Made by a program: the position numbers and the translations under genes
The notes under the pieces: generated by a model
The model's database searches: none
What the model saw: the letters and a program-made list of their open reading frames with translations, nothing else
What the model was told of the DNA's origin: nothing
Assembly (NCBI RefSeq): GCF_009363075.1
Contig: NZ_CP045293.1
Span: 3,534,001-3,598,000, forward strand
Length of the DNA stretch: 64,000 nucleotides
Direction: 5' to 3'
From: Paenibacillus guangzhouensis
GTDB taxonomy: Bacteria > Bacillota > Bacilli > Paenibacillales > Paenibacillaceae
Part shown: positions 1 to 64,000 of the stretch, piece after piece
Position numbering within the stretch: position 1 is the stretch's first letter
Layout of the letters: every line of letters starts with the position of its first letter

Positions 1-357
1 TATCGCGCCGATTACGGGGAAGAACTATCTGAAGAAGAAATTCAGACGCTAACGCTGGAATTCCTCGCACGCCTGCAAGTCCCAGGGGTCTACGAAGTAG
101 GCGGACTAGGTGCTTGCACATTAATTCATAGAGATGCGCTGTACGATCGGATCTCCTTCGGCCCAATATCGAACCTCTCCTTCTGGGGCGAAGATCGCCA
201 TTTCTGTGTGCGAGCAAAAGCGCTCGGCATCCCGCTCTTCGTCGACACACATCAGCCTGCTTTGCATCTTTACCGGGCGTCAGATCTGCCCAAAGCGACG
301 GCATTTTTTCATATTCATCGCATCGCGCCTGTCTATCAAAAAATATTTGCCAAATAA
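1..357 (+). CDS. Glycosyltransferase-like protein, C-terminal part (5' end outside window)
   Basis: An open frame runs from base 1 to a TAA at 355-357 and gives the last 118 residues; the start lies upstream of the window. The segment contains a hydrophobic GGLGACTLIHRDALYDRI stretch followed by SFWGEDRHFCVRAKALG. The acidic ED pair before an aromatic/Cys and a short helix resembles the acceptor side of GT-A fold glycosyltransferases (Anp1/GT2-like proteins of Bacillaceae). The catalytic DXD region is not in the window, so the activity is inferred. No terminator lies between this stop and the next gene at 449. Confidence 0.6.
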   Translation, partial: YRADYGEELSEEEIQTLTLEFLARLQVPGVYEVGGLGACTLIHRDALYDRISFGPISNLSFWGEDRHFCVRAKALGIPLFVDTHQPALHLYRASDLPKATAFFHIHRIAPVYQKIFAK

Positions 358-448
358 AATGACAAAATTTTAATGAACCTTTTTACCCCAAAATACGTCA
401 TAATGGTATAGATCTATATTCTATCAATATTTGAAAGGAGTCTTACCA

Positions 449-1579
449 TTGAGACAGCAAACTCAGACGGCACAGCGACAATCGCAGCCTGTTGCCCCAA
501 GCCGTCGAGCGAGGAAGCAACAGCTTACTAGCAAAAAGAAACGCATGACCTTTGGTCGTTTTATAAAGAATCTCTTCATTACATTATTTATTGTCGGATC
601 ACTCGGCGCCGCATGGCTCTTCTTCACGCCATCGGGTACGAACGTCCGTATGCTCATCGCAGATACACTCATCACCACGCAGCATCGCGTCTGGGCGAAA
701 TATATTATCGGGGAAGAAGCTCTGAAGAACCGTGTTGCCGAATATAACAAAAGATTCGAAGGCATGGGTGATGAGAAAGACGACCATACCATTACGACAG
801 ACGGGAAAAAATCCGGAGACTTGGTCGAGATCAAGCCAGTCAGCGGGGCAGGCTTCAGCGGTTACCTGATGATTGTCAATGATCCAACCAAAATCCGCAT
901 TGGCGTTCCGAATCACGTCGGACGCGGTGAGAAAGTCACGAGCATGGTGAAACGTACAGGCGCAATCGCAGGCGTGAACGCCGGAGGCTTTGCCGATCCG
1001 AATTGGAAGGGAAATGGATTCCAACCGATTGGACTCGTCATCGCCGATGGAAAAGTCTATTATGACGGCGGCATTAAGAAGACCAAGAAAACCCAGATTG
1101 TCGGACTCGATAAGAACGGACGAATGGTCGCAGGGAATTATACCATTCCGCAGCTTCAAGAGATGGGCGTGAAGGAAGCCGTAACGTTCCAGCCCCGCAT
1201 CATCGTCAACGGCAAAGGTCTCGTGAAGAACGCTGCCGACGGTTGGGGCATTGCGCCACGTACCGTCATGGGGCAACGTGCCGATGGTACGATCTTGTTC
1301 CTCGTGATCGACGGCCGCCAAGCGCATAGTATCGGCGCCAATCTCTATGATTGCCAGAATATCATGCTTGAGAACGGCGCAGTCATTGCCGCGAACCTGG
1401 ACGGCGGGTCATCGACCGTACTTGTGAAAGATAATGAAATTGTGAACTCTCCTGCCAGCCAGCATGGCGAGCGTTATCTGCCGACTGCCTTCCTCGTCTT
1501 CAATGATCCGGAGAAGGTCGACATTCCGAATATTTGGGAAGGACTCGATCCGCATAAAATTGACCCATCCAAGTGGTAA
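449..1579 (+). CDS. Membrane-anchored phosphodiester glycosidase (NAGPA domain) protein
   Basis: 376 residues. The TTG at 449 is chosen because AAAGGAG at 434-440 lies 8 nt before it; an upstream in-frame TTG at 431 overlaps that site. A basic N-terminus is followed by one membrane segment (about residues 31-52, FIKNLFITLFIVGSLGAAWL), so most of the protein should face outward. The rest matches the NAGPA-type domain: VNAGGF, the RPRTVMG-like IAPRTVMGQ region, and a late NLDGGSSTVLV motif typical of the family. Relatives remove N-acetylglucosamine from phosphodiester-linked glycans or act in exopolysaccharide and wall-polymer metabolism. The substrate is unknown. It is monocistronic with its own terminator. 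Confidence 0.8.
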   Translation: MRQQTQTAQRQSQPVAPSRRARKQQLTSKKKRMTFGRFIKNLFITLFIVGSLGAAWLFFTPSGTNVRMLIADTLITTQHRVWAKYIIGEEALKNRVAEYNKRFEGMGDEKDDHTITTDGKKSGDLVEIKPVSGAGFSGYLMIVNDPTKIRIGVPNHVGRGEKVTSMVKRTGAIAGVNAGGFADPNWKGNGFQPIGLVIADGKVYYDGGIKKTKKTQIVGLDKNGRMVAGNYTIPQLQEMGVKEAVTFQPRIIVNGKGLVKNAADGWGIAPRTVMGQRADGTILFLVIDGRQAHSIGANLYDCQNIMLENGAVIAANLDGGSSTVLVKDNEIVNSPASQHGERYLPTAFLVFNDPEKVDIPNIWEGLDPHKIDPSKW

Positions 1580-1613
1580 TGCAATCATTCCTATTCATCA
1601 TTTATTCATGCGA

Positions 1614-1646
1614 ACCCATAGGACGAACGATCCTATGGGTTTTTTT
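1614..1646 (+). terminator. Rho-independent terminator of the phosphodiester glycosidase gene
   Basis: A perfect 10-bp stem (ACCCATAGGA / TCCTATGGGT) with a 7-nt loop is followed by a run of T. It starts 34 nt after the stop at 1579. Confidence 0.9.
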
Positions 1647-1832
1647 CATGCCAACCAATTGACTCGTATGGCTCAGCTTCTTTAATTATTCTCAATTTAA
1701 AAATGTCAATGTGAAAATTTACAGACAACATCCGCAATCATCCTTAATATATTAGATTAATGGTGACCTCTAGCTTGTGCCTGATTCGATTTTTGTGATC
1801 AAAAAAGGTTGTTAAGAACGGTGGAAAAGCTA

Positions 1833-1860
1833 TTGAACACTTGAGAAATACTGGTAATAT
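1833..1860 (+). promoter_or_regulatory. Putative sigma-A promoter of the oxidoreductase operon
   Basis: TTGAAC at 1833-1838 and TAATAT at 1855-1860 are separated by 16 nt and lie 37 nt upstream of the start at 1897. Confidence 0.5.
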
Positions 1861-1896
1861 TAGAGTTGAAATCTTATTCTAGAAGGGAGTAATAGG

Positions 1897-2904
1897 ATGG
1901 TTACTTTACCCAAATTAAATGAACTAGGATTTTTCGAGATTAGGCTGGAATCCATCGGCGGTCTCGGCGCGAACTTAGCCGGGAAAATGCTGGCGGAGGC
2001 CGGAGTTACAGGCGCCTCACTTAACGGCGTAAGCTTCTCATCCTATGGATCGGAGAAAAAAGGCTCTCCCGTCAAAGCACACATCCGGTTTTGCGACAAC
2101 CATACGAATATCCGAGATACGTCGCCTGTTGAACGGCCGCATGTTGTAGGAATTTTTCACGAATCATTATCCAAAACAGTCAATGTCATCAGCGGCATCT
2201 ATGAGGACAGTCTCGTACTTGTAAATTCGAATAAAACACCTGAACAGTTAAAAGAGAAAATGAAGCTCCTCGGCGGTACCATTGCTGTCGTCGATGCAAC
2301 AGGCATTTCACTAGAAGAGAAGAACCGCACGAACATGGCGATGTTAGGCGCGCTTTTCCGGCTATGCGACTTCCTAGACCCCGAAGCCATGAAAAAGGTC
2401 ATCCGCAAATCCCTCGAGAAGAAGTATCCACAAGCTGTAGCTCCCGCAATCAAGACGTTCGAAAGAGGCTATCAAGAAGTAACATTCCAGACATTCGAAC
2501 TGCCAGAAGGGCAGAAAATGCCAGCTTTTGTGCGCCAAGATACACCTGTGCTCGGTTACGAGACACAACCGATGGGCGGCGTCATTACCAATCCAGGGAA
2601 CAGCATTCTGAAGGATCTAAGCATCTCGCGCGCAGGAATGATGCCGCATTTCGCCGACGATAAATGTATACACTGCGCGGCTTGCGATAACGTCTGCCCT
2701 GATTTCTGCTTCGTATGGGAAGAACAACCGGATAAGAAAGGCCGTCCGCAAATGTTCCTGCAAGGAATCGACTATCAATACTGCAAAGGCTGTCTCAAAT
2801 GCGTTAGAGCTTGTCCAACAGATGCGCTCAGCAGCGCAAGAGAAGAAGATGGCTATGCAGATGAGCATCGAACGCCGCATCATTTTGACCTAGCAGTCCA
2901 TTAA
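1897..2904 (+). CDS. 2-oxoacid:ferredoxin oxidoreductase, gamma domain fused to a 2x[4Fe-4S] ferredoxin domain
   Basis: 335 residues; ATG preceded by AGAAGGGAG. Residues about 14-190 form the gamma (POR_N-associated) domain with the GGLGANLAGKML glycine motif. Residues about 250-310 form a bacterial ferredoxin domain with two cysteine groups, CIHCAACDNVCP and CKGCLKCVRACP, which would hold two [4Fe-4S] clusters. In this enzyme family the gamma and delta parts pass electrons from thiamine-bound oxoacid to ferredoxin. Here they are one polypeptide, and the alpha/beta part is the next gene, starting 28 nt later. The oxoacid (pyruvate or a branched-chain or aromatic keto acid) cannot be read from this subunit. 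Confidence 0.9.
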   Translation: MVTLPKLNELGFFEIRLESIGGLGANLAGKMLAEAGVTGASLNGVSFSSYGSEKKGSPVKAHIRFCDNHTNIRDTSPVERPHVVGIFHESLSKTVNVISGIYEDSLVLVNSNKTPEQLKEKMKLLGGTIAVVDATGISLEEKNRTNMAMLGALFRLCDFLDPEAMKKVIRKSLEKKYPQAVAPAIKTFERGYQEVTFQTFELPEGQKMPAFVRQDTPVLGYETQPMGGVITNPGNSILKDLSISRAGMMPHFADDKCIHCAACDNVCPDFCFVWEEQPDKKGRPQMFLQGIDYQYCKGCLKCVRACPTDALSSAREEDGYADEHRTPHHFDLAVH

Positions 2905-2932
2905 ATTGCATGCCAGAAAGGTGGAATCGACA

Positions 2933-5242
2933 TTGTCTATCGATTTGTCCAAAGAACAAGCAGGACTTGCCCAAGTAGAGCAGCGTGTCGTGTATGAATC
3001 CGGCAACGAAATGGCTGCTTACGCGGCGCATCAAATTAATTATCATATTATGGGATACTTTCCGATCTCGCCATCGACAGAGGTCGCTCAATTTCTAGAT
3101 TTAATGAAGTCCAATGGACAGCATGATATCGTGCTAATCCCGGCTGACGGCGAACACGGTTCAGCAGGGGTATGTTATGGTGCTTCCACCGCAGGTGGGC
3201 GTGTGTTCAACGCAACGAGCGCGAACGGTTATCTCTACATGATCGAACAAATGCCGGTGCAATCCGGGACGCGATTCCCTATGGTGATGAACCTTGTCTG
3301 CCGCTCCGTCTCCGGGCCGCTTGATATTCATGGCGATCATTCGGATCTCTACTACGCCCTCAACACTGGCTGGCCCATTCTGATGTGTCGTGATCCGCAA
3401 GCGGTCTACGATATGAATATTATGGCGCTTAAGGTGGCAGAAGATGCAGAGGTTCGTCTGCCTGTGCTCGTCGCATCCGATGGTTATTTTACATCGCATC
3501 AGAAGCGTAAAGTGCAGACGTTCGCGAATCGTGAGGATGTGCATCAATTCATTGGCGCGCAGCCGCCAGTCGGATACCCTGACACGTTGGACCGCAACAA
3601 TCCGATTACGGTCGGTCCGTATATGAATGAACCGGATTACATCAATAACTGTTACCAGCAATCGATGGCGATGTATAATGCCGAGCATGTCTATGATCGG
3701 GTTCGCCAAGAATTCGCTGCCCTGACAGGCCGCGACTATCCGATCCTTGATCTGTATCGCATGGAGGATGCCGAAGTCGCCGTCTTCCTCATGAACTCCG
3801 CATCGGAGATCATCAAGGATGTCGTAGACCAATTGCGTGCGCAAGGGATTAAGGCGGGCTCCATTGCACCGAATATGATTCGTCCGTTCCCTCAGAAAGC
3901 CATTGCTGAAGCGCTTAAGAACGTTAAAGCGATCACAGTTGGTGATCGCGCCGATTCTTACGGCGGACACGGCGGCAATATGGTAAATGAGATCAAGGCT
4001 GCCCTCTTCACACATGGCAACCGCGATACGCTCGTGATCAGCCGGATCTATGGTCTTGGCGGCAAAGACTTCTACGCCGAAGACGGGCATAACCTGTTCC
4101 AATTCGCCATCGATGCGATGGATAAAGGAATCGTCGAGAAGCCGTTCGATTATTACGGGCATACACCTGGCGATCCTGCCAAAGCACCGAAACGCGTGCT
4201 CAAGCCGATGAAATTCGAAGATTTGAAGACAGGCCTCATCACGGTGAAAAAAGACGAAGAGACGGGTAAGCTAAGCGTAAGGATCCCGCCGCTCCGCTCG
4301 CTCACGAAGAAACCGAAGCGCATTGCGCCAGGTCACGGTGCCTGCCCAGGCTGTGGGATTTTCTCCGGCCTTGAGTTATTCTTCAAAGGCATCGAAGGCG
4401 ATATCGTAGCGCTCTTCCATACGGGATGCGCGATGGTTGTTACAACCGGCTATCCTTACTCGTCGCACAAAGCGACGTACATTCACAACTTGTTCCAGAA
4501 CGGTGCGGCTACCCTGTCCGGGGTTGTCGAGATGTTCTGGGAACGCAAGCGCAGAGGCGAGCTCGATCACTTGAATCTGCAGGATGACTTCACCTTCGTC
4601 ATGATTACGGGCGATGGCGGTATGGATATCGGCATGGGCCCGGCAATCGGCGCGGCGCTTCGCAATCATAAGATGATCATTCTGGAGTACGATAACGAAG
4701 GCTACATGAATACAGGGGCACAGCTCTCCTACTCGACGCCGATGGGACACCGGACCTCGACTTCCAATGTCGGTTCCGTCCGGGCCGGCAAAGTGTTCCA
4801 TCATAAAGACACAGCGCAGATTATGGCCGCAACCCATATTCCTTATGTATTCACCGGTTCCGAAGCGTTCCCGCAGGATCTCGTGAAGAAAGCCGCCAAG
4901 GCACAGTATTATGCGCAAAATGAAGGACTTGTCTATGGTAAGATCTTAATTACGTGTCCGCTCAACTGGTTGTCCGAAGATGAACTTGGCACGGAAATTA
5001 TCGATGCCGCTGTTGGCTCTTGCTTCTTCCCGCTCTACGAGGTGGAGCATGGCGTAACGACGATTACGTACAACCCGGATGAGAAAGATAAGCGCGTTCC
5101 GCTCGTCGACTGGCTCAAGACAATGGGCAAGACGAGACATCTTACCAAGCCAGAGCATGCCGAGACGCTCAAGGCATTCGAAGGGGAAGTCGAGCGCCGA
5201 TGGAAGATCCTTCTCGCGAAGCATGAGAATCCGTATCTATAA
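2933..5242 (+). CDS. 2-oxoacid:ferredoxin oxidoreductase, fused alpha-beta subunit
   Basis: 769 residues from the TTG at 2933, which has AGAAAGGTGG at 2915-2924 and 8 nt of spacing; an earlier in-frame TTG at 2906 lacks a site. The N-terminal half is the pyrimidine-binding alpha domain (YFPISPSTEVAQFLD, then DHSDLYYAL) and domain II. The C-terminal half is the thiamine-diphosphate beta domain: HGACPGCGIF, GDGGMDIGMGPAIG (GDG...N-like motif) and YDNEGYMNTGAQLSYSTPMG. The YDNE-YMNTG form resembles pyruvate-type enzymes more than 2-oxoglutarate ones. Together with the preceding gamma-delta gene it forms a complete CoA-dependent oxoacid oxidoreductase. Substrate assignment is inference. Confidence 0.9.
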   Translation: MSIDLSKEQAGLAQVEQRVVYESGNEMAAYAAHQINYHIMGYFPISPSTEVAQFLDLMKSNGQHDIVLIPADGEHGSAGVCYGASTAGGRVFNATSANGYLYMIEQMPVQSGTRFPMVMNLVCRSVSGPLDIHGDHSDLYYALNTGWPILMCRDPQAVYDMNIMALKVAEDAEVRLPVLVASDGYFTSHQKRKVQTFANREDVHQFIGAQPPVGYPDTLDRNNPITVGPYMNEPDYINNCYQQSMAMYNAEHVYDRVRQEFAALTGRDYPILDLYRMEDAEVAVFLMNSASEIIKDVVDQLRAQGIKAGSIAPNMIRPFPQKAIAEALKNVKAITVGDRADSYGGHGGNMVNEIKAALFTHGNRDTLVISRIYGLGGKDFYAEDGHNLFQFAIDAMDKGIVEKPFDYYGHTPGDPAKAPKRVLKPMKFEDLKTGLITVKKDEETGKLSVRIPPLRSLTKKPKRIAPGHGACPGCGIFSGLELFFKGIEGDIVALFHTGCAMVVTTGYPYSSHKATYIHNLFQNGAATLSGVVEMFWERKRRGELDHLNLQDDFTFVMITGDGGMDIGMGPAIGAALRNHKMIILEYDNEGYMNTGAQLSYSTPMGHRTSTSNVGSVRAGKVFHHKDTAQIMAATHIPYVFTGSEAFPQDLVKKAAKAQYYAQNEGLVYGKILITCPLNWLSEDELGTEIIDAAVGSCFFPLYEVEHGVTTITYNPDEKDKRVPLVDWLKTMGKTRHLTKPEHAETLKAFEGEVERRWKILLAKHENPYL

Positions 5243-5297
5243 GTTCGAGTTCAAAAAGTTAGCATTTCAGCACCGAGAATGAGAGGAGTTGTCCTCT

Positions 5298-5591
5298 ATG
5301 CCTTACGTACTCCACCATACGGCAACCGGGCAGATCTATGCGTGTCTGCTCCGTAATGGCTATGATCTGGTCTATTACGGGGTGAAATATTGGGAGGATG
5401 AGGAAGCTGCCTCTACTGAGCTTCCTGCCTTCCACGCTTCACAGGAATTGTTAGCCACGGAAGCATGGTCGCTGCTTGAAATTGAAGAGCAGGTTCTGAA
5501 ATTATGCAATGTGAAATTGAAGAACAACCCGAAGTACATCTGTTTCCTCGATACGGAGGGCCGGCCATATACGGAAGTCCTCACGCCATAA
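5298..5591 (+). CDS. Small conserved hypothetical protein behind the oxidoreductase
   Basis: 97 residues; ATG at 5298 with GAGAGGAG at 5281-5288. It starts 55 nt after the alpha-beta gene and ends before a strong terminator, so it is probably the third gene of that operon. The sequence is soluble and mixed, with YVLHHTATGQIYACLL at the start and CFLDTEGRPYTEVL at the end, two halves that look like beta-rich segments. I recognise no family. A role connected to the oxidoreductase is suggested only by position. Confidence 0.75.
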   Translation: MPYVLHHTATGQIYACLLRNGYDLVYYGVKYWEDEEAASTELPAFHASQELLATEAWSLLEIEEQVLKLCNVKLKNNPKYICFLDTEGRPYTEVLTP

Positions 5592-5606
5592 CGTTCGTAT
5601 ACACAC

Positions 5607-5650
5607 AGAGCAGCAGTCCCCCTTCATGCACAGGGAACTGCTGCTCTTTT
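5607..5650 (+). terminator. Terminator of the 2-oxoacid oxidoreductase operon
   Basis: A long stem pairs AGAGCAGCAGTCCC (5607-5620) with GGGAACTGCTGCTCT (5633-5647), followed by T residues. Confidence 0.9.
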
Positions 5651-5678
5651 ACATTTCGTCATCGATTTAGCGACGCGG

Positions 5679-6014
5679 TTATTTAAGAACTTCTTCGAAT
5701 TCGCGCGTTTCTTCCTTTTCTTCTTCTTGGCTTGAAGCGATTTGCGCAAAGGTTTCATCATCCTCTTGGCGACGGTTTTGGCGCCACTCGCGGATATTAT
5801 TCACTTTATCTTTCGCTGCTTCAACCCAGCTCGAAGTCTGCTCGCCAACTTGTTTAATGACATTCGTCGTTTTCTCCGTTACTTGGTGCGCTCCTTCTTT
5901 GATATCTTGCCGCAGCTCGCGACCAGACTTGGGTGCAAGCAGTAGCGCCGCTACTGAACCAACAACACTCCCTACAAGTGCACCTAATAGAAAACTTTTT
6001 CTTTTCTCCGACAT
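5679..6014 (-). CDS. ytxH: YtxH domain protein
   Basis: 111 residues; ATG with GAGGAG 9 nt upstream. The N-terminus carries the YtxH hallmark: a glycine-rich hydrophobic segment (LLGALVGSVVGSVAALLLAP, about 9-28) followed by KSGRELRQDIKEG. A long amphipathic, probably coiled-coil region with many K, E and Q follows. Members are small membrane-attached general-stress proteins. It lies 16 nt after the DUF948 gene and both are read together, the same order as ytxG-ytxH in Bacillus subtilis. Cells of Bacillus induce this pair under sigma-B; no such promoter was identified here. Confidence 0.85.
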   Translation of the reverse strand: MSEKRKSFLLGALVGSVVGSVAALLLAPKSGRELRQDIKEGAHQVTEKTTNVIKQVGEQTSSWVEAAKDKVNNIREWRQNRRQEDDETFAQIASSQEEEKEETREFEEVLK

Positions 6015-6030
6015 TTGTCATCGCTCCTCA

Positions 6031-6510
6031 TTATGATCCTTCTTTACTCTCACTTGGCTTCGCTGCTCGGGACTCTGCGTTCGCTGGGCGAACGGCTTGC
6101 CATTTCTCCCATAATCCAAGGCCTAGATCCATCCAATCGAACATATCGCCAATGCGCTCAATGTTATTGGCGTGTGCACGATTCACATGCGACACGGCAG
6201 AGGCCGTTAACGCTTCCGTGACGGAGGTAACCGAGGAGGTGACATAGCGCAGTGTCTCCCCAGTATCGCGGATGGAATCACAGAATGGCTCAAAGGCATC
6301 CACTTGGCGCTTGACGTGCGCCGCTGTCTTCTGCGCATCTTGGATGAAGATGGACACCTCTTGGCCTAGCGCAGCCGTATCTCGCTGCAGTTGAAGAATT
6401 GTGACATAGGCCTGCAGCACCGTATTTCTTACCGTAATAAGTACGATGATGGCCACGACAACCAGTATGATGAATGCAATCGCCATACTTACAACACTCC
6501 ATTCAACCAT
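6031..6510 (-). CDS. ytxG: DUF948 (YtxG-like) membrane protein
   Basis: 159 residues; ATG at 6510 with GAGGTGAT upstream. One N-terminal transmembrane helix (about 6-28, VVSMAIAFIILVVVAIIVLI) is followed by a long helical cytoplasmic region with heptad-like spacing (about 35-110), typical of DUF948 proteins. The C-terminal tail ends in a short hydrophilic segment. First gene of the ytxG-ytxH pair. The molecular role of the family is poorly defined; a general-stress role is known for the Bacillus pair only. Confidence 0.8.
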   Translation of the reverse strand: MVEWSVVSMAIAFIILVVVAIIVLITVRNTVLQAYVTILQLQRDTAALGQEVSIFIQDAQKTAAHVKRQVDAFEPFCDSIRDTGETLRYVTSSVTSVTEALTASAVSHVNRAHANNIERIGDMFDWMDLGLGLWEKWQAVRPANAESRAAKPSESKEGS

Positions 6511-6722
6511 CCACGATCACCTCGATTCACGTTGTTCCCGGGCGAATGCCCATTTTCTAATGACAGTATAAGAAGATTGGGCTTGACTTGACACAGCGGA
6601 CAAACCAAAAATATTGAACTTTCGTCAAAAGCCTTACGCGGCGTGCGATTTATGCCCTTATAAGCAAGGGGGCGTCATGCAGATTGAGCGAAAGATGCAC
6701 TCTGTGTCCGTACATGGCTATG

Positions 6723-6909
6723 GCTAGCGAACTCAGAAATGCTTATTTCGCTGAATTACCACGTTTTCTGATTCTAACGAACCCCAGCAATGCTATTCCC
6801 GCCACAAGGCAGCGATATTGCCGATTCTGATTACAATAACGCCGCTAGGATTCGTTAGGTCAAAAAAAACTCCAATATTGAGCGGATAAGCCTACTACGA
6901 TTCGTTAGC
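6723..6909. repeat. Four-unit array of a 25-nt imperfect repeat, two direct and two inverted
   Basis: Units share the core CTAACGAAYCCNAGCAAYGC followed by TATTC. Unit 1 begins near 6724 (CTAGCGAACTCAGAAATGC) and unit 2 near 6773 (CTAACGAACCCCAGCAATGC), 49 nt apart. On the other strand, unit 3 begins at about 6858 (CTAACGAATCCTAGCGGCG) and unit 4 at about 6908 (CTAACGAATCGTAGTAGGC), 50 nt apart. The arms therefore face each other with a regular period of about 50 nt, and units 2 and 3 could pair as a hairpin. It looks like a dispersed intergenic repeat, but only one locus is visible. Confidence 0.6.
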
Positions 6910-7100
6910 CGTTCCATCTCAAGTTAAAGCCAATGAGTAAAGGTAAGACACAAAAGTAATAAATGGTAACTAGTGAATGTCTTCTATGGGATTTTATAAT
7001 TAACCAAAGACGAGCCTACACCATGAATACAGGATCAACTGAGAAGATCATTTTCAAACAGAATATAATGGCTTGTCAGTCAGCAACTTAGACAGAAAAC

Positions 7101-7114
7101 TGTATGCGCTTCCA
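7101..7114 (+). promoter_or_regulatory. cre-like box upstream of the GH85 gene
   Basis: TGTATGCGCTTCCA differs at two positions from the CcpA consensus TGWAANCGNTNWCA. A second, poorer match with one base missing (TGTAAGCGTTTCA) lies at 7179-7191. Catabolite repression of a secreted glycosidase would make sense, but the matches are imperfect. Confidence 0.35.
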
Positions 7115-7199
7115 TTTCAGTATTTATGATCATCTCTCAAACACCTTCAAAAATGAATGTATTTCCCCTTTCCAATTTGTAAGCGTTTCATCGTATTCC

Positions 7200-7228
7200 T
7201 TGCTATAGAAGCGACTATCGCTTTTATA
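7200..7228 (+). promoter_or_regulatory. Putative promoter with palindromic operator for the GH85 gene
   Basis: TTGCTA (7200-7205) and TTTATA (7223-7228) are 17 nt apart. The spacer carries a perfect palindrome, AAGCGA-cta-TCGCTT (7209-7223), placed where a repressor would block RNA polymerase. No matching regulator gene is adjacent. Confidence 0.45.
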
Positions 7229-7257
7229 TAAAACAATCAAAAAAGGAGCATGCGATT

Positions 7258-10134
7258 ATGAAAGGTAAACTGAAAAAACGTTTTGTGGTTATTTTAGCAT
7301 CCGTATTAACTGTTGGTACGATGCTGAATGCTTCTAACGTACTGGCCGGCGGCGACACACTGCCACCGCGTCCTGGTGAACAAGGTTTTAAGGGGAAAAA
7401 CCAACCTGTCTATCATGGGTATCGAAAACAAAATATTGTGGATTGGACACCTGCGAGCGATGAATATTATGACTTCATGCGAGCGAAAGTGCCGCTTCAG
7501 AATCGTAATGAAGCTTTCAAACCAACGCAGGCCAATCCGATGTTGGATCAGGAAGTTCAAAGCCTACTTTTAACAGGAGATTATGGCAACGAATTTTTCA
7601 ACCCGACGATCTATAATGATCAATTCGCGCAATATTTGTTTAACTTCTGGCAATACGTGGATTATACGGCGTCTTGGCATGGTGTAGTAACGAACCCAAC
7701 GCCTGATTCTTTGTTCGATCCGGAAGCAGATTGGTGGCAGCGTGAATATGAGTTTGGTGTGGTGAATATTCCAAACCCGGCGTATACCAATGCCGCTCAC
7801 AAAAACGGTGTTAAATCGTTAGGTTGCGTTTTCTTCCCAAGAACAGAACATACCGATGACTTTATTTATAAAGACGAGAATGGAAGATTCCCAGTCGCGG
7901 ACAAACTCGTTGAAATGGCGAAATATTACGGATTTGACGGGTACTTCGTGAATGCAGAGGAAACGTTGCCTGCAAGCTTTATGCCTTTGTATCAAGAATT
8001 TATTCGTGCGATGACCTCGCAAGGAATTTATGTGCAAGTCTATGCTTCGAATCTATATGGACCGACGAATCAGAGCAAGTGGGGAAAAATCGATTACTAT
8101 AATAAAGATGCTTCCTTGTTTAGCAACTGGATCAAGTCTCCAGAGGATCAGTCCATTGCTGCGAACTCCTTGTATATGAATCCAGACCCAAGTAAATCCC
8201 AGGTAGATGGATCTGTTGCAGGCATGAAGGCATTAGGCTTAGATCCTAGAAATACGGTATTTAATACGCTTGAAGCGGGTCAAACCGGATTTAGCGGAAC
8301 ACGCGGCGCATTATATAATACGCTTGATGAAAATTTAGTACCAAGAACAGGTATCGCTTCGCTAGGGGCTTCAACAGTATTTGATCACCTGGATGAACAA
8401 CTCTTTGGTCATTCAGGACCGAATAAGTACACGGAAAATCGACGCGGCAACCCGGACTATTACAAATATATCTCGCAGAGAGAAAGAACATGGTTCTCAG
8501 GTGCGTCCGATGCTCCTACATACAATGAAGGAAAAGGAACACTAGCTTCAGCTGGTATGACACAGGAGCAATTACAAGAAGCAGTATTAAATGCGACGCC
8601 AAACCCTGTGAAAACAGCGAATGACCCTGATCGTGGACAGCCAAACCCAGGTCAACAATATAAAACTTGGCCAGGTCTAGCCGCATACATTTCCGAAAGA
8701 TCCGTAATCGACGGTTCCAACTTCTATACGAACTTTAATACCGGACATGGTATGGAGTATTACATTGACGGTGAAGTGTCGAATAACAACCAATGGGCGA
8801 ACATCAACATTCAAGATATTCTTCCGACATGGCAATGGTGGATTGATACGGAAGGCACTCGTCTAAAAGTAGATTTCGACTATGGTAAGAAATATAGCGC
8901 AGGAAATGATTATACGCAGCTTGGCGGATATCATGGCGGAAGTTCTCTAGCCATCTTTGGTGATCTGGATGCAACGAACTTTATCCACTTGTACAAAACT
9001 AAATTAGACATTAAAGATTCTTCAAAGTTAAACATGACGTATAACAAACCATCAGCTACAGATGCGAGCAGCGTGAAAGTTGGTTTGATTTTTGAAGATG
9101 ATCCATCCAACGTGGAGTACATTGACATTCCAAGTGGCGCGAACAAAACGACCAAAGGATGGGTTCAGAAAAATCTTGATCTATCTCCGTTTGCAGGTAG
9201 AACATTAGCATCTTTCGGTTTAGCTTTCACGCCTGAACAAGGAACGATTGAAAATTATCAATTTAACGTAGGCGAAATAAAAATTACAGATGGTACTGTT
9301 GCAAAGGCTCCCGTGCCAACAGGCTTAAAGATGGATAAGTCCTTTGACACGTCTGAAATGTATATTTCATGGACTTTAGATGATTACAGTAAAGTAGAGC
9401 GATACAATGTGTATGCGGAATATGAGAATGGCACAGAAATCTTCCTAGGCGGAACCTATGACGACAGATTTTATATTAAGTCTTTGTATGACCCGCAAGG
9501 TACGGTGAACATCAAAGTTACAGCCGTTGGTGCAGATGGAAGAGAGAGTAAAGCAGCCGTTGTTAAGAAAGATTTCTCCAAGACGGTGAAAAATATCAAT
9601 ACAACTGAAAAGGTTGGATCGATTGATGTCACTTGGGAAACACCAGCAGTTCAGTATGCTAAAGCAAAAGTAGACGTAACATTGAACTACTCCAATAAAG
9701 AAGGGGTTTCAACGACAGTAGCACAAGGAACATATGAAGCAAAAGTTGAAATTCCATTGGCAGACGGAAGTGCTTATACCGTTAGAATTTCATTGTTGGA
9801 TGCTAAGGGTAATGTGGTTAGTTATGCAGATCATACAGGTGTACTAAAAGATGATCACGCGGATGCTTATGAAGGCGTTGCAACCTTGAAAGGCACGAAA
9901 GTGAAACTATCCGGCCCAACATCCGATGACTGGTGGCATTTATATGTCTCGCAAGATGGCAAACAGATTCCATTTAAAGATGGAAGAGCGTATGCGATTC
10001 GAGGTATTGATGATTTAACATCCATTCCAGTAAAGGGAGCTTCAGGCGTACTTGAGGTCGTATTAGAAGACTTTAACGGCAATAAGTCGGAGCCTGTACA
10101 AGTTTCATTTGGAACAACGCTTACCAATGAGTAA
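7258..10134 (+). CDS. Secreted endo-beta-N-acetylglucosaminidase, GH85
   Basis: 958 residues; ATG 8 nt after AAAAGGAG. A signal peptide covers about residues 1-30 (ends ASNVLA). The catalytic domain spans about 50-400 and has the GH85 pattern YHGY, FNFWQYVDYTASWHG, and YYGFDGYFVNAEE. Asn232 and Glu234 fit the Asn/Glu pair used for substrate-assisted cleavage of the chitobiose core of N-glycans. Residues about 480-690 form a jelly-roll-like region and about 690-958 contain fibronectin-III-like repeats (VPTGLKMDKS, later VGSIDVTWETP). No sortase motif, so it should be released. The gene appears A+T-richer than its neighbours, a hint of separate origin. It stands alone with its own terminator. 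Confidence 0.9.
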   Translation: MKGKLKKRFVVILASVLTVGTMLNASNVLAGGDTLPPRPGEQGFKGKNQPVYHGYRKQNIVDWTPASDEYYDFMRAKVPLQNRNEAFKPTQANPMLDQEVQSLLLTGDYGNEFFNPTIYNDQFAQYLFNFWQYVDYTASWHGVVTNPTPDSLFDPEADWWQREYEFGVVNIPNPAYTNAAHKNGVKSLGCVFFPRTEHTDDFIYKDENGRFPVADKLVEMAKYYGFDGYFVNAEETLPASFMPLYQEFIRAMTSQGIYVQVYASNLYGPTNQSKWGKIDYYNKDASLFSNWIKSPEDQSIAANSLYMNPDPSKSQVDGSVAGMKALGLDPRNTVFNTLEAGQTGFSGTRGALYNTLDENLVPRTGIASLGASTVFDHLDEQLFGHSGPNKYTENRRGNPDYYKYISQRERTWFSGASDAPTYNEGKGTLASAGMTQEQLQEAVLNATPNPVKTANDPDRGQPNPGQQYKTWPGLAAYISERSVIDGSNFYTNFNTGHGMEYYIDGEVSNNNQWANINIQDILPTWQWWIDTEGTRLKVDFDYGKKYSAGNDYTQLGGYHGGSSLAIFGDLDATNFIHLYKTKLDIKDSSKLNMTYNKPSATDASSVKVGLIFEDDPSNVEYIDIPSGANKTTKGWVQKNLDLSPFAGRTLASFGLAFTPEQGTIENYQFNVGEIKITDGTVAKAPVPTGLKMDKSFDTSEMYISWTLDDYSKVERYNVYAEYENGTEIFLGGTYDDRFYIKSLYDPQGTVNIKVTAVGADGRESKAAVVKKDFSKTVKNINTTEKVGSIDVTWETPAVQYAKAKVDVTLNYSNKEGVSTTVAQGTYEAKVEIPLADGSAYTVRISLLDAKGNVVSYADHTGVLKDDHADAYEGVATLKGTKVKLSGPTSDDWWHLYVSQDGKQIPFKDGRAYAIRGIDDLTSIPVKGASGVLEVVLEDFNGNKSEPVQVSFGTTLTNE

Positions 10135-10152
10135 ATAAAGGCTTTATTCATA

Positions 10153-10197
10153 ACTCGCTTCCAGTTTATGTTGCAATAAACTGGTAAGCGGGTTTTT
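10153..10197 (+). terminator. Terminator of the GH85 gene
   Basis: The arms CGCTTCCAGTTTA and TAAACTGGTAAGCG pair with one mismatch around an 8-nt loop, and the right arm runs into GGGTTTTT. Confidence 0.85.
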
Positions 10198-10209
10198 ATA
10201 TTTGGTAGA

Positions 10210-10278
10210 TCGCATAAAACGCGATCCCCCGGACCGAGGAAATCTTCCCCGTAATCCGCTGAATCGCGTTTTATGCGA
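10210..10278. repeat. Perfect 16-bp inverted repeat with 37-nt loop between convergent genes
   Basis: TCGCATAAAACGCGAT at 10210-10225 is the exact reverse complement of 10263-10278. It lies directly after the GH85 terminator and 9 nt past the stop of the DUF3886 gene on the other strand. Neither strand has a U-tract right after the stem, so it is not a plain terminator. Confidence 0.8.
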
Positions 10279-10287
10279 ATTTCACAA

Positions 10288-10554
10288 TTACTTATATTGC
10301 TTCCAATCTTGCTTCGTGTTATTCAGTAAATATTCGAAGTCATTCTCTCGGCGCTTCTGCTCTGCTTGCCGTGCTTCCTCTTCCTGCTTCCGCTTGGCTG
10401 CCTTACGAGCCTCTTCTTCTTGCTTCATGTCATTAGCTTGCGCTTTTAGCTTCTCGAGCACCTTCGGATCGAGGAGATCCTTGAGCGTTGCCGGTTTATC
10501 TTGAGCAGCCATTGTTTGCGCTTGGCGCGTCTGCTGCTTCATTTTCTTCGCCAT
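10288..10554 (-). CDS. YqkE-like (DUF3886) small charged protein
   Basis: 88 residues from the ATG at 10554; an ATG two codons upstream abuts the GAGGTGA site and leaves no spacing. The protein begins MAKKMKQQTRQAQ and contains LKDLLDPKVLEKLKAQ, then a highly charged helical run of K, E, R and Q (about 45-75), ending NDFEYLLNNTKQDWKQYK. This arrangement matches the DUF3886/YqkE family of Bacillaceae, whose function is unknown. No membrane segment. It is transcribed alone. Confidence 0.75.
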   Translation of the reverse strand: MAKKMKQQTRQAQTMAAQDKPATLKDLLDPKVLEKLKAQANDMKQEEEARKAAKRKQEEEARQAEQKRRENDFEYLLNNTKQDWKQYK

Positions 10555-10629
10555 CTTCATTCACCTCGTTTTTGAACAGTTCATCGTTCTATTATAACAG
10601 ATTCCATGCTTCGGCTGCTGTTCGACATG

Positions 10630-10654
10630 AAAAAAGAGGCCTCATGGAGACCTC
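10630..10654 (-). terminator. Terminator of the SufR-like regulator gene
   Basis: On the minus strand the stem GGAGGTCTC/GAGGCCTC with a 3-nt loop is followed by six T. It begins 7 nt after the stop at 10661. Confidence 0.7.
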
Positions 10655-10660
10655 CTTGCA

Positions 10661-11314
10661 TTAATTGGATGATGGAATGCGATAAGTGCATCTTAGTCCG
10701 CCTTTGGCAAGACATTCGGTTCGTTCTACCTCGGTGCCGAGCAATTCCTTGAACAATGCGAGCTCGCATTGGCAAGCTTGCTGATAGACATGAGCGACTT
10801 GGGTGATCGGACAATTATGCTCGTGCAGCAGATAGTCCCCCTGCTCCCCTTGCGTAAGTTCTGCCATATACCCATTCGTGCTCTGAATTTCCGTCAGCTC
10901 GATCAGCCGTTCATTCAGATTCTTGCCTTCCATACGAGGCGCATACTTGCGAAGCAGCTTCGCCTTACGCCCTTCGAACAATCGATTCACCATCGCTTGT
11001 CCGGCCGCAGGATCCTCAGCATGATTCTCTTCCAGCTCCTGCAGCAGCTCCAGTAACAAATTCTGATAGTTCTTCGGAAAATGATTATCTGCGAGCTCTG
11101 TTAATTCATAGACCAAGCTCGGACGTCCAATCGATTGCCGAACGAGCGAACTTCGTACAAGCCCATCTCGCTCCAATGTATTTAAATGGCGTCTCACCGC
11201 CATCTCCGTGATCTGCAGCGATTTCGCTAGCTCACTAACGAGGAGTCCGCCCCTCGTCTTCAATAATGTAAGAACAACACGCCGTGTTGATGTATCCTGC
11301 TCCGCTCTTAACAT
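10661..11314 (-). CDS. Winged-helix regulator with C-terminal cysteine cluster (SufR-like)
   Basis: 217 residues from the ATG at 11314, which has GAGGTGG 5 nt upstream; a longer frame to 11383 would run through the operator. Residues about 10-75 form a DeoR/ArsR-type winged helix (GGLLVSELAKSLQITEMAVRRHLNTLERDGLV). The C-terminal part has HNCPI, CQCE, ECLAKGGLRC: four to five cysteines spaced as in SufR-type regulators that bind an [Fe-S] cluster. Such proteins sense iron-sulfur or redox status. No suf or isc gene is nearby, so the target is unknown; autoregulation is likely because of the palindromic region just upstream. Confidence 0.75.
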   Translation of the reverse strand: MLRAEQDTSTRRVVLTLLKTRGGLLVSELAKSLQITEMAVRRHLNTLERDGLVRSSLVRQSIGRPSLVYELTELADNHFPKNYQNLLLELLQELEENHAEDPAAGQAMVNRLFEGRKAKLLRKYAPRMEGKNLNERLIELTEIQSTNGYMAELTQGEQGDYLLHEHNCPITQVAHVYQQACQCELALFKELLGTEVERTECLAKGGLRCTYRIPSSN

Positions 11315-11339
11315 ACGTACCACCTCAGGCGTATTGTAA

Positions 11340-11390
11340 CGTATTTTGGTACATAAGTAAATTAGTAAACAATTATGTATCAAAAATACG
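11340..11390 (-). promoter_or_regulatory. Long inverted-repeat operator upstream of the SufR-like gene
   Basis: CGTATTTTGGTACATAA (11340-11356) and TTATGTATCAAAAATACG (11373-11390) are near-perfect inverted copies, 17 and 18 nt long, separated by 16 nt. The pair covers the expected promoter of the regulator gene, about 25-75 nt before its start. Confidence 0.65.
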
Positions 11391-11409
11391 CGTTCACTGT
11401 ATTCTGCTA

Positions 11410-11844
11410 TTACGTATGAAACGCACCTAATTCTCGTTCAACATACTGACGTACGGATGATGCAAAAGTCTCCAGCACATCCGGTAATACGGCTAGAAAT
11501 GGATGGCGCTCCTGGCTTGGCCACGCATAATATTCCTGCACTAACGGTTTGCGCAGCCGCACAAGCTCAATCAGTACAGGGGTGAGTTCGCGCGGGAATA
11601 CTTGCTCTTCCGCATTAATCTCAATGATGTCCTCATAACTGCTGGCATCACGCATAATAAATCCATCGATAAGATAACTGCCGACATCCGTGACAGTCTC
11701 AATCGCAAGATGCAGCGCCCGCTCTTGCGCTAGCCCTTCCACCTTGCTGCCATTCCAACCGGCTCCAATCTCACGCATCGCTTCCGCAATCGAAGGAATA
11801 CATTGCAGCCGTAATTCAAGTTGCTCACGATTCACATAGTACAC
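11410..11844 (-). CDS. DUF86 / HepT-like protein (YutE family)
   Basis: 144 residues; GTG at 11844 with GGGAGG 8 nt upstream. An all-helical protein with the DUF86 pattern QERALHLAIETVTDVGSYLIDGFIMRD and ASSYEDIIEI. Family members related to HepT are RNase toxins, with an R-X4-H-X-Y-type motif. In this solo chromosomal YutE branch that motif is not intact (here MRDASSYED), and no MntA-type nucleotidyltransferase partner is adjacent. A toxin role is therefore doubtful. It lies 24 nt downstream of a 38-residue membrane protein gene and is probably in one operon with it and the Dabb gene. Confidence 0.8.
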   Translation of the reverse strand: MYYVNREQLELRLQCIPSIAEAMREIGAGWNGSKVEGLAQERALHLAIETVTDVGSYLIDGFIMRDASSYEDIIEINAEEQVFPRELTPVLIELVRLRKPLVQEYYAWPSQERHPFLAVLPDVLETFASSVRQYVERELGAFHT

Positions 11845-11868
11845 GGCAAGTGCCTCCCATTCTCTAGC

Positions 11869-11985
11869 TTAGGATTGCTTCTTCCGCTTGCCCTTCCACT
11901 TCAACCAGAAGAAGATTACGAGGAAGCCAATAACAATCTCAAGAACGACTGCAAAGGCTTCCATAACATCTTTCAAATCACTCAT
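11869..11985 (-). CDS. 38-residue single-pass membrane protein
   Basis: ATG at 11985, TAA at 11869-11871; a weak AGGGA lies upstream. The product begins MSDLKDVMEAFAVV, has one hydrophobic helix (about 10-28, FAVVLEIVIGFLVIFFWL), and ends in a strongly basic tail (KWKGKRKKQS), which predicts the C-terminus inside. It fills the 159-nt gap between the Dabb gene (18 nt upstream) and the YutE-like gene (24 nt downstream). The clean membrane topology and tight packing make a real gene likely. Function unknown. Confidence 0.65.
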   Translation of the reverse strand: MSDLKDVMEAFAVVLEIVIGFLVIFFWLKWKGKRKKQS

Positions 11986-12003
11986 ACTGCGGTCCCTACT
12001 TTC

Positions 12004-12291
12004 CTATACTTCATAATCCAGGCTGATGGAGCTCTCACGCGCTTCAGCCATATGGGCGATAACTTTCTGATGTTCCGGATGGACATTATATGCCGCAAGC
12101 GACTCAAGCGAATCAAAAGTCGTCACCAGAGCGATATCATAAGAACGATCGGAATGCATGACATCTTTCCCTACTTCGATGCTCTTAAGTTCGGGGATCT
12201 GACCTTCCATTGCTCGAAGTACACTCGCAGTCCGCTCCACGCTCTCCGGTGAACGGTCTTTTAGTTTAAATAACACAATATGTCGAATCAT
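12004..12291 (-). CDS. Dabb family (stress-responsive A/B barrel) protein
   Basis: 95 residues; the ATG at 12291 has AAAGGAG with 9 nt spacing, better than the TTG two codons upstream. The sequence begins MIRHIVLFKLKD and has YDIALVTTFDSLESLAAYNVHPEHQKV, the standard Dabb pattern of a dimeric ferredoxin-like alpha/beta barrel. Members are stress-induced or small-molecule-binding proteins; the ligand here is unknown. First gene of a probable operon with the 38-residue membrane protein and the YutE-like gene. Confidence 0.85.
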   Translation of the reverse strand: MIRHIVLFKLKDRSPESVERTASVLRAMEGQIPELKSIEVGKDVMHSDRSYDIALVTTFDSLESLAAYNVHPEHQKVIAHMAEARESSISLDYEV

Positions 12292-12436
12292 AGCCAATCG
12301 CTCCTTTACCTGCTACAAACTGTGGAATCTTACCTATTATACACCAATCATTTTCCAGAAACACGCATAAAATAACCCCACACAGGAGGGAGTTGGCTTC
12401 GAGGTCAATTCAGGTCCACGGAGGAACCCCGGGAAC

Positions 12437-12475
12437 AAAAAAATGAGCGCTTGAATGATCATCAAGCAGCTCACT
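12437..12475 (-). terminator. Terminator of the holin-like gene
   Basis: On the minus strand GAGCTGCTTGA pairs with TTCAAGCGCTC (one internal mismatch pair) around TGATCA, followed by seven T. Confidence 0.8.
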
Positions 12476-12486
12476 CCGCATACGCA

Positions 12487-12885
12487 TCATTTGTCCCTCT
12501 GTTTCAGAATTTGAATCATGTCGCGAATCTTCTGAGGCAGCGGAAGCCCTAATCGTCCATAATTCTCCGTGATTGAGATCAACTCGTTCGCTAAGTAAAA
12601 ATATATCGCACCTGACATTATGATTTCAGTCCCTAACAGCAGGTCCATCTGATGCCCTAACATAATAATGAAGAGCATGAATACTTTGCGTGCGATCCCC
12701 CAGAATCCCGTATTACTATTTAACCCTTGTCCCTCAAGCAGCGAAGCTGCAATGCCGGTAATATAATCTATGGTAATGGCGACTAGAAAAAATGTGAGCA
12801 ATTGGCTCCACTCCCCAAAAGCAAAAGTCACGACGGAACCAACAATGCCGGTCATCGTATTCAGAGCGATTTGGTTCAATAGCAT
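12487..12885 (-). CDS. Holin family protein (TcdE / phage_holin_4_1 type)
   Basis: 132 residues; ATG at 12885 with AAGGGG upstream. Three hydrophobic segments (about 8-40, 65-85, 88-105) and the family signature TIDYITGIAASLLEG...GFWGIARKVFMLFIIMLGHQMD, then a charged C-terminus. These proteins form membrane pores used by phages or, in toxin-secreting clostridia, for protein export. No endolysin, phage structural gene or toxin gene lies nearby, so this is an orphan holin. It could be a remnant or an export/lysis factor. Confidence 0.85.
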   Translation of the reverse strand: MLLNQIALNTMTGIVGSVVTFAFGEWSQLLTFFLVAITIDYITGIAASLLEGQGLNSNTGFWGIARKVFMLFIIMLGHQMDLLLGTEIIMSGAIYFYLANELISITENYGRLGLPLPQKIRDMIQILKQRDK

Positions 12886-13004
12886 CGTCCCCTTTACTCT
12901 GGTGTGCTACGATATCATATGATCCTATCGATCAAAATGAGAGTGATAGTGCCTAGATCCCACGTGCACATTTCCTATTAACCTCGCAAACTTATACAGA
13001 TTCC

Positions 13005-13033
13005 CAAAAAAGCCTCAGCACGAGGCAGAGGCT
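13005..13033 (-). terminator. Terminator of the GH4/kinase operon
   Basis: On the minus strand AGCCTC and GAGGCT pair around an 11-nt loop and run into six T. Confidence 0.8.
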
Positions 13034-13059
13034 TCTCTAGTATTTCTATCAATCCTTCT

Positions 13060-14379
13060 TTACACGTCTTCTCTGAAGAAGTTCGGCAAATATTTGCGGT
13101 TTGCTTCGAGCATTTCGTTCAGCATGTCTTTCGCAACGGATACGGAAGGCACGAGCGGGTGATGTACAAGAGCTTGCAGCGCGAGACCACGGTCCCCGGT
13201 AATCGCCGCTTCAATCGTTAGCTCTTCATACGTCTTCACGGCTTTAAGCAAGCCTTTGACATGACTTGGCACACGCTGTGGTGGCAATGGTATTGGTCCA
13301 TGACCCGTAATCACACAGTTCACCTCAATACTTGCATCTGCTGGCAAGAAATCATAAATATTGCCGTTCAGCACATTGACCGTCTGGATATCCTGTATAT
13401 TGTTGTGCAGGGAATACATGAGGTTCACCGCTGCCTCCGAGTAGTAGGCGCCTCCACGCTGTTCCAACTGCTTCGGTTTTTCTTGCAAATGCTCATCTTT
13501 GTACAACTCGAACAATTCAGCCTCCACACGACTAACCACTTCGGCGCGGGTACCGTTCTTCTCAAGCGACGCCTTCATATCAGCGAACATTTCGTTCATC
13601 ATATAGAAATAACGAAGATAGTAGGTTGGGATCGCGCGCAAGGAGCTTAAGAAATCATAATCCCAATCCATCGCGGTAACGTTCGATGCCGTATATTCCT
13701 TGCCGCCGTCAATGAGCTCATCCAGCTTGTCTTCCCCGTTGACGTAAGCCGCCGTTACCCAGTGCAAGTGATTGATCCCTACGAATTCAGGCATCGTCTC
13801 ACTCTGCTTCACACCATACTGTTTCGCGAGGAACTTCTGGAAGTTGATCGGCGAATTGCATAATCCAATCGATTTCACCTTTGAATATTTCGCTACCGCT
13901 TCGGTTACGATCCCTGCGGGATTCGTGAAATTGAGCATCCATGCATTTGGTGCCAGCTCTTCAATATCGCGGCAAATATCTAGAATGACAGGAACCGTGC
14001 GGAGAGCCTTCATCATGCCCCCTGGGCCCGTCGTCTCTTGTCCGATCACACCATACTTGATTGGAATATGCTCATCGCGTTTACGCGCTTCAAGCAGGCC
14101 AACACGAATCTGCGTCGTGACGAAATCGGCGTCCTTGATTGCAGCGCGGCGATCCAGCGTTAAATGAACCTCTGTCGGGATACCCGCCTTCTTCACCATA
14201 CGCTTCGCGAGCTCGCCTACGATTTCGAGCTTATGCTTGCCTTCCTCAATATCCACGAGCCACAATTCCCGAATCGGCATCTCATTGTACTTCTGAATAA
14301 AACCTTCGACGATTTCCGGTGTATACGAAGAACCTCCACCGATGACTGCTACTTTTAAGCCTGCATTTGGATTACTCAT
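13060..14379 (-). CDS. GH4 6-phospho-glycosidase (6-phospho-beta-glucosidase type)
   Basis: 439 residues from the ATG at 14379, which has AAGGAGG with 9 nt spacing; an ATG two codons upstream is too close. It has the NAD-binding N-terminus (LKVAVIGGGSSYTPEIVEGF), GQETTGPGGMMKALRTVPV, and the metal-binding GLCNSPI and GINHLHW motifs. GH4 enzymes need NAD+, Mn2+ and a reduced thiol environment and hydrolyse 6-phosphorylated glycosides in the cytoplasm. It lies 36 nt after a BadF-type sugar kinase. No PTS gene is in sight, so the phosphate may come from that kinase. The exact sugar is unknown. Confidence 0.9.
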   Translation of the reverse strand: MSNPNAGLKVAVIGGGSSYTPEIVEGFIQKYNEMPIRELWLVDIEEGKHKLEIVGELAKRMVKKAGIPTEVHLTLDRRAAIKDADFVTTQIRVGLLEARKRDEHIPIKYGVIGQETTGPGGMMKALRTVPVILDICRDIEELAPNAWMLNFTNPAGIVTEAVAKYSKVKSIGLCNSPINFQKFLAKQYGVKQSETMPEFVGINHLHWVTAAYVNGEDKLDELIDGGKEYTASNVTAMDWDYDFLSSLRAIPTYYLRYFYMMNEMFADMKASLEKNGTRAEVVSRVEAELFELYKDEHLQEKPKQLEQRGGAYYSEAAVNLMYSLHNNIQDIQTVNVLNGNIYDFLPADASIEVNCVITGHGPIPLPPQRVPSHVKGLLKAVKTYEELTIEAAITGDRGLALQALVHHPLVPSVSVAKDMLNEMLEANRKYLPNFFREDV

Positions 14380-14415
14380 GACCATTGTCCTCCTTCGCGC
14401 ATCCGCTTGATTAAT

Positions 14416-15387
14416 TTATAGAAATTTAATCTGATGTAATTGGTTATAGACTGCATCATTGATCGAATGACCCGCACCGTCCATTGCGCTCATCACGGCC
14501 CCTACAACAGGATCCATCTCGACGCGTACGAAGCGTGCATGCGGTGCAAGACTCTGCACTTCCTGCGCAATCGCATCAATCATATGCCGGCTTGTGCTCT
14601 TCGAGAATACGCTGCCGCCGAGCACGACATCGAACGCATCCTCCTGCATGTTCAATCTTCGAATTAAGGCATTCGCCGCATTGCCGAACTCTGTACCTTC
14701 TTGCTCGAGAATCTGGATGCTTAAGGTATCACCCTTCGCTGCCGCTTCGAAGACAAGCTTCCCCATATCGAGCGGCAATGACTTGCGTCCATACAGAATA
14801 TCATCGAACAACTCCTCAACACTCATGCTGTCTGTATGTTTCAAGACCAGATCTGTCAGCAACGTAGCAGGTCCGCGTTCATCCCAAGCCCGCACAACAG
14901 AGCGGAAAGCGTGAATCGCAAGATCCGTACCTGACCCGTGTCCATCGCCGAACATATAGCCAAAACCGCCATAATCGAGCTCTTCGCCTTTTTTATTTCG
15001 TGCTGCGCAATTGGACCCTGTTCCACTAATAATGACAACGCCTGATGCATCTCTTGTACCCGCACGCATGGCGATCATCGTATCACATACAATCTTATAG
15101 CGCTTAAACTTTAGGGCAGCAATCATCGGATTTAGAATTTCGAAGTCTGGCCCCCGGTCCGCACCTGCAAGCCCGAAGAACGCAAACGCAATATCATCTT
15201 TCTGTAACCCCGCTGAGGCTAGAGCTTGTTCACATGCAGAACGAATATTATTCTCCGCTTCTTCCTTGCCAGTCTGATGATTCCCATTTCCGAATACAAT
15301 CCCTTGCCCGAGCACTTGTCCTTGCTCATCGACGATGAGTGCGTGAACCTTGGTCCCGCCCGCATCTACGCCTAGAAATCTACTCAC
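14416..15387 (-). CDS. BadF/BadG-type N-acetylglucosamine kinase-like protein
   Basis: 323 residues from the GTG at 15387 with AGGAGG 8 nt upstream; the frame extends further but without a site. It starts VSRFLGVDAGGTKVHALIVDEQG, the phosphate-1 loop of the ASKHA fold. It continues with FFGLAGADRGPDFE, ISGTGSNCAARNKKGE and GYMFGDGHGSGTDLAIHAF, typical of the BcrAD/BadFG family, whose sugar-kinase branch includes eukaryotic-type GlcNAc kinases. It is followed by GH4 in the same operon, and an AraC regulator precedes it. Phosphorylation of a (di)saccharide taken up without the PTS is the most natural reading. Confidence 0.85.
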   Translation of the reverse strand: MSRFLGVDAGGTKVHALIVDEQGQVLGQGIVFGNGNHQTGKEEAENNIRSACEQALASAGLQKDDIAFAFFGLAGADRGPDFEILNPMIAALKFKRYKIVCDTMIAMRAGTRDASGVVIISGTGSNCAARNKKGEELDYGGFGYMFGDGHGSGTDLAIHAFRSVVRAWDERGPATLLTDLVLKHTDSMSVEELFDDILYGRKSLPLDMGKLVFEAAAKGDTLSIQILEQEGTEFGNAANALIRRLNMQEDAFDVVLGGSVFSKSTSRHMIDAIAQEVQSLAPHARFVRVEMDPVVGAVMSAMDGAGHSINDAVYNQLHQIKFL

Positions 15388-15531
15388 TCCAGCGCCCTCC
15401 TGACATTCATGACTGAACTGCTGCTTTATCATTCTATACTGTAAAAGTACACGATTTTCGTGCATGCCAGCTACTGCAAACTGATTATCGACTAATACTA
15501 TCTTACTGTCATTCATCTCAAAACGATAAAC

Positions 15532-15562
15532 ACAAAAAAACGGAGCTACTTTCGCAGCTCCG
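15532..15562 (-). terminator. Terminator overlapping the end of the AraC gene
   Basis: On the minus strand CGGAGCT and AGCTCCG pair and are followed by seven T. The stop codon TAG (15546-15548) lies inside the hairpin. Confidence 0.8.
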
Positions 15563-16403
15563 ATGGCGATCTACCCATATAATGACGAAATAACCGATTG
15601 AAATTCGATAAATTACGGAAGCCGCACTGGGTACAAATATCAATGATTTTGTAATCGGATGTCTCCAAGAGATGCACGGCTGCTCCTAGGCGAAGCTGGA
15701 TTAAGTAATCCATCGGCGAAGTGCCTACAATCTGACTGAACAAAAAGCTGAAACGAGATGGACTCAGGTGAGCCAGATCGGCTAGCTGCTGCAAGCACCA
15801 GGGCTCGGCAATATGCTGCTCCATCTGTTCAACCACCTTCCGAATGTTCTCGATCCCCTGCAATTTGGCCGCATGCTTTGGCAGCTCCTGCAGCGCGAAG
15901 GATCGATGTATCGAAGCGAGGAACCGAATCAGATGGGCACGTATGATGGATACATAGGAAGGGAGCTTCCGATCGAACTCTTCCTCCATGCCGTAGAGCA
16001 TTCGTCTGAGTTCTTCAATAACCGGGTTATTCGCATCGAGCACATTCGAGAACCGCGTTCCGATCTCTCGGAATGGAGCGAGCAGCTCCGGATCATAACG
16101 CTGTTCAATCGCGAGCCAGGAAGGGTCGAACATGACGACCATCATCGTCAGCTCCTCCGTCTCAAAAGCGCGATGCAATTCATTGGAATTGATCAGAATG
16201 ATGTCACCTTGCGAAAAGGTATATTTGTTCCCATCGATAATGTAATACCCTGAACCGCGTACGATGAGATTAATCTCGAGTTCATTGTGCAGGTGTAGTC
16301 GTTGGAATAACGGCGAGATGCCCTGACTTTGCGAGATGAGAATCGGAAACGACGGCGGGAGGTCGATCGTATCGCTCGGTATGGAAGATTGAATTTTGTG
16401 CAT
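15546..16403 (-). CDS. AraC family regulator with N-terminal cupin domain
   Basis: 285 residues. An N-terminal cupin sensor (HLHNELEINLIVRGSGYYIIDG...GDIILINSNELH, about 36-85) is joined to a C-terminal double helix-turn-helix (about 185-285: LQQLADLAHLSPSRFSFLFSQIVGTSPMDYL, then DYKIIDICTQCGFRNLSNFNRLFRHYMGRSPSELR). This is the common sugar-sensing AraC layout. It directly precedes the kinase-GH4 genes in the same direction but has its own terminator, so it is probably their regulator from a separate transcript. Confidence 0.9.
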   Translation of the reverse strand: MHKIQSSIPSDTIDLPPSFPILISQSQGISPLFQRLHLHNELEINLIVRGSGYYIIDGNKYTFSQGDIILINSNELHRAFETEELTMMVVMFDPSWLAIEQRYDPELLAPFREIGTRFSNVLDANNPVIEELRRMLYGMEEEFDRKLPSYVSIIRAHLIRFLASIHRSFALQELPKHAAKLQGIENIRKVVEQMEQHIAEPWCLQQLADLAHLSPSRFSFLFSQIVGTSPMDYLIQLRLGAAVHLLETSDYKIIDICTQCGFRNLSNFNRLFRHYMGRSPSELRK

Positions 16404-16632
16404 AAGCCGTCTGTCCTCTCTTTCGATCTATGAAACATTCGCACATTCGCCATCACTACTTCTGAGTATATCATATTTCATGCACAATGATTTCCATTAT
16501 CTACATCCATCCATTTGATACATTTTCAACTTCCCTTTTTGACCAATTCATGTAAAATAGAAAGGTCGTGCCGACGGACTGTCGTCGGACAACCCATACT
16601 ATTCCCTAAATAAAGGAGCATTTCGATTCATC

Positions 16633-17241
16633 ATGCAAACACAACAAGTCAAAATGACTACAGCGGATCCGAGCGCACTCGGACTTTTTGGCCTAGCGAT
16701 GGTTACGCTTGTCGCATCCAGCCAAAAACTCGGATGGACCGACGGTCTGTCACTCATCATTCCGTGGGCGATTTTCCTCGGGGCCTTCGCACAGCTCTTC
16801 GCCTGCATCCATGATGCCAAGAAGAACAATACATTTGGCGCAACCGCATTTGGCGGATTCGCATTCTTCTGGTTCTCGGTTGCACTCGCTTGGCTGTTCA
16901 AAATGGGCGCATTCGGTGAGATCATTGCCTCGCAAGCAGATGGCAAACAACTTGGATTTGCTTTTCTAGGCTATCTGATCTTCTCACTCTACATGACCAT
17001 CGGTGCAATGGAGACGCACAAAGTACTCTTTATCATCTTCGTCCTCATTGACTTCTTGTTCCTCGGACTCACCTTCGATGCATTCGGCATCATGTCGCAT
17101 GTCATGCACAAGGTCGCTGCCATCGCTGAGTTCTGCATTGCGATTTTCTCCTTCTACGGTTCTGCCGCTGCCGTGCTTAATGTGCATTTCGGTCGCACAT
17201 TTTTGCCGGTTGGACAACCGTTCCATATTTTCAAGAAATAG
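16633..17241 (+). CDS. Acetate uptake transporter, GPR1/FUN34/SatP family
   Basis: 202 residues with six hydrophobic segments (about 16-34, 42-60, 70-90, 103-124, 130-150, 157-180). The N-terminal DPSALGLFGLAMVTLV corresponds to the NPAPLGL signature of the family, with Asp-Pro-Ser-Ala in place of Asn-Pro-Ala-Pro. Members carry acetate or succinate, as the anion with protons. The AAAGGAG site is about 14 nt from the ATG, longer than usual, but no alternative start exists. It is divergent from the AraC gene and has a strong terminator. Confidence 0.85.
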   Translation: MQTQQVKMTTADPSALGLFGLAMVTLVASSQKLGWTDGLSLIIPWAIFLGAFAQLFACIHDAKKNNTFGATAFGGFAFFWFSVALAWLFKMGAFGEIIASQADGKQLGFAFLGYLIFSLYMTIGAMETHKVLFIIFVLIDFLFLGLTFDAFGIMSHVMHKVAAIAEFCIAIFSFYGSAAAVLNVHFGRTFLPVGQPFHIFKK

Positions 17242-17261
17242 AATATACGCTTAGTTATGAC

Positions 17262-17306
17262 AAAAAGCTATGAATCTCAACGTTGGTTGACATCATAGCT
17301 TTTTTG
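17262..17306. terminator. Bidirectional terminator between satP-like gene and 17323 gene
   Basis: AAAAAGCTATGA (17262-17273) pairs with TCATAGCTTTTT (17293-17304). It has A on the left and T on the right, so it can stop both convergent transcripts. Confidence 0.85.
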
Positions 17307-17322
17307 GTGTTCTTGTATAGAA

Positions 17323-17724
17323 TTACAGAAGTAAATAGAGAAAATAGCCGTACACCGATTCCAATTCCTTGACCGAAATCTGCATTGCATCCGCCTGCTG
17401 TTCGAAGGACGATTCCGGCAGCTGTTTGATCACTTGGAGCAGCTGCGCCATGTATCCAATCGGCGTATACGTAAGATCAGATTGAAGCACCCGGAACCCC
17501 GTCGGCTCAACGGCCTCTAGAATTCCAAAACCAATACACTTCTTAATTCGTGAAGCAATATCCGCATGCGACAGGCGAAGTACCTTACTTAACTCCGTCA
17601 CCGTAACCGTGCTGATATGTGCTTCGTTCTTTTTCTCCAATAAAATATAAATCAATGTTCTGTATTGTTGGAGCAAATCACCCCAATGGAGTACGGAAGT
17701 TTGTCCTTGAATCATCGCTCTCAT
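17323..17724 (-). CDS. Putative small winged-helix protein, partner of the zinc-ribbon gene
   Basis: 133 residues. Residues about 20-75 look like a winged helix: a helix (LLQQYRTLIYILLEKKN), then TVTELSKVLRLSHADIASRIKKCIGFGILEAVEPTGFRVL. The C-terminal half is helical and ends YGYFLYLLL. No known family is recognised. The start at 17724 and an ATG three codons later are both possible; the site is a weak GAGAG. It follows the zinc-ribbon/HTH gene by 33 nt, so the two are probably one operon. Confidence 0.65.
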   Translation of the reverse strand: MRAMIQGQTSVLHWGDLLQQYRTLIYILLEKKNEAHISTVTVTELSKVLRLSHADIASRIKKCIGFGILEAVEPTGFRVLQSDLTYTPIGYMAQLLQVIKQLPESSFEQQADAMQISVKELESVYGYFLYLLL

Positions 17725-17757
17725 CTCTCTATATCTATGATATTGGTATGACTCTAT

Positions 17758-18222
17758 TTATTGCTCTGTATAATCTCGAAAGAAACGGCTGACGGGTTGA
17801 TTGAAATATTTCGCAACCTTATCCGCATTCTCACGCTTTGGGGTAATCCCCTCGAATACCCAGCGCTCAACGGTTCTCGTCTTCAGATCCAGCGCCTGGG
17901 CAAGCTCAGGTATGGAAATCTTCGATGCCTCGATCGCGAGATACAGTCGCTCATTCCCGATCTGCCACCGCTTCAACTTACGCAGCGGATACTTCTTGTA
18001 ACAGAATTCGCAGCTCTCACATCCCTGCATGGGGCGGCCGCACTTCGTACATTGCCCAAGTCTAGCTCGCTGTGCTTCGATCACCTGGCGATTCTTATTC
18101 CTGCGCTCTTCACAGCGCTTGCATAAATATCGTTCACTCGGATGTTCGCCGCACTGTGCACATACCCCCTGCATGCGACGCCATTGTCGCAATTTCCGCA
18201 TCGATATCGCTTCATTTGTCAT
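17758..18222 (-). CDS. Zinc-ribbon / XRE-type HTH protein
   Basis: 154 residues from the ATG at 18222, 9 nt after GAAGGA; two upstream ATGs abut the site. The N-terminal part has two cysteine knuckles: C21, C24, C34, C37 and C58, C61, C68, C71, C74. A basic stretch separates them. Residues about 92-148 form a Cro/CI-type HTH (LAQALDLKTRTVERWVFEGITPKRENADKVAKYF). A DNA-binding, zinc-dependent regulator is the natural inference. It heads a two-gene unit with a small winged-helix gene. I cannot place it in a named family. Confidence 0.75.
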   Translation of the reverse strand: MTNEAISMRKLRQWRRMQGVCAQCGEHPSERYLCKRCEERRNKNRQVIEAQRARLGQCTKCGRPMQGCESCEFCYKKYPLRKLKRWQIGNERLYLAIEASKISIPELAQALDLKTRTVERWVFEGITPKRENADKVAKYFNQPVSRFFRDYTEQ

Positions 18223-18400
18223 GCTCATCATTCCTTCAAAAGAACTTCACTTGATGTAAAAATAGAATGATAGCCGAACACGGCTCATTTTATACCTCTA
18301 TCAGTATCGTATAAATAGGAGCAAGTTACAACGATAATTTCTGCCAAATGGTATAGGTCGTATCGCATTAGGTGAAGGTATGAAGAGGAGGTGTTTCCCA

Positions 18401-18697
18401 TTGGAATGGTTCATGCTCGCCGCGCTCATCATCGTCCCGATGTTGATGCTGGCTCTCGCTTATTATAGTCGACCGATTCGTAACGTCTTGCATGCCCTTG
18501 CTCTGCTCAGTTTCTATTGCGCTGGCTCTGTCGTCGCGATCGCGGTCTATCGTACGGTACAGCACGATACAACATTTACGACGGATGTCCATGCTATCTT
18601 ATTGAATCCTTGGTTGTTGTACCCTGGTGCTTACTTAGGCCTCTATGTCCCCTATCGCATACTGGGCGGATTCGTGAAAAAAAACCAACCGCATTAG
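18401..18697 (+). CDS. Small three-helix membrane protein
   Basis: 98 residues from the TTG at 18401, which has GAGGAGGTG and 7 nt spacing; an ATG at 18380 overlaps that site. Three hydrophobic segments (about 2-20, 30-50 and 66-85) and short loops. It ends GGFVKKNQPH, just inside the terminator stem. No family recognised. It is convergent with the histidine kinase gene. Confidence 0.7.
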   Translation: MEWFMLAALIIVPMLMLALAYYSRPIRNVLHALALLSFYCAGSVVAIAVYRTVQHDTTFTTDVHAILLNPWLLYPGAYLGLYVPYRILGGFVKKNQPH

Positions 18698-18716
18698 CGA
18701 TGCGATTGGTTTTTAC
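18679..18716. terminator. Bidirectional terminator
   Basis: ACCAACCGCAT and ATGCGATTGGT pair with one mismatch around a 4-nt loop. There are A on the left and T on the right. It serves the membrane-protein gene (+) and the kinase gene (-), overlapping the ends of the first gene. Confidence 0.85.
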
Positions 18717-20137
18717 GCTTCGAACACCAAGGGGAGAACAATCTCAAAGGACGTTCCTTGATTAACTTCGCTTGATGCCGTAATGATACCGCCATGATTC
18801 ACAATAATATTATAACTAATCATAAGTCCGAGACCCGTGCCCGTTTCCTTCGTAGAGTAGAACGGTTGACCAATCTGTTCGAGCTGTTCTGGCGTCATCC
18901 CGCATCCTTCATCGCGAATCACGATGCGTACCTCCTGTCCGCAGACCCCGGTGGTCACATACACATTTCCCCCGCCCTGCATGGCATCTATCGCATTCTT
19001 GAGCAGATTAATCAACACCTGCTTCAATTGATTCGAATCGCCAGACACCCAGATCGGGTACTGATTCATATTGCCATGGATCTCTACCTTCTTGAGAATC
19101 GCTTGTACACTCATGAGGGACATCACATGGTCCAGAATCGCTACAATATCCAAATGCTGAAGGTGCGCTTGATGAGGCCGTGCCAAGATCAGAAGCTCAT
19201 TAACGATACTCTCAATCCGTTTCAATTCCGATTCTATAATCTCGAAATAGCGTACATCTCTTGTACGACCTGTCTGGAACAACTTCATGAACCCATTAAT
19301 CGAGGTTAAGGGATTACGAATTTCATGCGCAATGCCCGCTGCGAGCTGTCCGACAACAGCAAGCTTCTCTGATTGCACCAGCTGCTCTTCTTCCCTCTTA
19401 CGTTCCGTAATGTCAGCATAAATTCCTAGCGCAGCTCGATTACCTCGGTATTGGAAGGATAAAGAGACGCCTTCAACATCTTTCAGTTCGCCTGTCAGAC
19501 AGTGCACACGATACCGGGTCGGACCGATTCGTTGATAATTCCGATAACGTCTTCTTCGCAATTCAAGCTGTTGATGATAAGACGCATCTACGAGTTGATT
19601 TGTCGATAACCCCAAGACTTCTTCCAGATGCGATGCGCCAATCAGTCGAAGCCCCGCCGGGTTCGCATACTGAATCACACCGCCACGGGTAATAAGAACA
19701 GTGAACGGGAGATCCTCCAGCAGCTGATCCAATTCTTCTTCAAGATCGTGCATATCGTGTGGGCGTATCTGCTCTCCCGTCCGCGGAAGCACTTGGATGA
19801 GAAAAGCCTCCTCACCCTGCTTCTCGCGAAGGTGAGAAATATGGAAATGCACATCGAGAATGTGTTCCTGCTGATGCTGGAGACGTATCCGGAGCTCTCT
19901 CCGCTCAAATGCTTCCTCCATCAACATGGCTTGCATCAGCATGAAGACTTCACTACGATCTTCCGGGTATGTAATCTCTTGGGCTGTTAAACTTCGTAAT
20001 TCATCAGGCTCGTAACCCAGCATGCTGCATAAAGCGAAATTCGCATGGAGGATCTCACCTTTCTCCGATACATAAGCCATCCCAACAACCGCTTGCTCAT
20101 ATGCGACACCATGCGAATGAACTTGCTCAGGACACAC
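18713..20137 (-). CDS. Cytosolic PAS-domain sensor histidine kinase (sporulation-kinase type)
   Basis: 474 residues; GTG at 20137 with GAGGGG 7 nt upstream. Two PAS domains (about 10-120 and 135-245) are followed by a HisKA domain with H-box HEIRNPLTSINGFMKLF, then HATPase_c with N-box NLLKNAIDAM, G1 DEGCGM and G2 GTGLGLMIS. No transmembrane helix, so it senses an internal signal. No response regulator is adjacent. In Bacillales such orphan PAS kinases commonly feed the Spo0F-Spo0A phosphorelay, which is the likely role but not shown here. Confidence 0.85.
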   Translation of the reverse strand: MCPEQVHSHGVAYEQAVVGMAYVSEKGEILHANFALCSMLGYEPDELRSLTAQEITYPEDRSEVFMLMQAMLMEEAFERRELRIRLQHQQEHILDVHFHISHLREKQGEEAFLIQVLPRTGEQIRPHDMHDLEEELDQLLEDLPFTVLITRGGVIQYANPAGLRLIGASHLEEVLGLSTNQLVDASYHQQLELRRRRYRNYQRIGPTRYRVHCLTGELKDVEGVSLSFQYRGNRAALGIYADITERKREEEQLVQSEKLAVVGQLAAGIAHEIRNPLTSINGFMKLFQTGRTRDVRYFEIIESELKRIESIVNELLILARPHQAHLQHLDIVAILDHVMSLMSVQAILKKVEIHGNMNQYPIWVSGDSNQLKQVLINLLKNAIDAMQGGGNVYVTTGVCGQEVRIVIRDEGCGMTPEQLEQIGQPFYSTKETGTGLGLMISYNIIVNHGGIITASSEVNQGTSFEIVLPLVFEA

Positions 20138-20251
20138 TTGAAATCCCCTCTCGAATGAATAATGGTCAGGAATGTAATCTCATTTCATCCGAATTATTCC
20201 AGACTAACCCAATTTTACAACTACTCCCTATGACATTCAATAGCTAACCTA

Positions 20252-20584
20252 TTACGTATCTCCAAGATCTTGTAGATGATCGAATATCCGCATTTCTTGC
20301 ATCGCGTGCTTCGTCTCATCGGTTCCGCATTGATATATTTGCTTGTACACCTGCGTTAAATAATGGTCATAGGCGTCATTCTCTGGGTCTACATGGTACG
20401 GAAAAGCAGGAAGATGAGATCGGAAATACGTTCGGTCATCCGAGTTCATCTTCATCTCCAGCAAATGTTGCAATTGATCTACTTCCTCCTGCGTTGCGTA
20501 GATCTCAAATTCATAAGGGGTTGCGCCCTGTTCACTTACAATCGAGTTCGATTGTACGGATACATAATATTTATGCTTTTCCAT
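20252..20584 (-). CDS. Conserved small hypothetical protein
   Basis: 110 residues from the ATG at 20584, preceded by GGAGGAGGTG; a longer frame to 20848 would run over the small membrane-protein gene upstream. Begins MEKHKYYVSVQSNSI and contains EFEIYATQEEVDQLQHLLEMK followed by a helix-rich segment. It resembles small Bacillaceae proteins of unknown function; no motif with a known role is visible. It starts 23 nt after the 49-residue membrane protein gene and is probably co-transcribed with it. Confidence 0.75.
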   Translation of the reverse strand: MEKHKYYVSVQSNSIVSEQGATPYEFEIYATQEEVDQLQHLLEMKMNSDDRTYFRSHLPAFPYHVDPENDAYDHYLTQVYKQIYQCGTDETKHAMQEMRIFDHLQDLGDT

Positions 20585-20607
20585 CGAATCACCTCCTCCA
20601 TTCCTGC

Positions 20608-20757
20608 CTATGACTTCAGGGAATAATATATGCAAGCCGCCGCGAATACGGCAATCAGGACGAGATAAGGGATATAGACGCGATTGAAAAACCATGGATT
20701 TTTCTTCATCTGTGCGTAGTAACGCTTGTCCATCATGTCTTTTTCTTCTTCCTTCAC
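20608..20757 (-). CDS. 49-residue single-pass membrane protein
   Basis: GTG at 20757 with AAGGA about 7 nt upstream and TAG at 20608-20610. The product begins MKEEEKDMMDKRYYAQMKKN (first half charged), followed by PWFFNRVYIPYL and a membrane segment, VLIAVFAAACIYYSL, near the C-terminus. It lies 23 nt upstream of the 110-residue gene in another frame from the longer open frame there. Site, length and clean topology support a real gene. Function unknown. Confidence 0.7.
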   Translation of the reverse strand: MKEEEKDMMDKRYYAQMKKNPWFFNRVYIPYLVLIAVFAAACIYYSLKS

Positions 20758-20868
20758 TTTGCATCCTTCCTTTCGCTATGGCGTCAAGAGCTCCCATCCT
20801 CTGATCACCCTTATTCTGTCCACTGGTTGGCAATTCATCCGTATCCACCCGTTGCCCGCTTCAAAATA

Positions 20869-20930
20869 CAAAAAACCTCTGGGATAAGCAAGCTCCATAG
20901 GAGCGACTGCTTACTAGAGGTTTTTTTGTG
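20869..20930 (-). terminator. Terminator of the GH116 gene
   Basis: On the minus strand AAACCTCTAGTAAGCAG pairs imperfectly with the facing GCTTATCCCAGAGGTTT around an inner AGCTCC/GGAGCG stem, and the right arm runs into T. A and T runs on both sides allow it to work in either direction. Confidence 0.7.
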
Positions 20931-20932
20931 TT

Positions 20933-23548
20933 TTATCCCCTTCTCACTTGTACTTGGACAGCTCCTCCGGATTCAACCGTCACGGGACTCGTGAACGAGA
21001 TCGTGCCGGACATGGCCGAATAGCTTATAGCCTTATCTTCAAGCACAATAGATTCAATCTGCTGCCCGGCGAGGAAAGGCAACTGTAGTGTGGACAACGT
21101 CAAGGTTCCATACAGGACGCATACCGATACGGCATGTTCCGATTTGGTCAATACGCCCCAACCGGAATCCAGCGACCAGAAGCATTGGAAATCGCCTTCC
21201 TGCAGGACCGGATTGAACCCGATCATCCCCTGCACCATATCGAATTCGAACCCGCTTAATGTCGGGATCAACGCATAGCTAGCCATCGACCTTGCATAAT
21301 TGCTTCCGCACTCATATTCGTTCCATGGGTTGCGTCTGTACCCGTCATAGCGGTCTCGAATGGCTTCCACGATCTCTAACCCTTCGGTCACAAGCCCTTC
21401 CTGAATCATATGAATCGCTGCTTGATATTCGAACCCGTTCATCGTCTCCTGCGCATAGGTGAGCGGAACGGCTGGCTTCTGTGTCCCTTCCGGCCAGACG
21501 CAGATCATAACGCCTGCTTCATCATTCAAGCTGTAGATTCGGCATGGGTTGAATACATCCTGCATACTCTTCTTAAAGTTATGCTCATAAATGGCTTGAA
21601 GCGCGGATTTCGTCTGTGCCGGATTGAATATCTCCCCTAAGCCGCTTATGTTCGCATGCCACTGGGCTACAACTTGATCCACGCCGCATCCGTCCACGAT
21701 TTGATACTTCATCTCCTGTTTCTCAGCATTCCAATAATGCTTCATGGCGCTTGCGTCATAAGATAAGAGAAGGGATTGATCTTTAACGTCCACAATTTGA
21801 TGATAATAAGAACCGTTGAATAAATGCTCATCCGTCCATGCTTTTCCTCGATTGAATAACGCGCGGTATTCGCCAGCTGTCTCCTGCTCGCCTAGTGCCT
21901 CCGCCATTTCGGCGCCAGCCTTGAGCGCCCCCAGGTAGAATCCATTCAGCCACGCATTCGGCCCGAACAGCTCCATATCTAACGTATGGTGCTGTCTTCC
22001 CTCGAGTACACCGTCTTTATCCGCATCCCAGCGGTCTTCGTTCGTCGCTGACCATGCATATTCGATCGATTGCTTCACCGCTGACCAATGCTGCTTCAGC
22101 CACGCCGTGTCACCGCATATTTTCCAATCCCGATACGTCTTCATGACGCCGCCGAATTGCCCATCCGCGCATGCCCGATAATTATTCGCCGCCCGACCTA
22201 CTGGCAGCTGCAGTCGGAAGGACATCCTTCCATCTTCCCGCTGGTTATAATGGAAATCTAAATCCCGCATCGAACGTTCTAACGCAGGGAACAAGAATGG
22301 AAGCGCATAAGCATAGTTCCAGACATGCGTACAAGAGCCTTCGCAAGATCCTTGGTCAGGAAGACAGCCTTCCCAGCCGTAGAACGATCCATCGGTCAAT
22401 CGCAGACATGTCGGCGACTTCAATATGGAGATATTCGCAGAGACGGCATCGAGCACCGCTGGCGGCAGCGTCGAGGAGAACAAGGCTTCCTTGAACATTA
22501 ACGTCTCCTGGTACAACCGATCCCAGTGCTGTAGAGCATAGGCTGCACTTGCCGTAGAGTTCGGGAATATTGTCGCATAATAATTTGTCCATGAATTATG
22601 AACCAGTGGATCGCAATTGCCGCCTTCACAAGAACACGACTGCGGGTTCCAATCATTCACGACATTCGGGAAGCTCCAGCTGAGCACAAACCGCACGCTA
22701 CGCTTCTCCCCTGGACCTAAGTGTATATGCGCCGCAAGCGTGCTATGATCCGTATGCTCTGGAACCGCTTTCGATTGTGCGGTCTCGTAGGAGCGATTCT
22801 TGAATTTCCCCGCGGTCGTGAGATCATTCCAATACATCTCAAGATTGTCGAACCAATCGCCGCGATACCAATATTCCTGATAGCTAATATCTTCGCTATC
22901 CGTTGCGATCGTCAAATCCCCATATTTCGGATCATGGGTGGCATACCCTGTTGATGACAGCTTGATCATATGGCTGTTCTGTACCTGTGTATACTGGCTC
23001 ACCCGTTGTTCATCCATGAACGGATTCGAGACTGTGAAGCACAGAGTATAATCCAGAGTACGAGCTGTCGTATTCGTAATCTCAATATCGAAGAAGGCAC
23101 TTGGAATGCTTGAATCCCGATCATTCAGCGGAATGAACGGGTTGAACGCGGTCATCTGGATGAGACCAGGGAACTTCGCATCTGCGAAGTCCAGCTTCGC
23201 GATTGGGAATTCACCCGTAAACTTGAGCGATTCGAAATGCGGTACGCCGGCTAATGTCGAGCGATTCGGCCCGAATCCGTAGCCGCCGTGATGGCGATAT
23301 CGAATGTTACCCATATGACCTGGCGGCAGATCGCCGTGCAGAACGCGCGCGTCTAGCAGCTCCCCGTCTGCCTCTGTCTTGATAGCAAAATGGCTGAAGT
23401 AATTATCGCTCTGCTTGTTCGGACGGTTATAAAGCTCCCAATCGATCAATCGTCCGCTGCCTGACAACCCTAGACTTCCCGATCCAATACCGCCGAGCGG
23501 GAACGATATTTCCTTTGCTTGTTCGCCTTGATAGGTGAATCTGCTCAT
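20933..23548 (-). CDS. GH116 family glycosidase (beta-glucosidase / GBA2-like)
   Basis: 871 residues from the ATG at 23548 with AAAGGAG 9 nt upstream; the frame continues upstream without a site and through the operator. It has the N-terminal GBA2 domain (SFPLGGIGSGSLGLSGSGRLIDWELYN) and the C-terminal (alpha/alpha)6 barrel with GSCTHVWNYAYALPFLFPALERSMRDLD and HHTLDMELFGPNAWLNGFYLGALKAG. The family includes bacterial beta-glucosidases, beta-xylosidases and N-acetylglucosaminidases. No signal peptide, so it acts in the cytoplasm. Two identical operators lie between it and the divergent LacI-type regulator. Confidence 0.9.
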   Translation of the reverse strand: MSRFTYQGEQAKEISFPLGGIGSGSLGLSGSGRLIDWELYNRPNKQSDNYFSHFAIKTEADGELLDARVLHGDLPPGHMGNIRYRHHGGYGFGPNRSTLAGVPHFESLKFTGEFPIAKLDFADAKFPGLIQMTAFNPFIPLNDRDSSIPSAFFDIEITNTTARTLDYTLCFTVSNPFMDEQRVSQYTQVQNSHMIKLSSTGYATHDPKYGDLTIATDSEDISYQEYWYRGDWFDNLEMYWNDLTTAGKFKNRSYETAQSKAVPEHTDHSTLAAHIHLGPGEKRSVRFVLSWSFPNVVNDWNPQSCSCEGGNCDPLVHNSWTNYYATIFPNSTASAAYALQHWDRLYQETLMFKEALFSSTLPPAVLDAVSANISILKSPTCLRLTDGSFYGWEGCLPDQGSCEGSCTHVWNYAYALPFLFPALERSMRDLDFHYNQREDGRMSFRLQLPVGRAANNYRACADGQFGGVMKTYRDWKICGDTAWLKQHWSAVKQSIEYAWSATNEDRWDADKDGVLEGRQHHTLDMELFGPNAWLNGFYLGALKAGAEMAEALGEQETAGEYRALFNRGKAWTDEHLFNGSYYHQIVDVKDQSLLLSYDASAMKHYWNAEKQEMKYQIVDGCGVDQVVAQWHANISGLGEIFNPAQTKSALQAIYEHNFKKSMQDVFNPCRIYSLNDEAGVMICVWPEGTQKPAVPLTYAQETMNGFEYQAAIHMIQEGLVTEGLEIVEAIRDRYDGYRRNPWNEYECGSNYARSMASYALIPTLSGFEFDMVQGMIGFNPVLQEGDFQCFWSLDSGWGVLTKSEHAVSVCVLYGTLTLSTLQLPFLAGQQIESIVLEDKAISYSAMSGTISFTSPVTVESGGAVQVQVRRG

Positions 23549-23619
23549 AGGTTCGATCTCCTTTGTCGATTGAATCCAAATCTTCCATTTATCGAAATTT
23601 ACATATCCTACTGCATTTA

Positions 23620-23632
23620 CGTTCACGTGCAC
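23620..23632. promoter_or_regulatory. Operator copy 1 for the LacI-type regulator
   Basis: CGTTCACGTGCAC with the palindromic core CACGTG, 72 nt upstream of the GH116 start. An identical 13-mer lies at 23708-23720. Confidence 0.75.
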
Positions 23633-23707
23633 GGGTTTATTGTAGCAGTCCTTTTTTCGGTTGTAAACCACCTAGAGAAAATTCGCATACAATTCATTTA
23701 TTCAATC

Positions 23708-23720
23708 CGTTCACGTGCAC
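23708..23720. promoter_or_regulatory. Operator copy 2 for the LacI-type regulator
   Basis: Identical CGTTCACGTGCAC, 67 nt upstream of the lacI-type start and 88 nt from copy 1. The spacing of about 8.4 helical turns would permit looping. Confidence 0.75.
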
Positions 23721-23786
23721 AAATTGACCAGACGACTGTTTTGAGATACGATAAATCTATCTTAAGGAGAGGACCGGAAATACGCG

Positions 23787-24776
23787 ATGCAGAAGATTAC
23801 GAGTAAACATATTGCAGAAATATGCGGGGTCACACGCGGTACCGTCGACCGTGCACTGAACAACCGCCCTGGCATTAAGCCTGCGACGCGTGAGAAAATC
23901 TTAAAAGCAGCCGAAGAGCTCGGATACCGTCCGGATTATCTAGGTCAGAGTCTCGTTCGAGGCGAGACCCGAACCCTCGGGATTGTGATGTTCGATGTTC
24001 ATAACCGGATTTTCGCCCAACTATTCCATGCGTTTGAAGAAGTCGCAAGATCACATGGATACTTCGTCTATCTTGTCTTATCCCATAAAGACCAAGCCGT
24101 AGAGATTGAATATATACATAATCTAATCGATCGTCGTGTCGACGGAATTGCGCTCAATCCGATCAATGAAGGGGCAGCCTTCGAATCCCTGCTCCAGAAG
24201 ACGCGAACCCCCATTCTGACTTTTGGAAATGAACTCTCTGCTCATTTCCCTCACATCTGGATCGACGATCAAGCTGCCATTCAAGACGCCGTCAACCATA
24301 TTGCAGTGAAAGGCTATCAACATATCCTGTATGTCAGTCCGCCGCTCCGATTTAAAGGGCGAGAGAATATCCACGTTCCCGAACAGCGGTATGCAGGGCT
24401 TCAGTCGGCTCTTCAACAACACCCTGATATCAGCCATACCGTGATCACCTCAAAAGATTATGTGGACGCCATCCATGCAGAGCTGCAGAAGTCATTCCGA
24501 CGCACTGCGATTTTATGTACAAGCGATATTTTCGCGCTCGAAGTATTGAAATCGTTAAAAGATGCAGGCATGGATGTCCCTCACGAAGTCGGCGTCATGG
24601 GGTTCGATAATATCGATATGCTGAACTATATCGATCCGCCGCTCACAACCGTGGACTACCAAGTCGAGGACATCGGCAGACGCCTAGCAGACTCGCTCAT
24701 CCGCCGTATTCAAGGCGAGGTCGTTCCTTCACGCACCATAGTAACGCATAGCATTATGGAACGCAGCTCGCTCTAA
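23787..24776 (+). CDS. LacI family transcriptional regulator
   Basis: 329 residues; ATG with AAGGAGAGG upstream. N-terminal LacI HTH (about 4-50: ITSKHIAEICGVTRGTVDRALNNRPGIKPATREKILKAAEELGY), hinge, then a periplasmic-binding-protein-like sugar domain ending in VGVMGFDNIDMLNYIDPPLTTVDYQVEDIGRRLAD. The position of two identical palindromes between it and the GH116 gene indicates that it controls that gene and itself. Its transcript originally ended in the terminator now split by the IS. Confidence 0.9.
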   Translation: MQKITSKHIAEICGVTRGTVDRALNNRPGIKPATREKILKAAEELGYRPDYLGQSLVRGETRTLGIVMFDVHNRIFAQLFHAFEEVARSHGYFVYLVLSHKDQAVEIEYIHNLIDRRVDGIALNPINEGAAFESLLQKTRTPILTFGNELSAHFPHIWIDDQAAIQDAVNHIAVKGYQHILYVSPPLRFKGRENIHVPEQRYAGLQSALQQHPDISHTVITSKDYVDAIHAELQKSFRRTAILCTSDIFALEVLKSLKDAGMDVPHEVGVMGFDNIDMLNYIDPPLTTVDYQVEDIGRRLADSLIRRIQGEVVPSRTIVTHSIMERSSL

Positions 24777-24840
24777 CATCAAAAAGGCTGTTCCCAGGTG
24801 GTCATATCCCCGTCAAGTAGACAGCTAAAAAAGCCATAAA

Positions 24841-25692
24841 TTAAGCGGCGATCGCTTTCCTGTATTCAACAGGGGAGAGGTCGCCTAATTTTTTCTGAAA
24901 CCGCTCATGGTTGTAATAAGCAATATATTCAGTGATCAAACGTTCAGCTTCAGAGGCACCGTTTGGCTTCACCAAATGAAGCTTTTCTGCCTTTAGATGC
25001 GAGAAGAACGACTCAACGCACGCATTATCAAAGCAGTTCCCACGTCTAGAATGGCTGCCAACAAGCTTCTGATCTGCAAGGAGCTTTGCATACGTCTTTG
25101 TCGTGTATTGAAACCCTTGATCAGAGTGCAGGATCGCTTTTGGTGTATTCAGTTGTTTTACGGTGTCCAGAACAAGTTCTAGGTCATTTCGTTCTCCCAA
25201 CCTCCAAGTCAAAATCTCATTGTTGTAGAGGTCTAAAACAACTGAAAGATAGAGGAAGCCATGTCCAACGCGAACATAGGTTATGTCGGTTACTAGTTTG
25301 AGCTTAGCTGCGGCTGAAGTGAATTCCCGGTTTAATACATTCTGGAACAACACAGAAGGCTTTCTGCCTGCGAAAGGCCGTTTCTTACGTATGACAGACT
25401 GGATTCCTAATTCTCGCATGAGTCGTCGCACCTTCTTGTGGTTAACATATAGCCCTTCCTTTCGTAGTGCTGTGCGCATGCGAAAATAACCGTAGTAAGG
25501 CCGAATACGGTGAATCGCTAGAATATGCTCTTTAATTACCGTATTCTCATCCATACGTGTTTTCCGGGACTCGTAAGTGGCTAACCATTTATAGTAGCCA
25601 GAACGGGAAACCTCAGCAATCTTACACAGTAATTTAATAGGAAAATCGGTTTTCATTTCTCGAATGGACTCGAATCGGACTTGCTTATCCAA
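24841..25692 (-). CDS. IS3-family transposase, OrfB (DDE integrase domain)
   Basis: 283 residues from a TTG with GGGGAGGAAAG before it; normally it would be made as the OrfAB fusion by -1 frameshifting at 25722-25728. It has HTH_21 (KLLCKIAEVSRSGYYKWL) and an rve domain with all three acidic residues: VTDITYV, HSDQGFQYTT, and NACVESFFSHLKAE. The frame is intact and ends YRKAIAA, 42 nt from the left end of the element. Confidence 0.95.
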   Translation of the reverse strand: MDKQVRFESIREMKTDFPIKLLCKIAEVSRSGYYKWLATYESRKTRMDENTVIKEHILAIHRIRPYYGYFRMRTALRKEGLYVNHKKVRRLMRELGIQSVIRKKRPFAGRKPSVLFQNVLNREFTSAAAKLKLVTDITYVRVGHGFLYLSVVLDLYNNEILTWRLGERNDLELVLDTVKQLNTPKAILHSDQGFQYTTKTYAKLLADQKLVGSHSRRGNCFDNACVESFFSHLKAEKLHLVKPNGASEAERLITEYIAYYNHERFQKKLGDLSPVEYRKAIAA

Positions 25693-25988
25693 CTTTCCTC
25701 CCCATGTAGATTTGGATTGAGCTTTTTTAGATATTCCACCTGTGCTTTCAAATAACTAATCTCTTCTTCAACTGATCTGAAGCGCTTCTTACTCCATCTC
25801 CCTCGAAGATCCTTAAACGTTTCCCCACGCTCAGATTTCTTTACCCAATTCTGAATTTGACTCTTACTCTTGATACTCAGCTTATTCATAATCATGGAAT
25901 AACTCCAGTGTTCCTCAAGACGTAGTCTAACAGCCTCCTGCTTAGTTGTTTCGTCATAACGATTGAATGTCTGTCCCTTTTTCGCCAT
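25653..25988 (-). CDS. IS3-family transposase, OrfA (HTH)
   Basis: 111 residues from the ATG at 25988 with GGAGGGG upstream. It has a helix-turn-helix (YSMIMNKLSIKSKSQIQNWVKKSERGETF) and a leucine-zipper-like C-terminal helix (VEEEISYLKAQVEYLKKL), as in other OrfA proteins. It overlaps OrfB by 40 nt. Confidence 0.9.
   Translation of the reverse strand: MAKKGQTFNRYDETTKQEAVRLRLEEHWSYSMIMNKLSIKSKSQIQNWVKKSERGETFKDLRGRWSKKRFRSVEEEISYLKAQVEYLKKLNPNLHGEESWISKSDSSPFEK
25722..25728 (-). promoter_or_regulatory. Programmed -1 frameshift heptamer A-AAA-AAG of the IS
   Basis: On the minus strand the codons CTA AAA AAG of OrfA contain the slippery heptamer AAAAAAG in the correct zero-frame phase. Sliding back one base opens a frame that reads, without a stop, into the OrfB start region, which makes the OrfAB transposase. 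Confidence 0.85.
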
Positions 25989-26096
25989 GAAAAAATCCCC
26001 TCCGGTCAACAGTGTTGAATTCATCATAACATGAACTCTTTTTTTACTGTCTACCGTAAGGGGATAATACCACAGGGGAACAGCCTTTTACTTCGT

Positions 26097-27377
26097 CTAT
26101 CCTTGAACCGCGACCGGTTGATTCGCGATCATATCGGCAAGCTTAACAGCCTGGCCGCCTTTCAATCTGGACTGCTCAGATGCAAAGGCTATCAGATGGC
26201 TCTGCAACGAGGCTGTCGCGGACGTCAATCCATACGATGGATTCTGGTCGAAGCGTCTCACTTCGCGCAGGAAGGAGCTGACCATGCGCTCGTCGCCGCC
26301 GCCGTGTCCGTCGCCGCTCGTGTTACAATTGATCTCCAGCTTCTCCCCAGTCAGATAACGATACAGCGTATAGATGCCGGTATCCATGTCGCCGATGATC
26401 TCAGCCTTCGTCCCCATAATCTGTACTCTGCGGGCACCGCTCTCGGTAAGTCCCGACATGATAAAGGAAGCGTTCGCCCCGTTCGTGAACTCCATATTCA
26501 CGATCTGATGGTCTACCACATTGTTATCGCAGCGATACACGCAGCGTCCGAACGGCCCTTCATGAAGCGCATTCAGAATGCCTTCCTGCGAGAGGTCGCT
26601 GGTCATATAACGTGCCCATGGATGATGAGGCGGGTCGATATACATCTTGAGCGCCGAGAACGCGCACTCTTTCTCCACTTCGCAGCCGTCGATGCAGCGG
26701 TCCGCCGAGCCTTCCGGCGCATTCTCCGGCCGGAAATGCAGAAGCGAGCCGAAGGAGCTCACGTTAGTGCATTCTTGCCCCATCAACCAAGAGATAATAT
26801 CGAGGTCATGGCATGATTTCGCGAGAATCATCGGGCTCGTCTCTTCGGAATTCCGCCAGTTCCCGCGAACATAACTATGCGTCATATGACGGTAACCAAC
26901 ATTCTCCGTCAATTGGATCGTCGCGACGGTTCCAAGCTCGCCTTGCTCGATGCATTTCTTGATTCCTGTCCAGAACGGTGTATAGCGAAGCACATGGCTC
27001 ACGATCAACAGACGCTCATGCTTAAGCGACGCCTGCTCGAGCGCAATGCACTCCTCCTGCGAAGGCGACATCGGCTTCTCGAGCAACACGTGATAGCCGA
27101 GTTCCATCGCCATCATTGCTGGAACGTAATGCATCCGATCGAGTGTACTAATGATCATTACGTCCGCAATCTTGCCTTTCTCAAATGCTTTTTCCCATGA
27201 ATCGTATACTTGATCCGGAGCAATCTGATGAATTGCCGCGAAATTATTCCTGCGCTCATCATCTGGTTCTGCGACCGCAACGATCTTCATTTCATTCGGA
27301 TATTTTTCCGCATAAGGCCCATAGATGTATCGACCTCTGCTGCCTGCACCAAGTAGTACCGCGGTTAGTGTTCTCAC
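26097..27377 (-). CDS. Gfo/Idh/MocA family oxidoreductase
   Basis: 426 residues; GTG at 27377 with GAGGGGG upstream. N-terminal Rossmann fold (RTLTAVLLGAGSRGRYIYGPYAEKYP) and the usual EKPMSPSQEE (E-K-P dehydrogenase motif), then a C-terminal alpha/beta dimerisation domain. A CIDGCEVEKEC cluster and HHPW follow, an extension found in some family members. Such NAD(P)-dependent enzymes oxidise or reduce sugars and sugar derivatives. It is the last gene behind the YesN gene in the same direction, so it probably belongs to the transport operon. The IS lies 24 nt past its stop. Confidence 0.9.
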   Translation of the reverse strand: MRTLTAVLLGAGSRGRYIYGPYAEKYPNEMKIVAVAEPDDERRNNFAAIHQIAPDQVYDSWEKAFEKGKIADVMIISTLDRMHYVPAMMAMELGYHVLLEKPMSPSQEECIALEQASLKHERLLIVSHVLRYTPFWTGIKKCIEQGELGTVATIQLTENVGYRHMTHSYVRGNWRNSEETSPMILAKSCHDLDIISWLMGQECTNVSSFGSLLHFRPENAPEGSADRCIDGCEVEKECAFSALKMYIDPPHHPWARYMTSDLSQEGILNALHEGPFGRCVYRCDNNVVDHQIVNMEFTNGANASFIMSGLTESGARRVQIMGTKAEIIGDMDTGIYTLYRYLTGEKLEINCNTSGDGHGGGDERMVSSFLREVRRFDQNPSYGLTSATASLQSHLIAFASEQSRLKGGQAVKLADMIANQPVAVQG

Positions 27378-27481
27378 GTCATTTCCCCCTCATGTTCACC
27401 CTCTGACTTCTATAGTAAAGGCAGAGCTAGGTACACGAAAGAGATCGTTGCTTACATTTCATATACATTTATTGACCTGGC

Positions 27482-29149
27482 CTATGTTCCGGAACGGACG
27501 ATGCGGTACTCCTGCGGCGTGATGTCATTCTGCTTCTTGAAGAAGCGGATAAAGGCGAGAGCTGAGTTATAACCAAGCGCGGTCGCGATTTCGCCTACTT
27601 TCATCGACGATTTCAACAGCATTTCCTGCGCGATTAAGTTCCGGTAATCGTTAATATATTTAGAGAGGCCGATCCCCGTCATTTGCTTATACAGTCTGGA
27701 GAGGTAGGACGGATTCAAGCCGACGTAATCTGCAAGCGCATTCAGCGAAATATCGGTTGCGATATTTTCTTCGATGTATCGATGAACCTTATTCACGACC
27801 TCCGTCGGCAATTGCGTGCCACGCATCGTATTCCATTCGAATAGATAGTCAGCGAGCTGCCAGAAATATTGAATCATATCCGGCCAGGAAGACGCATCCT
27901 TAGGCTGGAACAGTCGATCCAAATCCAGCTGCGTGTTCACATAGTCGCGGAAATCCCGATTCTTATGAATATAGAACAAGAACACGGCTGATAGGGAATG
28001 GTACAGCTCTGTCTTCCGCTCATTCGGCGTCTTCGGATCATTCCAGATCGAAGTCAATTCGACATATAACTTATTGAACGGTTCACGATGATTATTCTCA
28101 ATGCAGGTCATGAGCAATTGAATACGAGAATGGTAGAAGCAATCATGATAAGCTCCTGCTTTATCGTCTTCATCCTCGGACTGCATATCAATATCCGTCA
28201 AGATGACTTCGTTGGATAAGCCATGACCGTGCGCGAGACCGAACTTGATCGAATGAAACCGATCAGAGACATGCTCCCATAACGTTGGCTCGCTGCCCAG
28301 TACGAAAGATACTGGCAGACTCAGCAATCGCTTACAAGTTCCTTGAACCGTCTCGAGAATCCCGCTCGTATATCGATATACACGCCCCCAATCCAATGTG
28401 TGGGAATGGTTGGCATTCGGTTCAGAAGGCAGCGGTTGAATGAGCCACACGATTCGCGTCAGATCATATACGAAGGAGAAGCTTCGCACTTGCGCAGATA
28501 GATATTCATCACATACATTCTGGAATGCGTACGTTAGCAGCGCTTTATCCGGTGTCGTGAACAGTTCTCGCCATGCATCTACTCTACCTATCAGGATAAA
28601 GACAGGCAAATTCGCATCAAGTGGAATATCGATCTCCTTGAATGTACGTTCTAATTGACTCTGTGTGACCTGTTTGCCCTGGAAGAGCCCCCACAAATAA
28701 TCTTTCTGGAGAGATGGCAGTGCTTGTCGCATCTTCGTCTGTGCTCTAGCTATAATTTGCTGCTGACTATACTCCGCCTCCAGCGTCGTTATGGCTCGCT
28801 CGACTGATTCGATAATTTTCTCATCGCTCTCTACTTTCAGAATATACTCGAAGCCGCCATACGTAATGGCGCTCCGCGCATAGTGAAAATCATTGTAACC
28901 CGTGAGAAAAATGACTTTGCAGGCCGGCCACTCCTTTTTAATCTCCTGCAGCAGCTCGATCCCTTCCAGCCCTGGCATCTTAATATCTGAGATCACGATA
29001 TCGACGCGCTGCTCCCGCATGACGCTCAGCGCTTCTTCACCGGAATAGGCCTTAAGCAGCTCAAGCTTCAAGTGATCCGTCTGTTCGAATAATTCGAGCA
29101 ATCCATCCACAATGATCGGAAGATCATCCACGATTAGCAATCGGTACAT
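27482..29149 (-). CDS. YesN-type response regulator (receiver + AraC HTH)
   Basis: 555 residues; ATG with GAGGGGGA upstream. Receiver domain at about 1-120 (LIVDDLPIIVDGLLELF; phosphoacceptor in DIVISDIKMPGLEG), a long middle region, and an AraC-type double HTH at about 455-555 (ATDISLNALADYVGLNPSYLSRLYKQMTG, then KVGEIATALGYNSALAFIRFFKKQNDITPQEYR). It follows the YesM kinase gene by 13 nt. In the family, the pair activates the adjacent sugar importer. Confidence 0.95.
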   Translation of the reverse strand: MYRLLIVDDLPIIVDGLLELFEQTDHLKLELLKAYSGEEALSVMREQRVDIVISDIKMPGLEGIELLQEIKKEWPACKVIFLTGYNDFHYARSAITYGGFEYILKVESDEKIIESVERAITTLEAEYSQQQIIARAQTKMRQALPSLQKDYLWGLFQGKQVTQSQLERTFKEIDIPLDANLPVFILIGRVDAWRELFTTPDKALLTYAFQNVCDEYLSAQVRSFSFVYDLTRIVWLIQPLPSEPNANHSHTLDWGRVYRYTSGILETVQGTCKRLLSLPVSFVLGSEPTLWEHVSDRFHSIKFGLAHGHGLSNEVILTDIDMQSEDEDDKAGAYHDCFYHSRIQLLMTCIENNHREPFNKLYVELTSIWNDPKTPNERKTELYHSLSAVFLFYIHKNRDFRDYVNTQLDLDRLFQPKDASSWPDMIQYFWQLADYLFEWNTMRGTQLPTEVVNKVHRYIEENIATDISLNALADYVGLNPSYLSRLYKQMTGIGLSKYINDYRNLIAQEMLLKSSMKVGEIATALGYNSALAFIRFFKKQNDITPQEYRIVRSGT

Positions 29150-29162
29150 GCGAGTTCCCCCT

Positions 29163-30899
29163 CTAGTCTACACTCAGATTGATTTTGACTTGCAGTCCGC
29201 CTAGCTCAGAACGCGACATCGTAATGCCATACTCCGCCCCATAACGCAATTGAATTCTTCGATGAACATTCATTAGACCTGTTGTCTCTTCCATACGAAT
29301 CGAAGATTGCCGAAGCCGTTGATTTAGCCGTTCAATCTCCTCATCGGAAATACCCGTTCCGTTATCTTCGACATACATCGTAAAGTCATGTTCTTTTTGC
29401 TCCATATGAACCCATAATTCTCCCCGCTCGACCATATTGCCGAGCGCATGTTTATAGGCATTCTCGATAATCGGCTGCAGAATGAGCCGCGGCACGAAGA
29501 TATTCGGTGTATCCCCTTCGAAGAGGACCTGGATGCGCTCACCGTAACAAATGGTCTGCATATCGACATAGGTGCGCGAATGGTTCACTTCCAGCTCCAG
29601 CGGAATTTCGTCCTCGTCATTACGTGTAATAAATTGAAAATACTGCCCAATATAAAGACAGAATTGATAAGCTTTCTCTTTCTGATGCTCGGACTTGATT
29701 AGTCGGCATAAGACGAAGAAACAATTATATAAGAAATGAGGATTGATCTGCGATTGCAATCGTTTCAGCTCGGAGCGTTGATTGCGAATTTGCTGCTCAT
29801 AGTTCTCCTCGATTAATGTCTTGAGGGATTGTACCGTATCATTAAAGGCTTGGTACAAATAGCCGAACTCATCCTGCCCGCGATCAATCGGAATGGGCTC
29901 CAGCCTGTTCTGCTGCACGCGTCGGAAGGATTGGACCAACTTCATTAATGGCCGATAGATAAGTCTTAATAAAAAATAAGAAAAGAAGAACACAATACAT
30001 ACGGCGAGCACACAAGCACCCCAAAACAACAATCGGTACTTCTGCAAAGGGCCTAGCACATTCTCTTCCGGAATGCTCGTAATGGAATACGAATGCCAGA
30101 GCTCTGAATACTTATAGACGGTTAAATAGCGTTCCCCATCGACATGCAAAGTCACATAACCTTCTTGTGCTTTCGAACGCTCTAGTTCTTTGGCGTATGC
30201 CCTCATCTCGGCAAGCAGCTTCGGATCATGTGCCCCGGAAATTTCCCAACCGCGATCTAAATTCAGCAGCACCGTCTGTCCGCCTCGCGAGTCCCCAATC
30301 TGCTCGAGCGTCTCACGGATCTTGTTCGTCGACAACTCCACCCCGACGAGATAGATCGGATTCTTTGCGAAGCTGCTCGGGTACTGCATCGTGATAAACA
30401 ATCGTTCCTGCCAATAGATGAACGGCTCCTCATACTTCTTCGCGCTTTGCTGCATCGCCTTGTATTCCTGTTGATCCATAGCCGTCTCGAAATTCAAACT
30501 TAATATCGTACGGTCAATTAATGGGACATAAGCTCTCGCTTCACGAATGAAAGGACTCGAATTTTTCATCAGATCCAAGCGACGCTGAATATCAAGCACC
30601 ATCTTAGCCCGTTCATAATAACTCATCGCTGTGCCTGTTGTCGCAATTTCCATCAAATCTTTGTCCATGACATAATTCGGCAAATATCGACTAATGCGAT
30701 CTGCCTCCTTATCTAACGAATCCATATAGAACCGGGTCGTATTTAGAATCGAGGATGAGATCTCGGTCCGAATATTGTCCGAGCCCCGGTCATTGATCAT
30801 CCACGTAATGAGCATAAGAGGCAACAAGGCTGCCAAAAAGGCAGCCAACATTTTCTTGAATATGGAGGAGTCCTGTAACATAAATTTGCTCTTCAACAT
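29163..30899 (-). CDS. YesM-type sensor histidine kinase
   Basis: 578 residues; ATG with GGAGAG upstream. TM1 at about 15-34, an extracellular sensor domain to about 290, TM2 (LLFWGACVLAVCIVFFFSYFLL), HAMP, then the His_kinase domain with SQINPHFLYNCFFVLCRLI (His in NPHFLYN), and HATPase_c with NAYKHAL and DNGTGI. This is the LytS/YesM class in which the HisKA domain is replaced by the NPHFLYN helix. It lies directly before the cognate YesN gene and 45 nt after the second permease. Confidence 0.95.
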   Translation of the reverse strand: MLKSKFMLQDSSIFKKMLAAFLAALLPLMLITWMINDRGSDNIRTEISSSILNTTRFYMDSLDKEADRISRYLPNYVMDKDLMEIATTGTAMSYYERAKMVLDIQRRLDLMKNSSPFIREARAYVPLIDRTILSLNFETAMDQQEYKAMQQSAKKYEEPFIYWQERLFITMQYPSSFAKNPIYLVGVELSTNKIRETLEQIGDSRGGQTVLLNLDRGWEISGAHDPKLLAEMRAYAKELERSKAQEGYVTLHVDGERYLTVYKYSELWHSYSITSIPEENVLGPLQKYRLLFWGACVLAVCIVFFFSYFLLRLIYRPLMKLVQSFRRVQQNRLEPIPIDRGQDEFGYLYQAFNDTVQSLKTLIEENYEQQIRNQRSELKRLQSQINPHFLYNCFFVLCRLIKSEHQKEKAYQFCLYIGQYFQFITRNDEDEIPLELEVNHSRTYVDMQTICYGERIQVLFEGDTPNIFVPRLILQPIIENAYKHALGNMVERGELWVHMEQKEHDFTMYVEDNGTGISDEEIERLNQRLRQSSIRMEETTGLMNVHRRIQLRYGAEYGITMSRSELGGLQVKINLSVD

Positions 30900-30944
30900 C
30901 TGTTCTCTCCTCTAATAGTATCGTAGCGAAAATATTCTGCAATA

Positions 30945-31829
30945 CTATTCTTTGACACTCCCCATTACAATTCCTTTAATGAAGAACCTCTGCATGAACG
31001 GATATACGATGAGAATCGGGAATGCTGCGACGAAAATCTGTGCTGCCCGGCTCGTACGATCTGACACTTTGAGTGCCAATTCGATATTTTCCGCTTTGAT
31101 GAAACGGAAATCTAATTTAACAATAACCGTCTGCAAGAAGGTCTGCAACGGATAATTATCCGTATGATTCATGTAGAGCATCCCGTCGAACCAGCTATTC
31201 CAATGCCCTACCATCGTGAACAAACCTGTCGTTGCGAGTGCAGGTAAGGACAACGGGACATAGATTTTCCATAACGTCTTGAAATGTCCTGCGCCGTCAA
31301 TTCGCGAAGATTCCTCAAGTTCCTTCGGCAGACTGCGGTAGAAATTGAGAAGCAAAATGACGTTGAATACGGCGACAGCTCCTGGTAGAACCAGCGCCCA
31401 GATCGTATCGATCATGCCGAGAGACTTAATCGTCGTATACGTCGGAATGAGTCCTCCGCTGAATAGAATCGTAAATACGAATACCCATGCGTAGAATGTA
31501 CGCAGCCGGAACTGCCTGGAATCTTTGGACAATGGATACGCTGTAATAATCGTCAGCGCCATACTGATTGTTGTCCCTAGAACAACACGTTGAATCGAGA
31601 TCCAAAATGCACGAAGATATTCCGGCTTGCCGAATACGTTCTCGTAAGCAGCGGTTGTAAATTCAACCGGCCAGAGCAGGACTTTTCCGGCTGATGCCGC
31701 CTGTCCGGAGCTGAATGAGATCGCTAGAATATGAATAATAGGCATAAGACATAAAAAGGATATGAGTGCCAAAAAGAAAAAGTTGCATACTAGGAACAAC
31801 TTTCTGGACCATGATTTGTTACGATGCAC
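30945..31829 (-). CDS. Sugar ABC transporter permease, LplC/YtcP type
   Basis: 294 residues; GTG at 31829 with AAGGGAG upstream. Six membrane helices and the EAA loop LEESSRIDGAGHFKTLWKIYVPLSLPALATTGLFTMVGHWNSWFDGMLYM, followed by the typical end PFMQRFFIKGIVMGSVKE. CUT1-type permease that should pair with the LplB-type protein upstream and import an oligosaccharide. The operon lacks an ATPase gene. Confidence 0.95.
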   Translation of the reverse strand: MHRNKSWSRKLFLVCNFFFLALISFLCLMPIIHILAISFSSGQAASAGKVLLWPVEFTTAAYENVFGKPEYLRAFWISIQRVVLGTTISMALTIITAYPLSKDSRQFRLRTFYAWVFVFTILFSGGLIPTYTTIKSLGMIDTIWALVLPGAVAVFNVILLLNFYRSLPKELEESSRIDGAGHFKTLWKIYVPLSLPALATTGLFTMVGHWNSWFDGMLYMNHTDNYPLQTFLQTVIVKLDFRFIKAENIELALKVSDRTSRAAQIFVAAFPILIVYPFMQRFFIKGIVMGSVKE

Positions 31830-31866
31830 GATGTGTCTCTCCCTTCTGAATTACCGGGCGTGTGTC

Positions 31867-32772
31867 TTAGAAGATGCGGTAATTCGCTATCCGATAGGCT
31901 AAGACATAAGAAACCGAAATGAAAATAAAGGATACGATGGATTTAAGCAGCCCAACCGCTGTCGCGAATCCAAACTGTGCTTGTTGGACCCCCATACGGT
32001 AGACGAATGTATCGATAATATCCGCACTTTCATAGACCGGCGGGCTGTACAGATTGAAGATTTGCTCAAAGCCAGCATTCAATACATTACCGATATTGAG
32101 TGTGAGCATCAGGATAATGATTGGCATCATCCCTGGCAGAGTGACGTTCAATATCTGCTTGAATCGCCCAGCCCCATCAATCTCAGCTGCTTCATACAGC
32201 GATGGGTTAATTCCGGTCAATGCAGCCAGATAGACGATCGTCCCGAACCCGAACTCCTTCCATACATCCGATATGACCATCACATAAGGAAACCAGGCAT
32301 TATCGCCTAAGAAGAAGATCGGCTTGATTCCAAATATGCTGAGAAATTGATTCAGGATCCCGGCGGATGGAGAAAGAATATCAACCAAAATACCGCTTAA
32401 TAGAACCCAAGATAGAAAGTGTGGCAAGTATACGAGCGTCTGGAACGTCCGCTTGACCCATTCTTTCCGCAGCTCATTGAGCAGAATCGCTATCGTGATA
32501 GGCACAATCAATCCGGCAATAATTTTCATAACCGCAATGTAAATCGTGTTCAGAAAGACCCGCCCGATGTCGGGGTAATCGATTAACAACTGAAAATTTT
32601 TCATCCCAATAAAGGGTGATCCGAGCAAACCTTTATTCGGGATATACTTTTGAAAAGCCATCATAATGCCAGCCATCGGATAATAGCAGAAGATCAATAC
32701 CAAAATTAATCCTGGAAGCAGCATCATATGAAGTGGCCACTCCCGCTTCCACATTCGTGTCAATACATTCAT
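31867..32772 (-). CDS. Sugar ABC transporter permease, LplB/YteP type
   Basis: 301 residues from the ATG at 32772 with GAGGTG 6 nt upstream; a GTG three codons earlier overlaps that site. Six helices, the family markers YYPMAGIMMAFQKY, NEL/FVYLPHFLSWV-like LVYLPHFLSWVLL, and the EAA loop LYEAAEIDGAGRFKQILNVTLPGM. First permease of the importer, separated from the binding-protein gene by a hairpin that may lower its expression. Confidence 0.95.
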   Translation of the reverse strand: MNVLTRMWKREWPLHMMLLPGLILVLIFCYYPMAGIMMAFQKYIPNKGLLGSPFIGMKNFQLLIDYPDIGRVFLNTIYIAVMKIIAGLIVPITIAILLNELRKEWVKRTFQTLVYLPHFLSWVLLSGILVDILSPSAGILNQFLSIFGIKPIFFLGDNAWFPYVMVISDVWKEFGFGTIVYLAALTGINPSLYEAAEIDGAGRFKQILNVTLPGMMPIIILMLTLNIGNVLNAGFEQIFNLYSPPVYESADIIDTFVYRMGVQQAQFGFATAVGLLKSIVSFIFISVSYVLAYRIANYRIF

Positions 32773-32790
32773 GAATTTCACCTCGCTGTA

Positions 32791-32822
32791 TTAAAAGAGG
32801 GGTTGTTATGATTCAACCCCTC
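32791..32822 (-). terminator. Intercistronic terminator/attenuator between binding protein and permeases
   Basis: On the minus strand GAGGGGTTG pairs perfectly with CAACCCCTC around an 8-nt loop and is followed by TTTTAAT. It begins 18 nt after the binding-protein stop. Partial termination would give more binding protein than permease, a known pattern in such operons. Confidence 0.75.
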
Positions 32823-32840
32823 AGCCCATCCTTCATGCGA

Positions 32841-34514
32841 TTATTTGTGGCTTGCGTACCACTCGTTCACTTCTTTGGTAATGTCATCGCCGCCAAGCTT
32901 CTTCCATTCGCCGACGAACTTATCGAATTCATCAACGGACACTTGGTTCATAATGATTTTGAAGTAGATTTCATCACGTTTCTTGAGCAAAATTTCTTGG
33001 CGATCCGCCATCGTAGGCGTAGGTGCACCGTAGAATTTGTTTTGCAGGTACTCTTTGTTTTGCAGGATTTTCGGGTTATGCGATACTGCGCCGTTCGGAC
33101 CCGAAATCAGAGGTTCCCACCACATATTGATATCGCTGCCATCGATAAATTTCATCGCACGTTCATAACGACCCTTCTGATCTGCAGTTTGAAGAATGCT
33201 AGGATCTTTCGTCTCAATCGCTTTCGGCAGAATCTCGCCGTTGTTATCCAGCTGTTTACCAACGCGAAGTGGGCTAAGCAGCCAGTAGTTATTGCCTTTT
33301 TCTTTCTTGTCTTTACCATACAAATAGATTTTTTGCTCATCTGTCGGAGTCATCGTATTATCCACGACAATCCATTGGTTCAGCAATCTGATTACGCCTT
33401 CCGGATGCTTTGCTTGTTTGGAAATAACATAATAATCATCTACACCAATACCGATTTGGTTCAATGTTGGGCTGCCATCGATGGAAGGAATAGGGTATGC
33501 GCCCCACTCTTGCACGACTTTACCATCTTTGACCGCGCCCTTCACCAGCTGTGCAGGCGTCCAGGATGCACCAAATACAAGACCTACATTGTTGTTGTAA
33601 AGAAGCTCTGCTTCTTTTTCGGTATCTTTAACGGCGAATTCAGGATCGATTAAACCTTTCTTGAACATATCTTGAAGCGCTTTGAGCGCATCCTTCACTT
33701 GCGGCTGGATGTCACTGTTCACGAGATTGCCGCTCGCATCTTCCATCCATAGATTTTCATAAGCGTGGTAACCGTTAAGGAATGCGCGAAGACCCGTTAC
33801 ACCTGTATCGATTTTGAATGGTTCCTTGCTGACGGCGATACCGTAAGGCTTGCCAGTGCCGCCTGGGTCTTTCGTCTTGAAGGCTTCAGCGATCGTAAGC
33901 ACGTCTTGCATCGTCTTCGGCTCTGGCAGATTCAACTTCTTCAGCCAGTCTGTGCGTACGTACAAGTATTGGAAATTGTACGGATTGTAGGAGCTCGGAA
34001 TTCCCATCAATTTTCCGTCGATCGTCGCGGTCTTCATCTGCATGCCGCCGTCCATCGTCAGGAACTTCTTCGTATTGTCCGTTGCGTTCTTGTCGTATAC
34101 ATCCGTGATATCCATGATCATGTCTGCTTCTGTCAGCTCTTTGAGCTGTGTCGCGCTCACGAGCATGAGATCCGGAATATCGTTGGATGCGATCGTCATT
34201 TTCAATTTTTCTTTGAATTGCGTGACGTCTGCTACCCATTTATTCGTGATTTTTACGCCTAGGTCTTTTTCGTACTGATCATAGACGGCGTTCTTGTCGA
34301 AGCTCTCGCCTTCGTCGAATTTCAAATACGGGTCACTCTGTGATACGGTAGATACTTCGATCACTTCATTTTCTTTCGGCGTTTCCGTTGTTTGCGTCTG
34401 TTCCTTTGTCGGTTCCGCCGGCTTCTGCGCTTCTTCTTTCGTACCGCCGCATGCTGTTAATGCCATACTGAGGACGAACAATAAGATCAAGAGTGCTTTG
34501 CTTTTTCTTCTCAT
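32841..34514 (-). CDS. Extracellular sugar-binding lipoprotein (LplA-like)
   Basis: 557 residues; ATG with AGGGAGGG upstream. Lipoprotein signal with lipobox LTAC, Cys22, followed by a long K/E/T-rich linker. The rest is a group-1 solute-binding protein of the large Lpl type (about 500 residues), ending WKKLGGDDITKEVNEWYASHK, almost the same end as the binding protein at 40401. First gene of the importer operon. The ligand is probably an oligosaccharide; it cannot be named from sequence alone. Confidence 0.95.
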   Translation of the reverse strand: MRRKSKALLILLFVLSMALTACGGTKEEAQKPAEPTKEQTQTTETPKENEVIEVSTVSQSDPYLKFDEGESFDKNAVYDQYEKDLGVKITNKWVADVTQFKEKLKMTIASNDIPDLMLVSATQLKELTEADMIMDITDVYDKNATDNTKKFLTMDGGMQMKTATIDGKLMGIPSSYNPYNFQYLYVRTDWLKKLNLPEPKTMQDVLTIAEAFKTKDPGGTGKPYGIAVSKEPFKIDTGVTGLRAFLNGYHAYENLWMEDASGNLVNSDIQPQVKDALKALQDMFKKGLIDPEFAVKDTEKEAELLYNNNVGLVFGASWTPAQLVKGAVKDGKVVQEWGAYPIPSIDGSPTLNQIGIGVDDYYVISKQAKHPEGVIRLLNQWIVVDNTMTPTDEQKIYLYGKDKKEKGNNYWLLSPLRVGKQLDNNGEILPKAIETKDPSILQTADQKGRYERAMKFIDGSDINMWWEPLISGPNGAVSHNPKILQNKEYLQNKFYGAPTPTMADRQEILLKKRDEIYFKIIMNQVSVDEFDKFVGEWKKLGGDDITKEVNEWYASHK

Positions 34515-34586
34515 ATGAACCCTCCCTAGTGATCTCGAAAAGTGATGATTGGCTGATGGATCAGCTCAATGCTCTCTTCTTACTTT

Positions 34587-34623
34587 TAGTATAGGAAGAT
34601 GACAGCCTATCTTCTATATACTA
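34587..34623 (-). promoter_or_regulatory. Inverted repeat upstream of the binding-protein operon
   Basis: TAGTATAGGAAGAT (34587-34600) and ATCTTCTATATACTA (34609-34623) form an imperfect 14/15-nt inverted repeat around an 8-nt centre, 73 nt before the start. It may be the target of the YesN regulator or a repressor. The TATACT inside it could act as a -10 on the minus strand. Confidence 0.5.
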
Positions 34624-34679
34624 GTCTTTACTTTCGTATACACCTTTTGACACACCCCATATCATTCCATAGGAAAGCA

Positions 34680-34729
34680 AAAAAGCCAACCCCGTAACCT
34701 TGGAGCAGGTTATAAGGTGGCTTGACATC
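34680..34729 (-). terminator. Orphan terminator-like hairpin
   Basis: On the minus strand AAGCCA-CC-TAACC pairs with GGTTA-GG-TGGCTT around an 8-nt loop, then six T. No minus-strand gene precedes it; the nearest feature on that side is the chitosanase gene on the opposite strand. Confidence 0.45.
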
Positions 34730-34772
34730 CAGCTCATCGAACGACTTTAGATACAGGTCTTCAGATACACTA

Positions 34773-34801
34773 TTGATGCTCATGCGGCGTTCTCTCATGA
34801 T
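34773..34801 (+). promoter_or_regulatory. Putative promoter of the chitosanase gene
   Basis: TTGATG (34773-34778) and CATGAT (34796-34801) are spaced by 17 nt, 63 nt before the start. Confidence 0.35.
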
Positions 34802-34863
34802 TTGTTAGGGATAATGGCATACTAACCCAGAATGAATCGAACGATGACGAAGGAGTACAAAGG

Positions 34864-35709
34864 ATGAATCGAATGCTAACCACAGCGATGATCGTCATGC
34901 TAATGACGGGATGTACAGCTTACACAACGCCCAAAGAAGCACCCTCCAAAGTAAAAATATATAGCGACGCCTCCATCTCAGCAACGCTATCCTCCGCACA
35001 GAAATTACGCGCCGAGAAACTGATCAGCCTATTCGAAAACGGTGTTACCACGATCCAATACGGCTATGCCAAGAACCTGCATGATGGCCGTGGCTTCACA
35101 TGCGGCCGCGCTGGGTTCACGACAGGTACAGGCGATGCGTATGAGGTGATCAATCGATATACAAAGCGCGTTCCATCGAATAAACTAGCATCCTATTTGC
35201 CTGAATTGAAACGGTTAAACAGCGCTCGGAATAAAGCGGACGTATCTCGATTGGCCGGATTCGATCGAGCATGGAAATCTCTCGGCAGAGATGCCACATT
35301 CCGCGCCGTACAAGATGAAGTGGTTGATGAATGGTACTATCGTCCTTCCGCATCCTATGCGAGTACAGCAGGACTGAAGCTCCCGCTCTCCATGGCCGTG
35401 CTCTACGATACCATTATCCAGCATGGAGGAGGGAGCGACCCGGATAGCTTGTCCGCGCTAATAAAGCGCACCAATGCAGCAGTCGGAGGGACACCTCGGC
35501 AAGGCGTGGATGAGAAGATATGGCTCGCCAAATTTCTCGATGTACGCCGCGCAGACCTGAAGAACCCATCCAACCGCTCAACGCAGCAAGAATGGGCCCA
35601 ATCCGTAGGTCGCGTCGATGTCTTCAAATCCATTGCAGCGAGCAATAATTATAACTTAAATGCACCGATCGTCATTCATACAAGCGAGTACCATGAGACG
35701 ATAGTGTAG
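34864..35709 (+). CDS. Lipoprotein chitosanase, GH46
   Basis: 281 residues; ATG with AAAGGATG-type site. A short signal ends in the lipobox LMTGC with Cys17, so the enzyme is predicted to be tethered to the outer membrane face, unlike the freely secreted classical GH46 enzymes. The catalytic region is SLFENGVTTIQYGYAKNL, then HDGRGFTCGRAGFTTGTGD. Glu58 and Asp74 correspond to the general acid and base of GH46. It cleaves beta-1,4-linked glucosamine polymers. It overlaps tail to tail with the glycosyltransferase gene by 38 nt and lies close to a polysaccharide deacetylase gene. Confidence 0.9.
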   Translation: MNRMLTTAMIVMLMTGCTAYTTPKEAPSKVKIYSDASISATLSSAQKLRAEKLISLFENGVTTIQYGYAKNLHDGRGFTCGRAGFTTGTGDAYEVINRYTKRVPSNKLASYLPELKRLNSARNKADVSRLAGFDRAWKSLGRDATFRAVQDEVVDEWYYRPSASYASTAGLKLPLSMAVLYDTIIQHGGGSDPDSLSALIKRTNAAVGGTPRQGVDEKIWLAKFLDVRRADLKNPSNRSTQQEWAQSVGRVDVFKSIAASNNYNLNAPIVIHTSEYHETIV

Positions 35710-36442
35710 CCTTACTCATGTGACGGGTGACGTATTTCTTATAGTTGCGTACGCCGCGAATCACTTTGACATCCGCAGATAATAACTGTCGGTCACTAAT
35801 CACCCATGTATGTCCCAATGAATTTTTCTCTCGGATCGCTGCAAAATTATATTTGCTCGCAGAGTAGACGCGGTACCCCCTTGCTCTGCTGTCTTGACAG
35901 AATTTATCATCCTCCCCGATGCTGCGATTCGGGAATTTCACCTTCTTGAATACCTTCTTCTTAAAGACCAACGTCGCACCCGGTAGGATCGATACGTATC
36001 TGCGTTCATAGCTCGGAAAACGAAGAATCAGCTTCCGATTCCCTTTGAGCCACGTATAGCATGCGCGTTTGCCTACGATGTCAGCTCCGCTCTTCTTCAT
36101 CGCCAGCATCGAACCGGTTAGGTAGCTTGGCGCATAATAATCGTCATCATCGAACTTCGCGATCGTCCGATATTTCGATTGACGGACCGCATAGTTCAAG
36201 CAAGCGCCTAACGAGGTGTTCTCAGACAATTGATATACAGATACGTTGCTATAGCCTTGAGCCATTTTCCGATACGCTTTAATGTCCAATTTGTCATTAT
36301 TCAGAATAATGATGAGTTCTTTATTCACCCAACGCTGTCTATTGAAATTTTTGAATATGTTCTTCAGGTGGTGGGGGCGTTTGGTACAAGTAATAATAGA
36401 AATGCCCTTCTTTTTGTACCGATAACCACTTCGGGTTGTCAC
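35672..36442 (-). CDS. Glycosyltransferase family 2 protein
   Basis: 256 residues from the GTG at 36442 with GGAGGGAGG and 8 nt spacing; the longer upstream frame has no site and covers the region before the deacetylase gene. GT-A fold: KGISIITCTKRPHHLKNIFKNF, ELIIILNNDKL, the DXD-like AKFDDDDYYAP, then NRSIGEDDKFCQDSRARGYRVY. It transfers a sugar from a nucleotide donor; acceptor unknown. Its 3' end overlaps the last 38 nt of the chitosanase gene on the other strand, with no terminator between them. Confidence 0.85.
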   Translation of the reverse strand: MTTRSGYRYKKKGISIITCTKRPHHLKNIFKNFNRQRWVNKELIIILNNDKLDIKAYRKMAQGYSNVSVYQLSENTSLGACLNYAVRQSKYRTIAKFDDDDYYAPSYLTGSMLAMKKSGADIVGKRACYTWLKGNRKLILRFPSYERRYVSILPGATLVFKKKVFKKVKFPNRSIGEDDKFCQDSRARGYRVYSASKYNFAAIREKNSLGHTWVISDRQLLSADVKVIRGVRNYKKYVTRHMSKATLSSHGTRLYE

Positions 36443-36602
36443 TTGGCGGTCCTCCCTCCAGGGTAATGGAAATGCGTCTTTTTTCTTTCGAGGAGTCACT
36501 ATATTTGTATGAAATGTATATAAAATAAAGACGGCGAATCGACTGGTTGTTTCGCGGAAATGAAGGCATGTGAACCCGCTCGGAGGGAGAGGTACCGCAC
36601 TA

Positions 36603-37286
36603 ATGAACGTAAGGAGCCAGATAAAACCAGGGATCAAGCGGATACAACGCCATAAACCATCGGCAATCCGTTCTAGCAGTAATCCTAGAATCGCCTATCT
36701 TACCTTTGATGATGGCCCGAATGAATACACCGAACAAATTCTTGATGTATTGAAGGCCTATGATGCGAGCGCCACCTTCTTCATGCTCAAGCCTCATATC
36801 CTTCAACATGCGAACACGGCTATGCGCATCGTTCGTGAAGGGCATGCGGTAGGGCTGCATGGCGTGACCCATCGAGCGGAGCTCTTCTATGCATCGAAGG
36901 AATCCGTCATTGAAGAATTTAATGACACGCGGTACACGCTTCGTGCGGTAACCGGCAAAGACACGCAGCTCGTACGCACGCCCTACGGCAGCATCCTACA
37001 TATGAAGCCTTCCTACTTCGATGAGGTGGAGCGCTGGGGCTACCTGCTATGGGACTGGAATGTCGATAGTCGAGACTGGAAATATCGTGATGATCGTTCC
37101 GTTCGGGCTGTGAAGAGACGTGTTCGAGCACTTCGCCGGAGCGGCAAGGATCCTGTGATTCTGATGCACGATCGCCCCGAGACGGCAGAGCTGCTCAAGG
37201 ATATCATTGCATATCTTTACGAACACGGCTATCGTCTGAATAAATTAGATGAGACGTTGAAGCCCGTCCGATTGAAATCCATATGA
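36603..37286 (+). CDS. Polysaccharide deacetylase (NodB domain)
   Basis: 227 residues from the ATG at 36603; GGAGGGAGAGG ends 10 nt before it. The NodB motifs are all there: YLTFDDGPNEYT (motif 1), HGVTHRAE (motif 2, the metal His-X3-His), LVRTPYGS (motif 3), LWDWNVDSRDWKY (motif 4) and ILMHD (motif 5). No signal peptide or TM helix is visible, so it may act inside the cell or leave by another route. The substrate is probably an N-acetylated glucosamine polymer. It is divergent from the glycosyltransferase gene. Confidence 0.9.
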   Translation: MNVRSQIKPGIKRIQRHKPSAIRSSSNPRIAYLTFDDGPNEYTEQILDVLKAYDASATFFMLKPHILQHANTAMRIVREGHAVGLHGVTHRAELFYASKESVIEEFNDTRYTLRAVTGKDTQLVRTPYGSILHMKPSYFDEVERWGYLLWDWNVDSRDWKYRDDRSVRAVKRRVRALRRSGKDPVILMHDRPETAELLKDIIAYLYEHGYRLNKLDETLKPVRLKSI

Positions 37287-37291
37287 GACGG

Positions 37292-37336
37292 AAAAGGCGA
37301 TAGCTCTCGGTTCCCATCCTCCGAGAAGCCATCGCC
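37292..37336 (-). terminator. Terminator of the pirin gene
   Basis: On the minus strand GGCGATGGCTTCTCGG pairs with CCGAGAGCTATCGCC around a 10-nt loop, followed by TTTT. In the plus direction no T-run follows. Confidence 0.8.
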
Positions 37337-37359
37337 TCGATTTGATCGTACACGGCTGA

Positions 37360-38241
37360 TTAGAAATTTGGATCCCCGAACTTGCCTATCCGCAAATCCC
37401 GGAAAGCTTCAACGATCTCACGCTCCGTATTCATCACGAACGGACCATGCTGTATGATCGGCTCATCGATTGGCTCGCCGCTTAACACGATGACAAGCGC
37501 ATCCTCTGTCAGAGCTTCGATCAGCATTTCGCCCGGTTCGTTCTTAAATAGGACAAGATCAGACGACACAGCATCGGATTCACCATTGATCCTTACTTGA
37601 CCTCGAAGAACGAGCACCGCCGTATTATAGCCCTGGGGAAGCGTGAATCTGGCTTGCCCGTGTTTCTTTAAGCTGATATCGAAAAGATGAACCGGCGTGA
37701 AAGTCTCGGCTGGACCCTTTACACCTTCATACTCCCCTGCAATAATACGTACAGTACCTGCTTGATCGGGCAATGCTACATACGCCATCTGATCTTTAAG
37801 CAGCTCTTGGTATTTGGGCTTACTCATCTTGCTCGCTTGCGGCAGATTCACCCACAGCTGAATCATATGCATGATCCCGCCACGCTTTGCGAATGATTGC
37901 TCCTGGTACTCCTTATGCAATACACCGGAACCTGCTGTCATCCATTGCACATCTCCCGGTCCAATAATTCCATGGTTGCCTGCATTATCATGATGCTCGA
38001 CGTACCCGTCATAGGCGATCGTTACGGTCTCGAATCCACGGTGCGGGTGCGCTCCAACCCCTCTTGCCGTTTCGGCTGGCGGGAATTCATGCGGTGAATT
38101 GTAGTCGAGCAGAACAAATGGACTTAGCCGTTCCAAGAAAGGATTGCCGTGCGGGAAATAATTCGATACGCGAAAGCCGTCACCCACCATTTGAAAAGGT
38201 GCCCCTCTAAAAATTCCTTCGATCGGACGAAAGTTTGACAT
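37360..38241 (-). CDS. Pirin family protein
   Basis: 293 residues from the ATG at 38241, 10 nt after AAAGGAG; an ATG two codons upstream is only 4 nt from it. Bicupin with the pirin signature VGAHPHRGFETVTIAYDG, HHDNAGN and QWMTAGSGVLHKE. The two His of HPHRG, the His of the HHDN segment and a Glu hold the metal. Some pirins have quercetin 2,3-dioxygenase activity and are induced by stress. It follows the MarR gene by about 90 nt. A MarR-type operator (38297-38314) lies upstream. Confidence 0.9.
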   Translation of the reverse strand: MSNFRPIEGIFRGAPFQMVGDGFRVSNYFPHGNPFLERLSPFVLLDYNSPHEFPPAETARGVGAHPHRGFETVTIAYDGYVEHHDNAGNHGIIGPGDVQWMTAGSGVLHKEYQEQSFAKRGGIMHMIQLWVNLPQASKMSKPKYQELLKDQMAYVALPDQAGTVRIIAGEYEGVKGPAETFTPVHLFDISLKKHGQARFTLPQGYNTAVLVLRGQVRINGESDAVSSDLVLFKNEPGEMLIEALTEDALVIVLSGEPIDEPIIQHGPFVMNTEREIVEAFRDLRIGKFGDPNF

Positions 38242-38296
38242 TGCCATTCCACTCCTTTGTTATGGTTCTCATTCAGTTAAATTATTTTATATAAAT

Positions 38297-38314
38297 ATTC
38301 TTCAATTAAAGATA
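38297..38314 (-). promoter_or_regulatory. MhqR-like operator upstream of the pirin gene
   Basis: On the minus strand TATCTTTAATTGAAGAAT, a 6-6-6 palindrome with one mismatch, matches the arms of the perfect site before the marR-type gene (38825-38842). Confidence 0.6.
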
Positions 38315-38332
38315 TATAGCGAAGAAAATGGG

Positions 38333-38782
38333 CTACACGCCATTAGCCCCTTTACCTAACAACTTCAACAGTTCAATCGCCTCTTCCTTCTGCGCTTGGG
38401 TTAGCCCGCCCATCAAGTCATGGATTCGATTCGCATGCTGTGGGAAAATTTGCCCGAAGAACGTTTGACCTTGCTCTGTCAACTCTGCAAAAATAACCCG
38501 CCGATCCTCCTGCGAAGGAATTCGCGCAATCCAGCCCTTCTTGCACAGTTTATCAATGTTATAGGTCATGGTCCCGCTGGTGATGAGAATTTTCTCCCCG
38601 ATCTGCTGCAGCGGAATTCTCCCCTTCGAATGAAGCACCTCCAAGATGCCGAATTCGGAAGGCGATAGATCGTAGCTCCGAATATCCTTCGATACGCTAT
38701 CCATCACGTTCTTATAAGCCTTGGAGAGAACGACGAGTAGTTTCAGCGATGTAAGCTCTTCTTTTTGTGTAGGATCCGCCAT
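38333..38782 (-). CDS. MarR family regulator, MhqR-like
   Basis: 149 residues from the ATG at 38782 with AGAGGGA upstream; an ATG one codon earlier is also possible. Winged helix MarR domain: LSPSEFGILEVLHSKGRIPLQQIGEKILITSGTMTYNIDKLCKKGWIARIPSQEDRRVIFAELTEQG. From memory of the family, the sequence closely resembles MhqR of Bacillus, a repressor of quinone and diamide resistance genes. The operator arms TATCT...AGATA fit MhqR boxes too. It most likely represses itself and the pirin gene. Confidence 0.85.
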   Translation of the reverse strand: MADPTQKEELTSLKLLVVLSKAYKNVMDSVSKDIRSYDLSPSEFGILEVLHSKGRIPLQQIGEKILITSGTMTYNIDKLCKKGWIARIPSQEDRRVIFAELTEQGQTFFGQIFPQHANRIHDLMGGLTQAQKEEAIELLKLLGKGANGV

Positions 38783-38815
38783 CATTATTCCCTCTATTCA
38801 CCGATTTCTTGAACT

Positions 38816-38842
38816 TAAGATAATTATCTTGATTTAAAGATA
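38816..38842 (-). promoter_or_regulatory. MhqR-like autoregulatory operator
   Basis: TATCTTGATTTAAAGATA (38825-38842) is a palindrome with perfect 6-nt arms. It overlaps a second perfect palindrome, AAGATAATTATCTT (38817-38830), so three half-sites are stacked 35-60 nt before the gene start. Confidence 0.7.
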
Positions 38843-38949
38843 TATCGTTTCACGTCATTTGTCAATACACAAGAAGAACCGACTTCATCGTCCGTTAACG
38901 GACGATAAGCGTATCTTCGAGAAATATAAGAACAGTTTATTCGTAAAAC

Positions 38950-38995
38950 TTATAAAAAAAACTGACACCCGCTGTGAAATCGAAGGATGCCAGTC
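38950..38995 (-). terminator. Terminator of the LLM oxidoreductase gene
   Basis: On the minus strand ACTGGCATCC pairs with GGGTGTCAGT (two mismatched positions), followed by seven T. Confidence 0.8.
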
Positions 38996-39007
38996 TAGTA
39001 TGAGATA

Positions 39008-40105
39008 TTATGCCTTTGCATTCACCGTTTGCGATTGCTTGCGTAGCTCGCGTCGCACGATGGGAGCCACTTCGGTTGCCAACAATTCTATCGCTTTGGC
39101 AACACGATTGAACGGAACGCCGCCGATGTCCATTTGCATCATGTAACGGGTATGCCCGAATAATTGATGTTGAGTGAGAATCTTCTCCGCAATACGCTCT
39201 GGACTGCCCACGGCTAGCGCCGTCTCTGGACCTGCAAGCTGTTCGAATGCCTCTCGCGTTAATGTGGTAGACTCTAATCGATTCCCGTTGAACTGGGCGG
39301 TGTAATTCGCGTAATACGGGTAAAATTCGCTCATGGCTTGCTCCGTCGTCTTAGCAATATAACCGTGACTGGTAATTCCCACTTGCAAATGTCGTGGGTC
39401 ATGTCCCGCCTTCTCCCCCGCTTGACGATAGGTCTCAACGATATGCTGCAGCTTGGACGGGTCTCCTCCGAGAATCGCAAGAGCCATGCCCGTACCATAC
39501 GTTCCTGCAAGCGCAGCGCTCGCCGGTGTACCGCCGACGCCGATCCATAGCGGAATCTCTGGCTGTACGGGTCTTGGTGCGATTTCAGCGCCTTCAAGAT
39601 CGCTGCGGAACGCCCCCTTCCAAGTGACTTTGGCCTGACGATTTAGCTCCTGCAGCAAGGTTAGGTTTTCCTGGAATAAGGCATGGTAATCCTCTCGTGC
39701 ATAACCGAATAATGGGAATGATTCCAAGAACGCTCCACGGCCCGAGATAATCTCGGCACGGCCGTTCGAGAGCAAATCAAGCGTTGCGAAATCTTCGAAG
39801 ACACGGACCGGGTCCGCCGTACTAAGTACCGTCGTTGCGCTAGTTAATCGGATATGCTTCGTCGCTTGCGCAATAGCTGCGAGGACGACAGGCGGCGATG
39901 ATAAGGCAAAATCCAATCGGTGATGCTCGCCGACGCCGAACACATCGATCCCCGCTTCATCCGCAAGCTTCGCTGCCTCTACGATGTCCCGCAGTCGTTG
40001 TGCCGGATGAATGGGCTTGCCTGTCTGTATATCTGGCGATAAATCGCCTAATGTATAAAGGCCGAATTCAAACGTTGGCTCTACTCCATTATCTTTCATA
40101 TTCAT
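39008..40105 (-). CDS. LLM class flavin-dependent oxidoreductase
   Basis: 365 residues from the ATG at 40105 with GGGAGGGA upstream. Luciferase-like TIM barrel: FGLYTLGDL at the start, ADEAGIDVFGVGEHHRLDFALSSPPVVLAAIAQATKHIRL, then AEIISGRGAFLESFPLFGY and PLWIGVGGTPASAALAG. It binds FMN or F420-like flavin and oxidises an organic compound. The operator over its start site points to quinone/electrophile control, and it lies beside the MhqR-like repressor and pirin genes. Confidence 0.9.
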   Translation of the reverse strand: MNMKDNGVEPTFEFGLYTLGDLSPDIQTGKPIHPAQRLRDIVEAAKLADEAGIDVFGVGEHHRLDFALSSPPVVLAAIAQATKHIRLTSATTVLSTADPVRVFEDFATLDLLSNGRAEIISGRGAFLESFPLFGYAREDYHALFQENLTLLQELNRQAKVTWKGAFRSDLEGAEIAPRPVQPEIPLWIGVGGTPASAALAGTYGTGMALAILGGDPSKLQHIVETYRQAGEKAGHDPRHLQVGITSHGYIAKTTEQAMSEFYPYYANYTAQFNGNRLESTTLTREAFEQLAGPETALAVGSPERIAEKILTQHQLFGHTRYMMQMDIGGVPFNRVAKAIELLATEVAPIVRRELRKQSQTVNAKA

Positions 40106-40278
40106 GGTTCCCTCCCTAGATGACATGAATCCTATACGCTTGTTAAGATCCATGAACGCAGTAAAATATGCCGTTAAGCTCGTACACTCCGATAGTTACA
40201 GTATGCTCACAAGACCTTGCTTTTCCTGTACGCTTCGTCCGGCATCATGCGCCATTTTTTCACAATCACATCATTTGA

Positions 40279-40323
40279 TTACTTATAGTAAGTAAGTGTA
40301 TTATAGTAATTTACTGTTGTCAA
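40279..40323 (-). promoter_or_regulatory. LLM promoter with YodB/CatR-like operator
   Basis: On the minus strand TTGACA (40318-40323) and TACACT (40295-40300) are exactly 17 nt apart. The perfect palindrome TTACTTATAGTAAGTAA (7-nt arms, 40279-40295) starts at the edge of the -10 and covers the start point. A second palindrome, AGTAATTTACT, lies in the spacer. The TTACT/AGTAA arms resemble the boxes of HxlR-type YodB and CatR repressors of Bacillus. Confidence 0.7.
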
Positions 40324-40334
40324 TGTTAAACCGA

Positions 40335-40385
40335 CAAAAAAGACTGACTCACACAGATCGCAACGATCTGGCAAGCCAGCCTTCT
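40335..40385 (-). terminator. Terminator of the second binding-protein gene
   Basis: On the minus strand the arms CTGGCTTGCCAGATC and GATCTGTGTGAGTCAG pair with mismatches around GTTGC, followed by TCTTTTTT. Confidence 0.65.
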
Positions 40386-40400
40386 TAGGCAATCGCCTTA

Positions 40401-42086
40401 TTATTTAGCCGATACGGATTTGTACCAATCGTTGACTTCTTTTGTGATTTGATCGCCGCCATTCGCCTTCCAGCTCGTAACGAATTGATCAAATGCATCG
40501 ACTGGCAATTTACCGTAGATAATTTTATTGAACGTCTCCATCTCGGATTGACGCAGCAGGTTCCACTTCGAGATCATTGTAGGTGTTGCTGCACCTGTGA
40601 AATAGTTCTGCTTGCGGATATCCATTTGCGACATAACAACTTTCGCTGCATACCAGTTCTCTGGCTTACGGAATTCAGCTGTCTGCTTCTCGTAAGGTGT
40701 CTCAGGCTTCTGGCCGTCTGCGAGCTTCACGAGTGTCTTCATGTATAGATCCGGAATGCGTGCAGGGCCTGTAATGAATGGGAAGCTGTTGTTGAAATCC
40801 TTGATTTTATCTTTGCTGCTCGTTGGTTGACCATCGACGACATCCCAGTCATAGCCTTTGGCAAAACCGTACTCATACGGGCTGCCAGCCTTCGGATTCG
40901 CAAGGTTATCAAGCAAATAGTTGTAGTAGAGAATGATCGCTTCTGGATGCTTCGCATCTTTGTTGATCATGATACTGCTGTTCACGCCGGAGTTCTGCCA
41001 TTTCGTTCCCATCAATCCATCTGGACCGGCAGGTACAGGATAAGCTTTGAATTTCGAACCCTTCACGTTCTTAAGTAAGTCTGGAGCCGGCCAGTCTGGA
41101 ACCCAGTTCGCGCCTGGCAAGATGCCCGCTGCGCCTTTCGTCCAGATTTCAGCGGATTTACCTTCATCCCATAATGCCGCATCGACGTGGATATATCCTT
41201 TATCCATCCATTCTTTTAGTTTCGCGAGTGCTTGCTTCGCACCTGGGTGAATCGATCCGTAGACCAAATTACCGTCCGCATCTTTATTCCACTGCTCTTC
41301 AATCGTACCGTATGCCCCGAATAGCCAGTCCAGGGAGCCCATCCATGTGTTTGTGTTATTCTTGAGCGACACAGCGAGTGGATAGACATCCTTCGCAGGC
41401 AAGCCGTCTGGGTTCTGATTCTTGAACTTATCCATAATGTTCTCAAGGTCCGCGATCGTCTTCGGCGCTTGCAGATTCAGCTTCTCCATCCAGTCTTCGC
41501 GGAGCCATAAGATCGTATCATCATTATCGGTATATTCCATGATTGGCAGGTTGTACTTCTTGCCGTCTCGTGTGAATGGGTACCATAATTCTGGATTCTG
41601 CTCCGTATGTTCTTTCCAAGTCTTATTCGCATATTTATCGAACAGCTCATCGATTGCAATGAATTGCCCGGAATCGATCAATTGGTTCGTTAAGACTGGG
41701 TCTGTCGGAACAGGGACGAAATCCGGCAGCTTCTCACCGGAAGTGATTGCTAGCTGCAGCTTCTGACGGTATTGCGCGTCGCCAGCAGGATACCATGTAT
41801 CTTTATATTTAATACCGAAAGTCTCAAGCATCCAGCGATCGTGTACGTTGTTCTCTTTCGTGTCGCCTTTTGTATAGGTTTTCGGCATTAAGCTCGTACT
41901 GATCTCAATCGGTGGATCATATTTCCCTTTTGCAAATGCTTCATCTGCGGCGGAGACGGTTGTTGTGTCGGCTGGCTTCTCTGCTGCCTTCTCCGTACTG
42001 CCGGTGTCAGATTTGCCGCCGCAAGCCGCGATCACGAGCAGCGATGAAACCGTAAGAAGCAGCAATGATTTTCTGAATTTTCCCAT
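40401..42086 (-). CDS. Extracellular sugar-binding lipoprotein (second Lpl-type system)
   Basis: 561 residues; ATG with AGGGGGA upstream. Lipobox VIAAC with Cys22, then a Lpl-type binding protein of the usual large size, ending WKANGGDQITKEVNDWYKSVSAK. It is the last gene behind the YesM and YesN genes in the same direction (85 nt after yesN) and probably serves the divergently encoded permeases at 45845-47683. Clear homologue of the protein at 32841 but different in sequence, so the two systems likely see different sugars. Confidence 0.95.
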   Translation of the reverse strand: MGKFRKSLLLLTVSSLLVIAACGGKSDTGSTEKAAEKPADTTTVSAADEAFAKGKYDPPIEISTSLMPKTYTKGDTKENNVHDRWMLETFGIKYKDTWYPAGDAQYRQKLQLAITSGEKLPDFVPVPTDPVLTNQLIDSGQFIAIDELFDKYANKTWKEHTEQNPELWYPFTRDGKKYNLPIMEYTDNDDTILWLREDWMEKLNLQAPKTIADLENIMDKFKNQNPDGLPAKDVYPLAVSLKNNTNTWMGSLDWLFGAYGTIEEQWNKDADGNLVYGSIHPGAKQALAKLKEWMDKGYIHVDAALWDEGKSAEIWTKGAAGILPGANWVPDWPAPDLLKNVKGSKFKAYPVPAGPDGLMGTKWQNSGVNSSIMINKDAKHPEAIILYYNYLLDNLANPKAGSPYEYGFAKGYDWDVVDGQPTSSKDKIKDFNNSFPFITGPARIPDLYMKTLVKLADGQKPETPYEKQTAEFRKPENWYAAKVVMSQMDIRKQNYFTGAATPTMISKWNLLRQSEMETFNKIIYGKLPVDAFDQFVTSWKANGGDQITKEVNDWYKSVSAK

Positions 42087-42171
42087 TCTGTATTCCCCCT
42101 ACTGTGTAAGATAGCTACATCTGTAACTTTACCAACGGACCAGGAGGACATCTATATGACTTTGTTAGTTT

Positions 42172-43800
42172 TCATAGGACTCTATCATGTGTTTCATGAC
42201 CGTCCCGATATTCCTGCGGTGTCACACCGAACTGACGCTTGAACACTTTAATGAAATACGCCGGATCCAAATAACCGATTTCCTGGCTGATTTCATAGAT
42301 TTTCTTATCCGTTGTTTTTAACTTGTGACACGCCCGTTCCATCCGAAGTCTTGATACATAATCACTAATGCCTTCCCCGGTCTCCATTTTATAAATTTTG
42401 GACAAATGCGTCGGATGCAGGTTCACGTGATCCGCAAGCGCACGAAGGGAGACGTCTAGATGCAGATTTTTCTCCGCAAAAGCTTGCAGCTTCGACACAT
42501 ATGTCGACCGACTGTCCGATGCATGGTCGGAATTCGCTTCCTGAAGCTTCGCAAGCACCCGAAGCGACCAATTGCGCAGCTTGCTGATCGTCGAGAACGC
42601 CTCGCCGTTCTGCATCGACTCCATGTCCGCCCCAATGAGCCGCGTCAAGCTCTGTCCGTTCCGGTGCGCCAAGTACGTGAAGGAGGACCCGATGACGAAT
42701 CCTGCTTCCATACAGTGCTCCAGCGATTCCGCCCAGTTACGGTCCAGCTCCGCACATACTGCGCCGATCTTCTCTCTTGCAGCTTCCCATCGCCCCGCTT
42801 CCAACAAATTCATGAAAGAGGGGGGCATGTAGAGCGCATCTAACGGCCGTTGGGAGAGACTCTGATCGACATCCCCAGCGCGTGTGACGAATTCACGTTC
42901 ATCCCCAACGATTTGCCGGAAATAGGACGTTGCCTGCAAATATCGCTCAGGCAGCTGCTGCGGAAACTGGAATCCTTCGGTCATGACGATCGAAATCGAT
43001 GCTCTCAGGAACTGTTTGACTTTATTTTGCAGCTGCATGGCGAGCTTCTCGAGCTTCGACCCGCGCCCCGACACAACGGTATTGCCTTTAAACTGAAGTA
43101 CAAAAGCAAGGTAACCGTGCTCCTCCTTCACGCCCCACACCTCGCAAGATTCGCCGAGGATCTCCTGCGTCATATTCATCATGGCATATTCTAACAACTG
43201 CAGCCCCATCTTCTTGGTGAAATCAGATGCCTCTTCAATACGAACAAGTAACAACACCGCCTCGCCTTCATGAAAAGGCAGCAGGTAATTCTCCAGTTTG
43301 CGCTCCCATTCCTCATCTGCCATCGGTTGACCTCGAAATGCATCGAGTAGCAGCTGTCCTTGCAGCAGCGGCAGGTTCTCGCGGATCGTATGCACCGTCC
43401 GCTCAATGGAGCTAATCTGCTCCCATTCCCGGTTCAGCTGATCAATCGCAATCCGCACAGCGCCGAATAATTCCTCGTCTGTGGGCGGTTTGAGCAGATA
43501 ATCGATCGCTTGATTCTGGAGTGCCTTCTTCGTAAATTCAAAGTCCGAGTGACCGGATAGAATTATACACTTGATCCGCCGATCCACGGTTCGGACACGC
43601 TCGATCAGTTCGAGCCCCGTCATCTCCGGCATAATAATGTCTGATATGACGATATCGATGGGATTTGTCTCTATAATCTGCAACGCTTCTTGAGCGGAAT
43701 ACGCTCGATGGACTTGCTCAATGCCCAGCGTATGCCAAGGTTTGAACATGGATAAATTATCTACCCAATGCGCTTCATCGTCTACAATGATCATCTGCAT
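42172..43800 (-). CDS. YesN-type response regulator (receiver + AraC HTH), second copy
   Basis: 542 residues; ATG at 43800 with AAAGGAG, overlapping the end region of the kinase gene (next stop at 43802). Receiver at about 1-118 (MIIVDDEAHWVD; phosphoacceptor in DIVISDIIMPEMTG) and AraC double HTH at about 435-535 (HLDVSLRALADHVNLHPTHLSKIYKMETG, then KKIYEISQEIGYLDPAYFIKVFKRQFGVTPQEYR). Cognate of the YesM kinase immediately upstream; expected to activate the uptake genes on both sides. Confidence 0.95.
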   Translation of the reverse strand: MQMIIVDDEAHWVDNLSMFKPWHTLGIEQVHRAYSAQEALQIIETNPIDIVISDIIMPEMTGLELIERVRTVDRRIKCIILSGHSDFEFTKKALQNQAIDYLLKPPTDEELFGAVRIAIDQLNREWEQISSIERTVHTIRENLPLLQGQLLLDAFRGQPMADEEWERKLENYLLPFHEGEAVLLLVRIEEASDFTKKMGLQLLEYAMMNMTQEILGESCEVWGVKEEHGYLAFVLQFKGNTVVSGRGSKLEKLAMQLQNKVKQFLRASISIVMTEGFQFPQQLPERYLQATSYFRQIVGDEREFVTRAGDVDQSLSQRPLDALYMPPSFMNLLEAGRWEAAREKIGAVCAELDRNWAESLEHCMEAGFVIGSSFTYLAHRNGQSLTRLIGADMESMQNGEAFSTISKLRNWSLRVLAKLQEANSDHASDSRSTYVSKLQAFAEKNLHLDVSLRALADHVNLHPTHLSKIYKMETGEGISDYVSRLRMERACHKLKTTDKKIYEISQEIGYLDPAYFIKVFKRQFGVTPQEYRDGHETHDRVL

Positions 43801-43801
43801 G

Positions 43802-45631
43802 CTAGTTATCTCCTTTATCGGCTATCCTCAGACGTTGCTGTTCATCTGGAGGCAGCTCCCATTGTATCACCGTTCGAAACCCTCCAAGAGGGGATTTGGT
43901 AAAATGCAAGAATGACGATCCGCCAAATTGATGGATGATCCGCTGATTGGTGTTCCATAATCCGCAGCCCATCTCCTCTTGGAGCGGCTCCATCATTTTA
44001 CGATTCAAGGCTTCCTCCGCTTCCGGCGTCATGCCTGGCCCGTCATCATCCACATAGATGGTGCAATATTGCGCCGTGAATTCGCCTGTGATTCGAATGG
44101 CACCGGAAGAGTAGGTTTTGCCGATGCCGTGAATAACGGCGTTCTCCACGATCGGTTGCAATAGCAGACGCGGAACCTGCTGTGTAAGCATCGGTTCGGG
44201 AAGCTCGATTTGATAATCGATTCGCCCATTCCTTAGCTTCTGAATGTCCAAATAGTTCACGAGCAGCTTCACTTCTTCGCTCAGCGTCGCCGTCTCCTTC
44301 TCCATCCGGGTCGTATATCGATAATAGGCACTAAGGTTGTGCGCCATCGATACGACGGCTTCCTCTTCTTTCATTTGAGCCATATTAATAATATAGCCTA
44401 GACAATTATAGAGAAAATGCGGGTTAATCTGCGCTTGCAGCTGCTTGAGCGTCGCTTCCCGGGCTCGCAGCTTCTCGTTCAGCACATTTTCGATTAAATC
44501 TTGAATTTGACGCGACATCTCATTAAATCGATGGAACAAGAAAGAGAATTCATTGCTCTCCTTCGAGTAGATGCGCACCGTGAAATCCCCCCGCTTTACA
44601 CGCTGCAATCCACCAATCAGCTGCTTGATCGGACGCTGCACATTGCGGTATAGCAGAATGGAGGCCGTAATCCCCACAACAAATAACAGTACCATCGTCA
44701 GGTAGAATAGATTACGACTATACGAAATGGGACCAAGCACCTGTTCAAGCGCCACGACATCAACCAGATGCCAGTTGAGATTGGGCGACCTAATCGAATT
44801 CAGTAGATAGGATTTGCCGTCGAGCTGGATCACTTGTTGATCTGTATCCTCAAGCGTCATCTCGTCCAAGACCGGGATGAGCTCTTGAATCATCTTATGA
44901 TTTGCTGTCCGGTTCAAGATTGGTGCTTCACCTTTATGGTAGAACAAAGTCTCACGCTGCCCGCCAGCTTTATAAGAATCTAGCATATTTTGAATGTTCT
45001 CATTGCTGAAGCTCGCCTCGATGACCAGGCTGCTGCCGCGTATGACGCCTTGCTGACCGAAATTGTCAGTATAGAGCCAATAGAACGCTTTGGGATCACC
45101 CGCTTCGGGTGACTGTCCGTGTCGATATTCCCAATTGTTGCTCACATTCTCCAAGAGATATGCATTGTCATATTTGTTATTATTGCTGAAGTTCGAGATT
45201 AAATCTTGGTTCTGCTGCGAATAAACGGTATATCTCGCCGGCCAAATATTGATGAGCCCCGACTGCAGCACCATTTTCTCCTGCACGGTATACCGCGTCT
45301 GCATGCGGTCATACCGATCTCCCCAGATCTGCAGCCCATTAAATGTCTTCACGTTAGGATCCTTCGAGAAGGAGACGGTGAAATCCATCATTTGCTTCAC
45401 ACGCGATTCGATCTGGCCTGATAGGAAGGTAAGCTGCCTTGTATTCGACATTTGGAGTTCCTTACTCACGACATTCAGCGCCACATCATTCGAATACGAA
45501 TACATCAGAATAATCGGGATGAACAGAATCAATAGCAACAAGTTCATTTTCGCGAACAAGCTCTTCCTCGTGCCGAACAACCTTCTCCTGATGAAATCTA
45601 TCCCTCTATGCCATCCCACACGCAGATCCAT
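43802..45631 (-). CDS. YesM-type sensor histidine kinase, second copy
   Basis: 609 residues from the ATG at 45631 with AAGGGGG upstream; an ATG seven codons earlier overlaps that site. TM1 at about 31-52, large extracellular domain, TM2 at about 312-334 (FYLTMVLLFVVGITASILLY), HAMP, QINPHFLYNCLGYIINMAQ, and HATPase_c with ENAVIHGIG and DDDGPGMTPE. It should sense an extracellular glycan or binding-protein complex. Its stop is 2 nt before the YesN gene start, so the two are translationally linked. Confidence 0.95.
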   Translation of the reverse strand: MDLRVGWHRGIDFIRRRLFGTRKSLFAKMNLLLLILFIPIILMYSYSNDVALNVVSKELQMSNTRQLTFLSGQIESRVKQMMDFTVSFSKDPNVKTFNGLQIWGDRYDRMQTRYTVQEKMVLQSGLINIWPARYTVYSQQNQDLISNFSNNNKYDNAYLLENVSNNWEYRHGQSPEAGDPKAFYWLYTDNFGQQGVIRGSSLVIEASFSNENIQNMLDSYKAGGQRETLFYHKGEAPILNRTANHKMIQELIPVLDEMTLEDTDQQVIQLDGKSYLLNSIRSPNLNWHLVDVVALEQVLGPISYSRNLFYLTMVLLFVVGITASILLYRNVQRPIKQLIGGLQRVKRGDFTVRIYSKESNEFSFLFHRFNEMSRQIQDLIENVLNEKLRAREATLKQLQAQINPHFLYNCLGYIINMAQMKEEEAVVSMAHNLSAYYRYTTRMEKETATLSEEVKLLVNYLDIQKLRNGRIDYQIELPEPMLTQQVPRLLLQPIVENAVIHGIGKTYSSGAIRITGEFTAQYCTIYVDDDGPGMTPEAEEALNRKMMEPLQEEMGCGLWNTNQRIIHQFGGSSFLHFTKSPLGGFRTVIQWELPPDEQQRLRIADKGDN

Positions 45632-45844
45632 GCTTGAATCCCCCTTATTCATTATCCCGTAGTGCGCTGAATCTTTAGTCTTCGCTCATCATGCTAACAA
45701 AACCCTATCGAGCCTAACATTGTCATATAGTCTCGCGACATCGCCGCTTGCTACTATTAATAGCAGAGATCTACTTTTTGCACAATTTTATTTTTTTATA
45801 GGTCTCAACTCTTTAAATACGAAATTACGAAACGGGAGAGCGCC

Positions 45845-46795
45845 ATGGAAATGAATACGACGCAACAAAGAACCCTGAACACCGGCAGTCAAAGATTGAC
45901 AAAAAGCCGCAACAAGTCCACTTGGATCCTGCATCTCATGGTCTTGCCTGCGGTCATTCTCGCTTTTATCTTCTCTTATCTTCCAATGTCGGGCATTATT
46001 ATGGCATTTCAAGATTATAAAGCCGCCCTGGGCATTACAGGCTCCCCATGGGTAGGACTCAAGCACTTCCAGTACATGTTCCAGAACGAATATTTCTTGC
46101 AGATTACATGGAATACGCTATTCTTCGCCTGTTCCAAAATCATCATGAACTTGGTTATCCCGTTTATATTCGCCTTGCTGCTTAACGAAGTGCGTCATAT
46201 GGGATTCAAACGGTCCATCCAGACTTTTGTCTACCTGCCTCACTTCTTGTCCTGGGTCACGCTCGGCGGGATTCTGATCGACATGCTCGCGCAAACCGGG
46301 ATCATCAATCAGTTCTTAACATCCGTCTTCGGAATCAAGCCGATTTTCTTCCTTGGTGACGGCAACTGGTTCCGGTTCACAATCATTTTCAGTGACGTAT
46401 GGAAAGAATTCGGCTTCAACACGATTATCTTCCTGGCGGCGCTCGCAGGCATTAATCCTGCACTGTACGAGGCGGCTGAGGTCGATGGGGCTGGGCGATT
46501 TAAGCAAACGTTGTACATTACGATCCCTTCGCTTATTCCGATTACGATCGTCGTTGCGACACTCGCGCTCGGCAATGTTTTGAACGCCAACTTCGACCAG
46601 ATCTTCAACCTATATAACCCGCTGATCTACCAACAAGGCGATATTATCGATACGTTCGTCTATCGTGAGGGTCTGCTGACAGGGCAATTCAGCTTCGCAA
46701 CCGCCGTCAGTTTGTTCAAATCCGTCATTAGTTTAGTCTTAATCGTGATCTCGTATCGACTTGCTTATAAATTCGCAGGGTATCGGATTTTCTAG
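45845..46795 (+). CDS. Sugar ABC transporter permease, LplB type (second system)
   Basis: 316 residues; ATG with GGGAGA upstream. Six helices, SYLPMSGIIMAFQDY, TFVYLPHFLSWVTL and the EAA loop LYEAAEVDGAGRFKQTLYITIPSL. About 65% similar by eye to the permease at 31867. It is divergent from the YesM gene with a 213-nt shared control region, and is followed by the LplC-type gene after 15 nt. Confidence 0.95.
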   Translation: MEMNTTQQRTLNTGSQRLTKSRNKSTWILHLMVLPAVILAFIFSYLPMSGIIMAFQDYKAALGITGSPWVGLKHFQYMFQNEYFLQITWNTLFFACSKIIMNLVIPFIFALLLNEVRHMGFKRSIQTFVYLPHFLSWVTLGGILIDMLAQTGIINQFLTSVFGIKPIFFLGDGNWFRFTIIFSDVWKEFGFNTIIFLAALAGINPALYEAAEVDGAGRFKQTLYITIPSLIPITIVVATLALGNVLNANFDQIFNLYNPLIYQQGDIIDTFVYREGLLTGQFSFATAVSLFKSVISLVLIVISYRLAYKFAGYRIF

Positions 46796-46810
46796 AAAGG
46801 GTGACATCCA

Positions 46811-47683
46811 ATGTATCACAAAACGCTGCCTTACCGAATCTTCTCCATCATTAATTATACTTTCTTGGCTATTGTCGCCATTCTCTGCTTGCTTCCGATG
46901 CTTCACTTGTTAATGGTATCCTTCAGCTCGCAAGCGCCAGCCAACGCTGGTCTCGTCAAGTTCTGGCCGATCGGGTTCACGCTCGAAGCGTATGCCAAAA
47001 CGTTCGATAATGCCAACTTCTTGTCATCCTTATGGGTGTCCGTTGAACGTACCGTGCTTGGAACGGCACTTGCGATGGTCGTTAATACGGCGGCTGCTTA
47101 TGCCTTGTCCAAAGAATCGCGTACGTTCCGCGCACGCAATATCTACCTCTGGTATTTCGTCGTTACGATGTTGTTCAGCGGCGGTCTTATTCCAGGTTAT
47201 ATCTTAATCCTGAAACTTGGACTTATGAATACACTAGCAGCGCTCATTCTTCCAGGTCTCGTAACGGTCTATAACATTATCCTGCTGCTGAATTTCTTCC
47301 GCAATGTCCCGAAAGATCTGGAAGAAGCTGCATTTATCGATGGCGCTGGTTATTTACGGACGTTCATTTCCGTCTATCTTCCTATCTCGCTTCCAGCCAT
47401 TGCAACCGTCTCGTTGTTCATCATGGTAGGTCATTGGAATGCTTATTTTGATGGACTCATCTACATTAAAGAATCCGAGAAGCTGCCTCTTGCGAGCTTC
47501 ATGCAGACGATCATCGTGCAAGCAGACATGACCAAGTTCGACCCAACGGTCGTCCAGAACTTGTCGCAGCGTACGATTCGGGCTTCCCAGATCTTTATCG
47601 GCGCGTTACCGATCTTGCTGGTCTATCCATTCCTGCAGCGCTATTTCGTCAAGGGGATCGTGATTGGGGCCGTCAAAGAATAG
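46811..47683 (+). CDS. Sugar ABC transporter permease, LplC type (second system)
   Basis: 290 residues; ATG with AAAGGGTG upstream. Six helices, EAA loop LEEAAFIDGAGYLRTFISVYLPISLPAIATVSLFIMVGHWNAYFDG and the common C-terminus PFLQRYFVKGIVIGAVKE. Partner of the LplB-type permease 15 nt upstream. No ATPase gene in the cluster; a shared MsmX-type ATPase is the likely engine. Confidence 0.95.
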   Translation: MYHKTLPYRIFSIINYTFLAIVAILCLLPMLHLLMVSFSSQAPANAGLVKFWPIGFTLEAYAKTFDNANFLSSLWVSVERTVLGTALAMVVNTAAAYALSKESRTFRARNIYLWYFVVTMLFSGGLIPGYILILKLGLMNTLAALILPGLVTVYNIILLLNFFRNVPKDLEEAAFIDGAGYLRTFISVYLPISLPAIATVSLFIMVGHWNAYFDGLIYIKESEKLPLASFMQTIIVQADMTKFDPTVVQNLSQRTIRASQIFIGALPILLVYPFLQRYFVKGIVIGAVKE

Positions 47684-47729
47684 GGGAATCTATCAATAAT
47701 AAGAAACACCTCTCCAATTATCGCGAAAA

Positions 47730-47798
47730 GAAGCATTCATCCATTCTTTCCCGGCAGGTTTGCTTTTGCCGTAAATGGGAAAAATAGATGAATGCTTC
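47730..47798. repeat. Hairpin with perfect 12-bp arms upstream of the SOD gene
   Basis: GAAGCATTCATC (47730-47741) is the exact reverse complement of 47787-47798. Inner bases TTTCCC and GGGAAA also pair. It lies after the lplC-type stop; on the minus strand it ends in CTTTTC, on the plus strand no T-run follows. Its right arm ends 20 nt before the ribosome binding site of the SOD gene. Confidence 0.7.
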
Positions 47799-47832
47799 GT
47801 GCATAAGAGTGATCAATTGGAGGCGTTTGACA

Positions 47833-48402
47833 TTGAAATGGCGTAACATATCTTGGGTATGGCTTGCTGGAGGGATGGTCCTTGCACTTACGGGCTGTGA
47901 TACACAGCCAACCGCAATCCTTGCTTCGACAGCCCATGATCCCTCAATGAATGTACAACCTGTCACATCCGATATTGTGAATAGCAAAGGTAAAAAAATC
48001 GGGACGGCGACATTCACGCAGCTGGCCAAAGGGGTGCAAATTGATGTATCTGCATCCGGACTCAAAAAAGGGTTGCATGGCATCCATATTCACGAAATGG
48101 GTAAATGCGAAGCGCCGGACTTCAAGACAGCCGGCGGGCATTTTAACCCAACGAGCAGAGAGCATGGCTTCAACAATCCGAATGGGGAGCACGCTGGAGA
48201 TCTGGCGAACCTCGTGGTCGGTTCGCACGGCAAAGGCGAAGTGCAGTTCGTGAATACATCGGTGACGCTGCGGAAAGGCGAACCGAACTCCTTGCTCAAG
48301 GACGGCGGAACCTCACTTGTCATCCACACAGATCCCGATGACATGCATACGAATCCTGCCGGCAACTCCGGCGATCGGATTGGCTGTGCTGTCATTCAGT
48401 AA
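47833..48402 (+). CDS. Cu,Zn superoxide dismutase family lipoprotein
   Basis: 189 residues from the TTG at 47833, 9 nt after GGAGG (47819-47823). The lipobox LALTGC gives Cys22, so it is anchored outside the membrane. Ligands: His85 and His87 (GIHIHE), His103 (GGHFNP), His111 (EHG), His120 and Asp123 (HAGDL), His165 (VIHTDP). Cys92 and Cys185 can form the family disulfide. All copper and zinc ligands are present, whereas the YojM protein of Bacillus subtilis is known to lack two copper ligands. It should therefore be an active enzyme against external superoxide. Confidence 0.9.
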   Translation: MKWRNISWVWLAGGMVLALTGCDTQPTAILASTAHDPSMNVQPVTSDIVNSKGKKIGTATFTQLAKGVQIDVSASGLKKGLHGIHIHEMGKCEAPDFKTAGGHFNPTSREHGFNNPNGEHAGDLANLVVGSHGKGEVQFVNTSVTLRKGEPNSLLKDGGTSLVIHTDPDDMHTNPAGNSGDRIGCAVIQ

Positions 48403-48414
48403 CAACCAATCATT

Positions 48415-48457
48415 AGCCCCTTGAAGCACCTAACTCTGGTGCTTCAGGGGGCTTTTA
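48415..48457 (+). terminator. Terminator of the SOD gene
   Basis: AGCCCC-TGAAGCACC pairs with GGTGCTTCA-GGGGCT around a 7-nt loop, then TTTT. The last codons of the convergent MFS gene lie inside it. Confidence 0.85.
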
Positions 48458-49623
48458 CTTATGATCTGCTTCTCACGCAGCAAGATGATCGACATCAGTA
48501 TGAGCGAGGTAACCACAAGTGCTGCTGGAATCATGAATATCGCAGGTTGGTAGCCCGGAACAAGAAAAGGCAAAATATAACCAACTAAGGATGCCGTCTG
48601 CGATAAGAAAACATACAGACTGGATCCAAAGCCGACTCGCGTATGGAACATCCGCTGGACATAACCCATCGCCACGCCGTATAAGACAGACACAAAGAAG
48701 GAATATAACGGCTGGACCATAAAGAAAATGACAAGCGAGGGAGATAGCGCATACGTCGTATATACGATAAGCGCGCACAAACTGGCGATAAATATCACCT
48801 TTTTGCTGCCATATCTCGCTGCCCAATATCCTGCTAATGTCATGAATAGCAGCTCGAATATCGCCTGCGCACTCCATAGATAAGACATTAACTGCGGCTC
48901 CTTGAATTTCTGAACGACAACGAGCGGTAAATATAGTCCGCGCAGCGCATCCCCGCAAGAGAGCAGCAAGAGCGCAATTAGCATGATGATCGAGAGCGGT
49001 TCCCCCGTACTCTTCTGGGAAGTCGAACCCACATCTTCTTCTCGGAACAGGAGCAGCAAGGCTAATAATAAGACATAACCGAGTAAATTCCCCCATAGGA
49101 TTCCTATAAAATCAGCGAATAAATAGACATTCGCTCCGACGAGCAGACCCGTAAAGAACCCTACACTATATGTCGTCCGAAGCCAAATCTGAGCCATCTC
49201 AAAAAAATCAGCCGCATGCTTCATGAAGTGATTCCGTGCCATTGCAAAGAGCTGACCCATAATGAGTCCCGAAGGCGCGACAATAAAGATCATACCAGCC
49301 AAAGCCCAGCTATAATCCGCGGCTTGCATATAAATCGTAAGTCCAACAATACATAGCATACTCGCGATAACGGGCAGCGTCTTCTTCCGCTTCATCCGAT
49401 CACTAATCAATCCTACCGCAATGGTCGTAATCATATTAAGTACAAGTGCGATCGAGAAAATAGAGGTAATCTCCCATTTACTAAGACCAATGCCATCCCG
49501 CATATAGACCGCATTCATTGGTGCAAGAATCCCCATGCCAATACCGTAGGCGAACATTCCGATAATTAACGGTTTCGCACCGCGAATGCGAAAGAATGCC
49601 AATAGATCAGCCCACCATTTCAT
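48430..49623 (-). CDS. MFS family transporter
   Basis: 397 residues; ATG with AAGGAG upstream. Twelve hydrophobic segments in two halves, with the loop 2-3 motif GLISDRMKRKKTLPVIASML and, in the second half, GYWAARYGSKKVIFIASL. MFS proton-coupled permease; the substrate cannot be named. The position next to the GH95/DUF5107 operon suggests a sugar or a glycan breakdown product. A strong minus-strand terminator lies only 34 nt before its start, so its expression probably depends on read-through or anti-termination. Confidence 0.85.
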   Translation of the reverse strand: MKWWADLLAFFRIRGAKPLIIGMFAYGIGMGILAPMNAVYMRDGIGLSKWEITSIFSIALVLNMITTIAVGLISDRMKRKKTLPVIASMLCIVGLTIYMQAADYSWALAGMIFIVAPSGLIMGQLFAMARNHFMKHAADFFEMAQIWLRTTYSVGFFTGLLVGANVYLFADFIGILWGNLLGYVLLLALLLLFREEDVGSTSQKSTGEPLSIIMLIALLLLSCGDALRGLYLPLVVVQKFKEPQLMSYLWSAQAIFELLFMTLAGYWAARYGSKKVIFIASLCALIVYTTYALSPSLVIFFMVQPLYSFFVSVLYGVAMGYVQRMFHTRVGFGSSLYVFLSQTASLVGYILPFLVPGYQPAIFMIPAALVVTSLILMSIILLREKQIISKSPLKHQS

Positions 49624-49656
49624 CTTACAGTCACGCTCCTTCCATGATCATGTCAC

Positions 49657-49683
49657 AAAAAGGCGCTTGATCGCTCAAGCGCC
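49657..49683 (-). terminator. Terminator in front of the MFS gene
   Basis: On the minus strand GGCGCTTGA pairs perfectly with TCAAGCGCC around GCGA and runs into five T. It ends a short unit that starts at the promoter at 49785-49813. Confidence 0.9.
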
Positions 49684-49778
49684 TGAAGTCTGGGCCTTCG
49701 TATGCCTACCCTTGATTGCGTGTGGATACTTCCGATCAATGACCGTCTCGAACACGATTGGTTCATTTTTCCACTTTC
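49657..49778 (-). ncRNA. Candidate short transcript (sRNA, leader or tiny gene) of about 120 nt
   Basis: The unit is bounded by a near-consensus promoter and a strong terminator, both on the minus strand, in the gap between DUF5107 and MFS genes. One frame inside ends KYPHAIKGRHTKAQTSGA with its TGA in the left terminator arm. Its only start is a GTG at 49755 (26 codons) without a good ribosome binding site. It may be a small RNA, an attenuated leader of the MFS gene, or a tiny gene. Confidence 0.5.
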
Positions 49779-49784
49779 GTATAG

Positions 49785-49813
49785 AGTATAGTAAACCCTT
49801 GTCCCGTCGTCAA
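49785..49813 (-). promoter_or_regulatory. Strong sigma-A type promoter of the short transcript
   Basis: On the minus strand TTGACG (49808-49813) and TATACT (49785-49790) are separated by exactly 17 nt. It lies 15 nt past the stop of the DUF5107 gene. Confidence 0.75.
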
Positions 49814-49827
49814 TGCTCGCTATCATC

Positions 49828-51855
49828 TTACGGGCTGATTAAGCGGAAATCAATATGAACCGGCGGCGGGCAATTCGCCATCGCTTCCTCCAAGATCTCC
49901 GGCGTGACCTTTGTATGTCTCGCATTTGCCAGCTGCTTCGCATGATAATGATACCAGATGTCCACAATCCGCACTTCACCTTCGCGAATCACGGCGAACT
50001 CCTTACGGAATAGATTCTCGATAAATGTATGTTTATCCAGCTCCAGCGCAGCCGTTCCCATCATAATCTGAATCCGATCGCTTGCTGCATCAGCCGCAGG
50101 CAACGCTTCATAGACATCCCAAGCTTGCTGGTACGCCTTACTTGCAATTAATAGATTCAAGTACTCTTCAACAAACGCGCGATCAGGGAAGCCGTTCGCC
50201 AGCGCATATGCCTGTTCATAACAGGTGAGCGCGGCAGCCGTATCGCCTTGCTGCTGTTTCACAACCGCTAAGTTGCGATAGACCCAAGCCGACGGGGTCA
50301 TGCAGAGAGATTTTTCCCATGCTTCCACGGCTTCTTCCTCGCGCCCCTCTTCATATAACATAACGCCGTAATGCAGAAGAGACACCCAGGAAGGCTGTTC
50401 TGTTCGCGAAATACTCGCTTCCAGCAGCTTGAACCACTCTGCTTGAATCATCCAAGAAGCCGGGATGCTGCGAACATCTTGATCCGGCAGCCAACCCTCT
50501 TCTAGCAATGCGAGCCAAGGATATTGCGGCGCATCCAATGTGATGTCTTCGAATACGAATCCGAGCGGAATCGCTTGTTCGCCCTGCCTTTCGCGACGCA
50601 CCCGTTCCAATGCGCCCCAGCCAGACCCTCTGGATAACAGACGTGCCGGCTGTTTCTCTGCCAATCCTTGCAGCTTCAGATGTGTCCGATGTACTTCATC
50701 TTCGCTTAAGACGGAATCCACTTGCCCTTGAATGTATGATTTGGCTTCACGCCAAGGGGTCTCTAACGATTGTGCCGCCTGCACCTGGGTGACGCCGAAC
50801 ATCTGCGTAAAGTCCCAGACCGTATGGGCTGGCATATCGATTCCATGACGCTGAGTTGGCGCAAGTCCGCCTTGAACCTCGATATAATTGCCTTCCCCCG
50901 GCTTCGCAAGAAAATCACACCATCGTCTCCCCCCTCGGTGATTCCCCCAGCAGAACATTTTACGATAGCGCAGCAATGGCGTTGACCGTTCATAGAACAA
51001 GCGGCCGTCTTCATAAGCTACAGCCTCCCATGGCGAACGATGATCGGCATCCGTCTGGAAGAAGTATTCGTTCGAGAAAGGGATCCGCATCGGGTAAGAT
51101 GCGTCTACTTGCGGCGCAGACGGCAGATGCGGCAAATCGTCCAATCCAAACCCCTTGATCTCCGGATCCAAATAAATGACCTTACTCGTCGAAGAGAAAA
51201 CGCGCGCACCCTGCGTCTCTTCTACCGCGATGTTCGTCCACCAATACATCGGAACCGGCTTGTCGCTATCATTCACCATCCGGACATAGACCGCCAACTG
51301 TTCGGCGCCTGGCGGAAGATGGCAGTCGATATGCCAGAATATATTTTTACACCGTTCATATTCATAGAGTCGCAGAAATTCGTTGCCCTCCTCATCCTTC
51401 AACGCAGCAGCATGCAGCGGCGAGCATGTCGTAAAGGTATGACCGACTTGTCCAATATTCCATTCGATGCCGCCCGAGAACCACGCATTCAGAATCGATA
51501 GATTGGCCGGCTGAAGGACAGGATTACGATACAGAATCTCACGATCCGTTCGTTTATCTCTCAAAGCGTACAGACGACCGCCATATTCCGGCAGGAACGT
51601 TGCCTTCAAGATGTCATTTTCAAGGATGATAACCTTCAGTCCGATCGTGTTGCGTTCTCGAGTATAGCGATCCTGCATCCGGTAAGGCAAATACCGCTCC
51701 CCGGTCTCATATCCCAAATATTCGTGTTGTTCGGCCGTGAACGTTCCGTTCTCTGCTACGTCGATATGATAATGACGATTCCTGAACATCGGAAGCGGAT
51801 TCTCACCTGTTACCGGTGTCCCTTCCAAATATAATGTTGATAATGAGACTTTCAT
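49828..51855 (-). CDS. DUF5107 (mutarotase-fold) protein with TPR domain
   Basis: 675 residues from the ATG at 51855 with GTGAGGTG upstream. Residues about 1-330 form a DUF5107, aldose-epimerase-like beta sandwich (FLPEYGGRLYALRDKRTDREILYRN, GGIEWNIGQVGHTFTT, MYWWTNIAVEETQGARV). The C-terminal part has TPR-like helical pairs (EEAVEAWEKSLCMTPSAWVYRNLAVVKQQQGDTAAALTCYEQAYAL). Such proteins occur in glycan-degradation loci, role unknown. It lies 21 nt after the GH95 gene in the same operon. No signal peptide. Confidence 0.85.
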   Translation of the reverse strand: MKVSLSTLYLEGTPVTGENPLPMFRNRHYHIDVAENGTFTAEQHEYLGYETGERYLPYRMQDRYTRERNTIGLKVIILENDILKATFLPEYGGRLYALRDKRTDREILYRNPVLQPANLSILNAWFSGGIEWNIGQVGHTFTTCSPLHAAALKDEEGNEFLRLYEYERCKNIFWHIDCHLPPGAEQLAVYVRMVNDSDKPVPMYWWTNIAVEETQGARVFSSTSKVIYLDPEIKGFGLDDLPHLPSAPQVDASYPMRIPFSNEYFFQTDADHRSPWEAVAYEDGRLFYERSTPLLRYRKMFCWGNHRGGRRWCDFLAKPGEGNYIEVQGGLAPTQRHGIDMPAHTVWDFTQMFGVTQVQAAQSLETPWREAKSYIQGQVDSVLSEDEVHRTHLKLQGLAEKQPARLLSRGSGWGALERVRRERQGEQAIPLGFVFEDITLDAPQYPWLALLEEGWLPDQDVRSIPASWMIQAEWFKLLEASISRTEQPSWVSLLHYGVMLYEEGREEEAVEAWEKSLCMTPSAWVYRNLAVVKQQQGDTAAALTCYEQAYALANGFPDRAFVEEYLNLLIASKAYQQAWDVYEALPAADAASDRIQIMMGTAALELDKHTFIENLFRKEFAVIREGEVRIVDIWYHYHAKQLANARHTKVTPEILEEAMANCPPPVHIDFRLISP

Positions 51856-51876
51856 CGCAAGCACCTCACTCTTCAT

Positions 51877-54243
51877 TTATGTGCAGGTTAGTTCCTCTTC
51901 CGCCCATGTCAATTGAACCGCAACACCTGCCTTGCAGACGATCTCCATCATCGCCCCTTGATAACGAACTTGGCAGGTGCTGTCTCGATCGGCAATGATA
52001 GTGGCCTGCGTCAGCTTTCCATGCAACCATACCATACTTACCGTATAGCCTCCCCTTGCCCGAAGCCCATGGATATACCCATCCTGCCACTTGGCGGGCA
52101 GCGCTGGAAGGAGATGAATATCCATGAGATGGCTCTGCAGGAGCATTTCAGCGATCCCTGCAGCTGCGCCGAAGTTCCCGTCGATCTGGAACGGAGGATG
52201 CGCACAGAATAAATTCGGGTATATCCCGCCTTTACGATAGTTAAAGGCTTGGTCCGTACCGACCTGCATAAAATTGTCTAATAAGCGCAGTGCACGATCC
52301 CCGTCACGAAGCCGCGCCCACACGGCAACCTTCCAGCCCATGCTCCAGCCTGTCCCCTCATCGCCCCGCCGTTCCATCGTATTCCGCATCGCTTCACAAT
52401 AGGCTGGCGTATGCTCCATCGTGAATTGCCGACCTGGATACAGACCGAACAAATGCGAGAAGTGTCGATGCTGCGGATCAACTTCCTCAAAGTCCTCGTT
52501 CCATTCCACTAAGTACCCTTGACTGCTGATTTGTAGCGGCTTCAGCTTGATTAATACGTCTTCGCACCGGTTCGTGAATGTCTCATCCACACCTAATAAT
52601 CGACCCGCTTGCTCAGTAATCGACAACATTTCCCAGGCAATAGATAAATCCATCGCCGATGCTTCGGTCACGGATCGCGGCTGCCGGGTTACCGGATCAT
52701 AGAAATGATTCTCCGGCGAAGTCGAAGGACTCGTTATCCATTGCCCCTCCTCATTCTCGATCAACCAATCTAGCATGAACTCCGCTGCGCCTCTCATTAA
52801 TGGCCACGCCTTTTCTCTTAGAAAGCTTATGTCCTGATTGAACAAGTAATGCTCCCATAAATGCTGGCAGAGCCATGCGCCACCCATCGGCCAATACGCC
52901 CAAGTCGCTTCCCCGGTCGGACCTACATTGTTCGTTCGCCATATATCGGACATCGTATGCGCAGTCCATCCGTCACAGCCGTAATGGATTCGAGCGGTCT
53001 TCGCTCCCGTGACGGCCTGTTCCTCAATCAATTGGAAGAGAGGTTCATGGCATTCTGATAAATGGCAGCTCTCGGCTAACCAATAATTCATTTGCAAATT
53101 GATATTCAGATGGAAATCAGCATTCCATGGCGGCTGCACCATGTCATTCCATATGCCTTGCAGGTTCGCCGGCTGCGTCCCCGGCCGCGAGCTCGAGATC
53201 AAGAGGTAACGTCCGTATTGGAACAGTAGACGAGACATATCTAAATCTGTCTTGCCTTGTGCCATTCGCTTCAGCCTCTCGTCCGTCGGCCATGACTGAG
53301 TATATTCATGCTCAGGATCATGTAGTTCGAAGTCTACCCGCTGATGCAATCGTTGATAGTCAGTAACATGATCCGCTTCCAGCTCGACATAACACTTCTT
53401 CCCTGCCTGCTGAAGCGTATCCCTGCATACCACTGCGGGATCAATCGACGTCTGACCAGGCATCTCGTCAAATCGTGAATAACTCGTCGCACTTGTATAC
53501 AATAATGTGGCGTATGTAGCCCCCTTCAAATAAATCCCGTCAGATTCAAGCTCCGCGTTCCCATCCGTCTCTGCAATCTTGATCATTGCGGCGAACCGCA
53601 TGGATCGCCCTTCGTCATCGTAGACAACCGCTGGCTCAATCCTATTATTGTGGTTCTGAACCTTCGTCGGTGCTGTTCCCATCAGCAACAGCCCCTGTCC
53701 ATCAACCGAGACTTGATAACGAAGCAAGGAATCCATAGCGATCGTAACATCGAATCTATTAGCCTGGGCGGCTTCAAGCCGTACCGCCATCACTTGATCG
53801 ACAGCTGAAATGAACACTTTACGTATATGCTGCTCATCGCCTGAACCGATCTTCGTTGTCGCGATGGCGGTGTGCAAATCCAGCTCCCGTGTATAAGCCT
53901 CTTCTTTCGCAATTCCCTCAAAGTCTAAATAGACGTTGCCTAATGGCTGATAGGGCTGCACCCCATGCCCATCTGTTCCGAGCATATGATTCTCCACGAG
54001 CGCCTCTGCTTCCGCGTACTGCTTCGCTGCAATATAGTCTCTTGCAGCGGCTAGATAGGTCAAGGCATTTGGATTGTGCTCCTCCCGAGGATAACCCGCC
54101 CATAATGTATCTTCATTCATTTGCAGCCGATCACGTTCCACGCCCCCAAAGACCATGGCTCCCATCCTGCCATTTCCTAAAGGAAGTGCTTCCGTCCATT
54201 GTACAGCCGGTTGCTTGTACCACAATTTCGCAGCTTTTTGCAT
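51877..54243 (-). CDS. GH95 alpha-L-fucosidase (or alpha-L-galactosidase)
   Basis: 788 residues from the ATG at 54243, 9 nt after AAGGAG; the longer frame lacks a site. N-terminal GH95 beta domain (LWYKQPAVQWTEALPLGNGRMGAMVFGG...QMNEDTLWAGYP), then the (alpha/alpha)6 barrel with WNADFHLNINLQMNYW (the Asn pair), ITSPSTSPENHF (general acid Glu) and PPFQIDGNFGAAAGIAEML (the Asp). These are the catalytic positions known for 1,2-alpha-L-fucosidase. No signal peptide, so it works on imported oligosaccharides. It is divergent from an AraC regulator. Confidence 0.9.
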   Translation of the reverse strand: MQKAAKLWYKQPAVQWTEALPLGNGRMGAMVFGGVERDRLQMNEDTLWAGYPREEHNPNALTYLAAARDYIAAKQYAEAEALVENHMLGTDGHGVQPYQPLGNVYLDFEGIAKEEAYTRELDLHTAIATTKIGSGDEQHIRKVFISAVDQVMAVRLEAAQANRFDVTIAMDSLLRYQVSVDGQGLLLMGTAPTKVQNHNNRIEPAVVYDDEGRSMRFAAMIKIAETDGNAELESDGIYLKGATYATLLYTSATSYSRFDEMPGQTSIDPAVVCRDTLQQAGKKCYVELEADHVTDYQRLHQRVDFELHDPEHEYTQSWPTDERLKRMAQGKTDLDMSRLLFQYGRYLLISSSRPGTQPANLQGIWNDMVQPPWNADFHLNINLQMNYWLAESCHLSECHEPLFQLIEEQAVTGAKTARIHYGCDGWTAHTMSDIWRTNNVGPTGEATWAYWPMGGAWLCQHLWEHYLFNQDISFLREKAWPLMRGAAEFMLDWLIENEEGQWITSPSTSPENHFYDPVTRQPRSVTEASAMDLSIAWEMLSITEQAGRLLGVDETFTNRCEDVLIKLKPLQISSQGYLVEWNEDFEEVDPQHRHFSHLFGLYPGRQFTMEHTPAYCEAMRNTMERRGDEGTGWSMGWKVAVWARLRDGDRALRLLDNFMQVGTDQAFNYRKGGIYPNLFCAHPPFQIDGNFGAAAGIAEMLLQSHLMDIHLLPALPAKWQDGYIHGLRARGGYTVSMVWLHGKLTQATIIADRDSTCQVRYQGAMMEIVCKAGVAVQLTWAEEELTCT

Positions 54244-54329
54244 CTCATGACTCTCCTTAAGTTTTGTCGTCCAACGTGATCTCCATCGGCACCGTTCTCG
54301 TTGTTCTTGCATCGGTATTCACGAATACA

Positions 54330-54358
54330 TTGAAATGATATATTGGTAACGATAAGAT
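54330..54358 (+). promoter_or_regulatory. Putative promoter of the AraC gene at 54424
   Basis: TTGAAA (54330-54335) and TAAGAT (54353-54358) with 17 nt between them, 65 nt upstream of the start. Confidence 0.5.
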
Positions 54359-54423
54359 AGAAATAACACGATACTCCGATTTATAGAACAATATTATGAT
54401 TCGTATAGAGGTGGATTCCGCTC

Positions 54424-55257
54424 ATGTACCGTGAATGTTACTTGCCTGATTTCTCAGATATGCAATTCTTCTGCTTCCCTCATTCCGTTGGCTTCTATTC
54501 GAAGCCCTTTAATCACAACGTCAATCGGGAGACCGGCGTCAAAGACTACAGCCTTCACGTCGTTATGCATGGCAAAGGGTGGATCGAGCTCGATGATGTT
54601 GTCTATCCCTTGAAACAAGGCGATGCCTTTCTCCACTTCCCGAATAAGAAGATGCGCTATTACACCTCAGAGGATGATCGCTGGAAAACCTATTGGATTC
54701 AATTTTATGGACACCGTGTTCGAGATTTCTTGTTTGAGAAAGGGTTTGTTAAATCCTCTATCTGGTCCTTAAAACAATATGCACTTCTCCTTACTGCATT
54801 CGAAGAACTGCTCAAGGAAATTGAATCGAACAACTTCATGCGCCCATCACGCATCTCTTCCCTTACCTTTGCTACGCTTAATGAATTTATCTGCAATGCC
54901 TTGCCCTATGCGAATCTCAAACATAACCATAACTATGATCAAATCACCAACATTCTTCCGTTAATGCAGCAGGAAGCCCATTTGCCATTTATTCTTGAGA
55001 CGTGGGCCGAACGCGTAGGATTAACGCCGAACTATTTTTGCAGCTTGTTCAAGAAGACGACCAACATGACGCCTGTCACCTACGTCACGAAATGCCGGAT
55101 GCAGAAATGCAAGCAAATGCTGCTCGAAGACCCAACGCTACCCATCAAGGACGTCGCCTTACAATCGGGTTACCCGAGCACGAGCTACTTCAACAAAAAA
55201 TTCATGGAATACGAGGGCATTACCCCGCGCGAATTCCGAGATCTTCATACACGCTAG
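54424..55257 (+). CDS. AraC family regulator next to the GH95 operon
   Basis: 277 residues; ATG with AGAGGTGG upstream. N-terminal cupin (SLHVVMHGKGWIELDDVVYPLKQGDAFLHFPN, about 43-74) and C-terminal double HTH (about 178-277: AERVGLTPNYFCSLFKKTTNMTPVTYV, then LPIKDVALQSGYPSTSYFNKKFMEYEGITPREFR). Divergent from GH95-DUF5107, which it most likely controls in response to a sugar. Confidence 0.9.
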   Translation: MYRECYLPDFSDMQFFCFPHSVGFYSKPFNHNVNRETGVKDYSLHVVMHGKGWIELDDVVYPLKQGDAFLHFPNKKMRYYTSEDDRWKTYWIQFYGHRVRDFLFEKGFVKSSIWSLKQYALLLTAFEELLKEIESNNFMRPSRISSLTFATLNEFICNALPYANLKHNHNYDQITNILPLMQQEAHLPFILETWAERVGLTPNYFCSLFKKTTNMTPVTYVTKCRMQKCKQMLLEDPTLPIKDVALQSGYPSTSYFNKKFMEYEGITPREFRDLHTR

Positions 55258-55601
55258 ACACGCTCTGTCACGTTAGTAACAGAAGAATCAGACAGGCTTC
55301 CCCCGACTAGTTCTGTTGTGCAAGGGCTAATGTATGAGGCTCCGGTTCGTTCGCGAAGATCAGCGCCTAGAAATATTCGACTATGGAAATTTATTACTGC
55401 ATTCACGATCATTGTACACGTTTTCATAGCACAGTTAAATAACATTATTCCATGGGAATAGAACCACATTTCGATGGAATATCGACAAAAAAGAGCCCCT
55501 CCGTTCCGCCATGATTCATCCCTTTAGACCACAACTTACGTCAATCCAATCGTCTCCATTCGGAATAACGCCACCCGTATCTCTACGCGTGGCGCTATGC
55601 A
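55258..55601. other. 344-nt intergenic region between AraC and sulfatase genes
   Basis: Contains no supported gene. A hairpin at 55569-55594 lies near the sulfatase stop. A minus-strand frame (55254-55430) lacks a ribosome binding site and was not called. The rest shows no clear structure. Confidence 0.5.
55569..55594 (-). terminator. Hairpin downstream of the sulfatase gene
   Basis: CGCCAC-CGTA pairs with TACG-GTGGCG, one C-C mismatch and a 4-nt loop. On the minus strand it is followed by GTTATTCC, a poor T-run, so termination may be weak. Confidence 0.5.
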
Positions 55602-57110
55602 TTAAGCATGCCAAATCCGAGGCATCGGCATCGGCTCTTTACCGAGCTCGGCCCAGATATATTTCAACAGCAGTTCTTGTTTTAAAGTTTGAGCACTAGG
55701 ATCATCCCACAGATTATGAAGCTCACCGGGATCCCGCTCCAGATCGAACATTTCTCCATAGGTCTGGTTGTAATAGACGGTGATTTTATATCGTGCATCG
55801 ACGTACGTCTTCTGATGAATCGTCGTCGGCTCATGATGGAACTCACAGATGGCATGATCGCGTGCATGCGTGCTTGAGCCGCACCATACATCTCGCTGGT
55901 CAACTCCTGTCATGATCGGTGGAATAGCAATATCGCTGAAACGGAGGAACGTCGGTGCAAGATCAACAAGGGATTGTATCGCTGAAGATTGTGCTCCGCT
56001 AGGCACATGACCGGGATAACGCACAAGGAATGGCAGCTTGATCAAATCCTCGTAATGGAATCCGCCTTTATGCTGGAGACCGTGCTGTCCGAAGAAATGG
56101 CCATGATCCGTCGTGAACACGACGATTGTATTCTTCGCCAAATCCAGCTCATCGAGCTTATCTAGAATCCGTCCGATATATTTGTCCATCAAGCTGATCA
56201 TGCCGTAATAAGTCGCGACAAGCTGCTTCCGTTCTGCTTTCGAGGTCAAATGTGAGTGATACCCATGAATCCCATTGCCCGTCTCGCGCAAGTGACTGAA
56301 ATCCGGTTGTTCCTCCTGCGTCATCGCGAAATGCGGCGGATTCCGGTCATGCTCCCCCGGTGACATCTCCGGAATCGTCAGTCCATTCGGATCATACATC
56401 CTATCCCAAGGCGCGGGGACGAGATAATCCGGGTGCGGATCGAAGAAGCTGGACCACAAGAAAAATGGCTTATCTTCCGCCTTAGATTGCTCGAGCACCG
56501 CATTGCTTCGCTCCGCAATCCACGTATTGTAATGGAATTCCTCTGGGATCGGCCACGTATGCTTAATCGCACGATCCATCGTCCCCGTAGGCGCGACAAA
56601 ATAATCCCGCCAGTTCGTACATCCTTTTTCCTCCAGCCATAATGCATAATGCTGGCCAACGTGCGCTTCGTTCGTATGGTTGCGCGTTAATGCCACATGA
56701 TCGAATCCATAGAACGGTCCCTCATATGACCGCCAGAACGCCAAGTCCTGTAAGATTGGATAAGATTCGAGCGACGGATATTGCTCCGTTCCGTGAAGCG
56801 GTTGGAAGTGAGCTTTTCCAATCAATGCCGTCGTATACCCTGCGGCACGGAACTCATCGCCAACCGTTCTCCGATCCTCAAGCAGCTTCGTCCCGAGCGT
56901 CCATGCGCCATGCTGACTCGGGTACATCCCTGTAATGATCGAGGCACGCGTCGGGGTACATGTCGGATTCGGGCAATAGGCACGTGTGAACGTCGTCCCT
57001 TCTCTTACCAATCGGTCCAGATTAGGCGTATCGATCTCAGGGTTAAATGCACCGATCGTATTCCAATGCTGCTGATCACTCGTGATCAACAAAATGTTCG
57101 GTCTGTTCAT
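55602..57110 (-). CDS. Sulfatase (S1 family, formylglycine type)
   Basis: 502 residues; ATG with GAAGGAG upstream. The N-terminal RPNILLITSDQQHWNTIG metal-binding segment, the CTPTR signature (Cys51 to Arg55, where Cys is converted to formylglycine), then VVFTTDHGHFFGQHGLQHKGG with the metal Asp/His. No signal peptide, so the enzyme is cytoplasmic and acts on imported sulfated sugars. It needs a formylglycine-generating or anSME maturase, which is not encoded in the window. With GH95 next door, sulfated fucose-containing glycans are plausible substrates. Confidence 0.9.
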   Translation of the reverse strand: MNRPNILLITSDQQHWNTIGAFNPEIDTPNLDRLVREGTTFTRAYCPNPTCTPTRASIITGMYPSQHGAWTLGTKLLEDRRTVGDEFRAAGYTTALIGKAHFQPLHGTEQYPSLESYPILQDLAFWRSYEGPFYGFDHVALTRNHTNEAHVGQHYALWLEEKGCTNWRDYFVAPTGTMDRAIKHTWPIPEEFHYNTWIAERSNAVLEQSKAEDKPFFLWSSFFDPHPDYLVPAPWDRMYDPNGLTIPEMSPGEHDRNPPHFAMTQEEQPDFSHLRETGNGIHGYHSHLTSKAERKQLVATYYGMISLMDKYIGRILDKLDELDLAKNTIVVFTTDHGHFFGQHGLQHKGGFHYEDLIKLPFLVRYPGHVPSGAQSSAIQSLVDLAPTFLRFSDIAIPPIMTGVDQRDVWCGSSTHARDHAICEFHHEPTTIHQKTYVDARYKITVYYNQTYGEMFDLERDPGELHNLWDDPSAQTLKQELLLKYIWAELGKEPMPMPRIWHA

Positions 57111-57227
57111 CCAATCTACTCCTTCATCAACATATTTTTATCGTTACTAAGAAGCTTATCTTGTCTCATCCTGGATGGAAATGTCATAATGTATTTAGCA
57201 TAATGTTAGGTATATTGGAGGTAGCGC

Positions 57228-58091
57228 ATGAAAGAACATGCCGTTGAATTCGCGGATCTATGGCATCACATGCCCTCGAAACTCGAGCGTACCGGGGGAT
57301 TCTGGCTTGTCAGGGCAGGACGCAATCTCGCCAAACCCCATTATCATGTGGGTCCGAAGCAGATTGATTGCTATGGATGGCATGTGATCGTGAGCGGGGA
57401 TCTTCAGCTCATACACCAGAATGAAGTCATAACCCTGCATGCAGGCGACCTATTCTGTCTCTTTCCGCATATGACGTATGAATATCGCATTGCTTCGCCT
57501 GAACCGCTGCGCATGGTCTGGCTCACCATGGAGGGTCCCCAAATGCGCGAATTGATGCGGACGATCGGACTCACCGTTCAACAGCCATACCGTGTCTCTG
57601 CCATGCATCGCCCAGGATTTCGCTACTTGCTGCACATAGAGCAGATGATTTGGAGTGAAACACCAGAACAGCCTCGTCTTCTTCCCCTCCTCACTGCGCT
57701 GCTTCGTCTATTCGAGCATTTGGAGGTAGACGCGGAAGATCGAGGTACTGAGAAAGGACAACCGAACACCCCTTGGATTCAAGAGGTGCTTCATTTCCTT
57801 CAGCTGCATTATGCGGAGCCCTTGCGAATTGAAGCCATTGCGCATCGCTTCGGCTTTCATCGATCTTATTTCACACAGCATTTCAAGCAGAAGACGGAGC
57901 AATCACCACAGCAATATCTCCAGCAACTTCGACTGGATCGCGCGAAAGAACTGCTATGCAGCACCAGCTTATCGATCGGAGAAATCGCATTATCCGTTGG
58001 ATATCCAGACTTATATATGTTCTCTCGCGCCTTTAAAGCGCAGACTGGCCGTTCGCCGACGGCCTATCGCGAAGTGAATCACTCCGAGTAA
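57228..58091 (+). CDS. AraC family regulator next to the sulfatase
   Basis: 287 residues; ATG with GGAGGT upstream. Cupin sensor domain (about 37-90: KPHYHVGPKQIDCYGWHVIVSGDLQLIHQNEVITLHAGDLFCLFP) and AraC double HTH (about 190-285: IEAIAHRFGFHRSYFTQHFKQKTEQSPQQYL, then LSIGEIALSVGYPDLYMFSRAFKAQTGRSPTAYR). It is divergent from the sulfatase gene, with 117 nt between the starts, and is presumably its regulator. Confidence 0.9.
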   Translation: MKEHAVEFADLWHHMPSKLERTGGFWLVRAGRNLAKPHYHVGPKQIDCYGWHVIVSGDLQLIHQNEVITLHAGDLFCLFPHMTYEYRIASPEPLRMVWLTMEGPQMRELMRTIGLTVQQPYRVSAMHRPGFRYLLHIEQMIWSETPEQPRLLPLLTALLRLFEHLEVDAEDRGTEKGQPNTPWIQEVLHFLQLHYAEPLRIEAIAHRFGFHRSYFTQHFKQKTEQSPQQYLQQLRLDRAKELLCSTSLSIGEIALSVGYPDLYMFSRAFKAQTGRSPTAYREVNHSE

Positions 58092-58107
58092 CACGTCGTA
58101 CAGCAGC

Positions 58108-58140
58108 AAAAAAAGCCCCCGGATCCTCCGAGGGCTCTTA
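58108..58140 (-). terminator. Terminator of leuA
   Basis: On the minus strand AGCCCTCGG and CCGGGGGCT pair with one mismatch around a 5-nt loop, then seven T. Confidence 0.85.
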
Positions 58141-58152
58141 CGTATGTTGTAA

Positions 58153-59685
58153 TTAGCTTACTGTCGCATCCAACAGAATCGCGTTGATTCCATTCAGGAA
58201 AGCAATTGCGCTCGCCTTAATGATGTCCGTGTCCATCGCGCGTCCTGTATAGACCTTATCTTGATAGACAACGCGAATGTTGACCCGTCCCACGGCATCT
58301 TTGCCGCGTGAAAGACTGTTGATCTTATAATCTTTAAGTTCCACATCAAGTCCTACCAGCGTCTTAATGACGCTGTACAACGCATCGATTGGCCCATCTC
58401 CGACACTGCTGTCGGTCAGAATCTCTTCCCCTTTACGCAGCCGTACCGTTGCCGTCGGGTGCAGCTCATTGCTCACCACTTGGAACGAATCCAGCTCATA
58501 CAACTGATGTTCGCCTTGCGCCAACGTCCGGTGATTCGTCACCAAATAGAACACATCGTGGTCATATACTTCTTTTTTGGCATCAGCCAGTGTTAAGAAC
58601 TTGTTGAACAATTGCTCGAAATCCGCTGTGTCGCTCGTATCGAATCCCATCTTCTCGACCGCGTTCTTGAACGCATGCCGACCCGAACGCGCGGTCAAGA
58701 TCAGTTCCATGCTCTCAGCGCCGACTTCTTCCGGCGTCATAATCTCGTAAACCTGCTTATCCTTCAACAATCCGTCCTGATGGATGCCTGAAGAGTGCGC
58801 AAATGCATTCTCTCCTGTTATGGCCTTGTTCACCTGCACATCTAGTCCCGTCAAATGGCTAACCAGGCGCGACGTTCTGACAAGCTCCTTGGTATTAATA
58901 TTCGTCGTGCAGCCATAGAAATTCTCTCTGACCTTCATGCCCATGACGACTTCTTCGAGCGATGCGTTACCTGCGCGCTCACCAAGGCCGTTAATCGTAA
59001 CCTCGATTTTCTGTGCGCCGTTCTTGATCGCGCTGAGCGTATTCGCCGTCGCCATGCCAAGATCATTGTGGCAGTGGACGCTTAGAATGACGTCCGGATT
59101 CAAATTCTTCAACCGGTCATTGATGCGATAGATCAAATGCCCGAATTCCTCAGGAACAGCGAAGCCTACCGTATCCGGTACGTTAATCATCGTCGCGCCA
59201 GCCTTCACGACAGCTTCAATGGTGCTCCACAAATATTCGAAATCCGATCTCGAGGCATCTTCGGTCGAATATTGCACATGTGGCAGCAGTGTCTTCGCAT
59301 ACTTCACCGCATCGACGCCCATCTGCATAACAGCATCCTTCGAACGATTGAACTTCTTCTCAACGTGGATGTTGGATGTCCCAAGGACAATATGAATCAG
59401 TGGATTCTGTGCCAGCTTGATGCTCTCATAGACCGCATCGATATCGCCTTTCACGGCGCGCGCCAGCGCGGTAATCGAGACGGTGTCCCCTACGCTGCGG
59501 GCAATCTCTTGCACCGCTTGGAAATCGCCAAGGGAAGAGGCAGGGAATCCTGCTTCGATAATGTCGACCTGCAGACGTTTCAGCTGCTGGGCAATCTCGA
59601 TTTTTTGATGCAAATTCAGCTTTGCACCTGGGACCTGCTCTCCATCTCGTAATGTTGTATCGAATACGATAATATTGCGACTCAT
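58153..59685 (-). CDS. leuA: 2-isopropylmalate synthase
   Basis: 510 residues from the ATG at 59685, 8 nt after GAGGAGG. It has the HMGL-like barrel: [42 protein letters not shown] (metal-binding His-X-His) and [17 protein letters not shown], and the C-terminal LeuA allosteric domain ([19 protein letters not shown]...[36 protein letters not shown]) that binds leucine. It makes 2-isopropylmalate from 2-oxoisovalerate and acetyl-CoA, the first step of leucine synthesis. A T-box with a leucine specifier precedes it. No leuBCD or ilv genes follow; it stands alone. Confidence 0.97.
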
Positions 59686-59774
59686 ATGATTTCCTCCTCT
59701 ATTTTCGTTCATTATTGAAGTCATGGATATTCTCTATGTTAAGGTTTGTTGGTTAAACCCGGAATTTAACCAAC

Positions 59775-59809
59775 AAAAAAACCCCGTCTCTACGTATAGA
59801 GACGAGGTT
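59775..59809 (-). terminator. Regulated terminator of the leuA T-box
   Basis: AACCTCGTCTCTA pairs with TAGAGACGGGGTT around TACG, followed by seven T. It is the alternative to the antiterminator formed with the T-box sequence. Confidence 0.9.
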
Positions 59810-60008
59810 GAACCCGCGGTACCACTCTAATTCATTTCCGTGACAGAAATGATCTCATTCGATGGCCATCACCATCTATCCTTGTAACGGTGGAATTCCG
59901 GCTTACCCTACATGATTCAGGCAGCTGTTCATAGACGAGTTCGAAATGCTCAACATTACCGCTTCACACCACCCAGCGGCTCTCTGGAAAGTCAACACAC
60001 TTCTACTA
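59775..60008 (-). promoter_or_regulatory. T-box leader of leuA, leucine specifier CUC
   Basis: The T-box bulge sequence GAGTGGTACCGCG lies at 59815-59827 (minus strand). The specifier is CTC (59937-59939) in the context TTTCGAACTCGTC. Stem I markers (AGAGAGCCGCTGGGTGGTG) lie further upstream. The terminator pairs GTCTCTA with TAGAGAC and is followed by seven T. Uncharged tRNA-Leu would stabilise the antiterminator and allow leuA expression. Confidence 0.95.
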
Positions 60009-60049
60009 TTTCTAATCAATACATTTACGTTGTCATTCAATTATTTGTT

Positions 60050-60078
60050 ATTATATGGATCACTTCTTCGTTTGTCAA
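60050..60078 (-). promoter_or_regulatory. Consensus sigma-A promoter of leuA
   Basis: On the minus strand TTGACA (60073-60078) and TATAAT (60050-60055), exactly 17 nt apart, perfect matches at both boxes. Transcription should start near 60043, just before the T-box. Confidence 0.9.
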
Positions 60079-60204
60079 CCGGTTCTTACAAATTCGTTCC
60101 AGTCGGCCTGGACGATGAAAATAATAAGCGCAAAATGAGACCGCCCGACATAACCTATTCCATCGGGCATTAGTCTACTCCACACGCGAAGGGCAGGGAA
60201 CACA

Positions 60205-60855
60205 TTGGCAGTATCTTACATGGACTTCACGTCCCCCAACGTTCAATTTACTTATGATTTGAAAAATAACCCATTTTTCAAAAAAGACGAAAACAACTAT
60301 ATCCTTGATCTATCCGTCAATCAGCTCAATACATTAGGAAATGTCTCCATGCTTGACATTTTCCTCAGCAACGGGAATATCGTCGAACCCCACTACCATC
60401 AGAATGCGAGCGAATTGGTCTACGTCATATCGGGTTCCGCCACCGTTTCAATTCTCAATCCGTTCACCAAGGAATTACGCAATTATCCTATCCAACCGGG
60501 CCAAGTCGCGAATGTACCGCAAGGATGGTGGCATTACGAAATTGCAACATCCGATAATACTCACCTACTCGCGATCTTCGATGCGCCTGTGCCTGAATTC
60601 ATCGCAGGTTCAGATATTCTCCGTTTAACGCCAGCAAATATCTGGGCGGACACGTATTGCCTGGACGAAGCGAAAGTCAAAGAAACGTTCGCGCCGATTA
60701 CGAAGACAGTCGTGATCGGACCTCCGAGTGATTGCAAACAACCGCAGCCACAACCAACCCAGACACAAGCAGCTAACATCGTCACACCGCCGATGAGCTC
60801 TAATACGCCGCCTCCAACAAGGCAAGTTATTGGCAACGGACTGAATTACAGGTAA
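60205..60855 (+). CDS. Cupin domain protein with Pro/Gln/Thr-rich tail
   Basis: 216 residues from a TTG at 60205 preceded by GGCAGGGA. Residues about 40-130 form a cupin barrel: VEPHYHQNASELVYVISGSATVSI and GQVANVPQGWWHYEIATSDNTHLLAIFDAP, with His ligands in HYH and the later His. The C-terminal 40 residues (about 176-216) are rich in P, Q, T and N (KQPQPQPTQTQAAN), a flexible tail typical of exported or spore-related Bacillales proteins. No signal peptide. Function not known; oxalate-decarboxylase-like small spore proteins are possible relatives. Confidence 0.75.
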   Translation: MAVSYMDFTSPNVQFTYDLKNNPFFKKDENNYILDLSVNQLNTLGNVSMLDIFLSNGNIVEPHYHQNASELVYVISGSATVSILNPFTKELRNYPIQPGQVANVPQGWWHYEIATSDNTHLLAIFDAPVPEFIAGSDILRLTPANIWADTYCLDEAKVKETFAPITKTVVIGPPSDCKQPQPQPTQTQAANIVTPPMSSNTPPPTRQVIGNGLNYR

Positions 60856-60883
60856 GGCTATTCGATAAGACAGTACTTACGAA

Positions 60884-60911
60884 AGACCAGGGATGTATCC
60901 CTGGTCTTTTT
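60884..60911 (+). terminator. Terminator of the cupin gene
   Basis: A perfect 10-bp stem, GACCAGGGAT / ATCCCTGGTC, with a 2-nt centre (so effectively a shorter stem), then TTTTT. Confidence 0.9.
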
Positions 60912-60958
60912 ACGATATCTAGGTTATTTCTCATTGACTTCCAATCTGCATTGTATTA

Positions 60959-60980
60959 CTGTATTAATCAATTAAGACAG
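60959..60980 (+). promoter_or_regulatory. GntR-type operator upstream of the ABC operon
   Basis: CTGTATTAA and TTAAGACAG are inverted copies with one mismatch around TCAA. It lies just before TATAGT (60984-60989), a possible -10 box, and 30 nt before the GntR start. Confidence 0.6.
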
Positions 60981-61009
60981 TGGTATAGTTATCCGGCTTG
61001 GAGGCGATC

Positions 61010-61390
61010 ATGGAGTTCAATAAAATCGAACCGATATACGCTCAAATCATTCAAGACATTCGACGCAAACTGTTCAATGGCACGTATTCGCTCGGTCAAG
61101 AGATTCCCTCCCGCCGTGAGCTTGCCAAGACGTTAGGCGTCAATCCCAATACGATCCAGAGGGCTTACAAAGAAATGGAGGATATGAATCTCATTGTAAC
61201 CTATCGCGGACAAGGGAGTTTCATCACGAGCGACGCTTCCGTGCTCGCTTCTCTCCGAGAGGAAGCCTTGCACGAATCCATCCATCAGAGCATGGAGCTC
61301 CTGCGATCCTTCGGTAAATCCGATACAGAGATTCTTGCGCTTATTCAATCCTATCTCGAGAGGGGCCATCGAAATGATTCAAGTATCTAA
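61010..61390 (+). CDS. GntR family regulator, YtrA type
   Basis: 126 residues from the ATG at 61010 with TTGGAGG upstream. GntR winged HTH at about 5-75 (PIYAQIIQDIRRKLFNGTYSLGQEIPSRRELAKTLGVNPNTIQRAYKEMEDMNLI) and a short C-terminal helical dimerisation part, which is the size of the YtrA subfamily. Such repressors sit in front of ABC exporters induced by cell-wall-active agents. First gene of the three-gene operon; it overlaps the ATPase gene by 17 nt. Confidence 0.9.
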   Translation: MEFNKIEPIYAQIIQDIRRKLFNGTYSLGQEIPSRRELAKTLGVNPNTIQRAYKEMEDMNLIVTYRGQGSFITSDASVLASLREEALHESIHQSMELLRSFGKSDTEILALIQSYLERGHRNDSSI

Positions 61391-62075
61391 TGCTGGCAAG
61401 AAATTTGGGAACAGAATCGCGCTTCATCAGGTATCTTTCGCCATCGAAGAAGGACAAATCATCGGGCTGCTCGGAACCAATGGCGCTGGAAAATCAACCT
61501 TACTTAAAGCGATGGCAGGATTACTGAAGCTCGATCAAGGTACTATTCTTTTCAATGGAACACCGCCAAGCCTTTCCACACGTGCTTCGACAGCTTACCT
61601 TCCCGATGTGAATGTCTGGTACCCTTGGATGAAGCTTAGCGATGCCATGAAATACATGCAGGATTTCTACTGGGATTGGGATCAAGATAAAGCTCGTCAT
61701 TTATTGGATTTCTTAGAGTTAACCCCCTCCTCCTCCATACAACATGCCTCCAAAGGCACACAAGCCAAGATGAGGCTCCTGCTTGCCTTGAGTCGTCAAG
61801 CGCGGTATGTTCTGATGGATGAACCATTCTCAGGCATCGACCCCTTCGCAAGGGAACGTATTGCGCAAGCCATCATTGACGACTTCATCGATGAAGGGCA
61901 GACCATTCTCCTCACCACACAAGAAATCTCCGAAGTAGAGCATTGGCTGGATGAAGTTTTGTTTTTACATGAAGGGCAACTGCTGCTCACAGGTCAGATG
62001 GAGACGTTCAAGCAAGATCGGCATCAATCCCTATTTGATATTCTGAAGGAGGCTTATGACCATGCACGCGTTTAG
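61374..62075 (+). CDS. ABC transporter ATP-binding protein
   Basis: 233 residues from the ATG at 61374 with GAGAGGGG upstream. Walker A GTNGAGKST, Q-loop region, the signature QHASKGTQAKMRLLLALSR (LSGGQ is changed to ASKGT), Walker B YVLMDEP, and the switch His in LLTTQEISEVEHW (Gln in place of the common His). The two changes are found in YtrB-type ATPases. Pairs with the permease encoded directly downstream; stop and next start overlap. Confidence 0.9.
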   Translation: MIQVSNAGKKFGNRIALHQVSFAIEEGQIIGLLGTNGAGKSTLLKAMAGLLKLDQGTILFNGTPPSLSTRASTAYLPDVNVWYPWMKLSDAMKYMQDFYWDWDQDKARHLLDFLELTPSSSIQHASKGTQAKMRLLLALSRQARYVLMDEPFSGIDPFARERIAQAIIDDFIDEGQTILLTTQEISEVEHWLDEVLFLHEGQLLLTGQMETFKQDRHQSLFDILKEAYDHARV

Positions 62076-62730
62076 ACGTCTACTGCTAACCGAAATTCGC
62101 AATCGGAGAAATGTGTTATGGGTCATCATGAGTTCCCACATGCTCCTCAATATCCCTATCATCTTCCTTACAGCGAATACGTCAACAGCCCAGCTCTCTT
62201 ATCTGATTCCCCTGAATATGACGCTGCTTAGTGTCATGCTGATCCTTCCTTTTCTTCGCTGCTTCTCCATTTGGCGGGATGAATGGAAACAACAAGCTAT
62301 CTATCAACTATTTGCTTTGCCCGTTCCGCGATCCTATCTCCTCCTGACGAAATCACTCGTGATTCTTCTAGAAGCCGGAATGATCTTCGCAATAACCGTT
62401 ATTTCCCTATGGATTCAGTACGTTGTTAGTGACGGTCATCTCTTCCGAGCAGAGCCGCTAACCACGATCAATGGACCCAAATTATTATTTATTATCAGCA
62501 TTGTCATGACAGCCGTCTCTCTGATTCTCTTATGCACCATGAGTCTATTCATGGGTCACTGGATCGGCAAACTTCCTCTTCTATTGACCTTTATCAGTTT
62601 TGTGGCGGGATTGCTTGTAGGTCTGACTGTATTTGCATTCTTTCCTTCGTTCCTCACGATACTCGCATTATGTCTGTTGCTCACCGGAATCAATGTTTAT
62701 TTATTGGAAAAGAAGGTGCACTTGGCATGA
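62062..62730 (+). CDS. ABC transporter permease (ABC-2-like), six helices
   Basis: 222 residues from the ATG at 62062 with AAGGAGG and 9 nt spacing; an ATG two codons upstream is too close. Six hydrophobic segments (about 18-38, 45-67, 88-118, 135-160, 165-190, 193-215) and a basic N-terminus (FRRLLLTEIRNRRN). It overlaps the end of the ATPase gene. Together they form an exporter-like unit under the YtrA-type regulator. Substrate unknown. Confidence 0.8.
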   Translation: MHAFRRLLLTEIRNRRNVLWVIMSSHMLLNIPIIFLTANTSTAQLSYLIPLNMTLLSVMLILPFLRCFSIWRDEWKQQAIYQLFALPVPRSYLLLTKSLVILLEAGMIFAITVISLWIQYVVSDGHLFRAEPLTTINGPKLLFIISIVMTAVSLILLCTMSLFMGHWIGKLPLLLTFISFVAGLLVGLTVFAFFPSFLTILALCLLLTGINVYLLEKKVHLA

Positions 62731-62792
62731 AAATCCTGTTCAAATGCAAAAAGAGATGCGTATGAACGCACCTCTTTCCTTGATATTGTCAA

Positions 62793-63104
62793 TTATCCTT
62801 CCGCCACATCCGCCCGCAATTCCCCGGCAACTTCGAGCATCCTAGGAACAACGGCTTGATTCATCCCGGATACGTAGATATCGCCTTGATAATATCGGAA
62901 TGGAATCTGAATATCCTGATAGCTCCACATGAAAAAATCGCCTTCAATGGACATACTGCCTGTCTCATTTGTTACCTTATAAACCGATGTATACATGAAG
63001 TCAGGTTGGGAAGCGAAATACGCCTGGCACTCTTCCAATGAAATGGTGCTCTCGCCATGATCGTTCTCCTGAAAAGCTCTTGTAATGCGATATCGTTGAC
63101 TCAT
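62793..63104 (-). CDS. Small hypothetical protein
   Basis: 103 residues from the ATG at 63104 with GGAGGA 9 nt upstream. The sequence contains STISLEECQAYFASQPDFMYTSVYKVTNETGSMSIEGDFFMWSYQDIQIPFRYYQGDIYVSGMNQAVVPRMLEVAGEL, a beta-rich domain with no recognised family. Soluble. It is convergent with the ABC permease gene and stands alone on its strand. Confidence 0.7.
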   Translation of the reverse strand: MSQRYRITRAFQENDHGESTISLEECQAYFASQPDFMYTSVYKVTNETGSMSIEGDFFMWSYQDIQIPFRYYQGDIYVSGMNQAVVPRMLEVAGELRADVAEG

Positions 63105-63210
63105 TCGACTACGTCCTCCATGATCATTCATTCGTCCGCTCTATCGGCAGACGGTTGACAAATCGTATCATCCCAAAAGCTAATTGTAAAGCTGCTCCCG
63201 CATATCCTTC

Positions 63211-63669
63211 TCATTTATCCTCATGCGTTTGTGAGTTCGTCCGAGCTGTCATCGTCGCTAATACTTGTTCCCAATGCAGTTTCATCTGCTCGCGCGTATG
63301 GGCATCCGCAAGCTTCTCCTGATGGAAGCTGATCGTAGTTCGGTCCGACTTGACTTGAAGCAGTCGAATTTGCAGCGTAGATGAATGTTCCCATGCCTTC
63401 GCGCGCCATGCCATTCGTATCTGATGGAACGGCTTCAATACGCGCACTTGCCCAGAAATGCCCTCCCGTGATTCGAAGGTTTCCCCAACTTCCAGCTGTT
63501 CCAGGGTGTTCCCTTCTCCAAGCCAGAGGGACAACCCTTCCGAGGAGACGAGGTATGCCCATGCTTGCTCTCTCGTGATCGGCAAGGTCCGTCTAACACC
63601 AATTTGAAATCCAACGCCTGCCGTCTGTCCAACCATTTTCTCTGAATTCATTGCGACTTTACGATTCAT
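63211..63669 (-). CDS. SRPBCC / AHSA1-domain protein
   Basis: 152 residues from the ATG at 63669 with GAGGTGG upstream. START-like fold of the AHSA1 type: VRRTLPITREQAWAYLVSSEGLSLWLGEG, then VLKPFHQIRMAWRAKAWEHSSTLQIRLLQVKSDRTTISFHQEKLADAHTREQMKLHWEQVLATM. These proteins bind hydrophobic ligands or have chaperone-like roles; the ligand is unknown. It starts 26 nt after the TetR gene and is probably co-transcribed with it. Confidence 0.85.
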   Translation of the reverse strand: MNRKVAMNSEKMVGQTAGVGFQIGVRRTLPITREQAWAYLVSSEGLSLWLGEGNTLEQLEVGETFESREGISGQVRVLKPFHQIRMAWRAKAWEHSSTLQIRLLQVKSDRTTISFHQEKLADAHTREQMKLHWEQVLATMTARTNSQTHEDK

Positions 63670-63695
63670 TAGTTCCACCTCTCAGCTTCGATTGG

Positions 63696-64000
63696 TTAAG
63701 GCGTCAAGCCCCTTGTGAACAACTCGATACTAGACGCAATAAAACGCTCCATCGTCACATTTGTCATGCCTTCTGCCCCATGCAGATGAGACATAAAGGC
63801 ACCATAATTCATCCATAAGAACGACATCGCCTGTGCTTCCGCATCGGTTGGAATGAGGTTGCCGCGCTTCTGCATCTCCAAGAAATATTTCGTTAATAAC
63901 TCAAGCAGCATTCGCGGATGCTTCTGTGCCTTGGTCCGAATCTCGGACAGTTCATCTTCCTTCAATACGATTCGGATCATCTTGCGATTGCGATTCATGC
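63696..64000 (-). CDS. TetR/AcrR family regulator, C-terminal part (continues past the window)
   Basis: The last 101 or so codons of a gene whose 5' end lies beyond position 64000. The visible part is an all-helical ligand-binding domain (KHPRMLLELLTKYFLEMQKRGNLIPTDAEAQAMSFLWMNYGAFMSHLHG) as in TetR-type regulators. The DNA-binding N-terminus is outside the window, so the call rests on the C-terminal pattern and the co-transcribed AHSA1 gene. Confidence 0.65.
   Translation of the reverse strand, partial: MNRNRKMIRIVLKEDELSEIRTKAQKHPRMLLELLTKYFLEMQKRGNLIPTDAEAQAMSFLWMNYGAFMSHLHGAEGMTNVTMERFIASSIELFTRGLTP

Follow-up and report, generated by a model that had tools for sequence, protein, structure and literature searches.

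The window, a stretch of 64,000 nucleotides of Paenibacillus guangzhouensis DNA, holds two convergent genes whose 3′ ends are separated by an insertion sequence (IS). The element splits the hairpin of an intrinsic terminator. The features of the locus are as follows.

23787 to 24776, plus strand: LacI-type regulator gene, its stop codon 9 bp ahead of the stem (sequence, open reading frame, Pfam).
24781 to 24785: A-run left of the split stem, the T-run of the terminator when read on the minus strand (sequence).
24786 to 24794: left stem arm GGCTGTTCC of the split terminator hairpin (sequence; rejoined fold).
24795 to 24798: left copy of the target duplication CAGG, here the entire hairpin loop (sequence).
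24799 to 26072, minus strand: IS3-family insertion sequence of 1274 bp with ends TGGTCATATCCCC / GGGGATAATACCA and its transposase on the minus strand (sequence).
24841 to 25692, minus strand: OrfB transposase with integrase core (Pfam, NCBIfam, open frame).
25653 to 26027, minus strand: OrfA, HTH_Tnp_1 (Pfam PF01527).
25722 to 25728, minus strand: A AAA AAG heptamer in the orfA/orfB overlap, the presumed −1 frameshift site for OrfAB (codons; function from general knowledge of the family).
26073 to 26076: right copy of the target duplication CAGG (sequence).
26077 to 26085: right stem arm GGAACAGCC of the split terminator hairpin (sequence; rejoined fold).
26086 to 26089: T-run right of the split stem (sequence).
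26097 to 27377, minus strand: Gfo/Idh/MocA oxidoreductase gene, on the transposase strand, its stop codon 11 bp from the stem (sequence, open reading frame, Pfam).

Elements of the IS3 family have TG...CA ends, inverted repeats, a 3- to 5-bp target duplication, and two reading frames that overlap and carry a slippery heptamer for −1 frameshifting. Judged from its sequence, the window element belongs to this family, and its OrfB domains, its overlapping frames with the heptamer, its ends, inverted repeats, and duplication all conform. OrfB contains rve, HTH_21, and rve_2 domains (Pfam) and scores 293 bits against NF033516 (transpos_IS3; NCBIfam cut-off 160). Its open frame of 304 aa extends upstream past a TTG and overlaps orfA. 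OrfA matches PF01527 at 24.9 bits (Pfam cut-off 24.1), and no NCBIfam match was found for it. At the heptamer, the orfA frame reads CTA AAA AAG and orfB lies in the −1 frame; this heptamer is known for −1 frameshifting in the IS3 family. A repeat search recovered flank and IS end together as one inverted repeat (24782–24833 / 26038–26089; 81% complementary across 52 nt), and Rfam gave no match at gathering score within 23500–27600.

Removal of the IS together with one CAGG yields AAAAAGGCTGTTCC-CAGG-GGAACAGCCTTTT, that is, the stem GGCTGTTCC-CAGG-GGAACAGCC with outer A and T runs, and the rejoined 48-mer folds at −19.9 kcal/mol. The first-pass annotation had proposed an IS3 element in the CAGG loop of a terminator between convergent lacI-type and Gfo/Idh genes; both sequence and fold agree with that proposal. 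The assembly to which the window belongs (6.95 Mb) contains five full copies of the IS that are 99–100% identical. All five, once rejoined over 48 bases, fold into hairpins of −18.4 to −21.7 kcal/mol, and four also have the flanking A or T run described below, L005 being the exception. The duplication is the whole loop, as had been claimed, in the window copy (L002; 4 of 4 nt), in L001 (4 of 4 nt, counting a G-T closing pair), and in L005 (3 of 3 nt). L003 comes close, with the geometry of a typical site and unequal duplicates, TAGT and TATT, which a point mutation or exchange with another copy may have produced. The claim fails for L004, where the CCTC duplication is one of the two arms at the stem tip, next to the loop.

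Two further observations concern this genome. L004 (G000:C1:3599401–3600675) lies 1.4 kb past the right end of the window, in the same orientation as the window copy and ∼39 kb from it, and recombination between the two could delete or mobilize the DNA between them. Separately, L252, the sole copy here of an element of lineage E (below), directly adjoins a small hairpin (AACTGCAAAAAAGCAGTT) and does not lie within it.

Relatives of OrfB were found at E ≤ 1e-80 in 26 of 197 genomes sampled from Paenibacillaceae and at E ≤ 1e-70 in two of 398 genomes across the phylum; both of the latter are Paenibacillaceae, one being the window's own. From the sampled genomes, 55 named loci, and plasmid-collection records among the matches listed, we assembled 67 distinct complete copies, referred to as group T. 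The search for family ends gave 94 strand-wise matches, which reduced to 82 once repeats were removed; 63 were kept and 19 dropped (13 opposite to the OrfB strand and six of the wrong length). One wrong-length copy, L074 (912 bp), has joined flanks that do fold into a hairpin. Four copies were added to the 63 (L167, L168, L169, and L242), and L170 yielded no ends. Another 29 loci matching OrfB had no candidate ends, mostly because the match lay at a contig end, and the counts cover only OrfB loci with the family end motif on the right strand (thus leaving out L034, L035, L039, L048, L049, L065, and L069, among others). The duplication is 3 bp in 42 group T copies and 4 bp in 11, which makes 53 of 67 with an exact duplication; five of the 14 that lack one pass the energy threshold given next.

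To each copy we applied one procedure: 24 bases from each side, minus one duplication, were rejoined and folded (dG48). Two nulls were used, the left flank of one copy joined to the right flank of another (mismatched) and real contiguous sequence 45–300 bp from the insertion (nearby). The −12 kcal/mol threshold and the rule of an A or T run of at least 4 were chosen after the data had been seen and an earlier rule had failed. Mean dG48 was −14.5 kcal/mol for group T versus −7.3 (mismatched) and −7.7 (nearby), and 39 of 67 copies reached −12 kcal/mol versus 10.4% of mismatched and 15.7% of nearby sequences (permutation p 5e-5, the floor of the test). Hairpin and run occurred together in 29 of 67 copies versus 28 of 1340 nearby positions; overall, the combination was present at 43–56% of insertion points versus 1–2% of positions 45–300 bp away. 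Strong dyads, with at least 11 of 14 positions paired, were found in 22 of 67 copies versus five of 335 mismatched joins. The proposal that terminator hairpins are targeted is supported by the other copies with both flanks rejoined. These nulls rule out chance hairpins. A palindrome created by misplaced IS ends is likewise ruled out, because the flanks vary between copies and empty alleles contain the palindromes. Two other measures were set aside: a fold of at least 7 base pairs, the earlier rule, which failed to discriminate because random positions met it almost as frequently (53 of 63 observed versus 774 of 1260 mismatched joins and 1205 of 1890 random positions), and an ungapped-palindrome run of at least 6, which was weak (43 of 63 observed versus 47.4% of mismatched joins).

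The position of the insertion within the hairpin varies. Among the strong dyads of group T, the duplication sits at the dyad centre in nine and ∼5 nt off centre in eight. Centred loops span 3 to 7 nt, whereas the duplication is only 3–4 bp. The duplication therefore coincides with the loop in tight hairpins but not in others, where it falls inside a larger loop or ∼5 nt from the dyad, on the stem close to its tip. Symmetric complementarity in columns fixed on the duplication is modest on average because stems and offsets vary. The first-pass expectation that most copies would sit in loops equal to their duplications is thus borne out for hairpins but not for loop equality outside the tight ones.

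Copies that miss the −12 kcal/mol threshold number 28 in group T (n = 67), 10 in lineage D, and two in lineage E. By eye, some of those in group T (L044, L125, L128, and L144) resemble weak terminators. The non-hairpin flanks that would speak against targeting do exist, but as a minority; they include all four Brevibacillus copies (L063, L064, L068, and L168) as well as L242, L054, L040, and L118.

The hairpin habit extends beyond group T. Lineages D and E, also IS3 elements of Paenibacillaceae, reach the energy threshold in 28 of 38 and 16 of 18 copies, respectively, whereas three comparison groups are unlike all of these (one of 26). D and E had been picked as intended negative controls, as multi-copy rve elements with their flanks ignored, and were reclassed as positive once seen; their seed copies (three and three) are included within the 38 and 18. 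The D copies are those with the end motif, from part of the listed places (53 loci, repeats included, giving 38 distinct copies), and 23 E loci gave 18 distinct copies. Groups C, F, G, and H (nine copies with ends), small sets also chosen as controls, were excluded from the main hairpin test; at dG48 ≤ −12 they score 1 of 3, 0 of 1, 1 of 2, and 0 of 3, respectively. Two more loci, L247 and L248, have candidate ends without a duplication. Group A presents a different pattern: in G064, seven copies of an IS3-type element (L201–L207) occupy one fixed palindrome (about TAAATGTA...TACATTTAG). Its seven copies have near-invariant columns, and the element is a sequence-specific relative of the hairpin-seeking ones.

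A quick tree of 74 proteins, with its deep forks open and long branches flagged, places the three lineages separately. The T rows, including the partial p4_L075, form a supported set (98) apart from IS150 and E; E groups with IS150, L247, and ISEnfa3 (SH-aLRT 100); and D joins two other Bacilli rows (support 80), away from T and E. Given these placements, the habit either is ancient within this part of the IS3 family or arose more than once. A terminator-loop-seeking relative in Paenibacillus had been suggested; the targeting stands, but it does not belong to one relative, since D and E behave likewise.

Related genomes provide natural empty sites, the comparison that the first-pass annotation had recommended. 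Twelve rejoined sites from G079 were used to query 75 genomes from its genus, with the best four candidates per genome kept, and the best 13 matches outside G079 (from G122, G616, G637, and G654) were examined as empty alleles. These cover eight of the 12 sites (T: L046, L124, L125, L126, and L127; D: L223; E: L225 and L226). Twelve of the 13 are gap-free at the junction and have the length of a single duplication copy; L371 is one base short. The duplicated bases are unchanged in six (L364, L365, L366, L367, L368, and L372) and altered in the rest, and a few stem bases are altered too, most in L367 and L374. All but one fold at −18 kcal/mol or below, the allele of the L125 site being weak (−8.3). 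Stably folding empty alleles thus exist for seven of eight sites, all from one genome (G079), with the window site not among them. At these seven sites the hairpins therefore preceded the insertions, the eighth site folding only weakly. At the window locus itself, the lacI orthologue of G002 (85%) has another hairpin downstream (GAAAGCTCAG...CTGAGCTTT) and, by its frame, an apparently different gene; as an empty counterpart of the window site, this gap is only suggestive.

Gaps between convergent or tandem genes, but not between divergent ones, are where terminators would be expected. By open reading frame calls on the rejoined flanks, the 123 copies of T, D, and E comprise 50 in convergent gaps, 49 in tandem gaps, four in divergent gaps, seven inside open reading frames, and 13 uncalled. 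By comparison, 12 of 19 copies in groups B and Z lie inside an open reading frame (group A is outside this count). The idea that such an element spreads without killing genes fits these figures, and the likely benefit is that few genes are broken, because the insertion site closely follows the stop codons of genes in convergent or tandem arrangement. In the window, a terminator scan of 24600–26300 found no replacement for the split terminator; its sole match is inside the IS, and shuffled sequences average 1.5. Because the terminator is split, transcripts of the Gfo/Idh gene may read into orfA. However, no orientation bias toward co-transcription was seen (at tandem sites of group T, 17 in the same orientation as the IS and 14 opposite), and a benefit from read-through is therefore not supported.

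What is recognized at these sites? In group T, the ten columns adjoining the IS show no sequence conservation (≤ 0.13 bits); the one feature that stands out is the flanking tracts, A on the left and T on the right, which lie 11–18 nt out and reach 0.29 bits. Because the stem sequence is unconserved and only the flanking A and T tracts recur, it is probably pairing that is read, not the sequence of the stem. The paired form could be extruded DNA or a single strand at a fork, or it could act through the terminating polymerase. Lineage D is stricter and retains some sequence at the stem base, with C/G columns at 11–13 up to 0.61 bits and tracts at 15–20 nt up to 0.83 bits. A side observation concerns G125, where several group T copies (L131–L135 and L375–L382) lie in a dispersed short repeat (TCGAAAAACCGATTACAATTGG...). 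The repeat pattern occurs at eight places, three of them beside an IS and two 51 bases apart, and these insertions recall IS1397 and its palindromic units.

The explanation that best fits the whole, to which we give a probability of roughly 0.8, is that a group of IS3 elements in Paenibacillaceae and Brevibacillus favours the tips of intrinsic-terminator hairpins, or positions close to them, as insertion sites, with the folded structure as the target. OrfAB would be made by −1 frameshifting and would carry out copy-out/paste-in transposition of the IS3 type. The joined ends of the circle would then attack the folded target close to its stem-loop junctions, the target being a cruciform extruded from the DNA or a hairpin in a single strand. 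The duplicated bases would be the loop itself in a tight hairpin and, in a larger one, part of the loop or of the stem near its tip.

An alternative cue is the terminating complex at active terminators, whether the paused polymerase, the RNA hairpin, or an R-loop. The fairly fixed spacing that D holds to both tracts speaks for such a cue, as do targets that are terminators with A and T tracts in convergent and tandem gaps, seldom divergent ones. However, IS1397 and ISKpn1 target REP palindromes, whose role as specific terminators was later disputed according to PMC1525189, and in G125 several group T copies lie in a dispersed repeat and not in ordinary terminators. We consider coupling to termination unlikely, though worth keeping in view. 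The dyad could instead be read in ordinary double-stranded DNA by a two-fold symmetric complex, with no extruded hairpin. Coincidence of the duplication centre with the dyad centre, the largest single class among the 47 strong dyads (nine T, three D, and four E), would follow from such symmetry. Yet B-form DNA displays a dyad through sequence alone and the stems of group T share none, whereas the reading of a fixed palindrome looks like group A of G064; this explanation is improbable. Selection alone, with insertion anywhere and retention only of harmless insertions in terminator regions, draws on the scarcity of copies inside open reading frames and on convergent gaps being the mildest places, but it leaves unexplained why the hairpin and not the surrounding spacer is hit, a split terminator should cost more than a landing beside one, the near-identical copies of the window's genome suggest recent events, and groups B and Z show that insertions in genes can persist, so that we regard it as very improbable.

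Insertion at terminator tips through a folded target has several implications. It extends hairpin-targeted transposition beyond the repeated palindromes of enterobacteria to intrinsic terminators at large, documented in three IS3 lineages and accompanied by natural empty sites. It describes a safe-harbour strategy in which DDE elements increase in number and alter intergenic termination but leave genes intact. Finally, it allows a direct test for DNA cruciforms or hairpins at terminators in vivo. More broadly, sequence-independent recognition of hairpins might be a recurrent or ancestral choice of target across much of the IS3 family: three lineages of Paenibacillaceae use terminators, IS1397 and ISKpn1 use palindromic units, and hok-adjacent IS150 perhaps does something similar. 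We put this forward tentatively, as somewhat doubtful on balance. If true, the transposases would recognize hairpins extruded from DNA in living cells and thereby reveal where these structures arise.

It is useful to compare these elements with known systems. Among the titles and abstract openings listed from an open-access library, none described an IS that inserts into terminator hairpins; hairpin targeting itself is already known in IS3 elements, which limits the novelty. IS150 of Escherichia coli is an IS3 element like group T, its slip site resembles that of the window element, and lineage E groups with it in the quick tree. Twelve sampled chromosomal copies and one plasmid copy, at about six distinct chromosomal sites and about seven in all, rejoin to 60-mers whose folding energies range from −8.9 to −15.6 kcal/mol (−12 or lower in 10 of 13, a count without a null); by eye these are long-loop dyads without terminator form. 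Eleven of the 12 chromosomal copies (L320–L331) adjoin hok/mok toxin-antitoxin genes, some of the copies lying in long-loop dyads (GGCC..CG / CGAGGCC). The IS1447 group comprises IS3 elements of Firmicutes with 3- to 4-bp duplications and, unlike group T, +1 transcriptional slippage; the passages of PMC6211511 on which this comparison by description draws mention no targeting of hairpins or terminators.

Group IIC introns, which are not known to leave an IS-type duplication, share the terminator as a target with group T. They are retroelements, however, and PMC3522654 describes these mobile introns as inserting downstream of the stem-loop rather than in it. The nearest known elements in behaviour, compared by description, are IS1397 and ISKpn1, IS3 elements that insert into the palindromic units (REP) of enterobacteria with a specificity that their transposases appear to set (PMC1525189). 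Like them, group T inserts into palindromes with a short duplication. For IS1397 and ISKpn1 the target belongs to a repeated sequence family of the host, whereas group T, with the exception of G125, targets unrelated terminators that are alike in structure. As the first-pass annotation said, IS1397 and ISKpn1 are known to target the loop of the palindrome.
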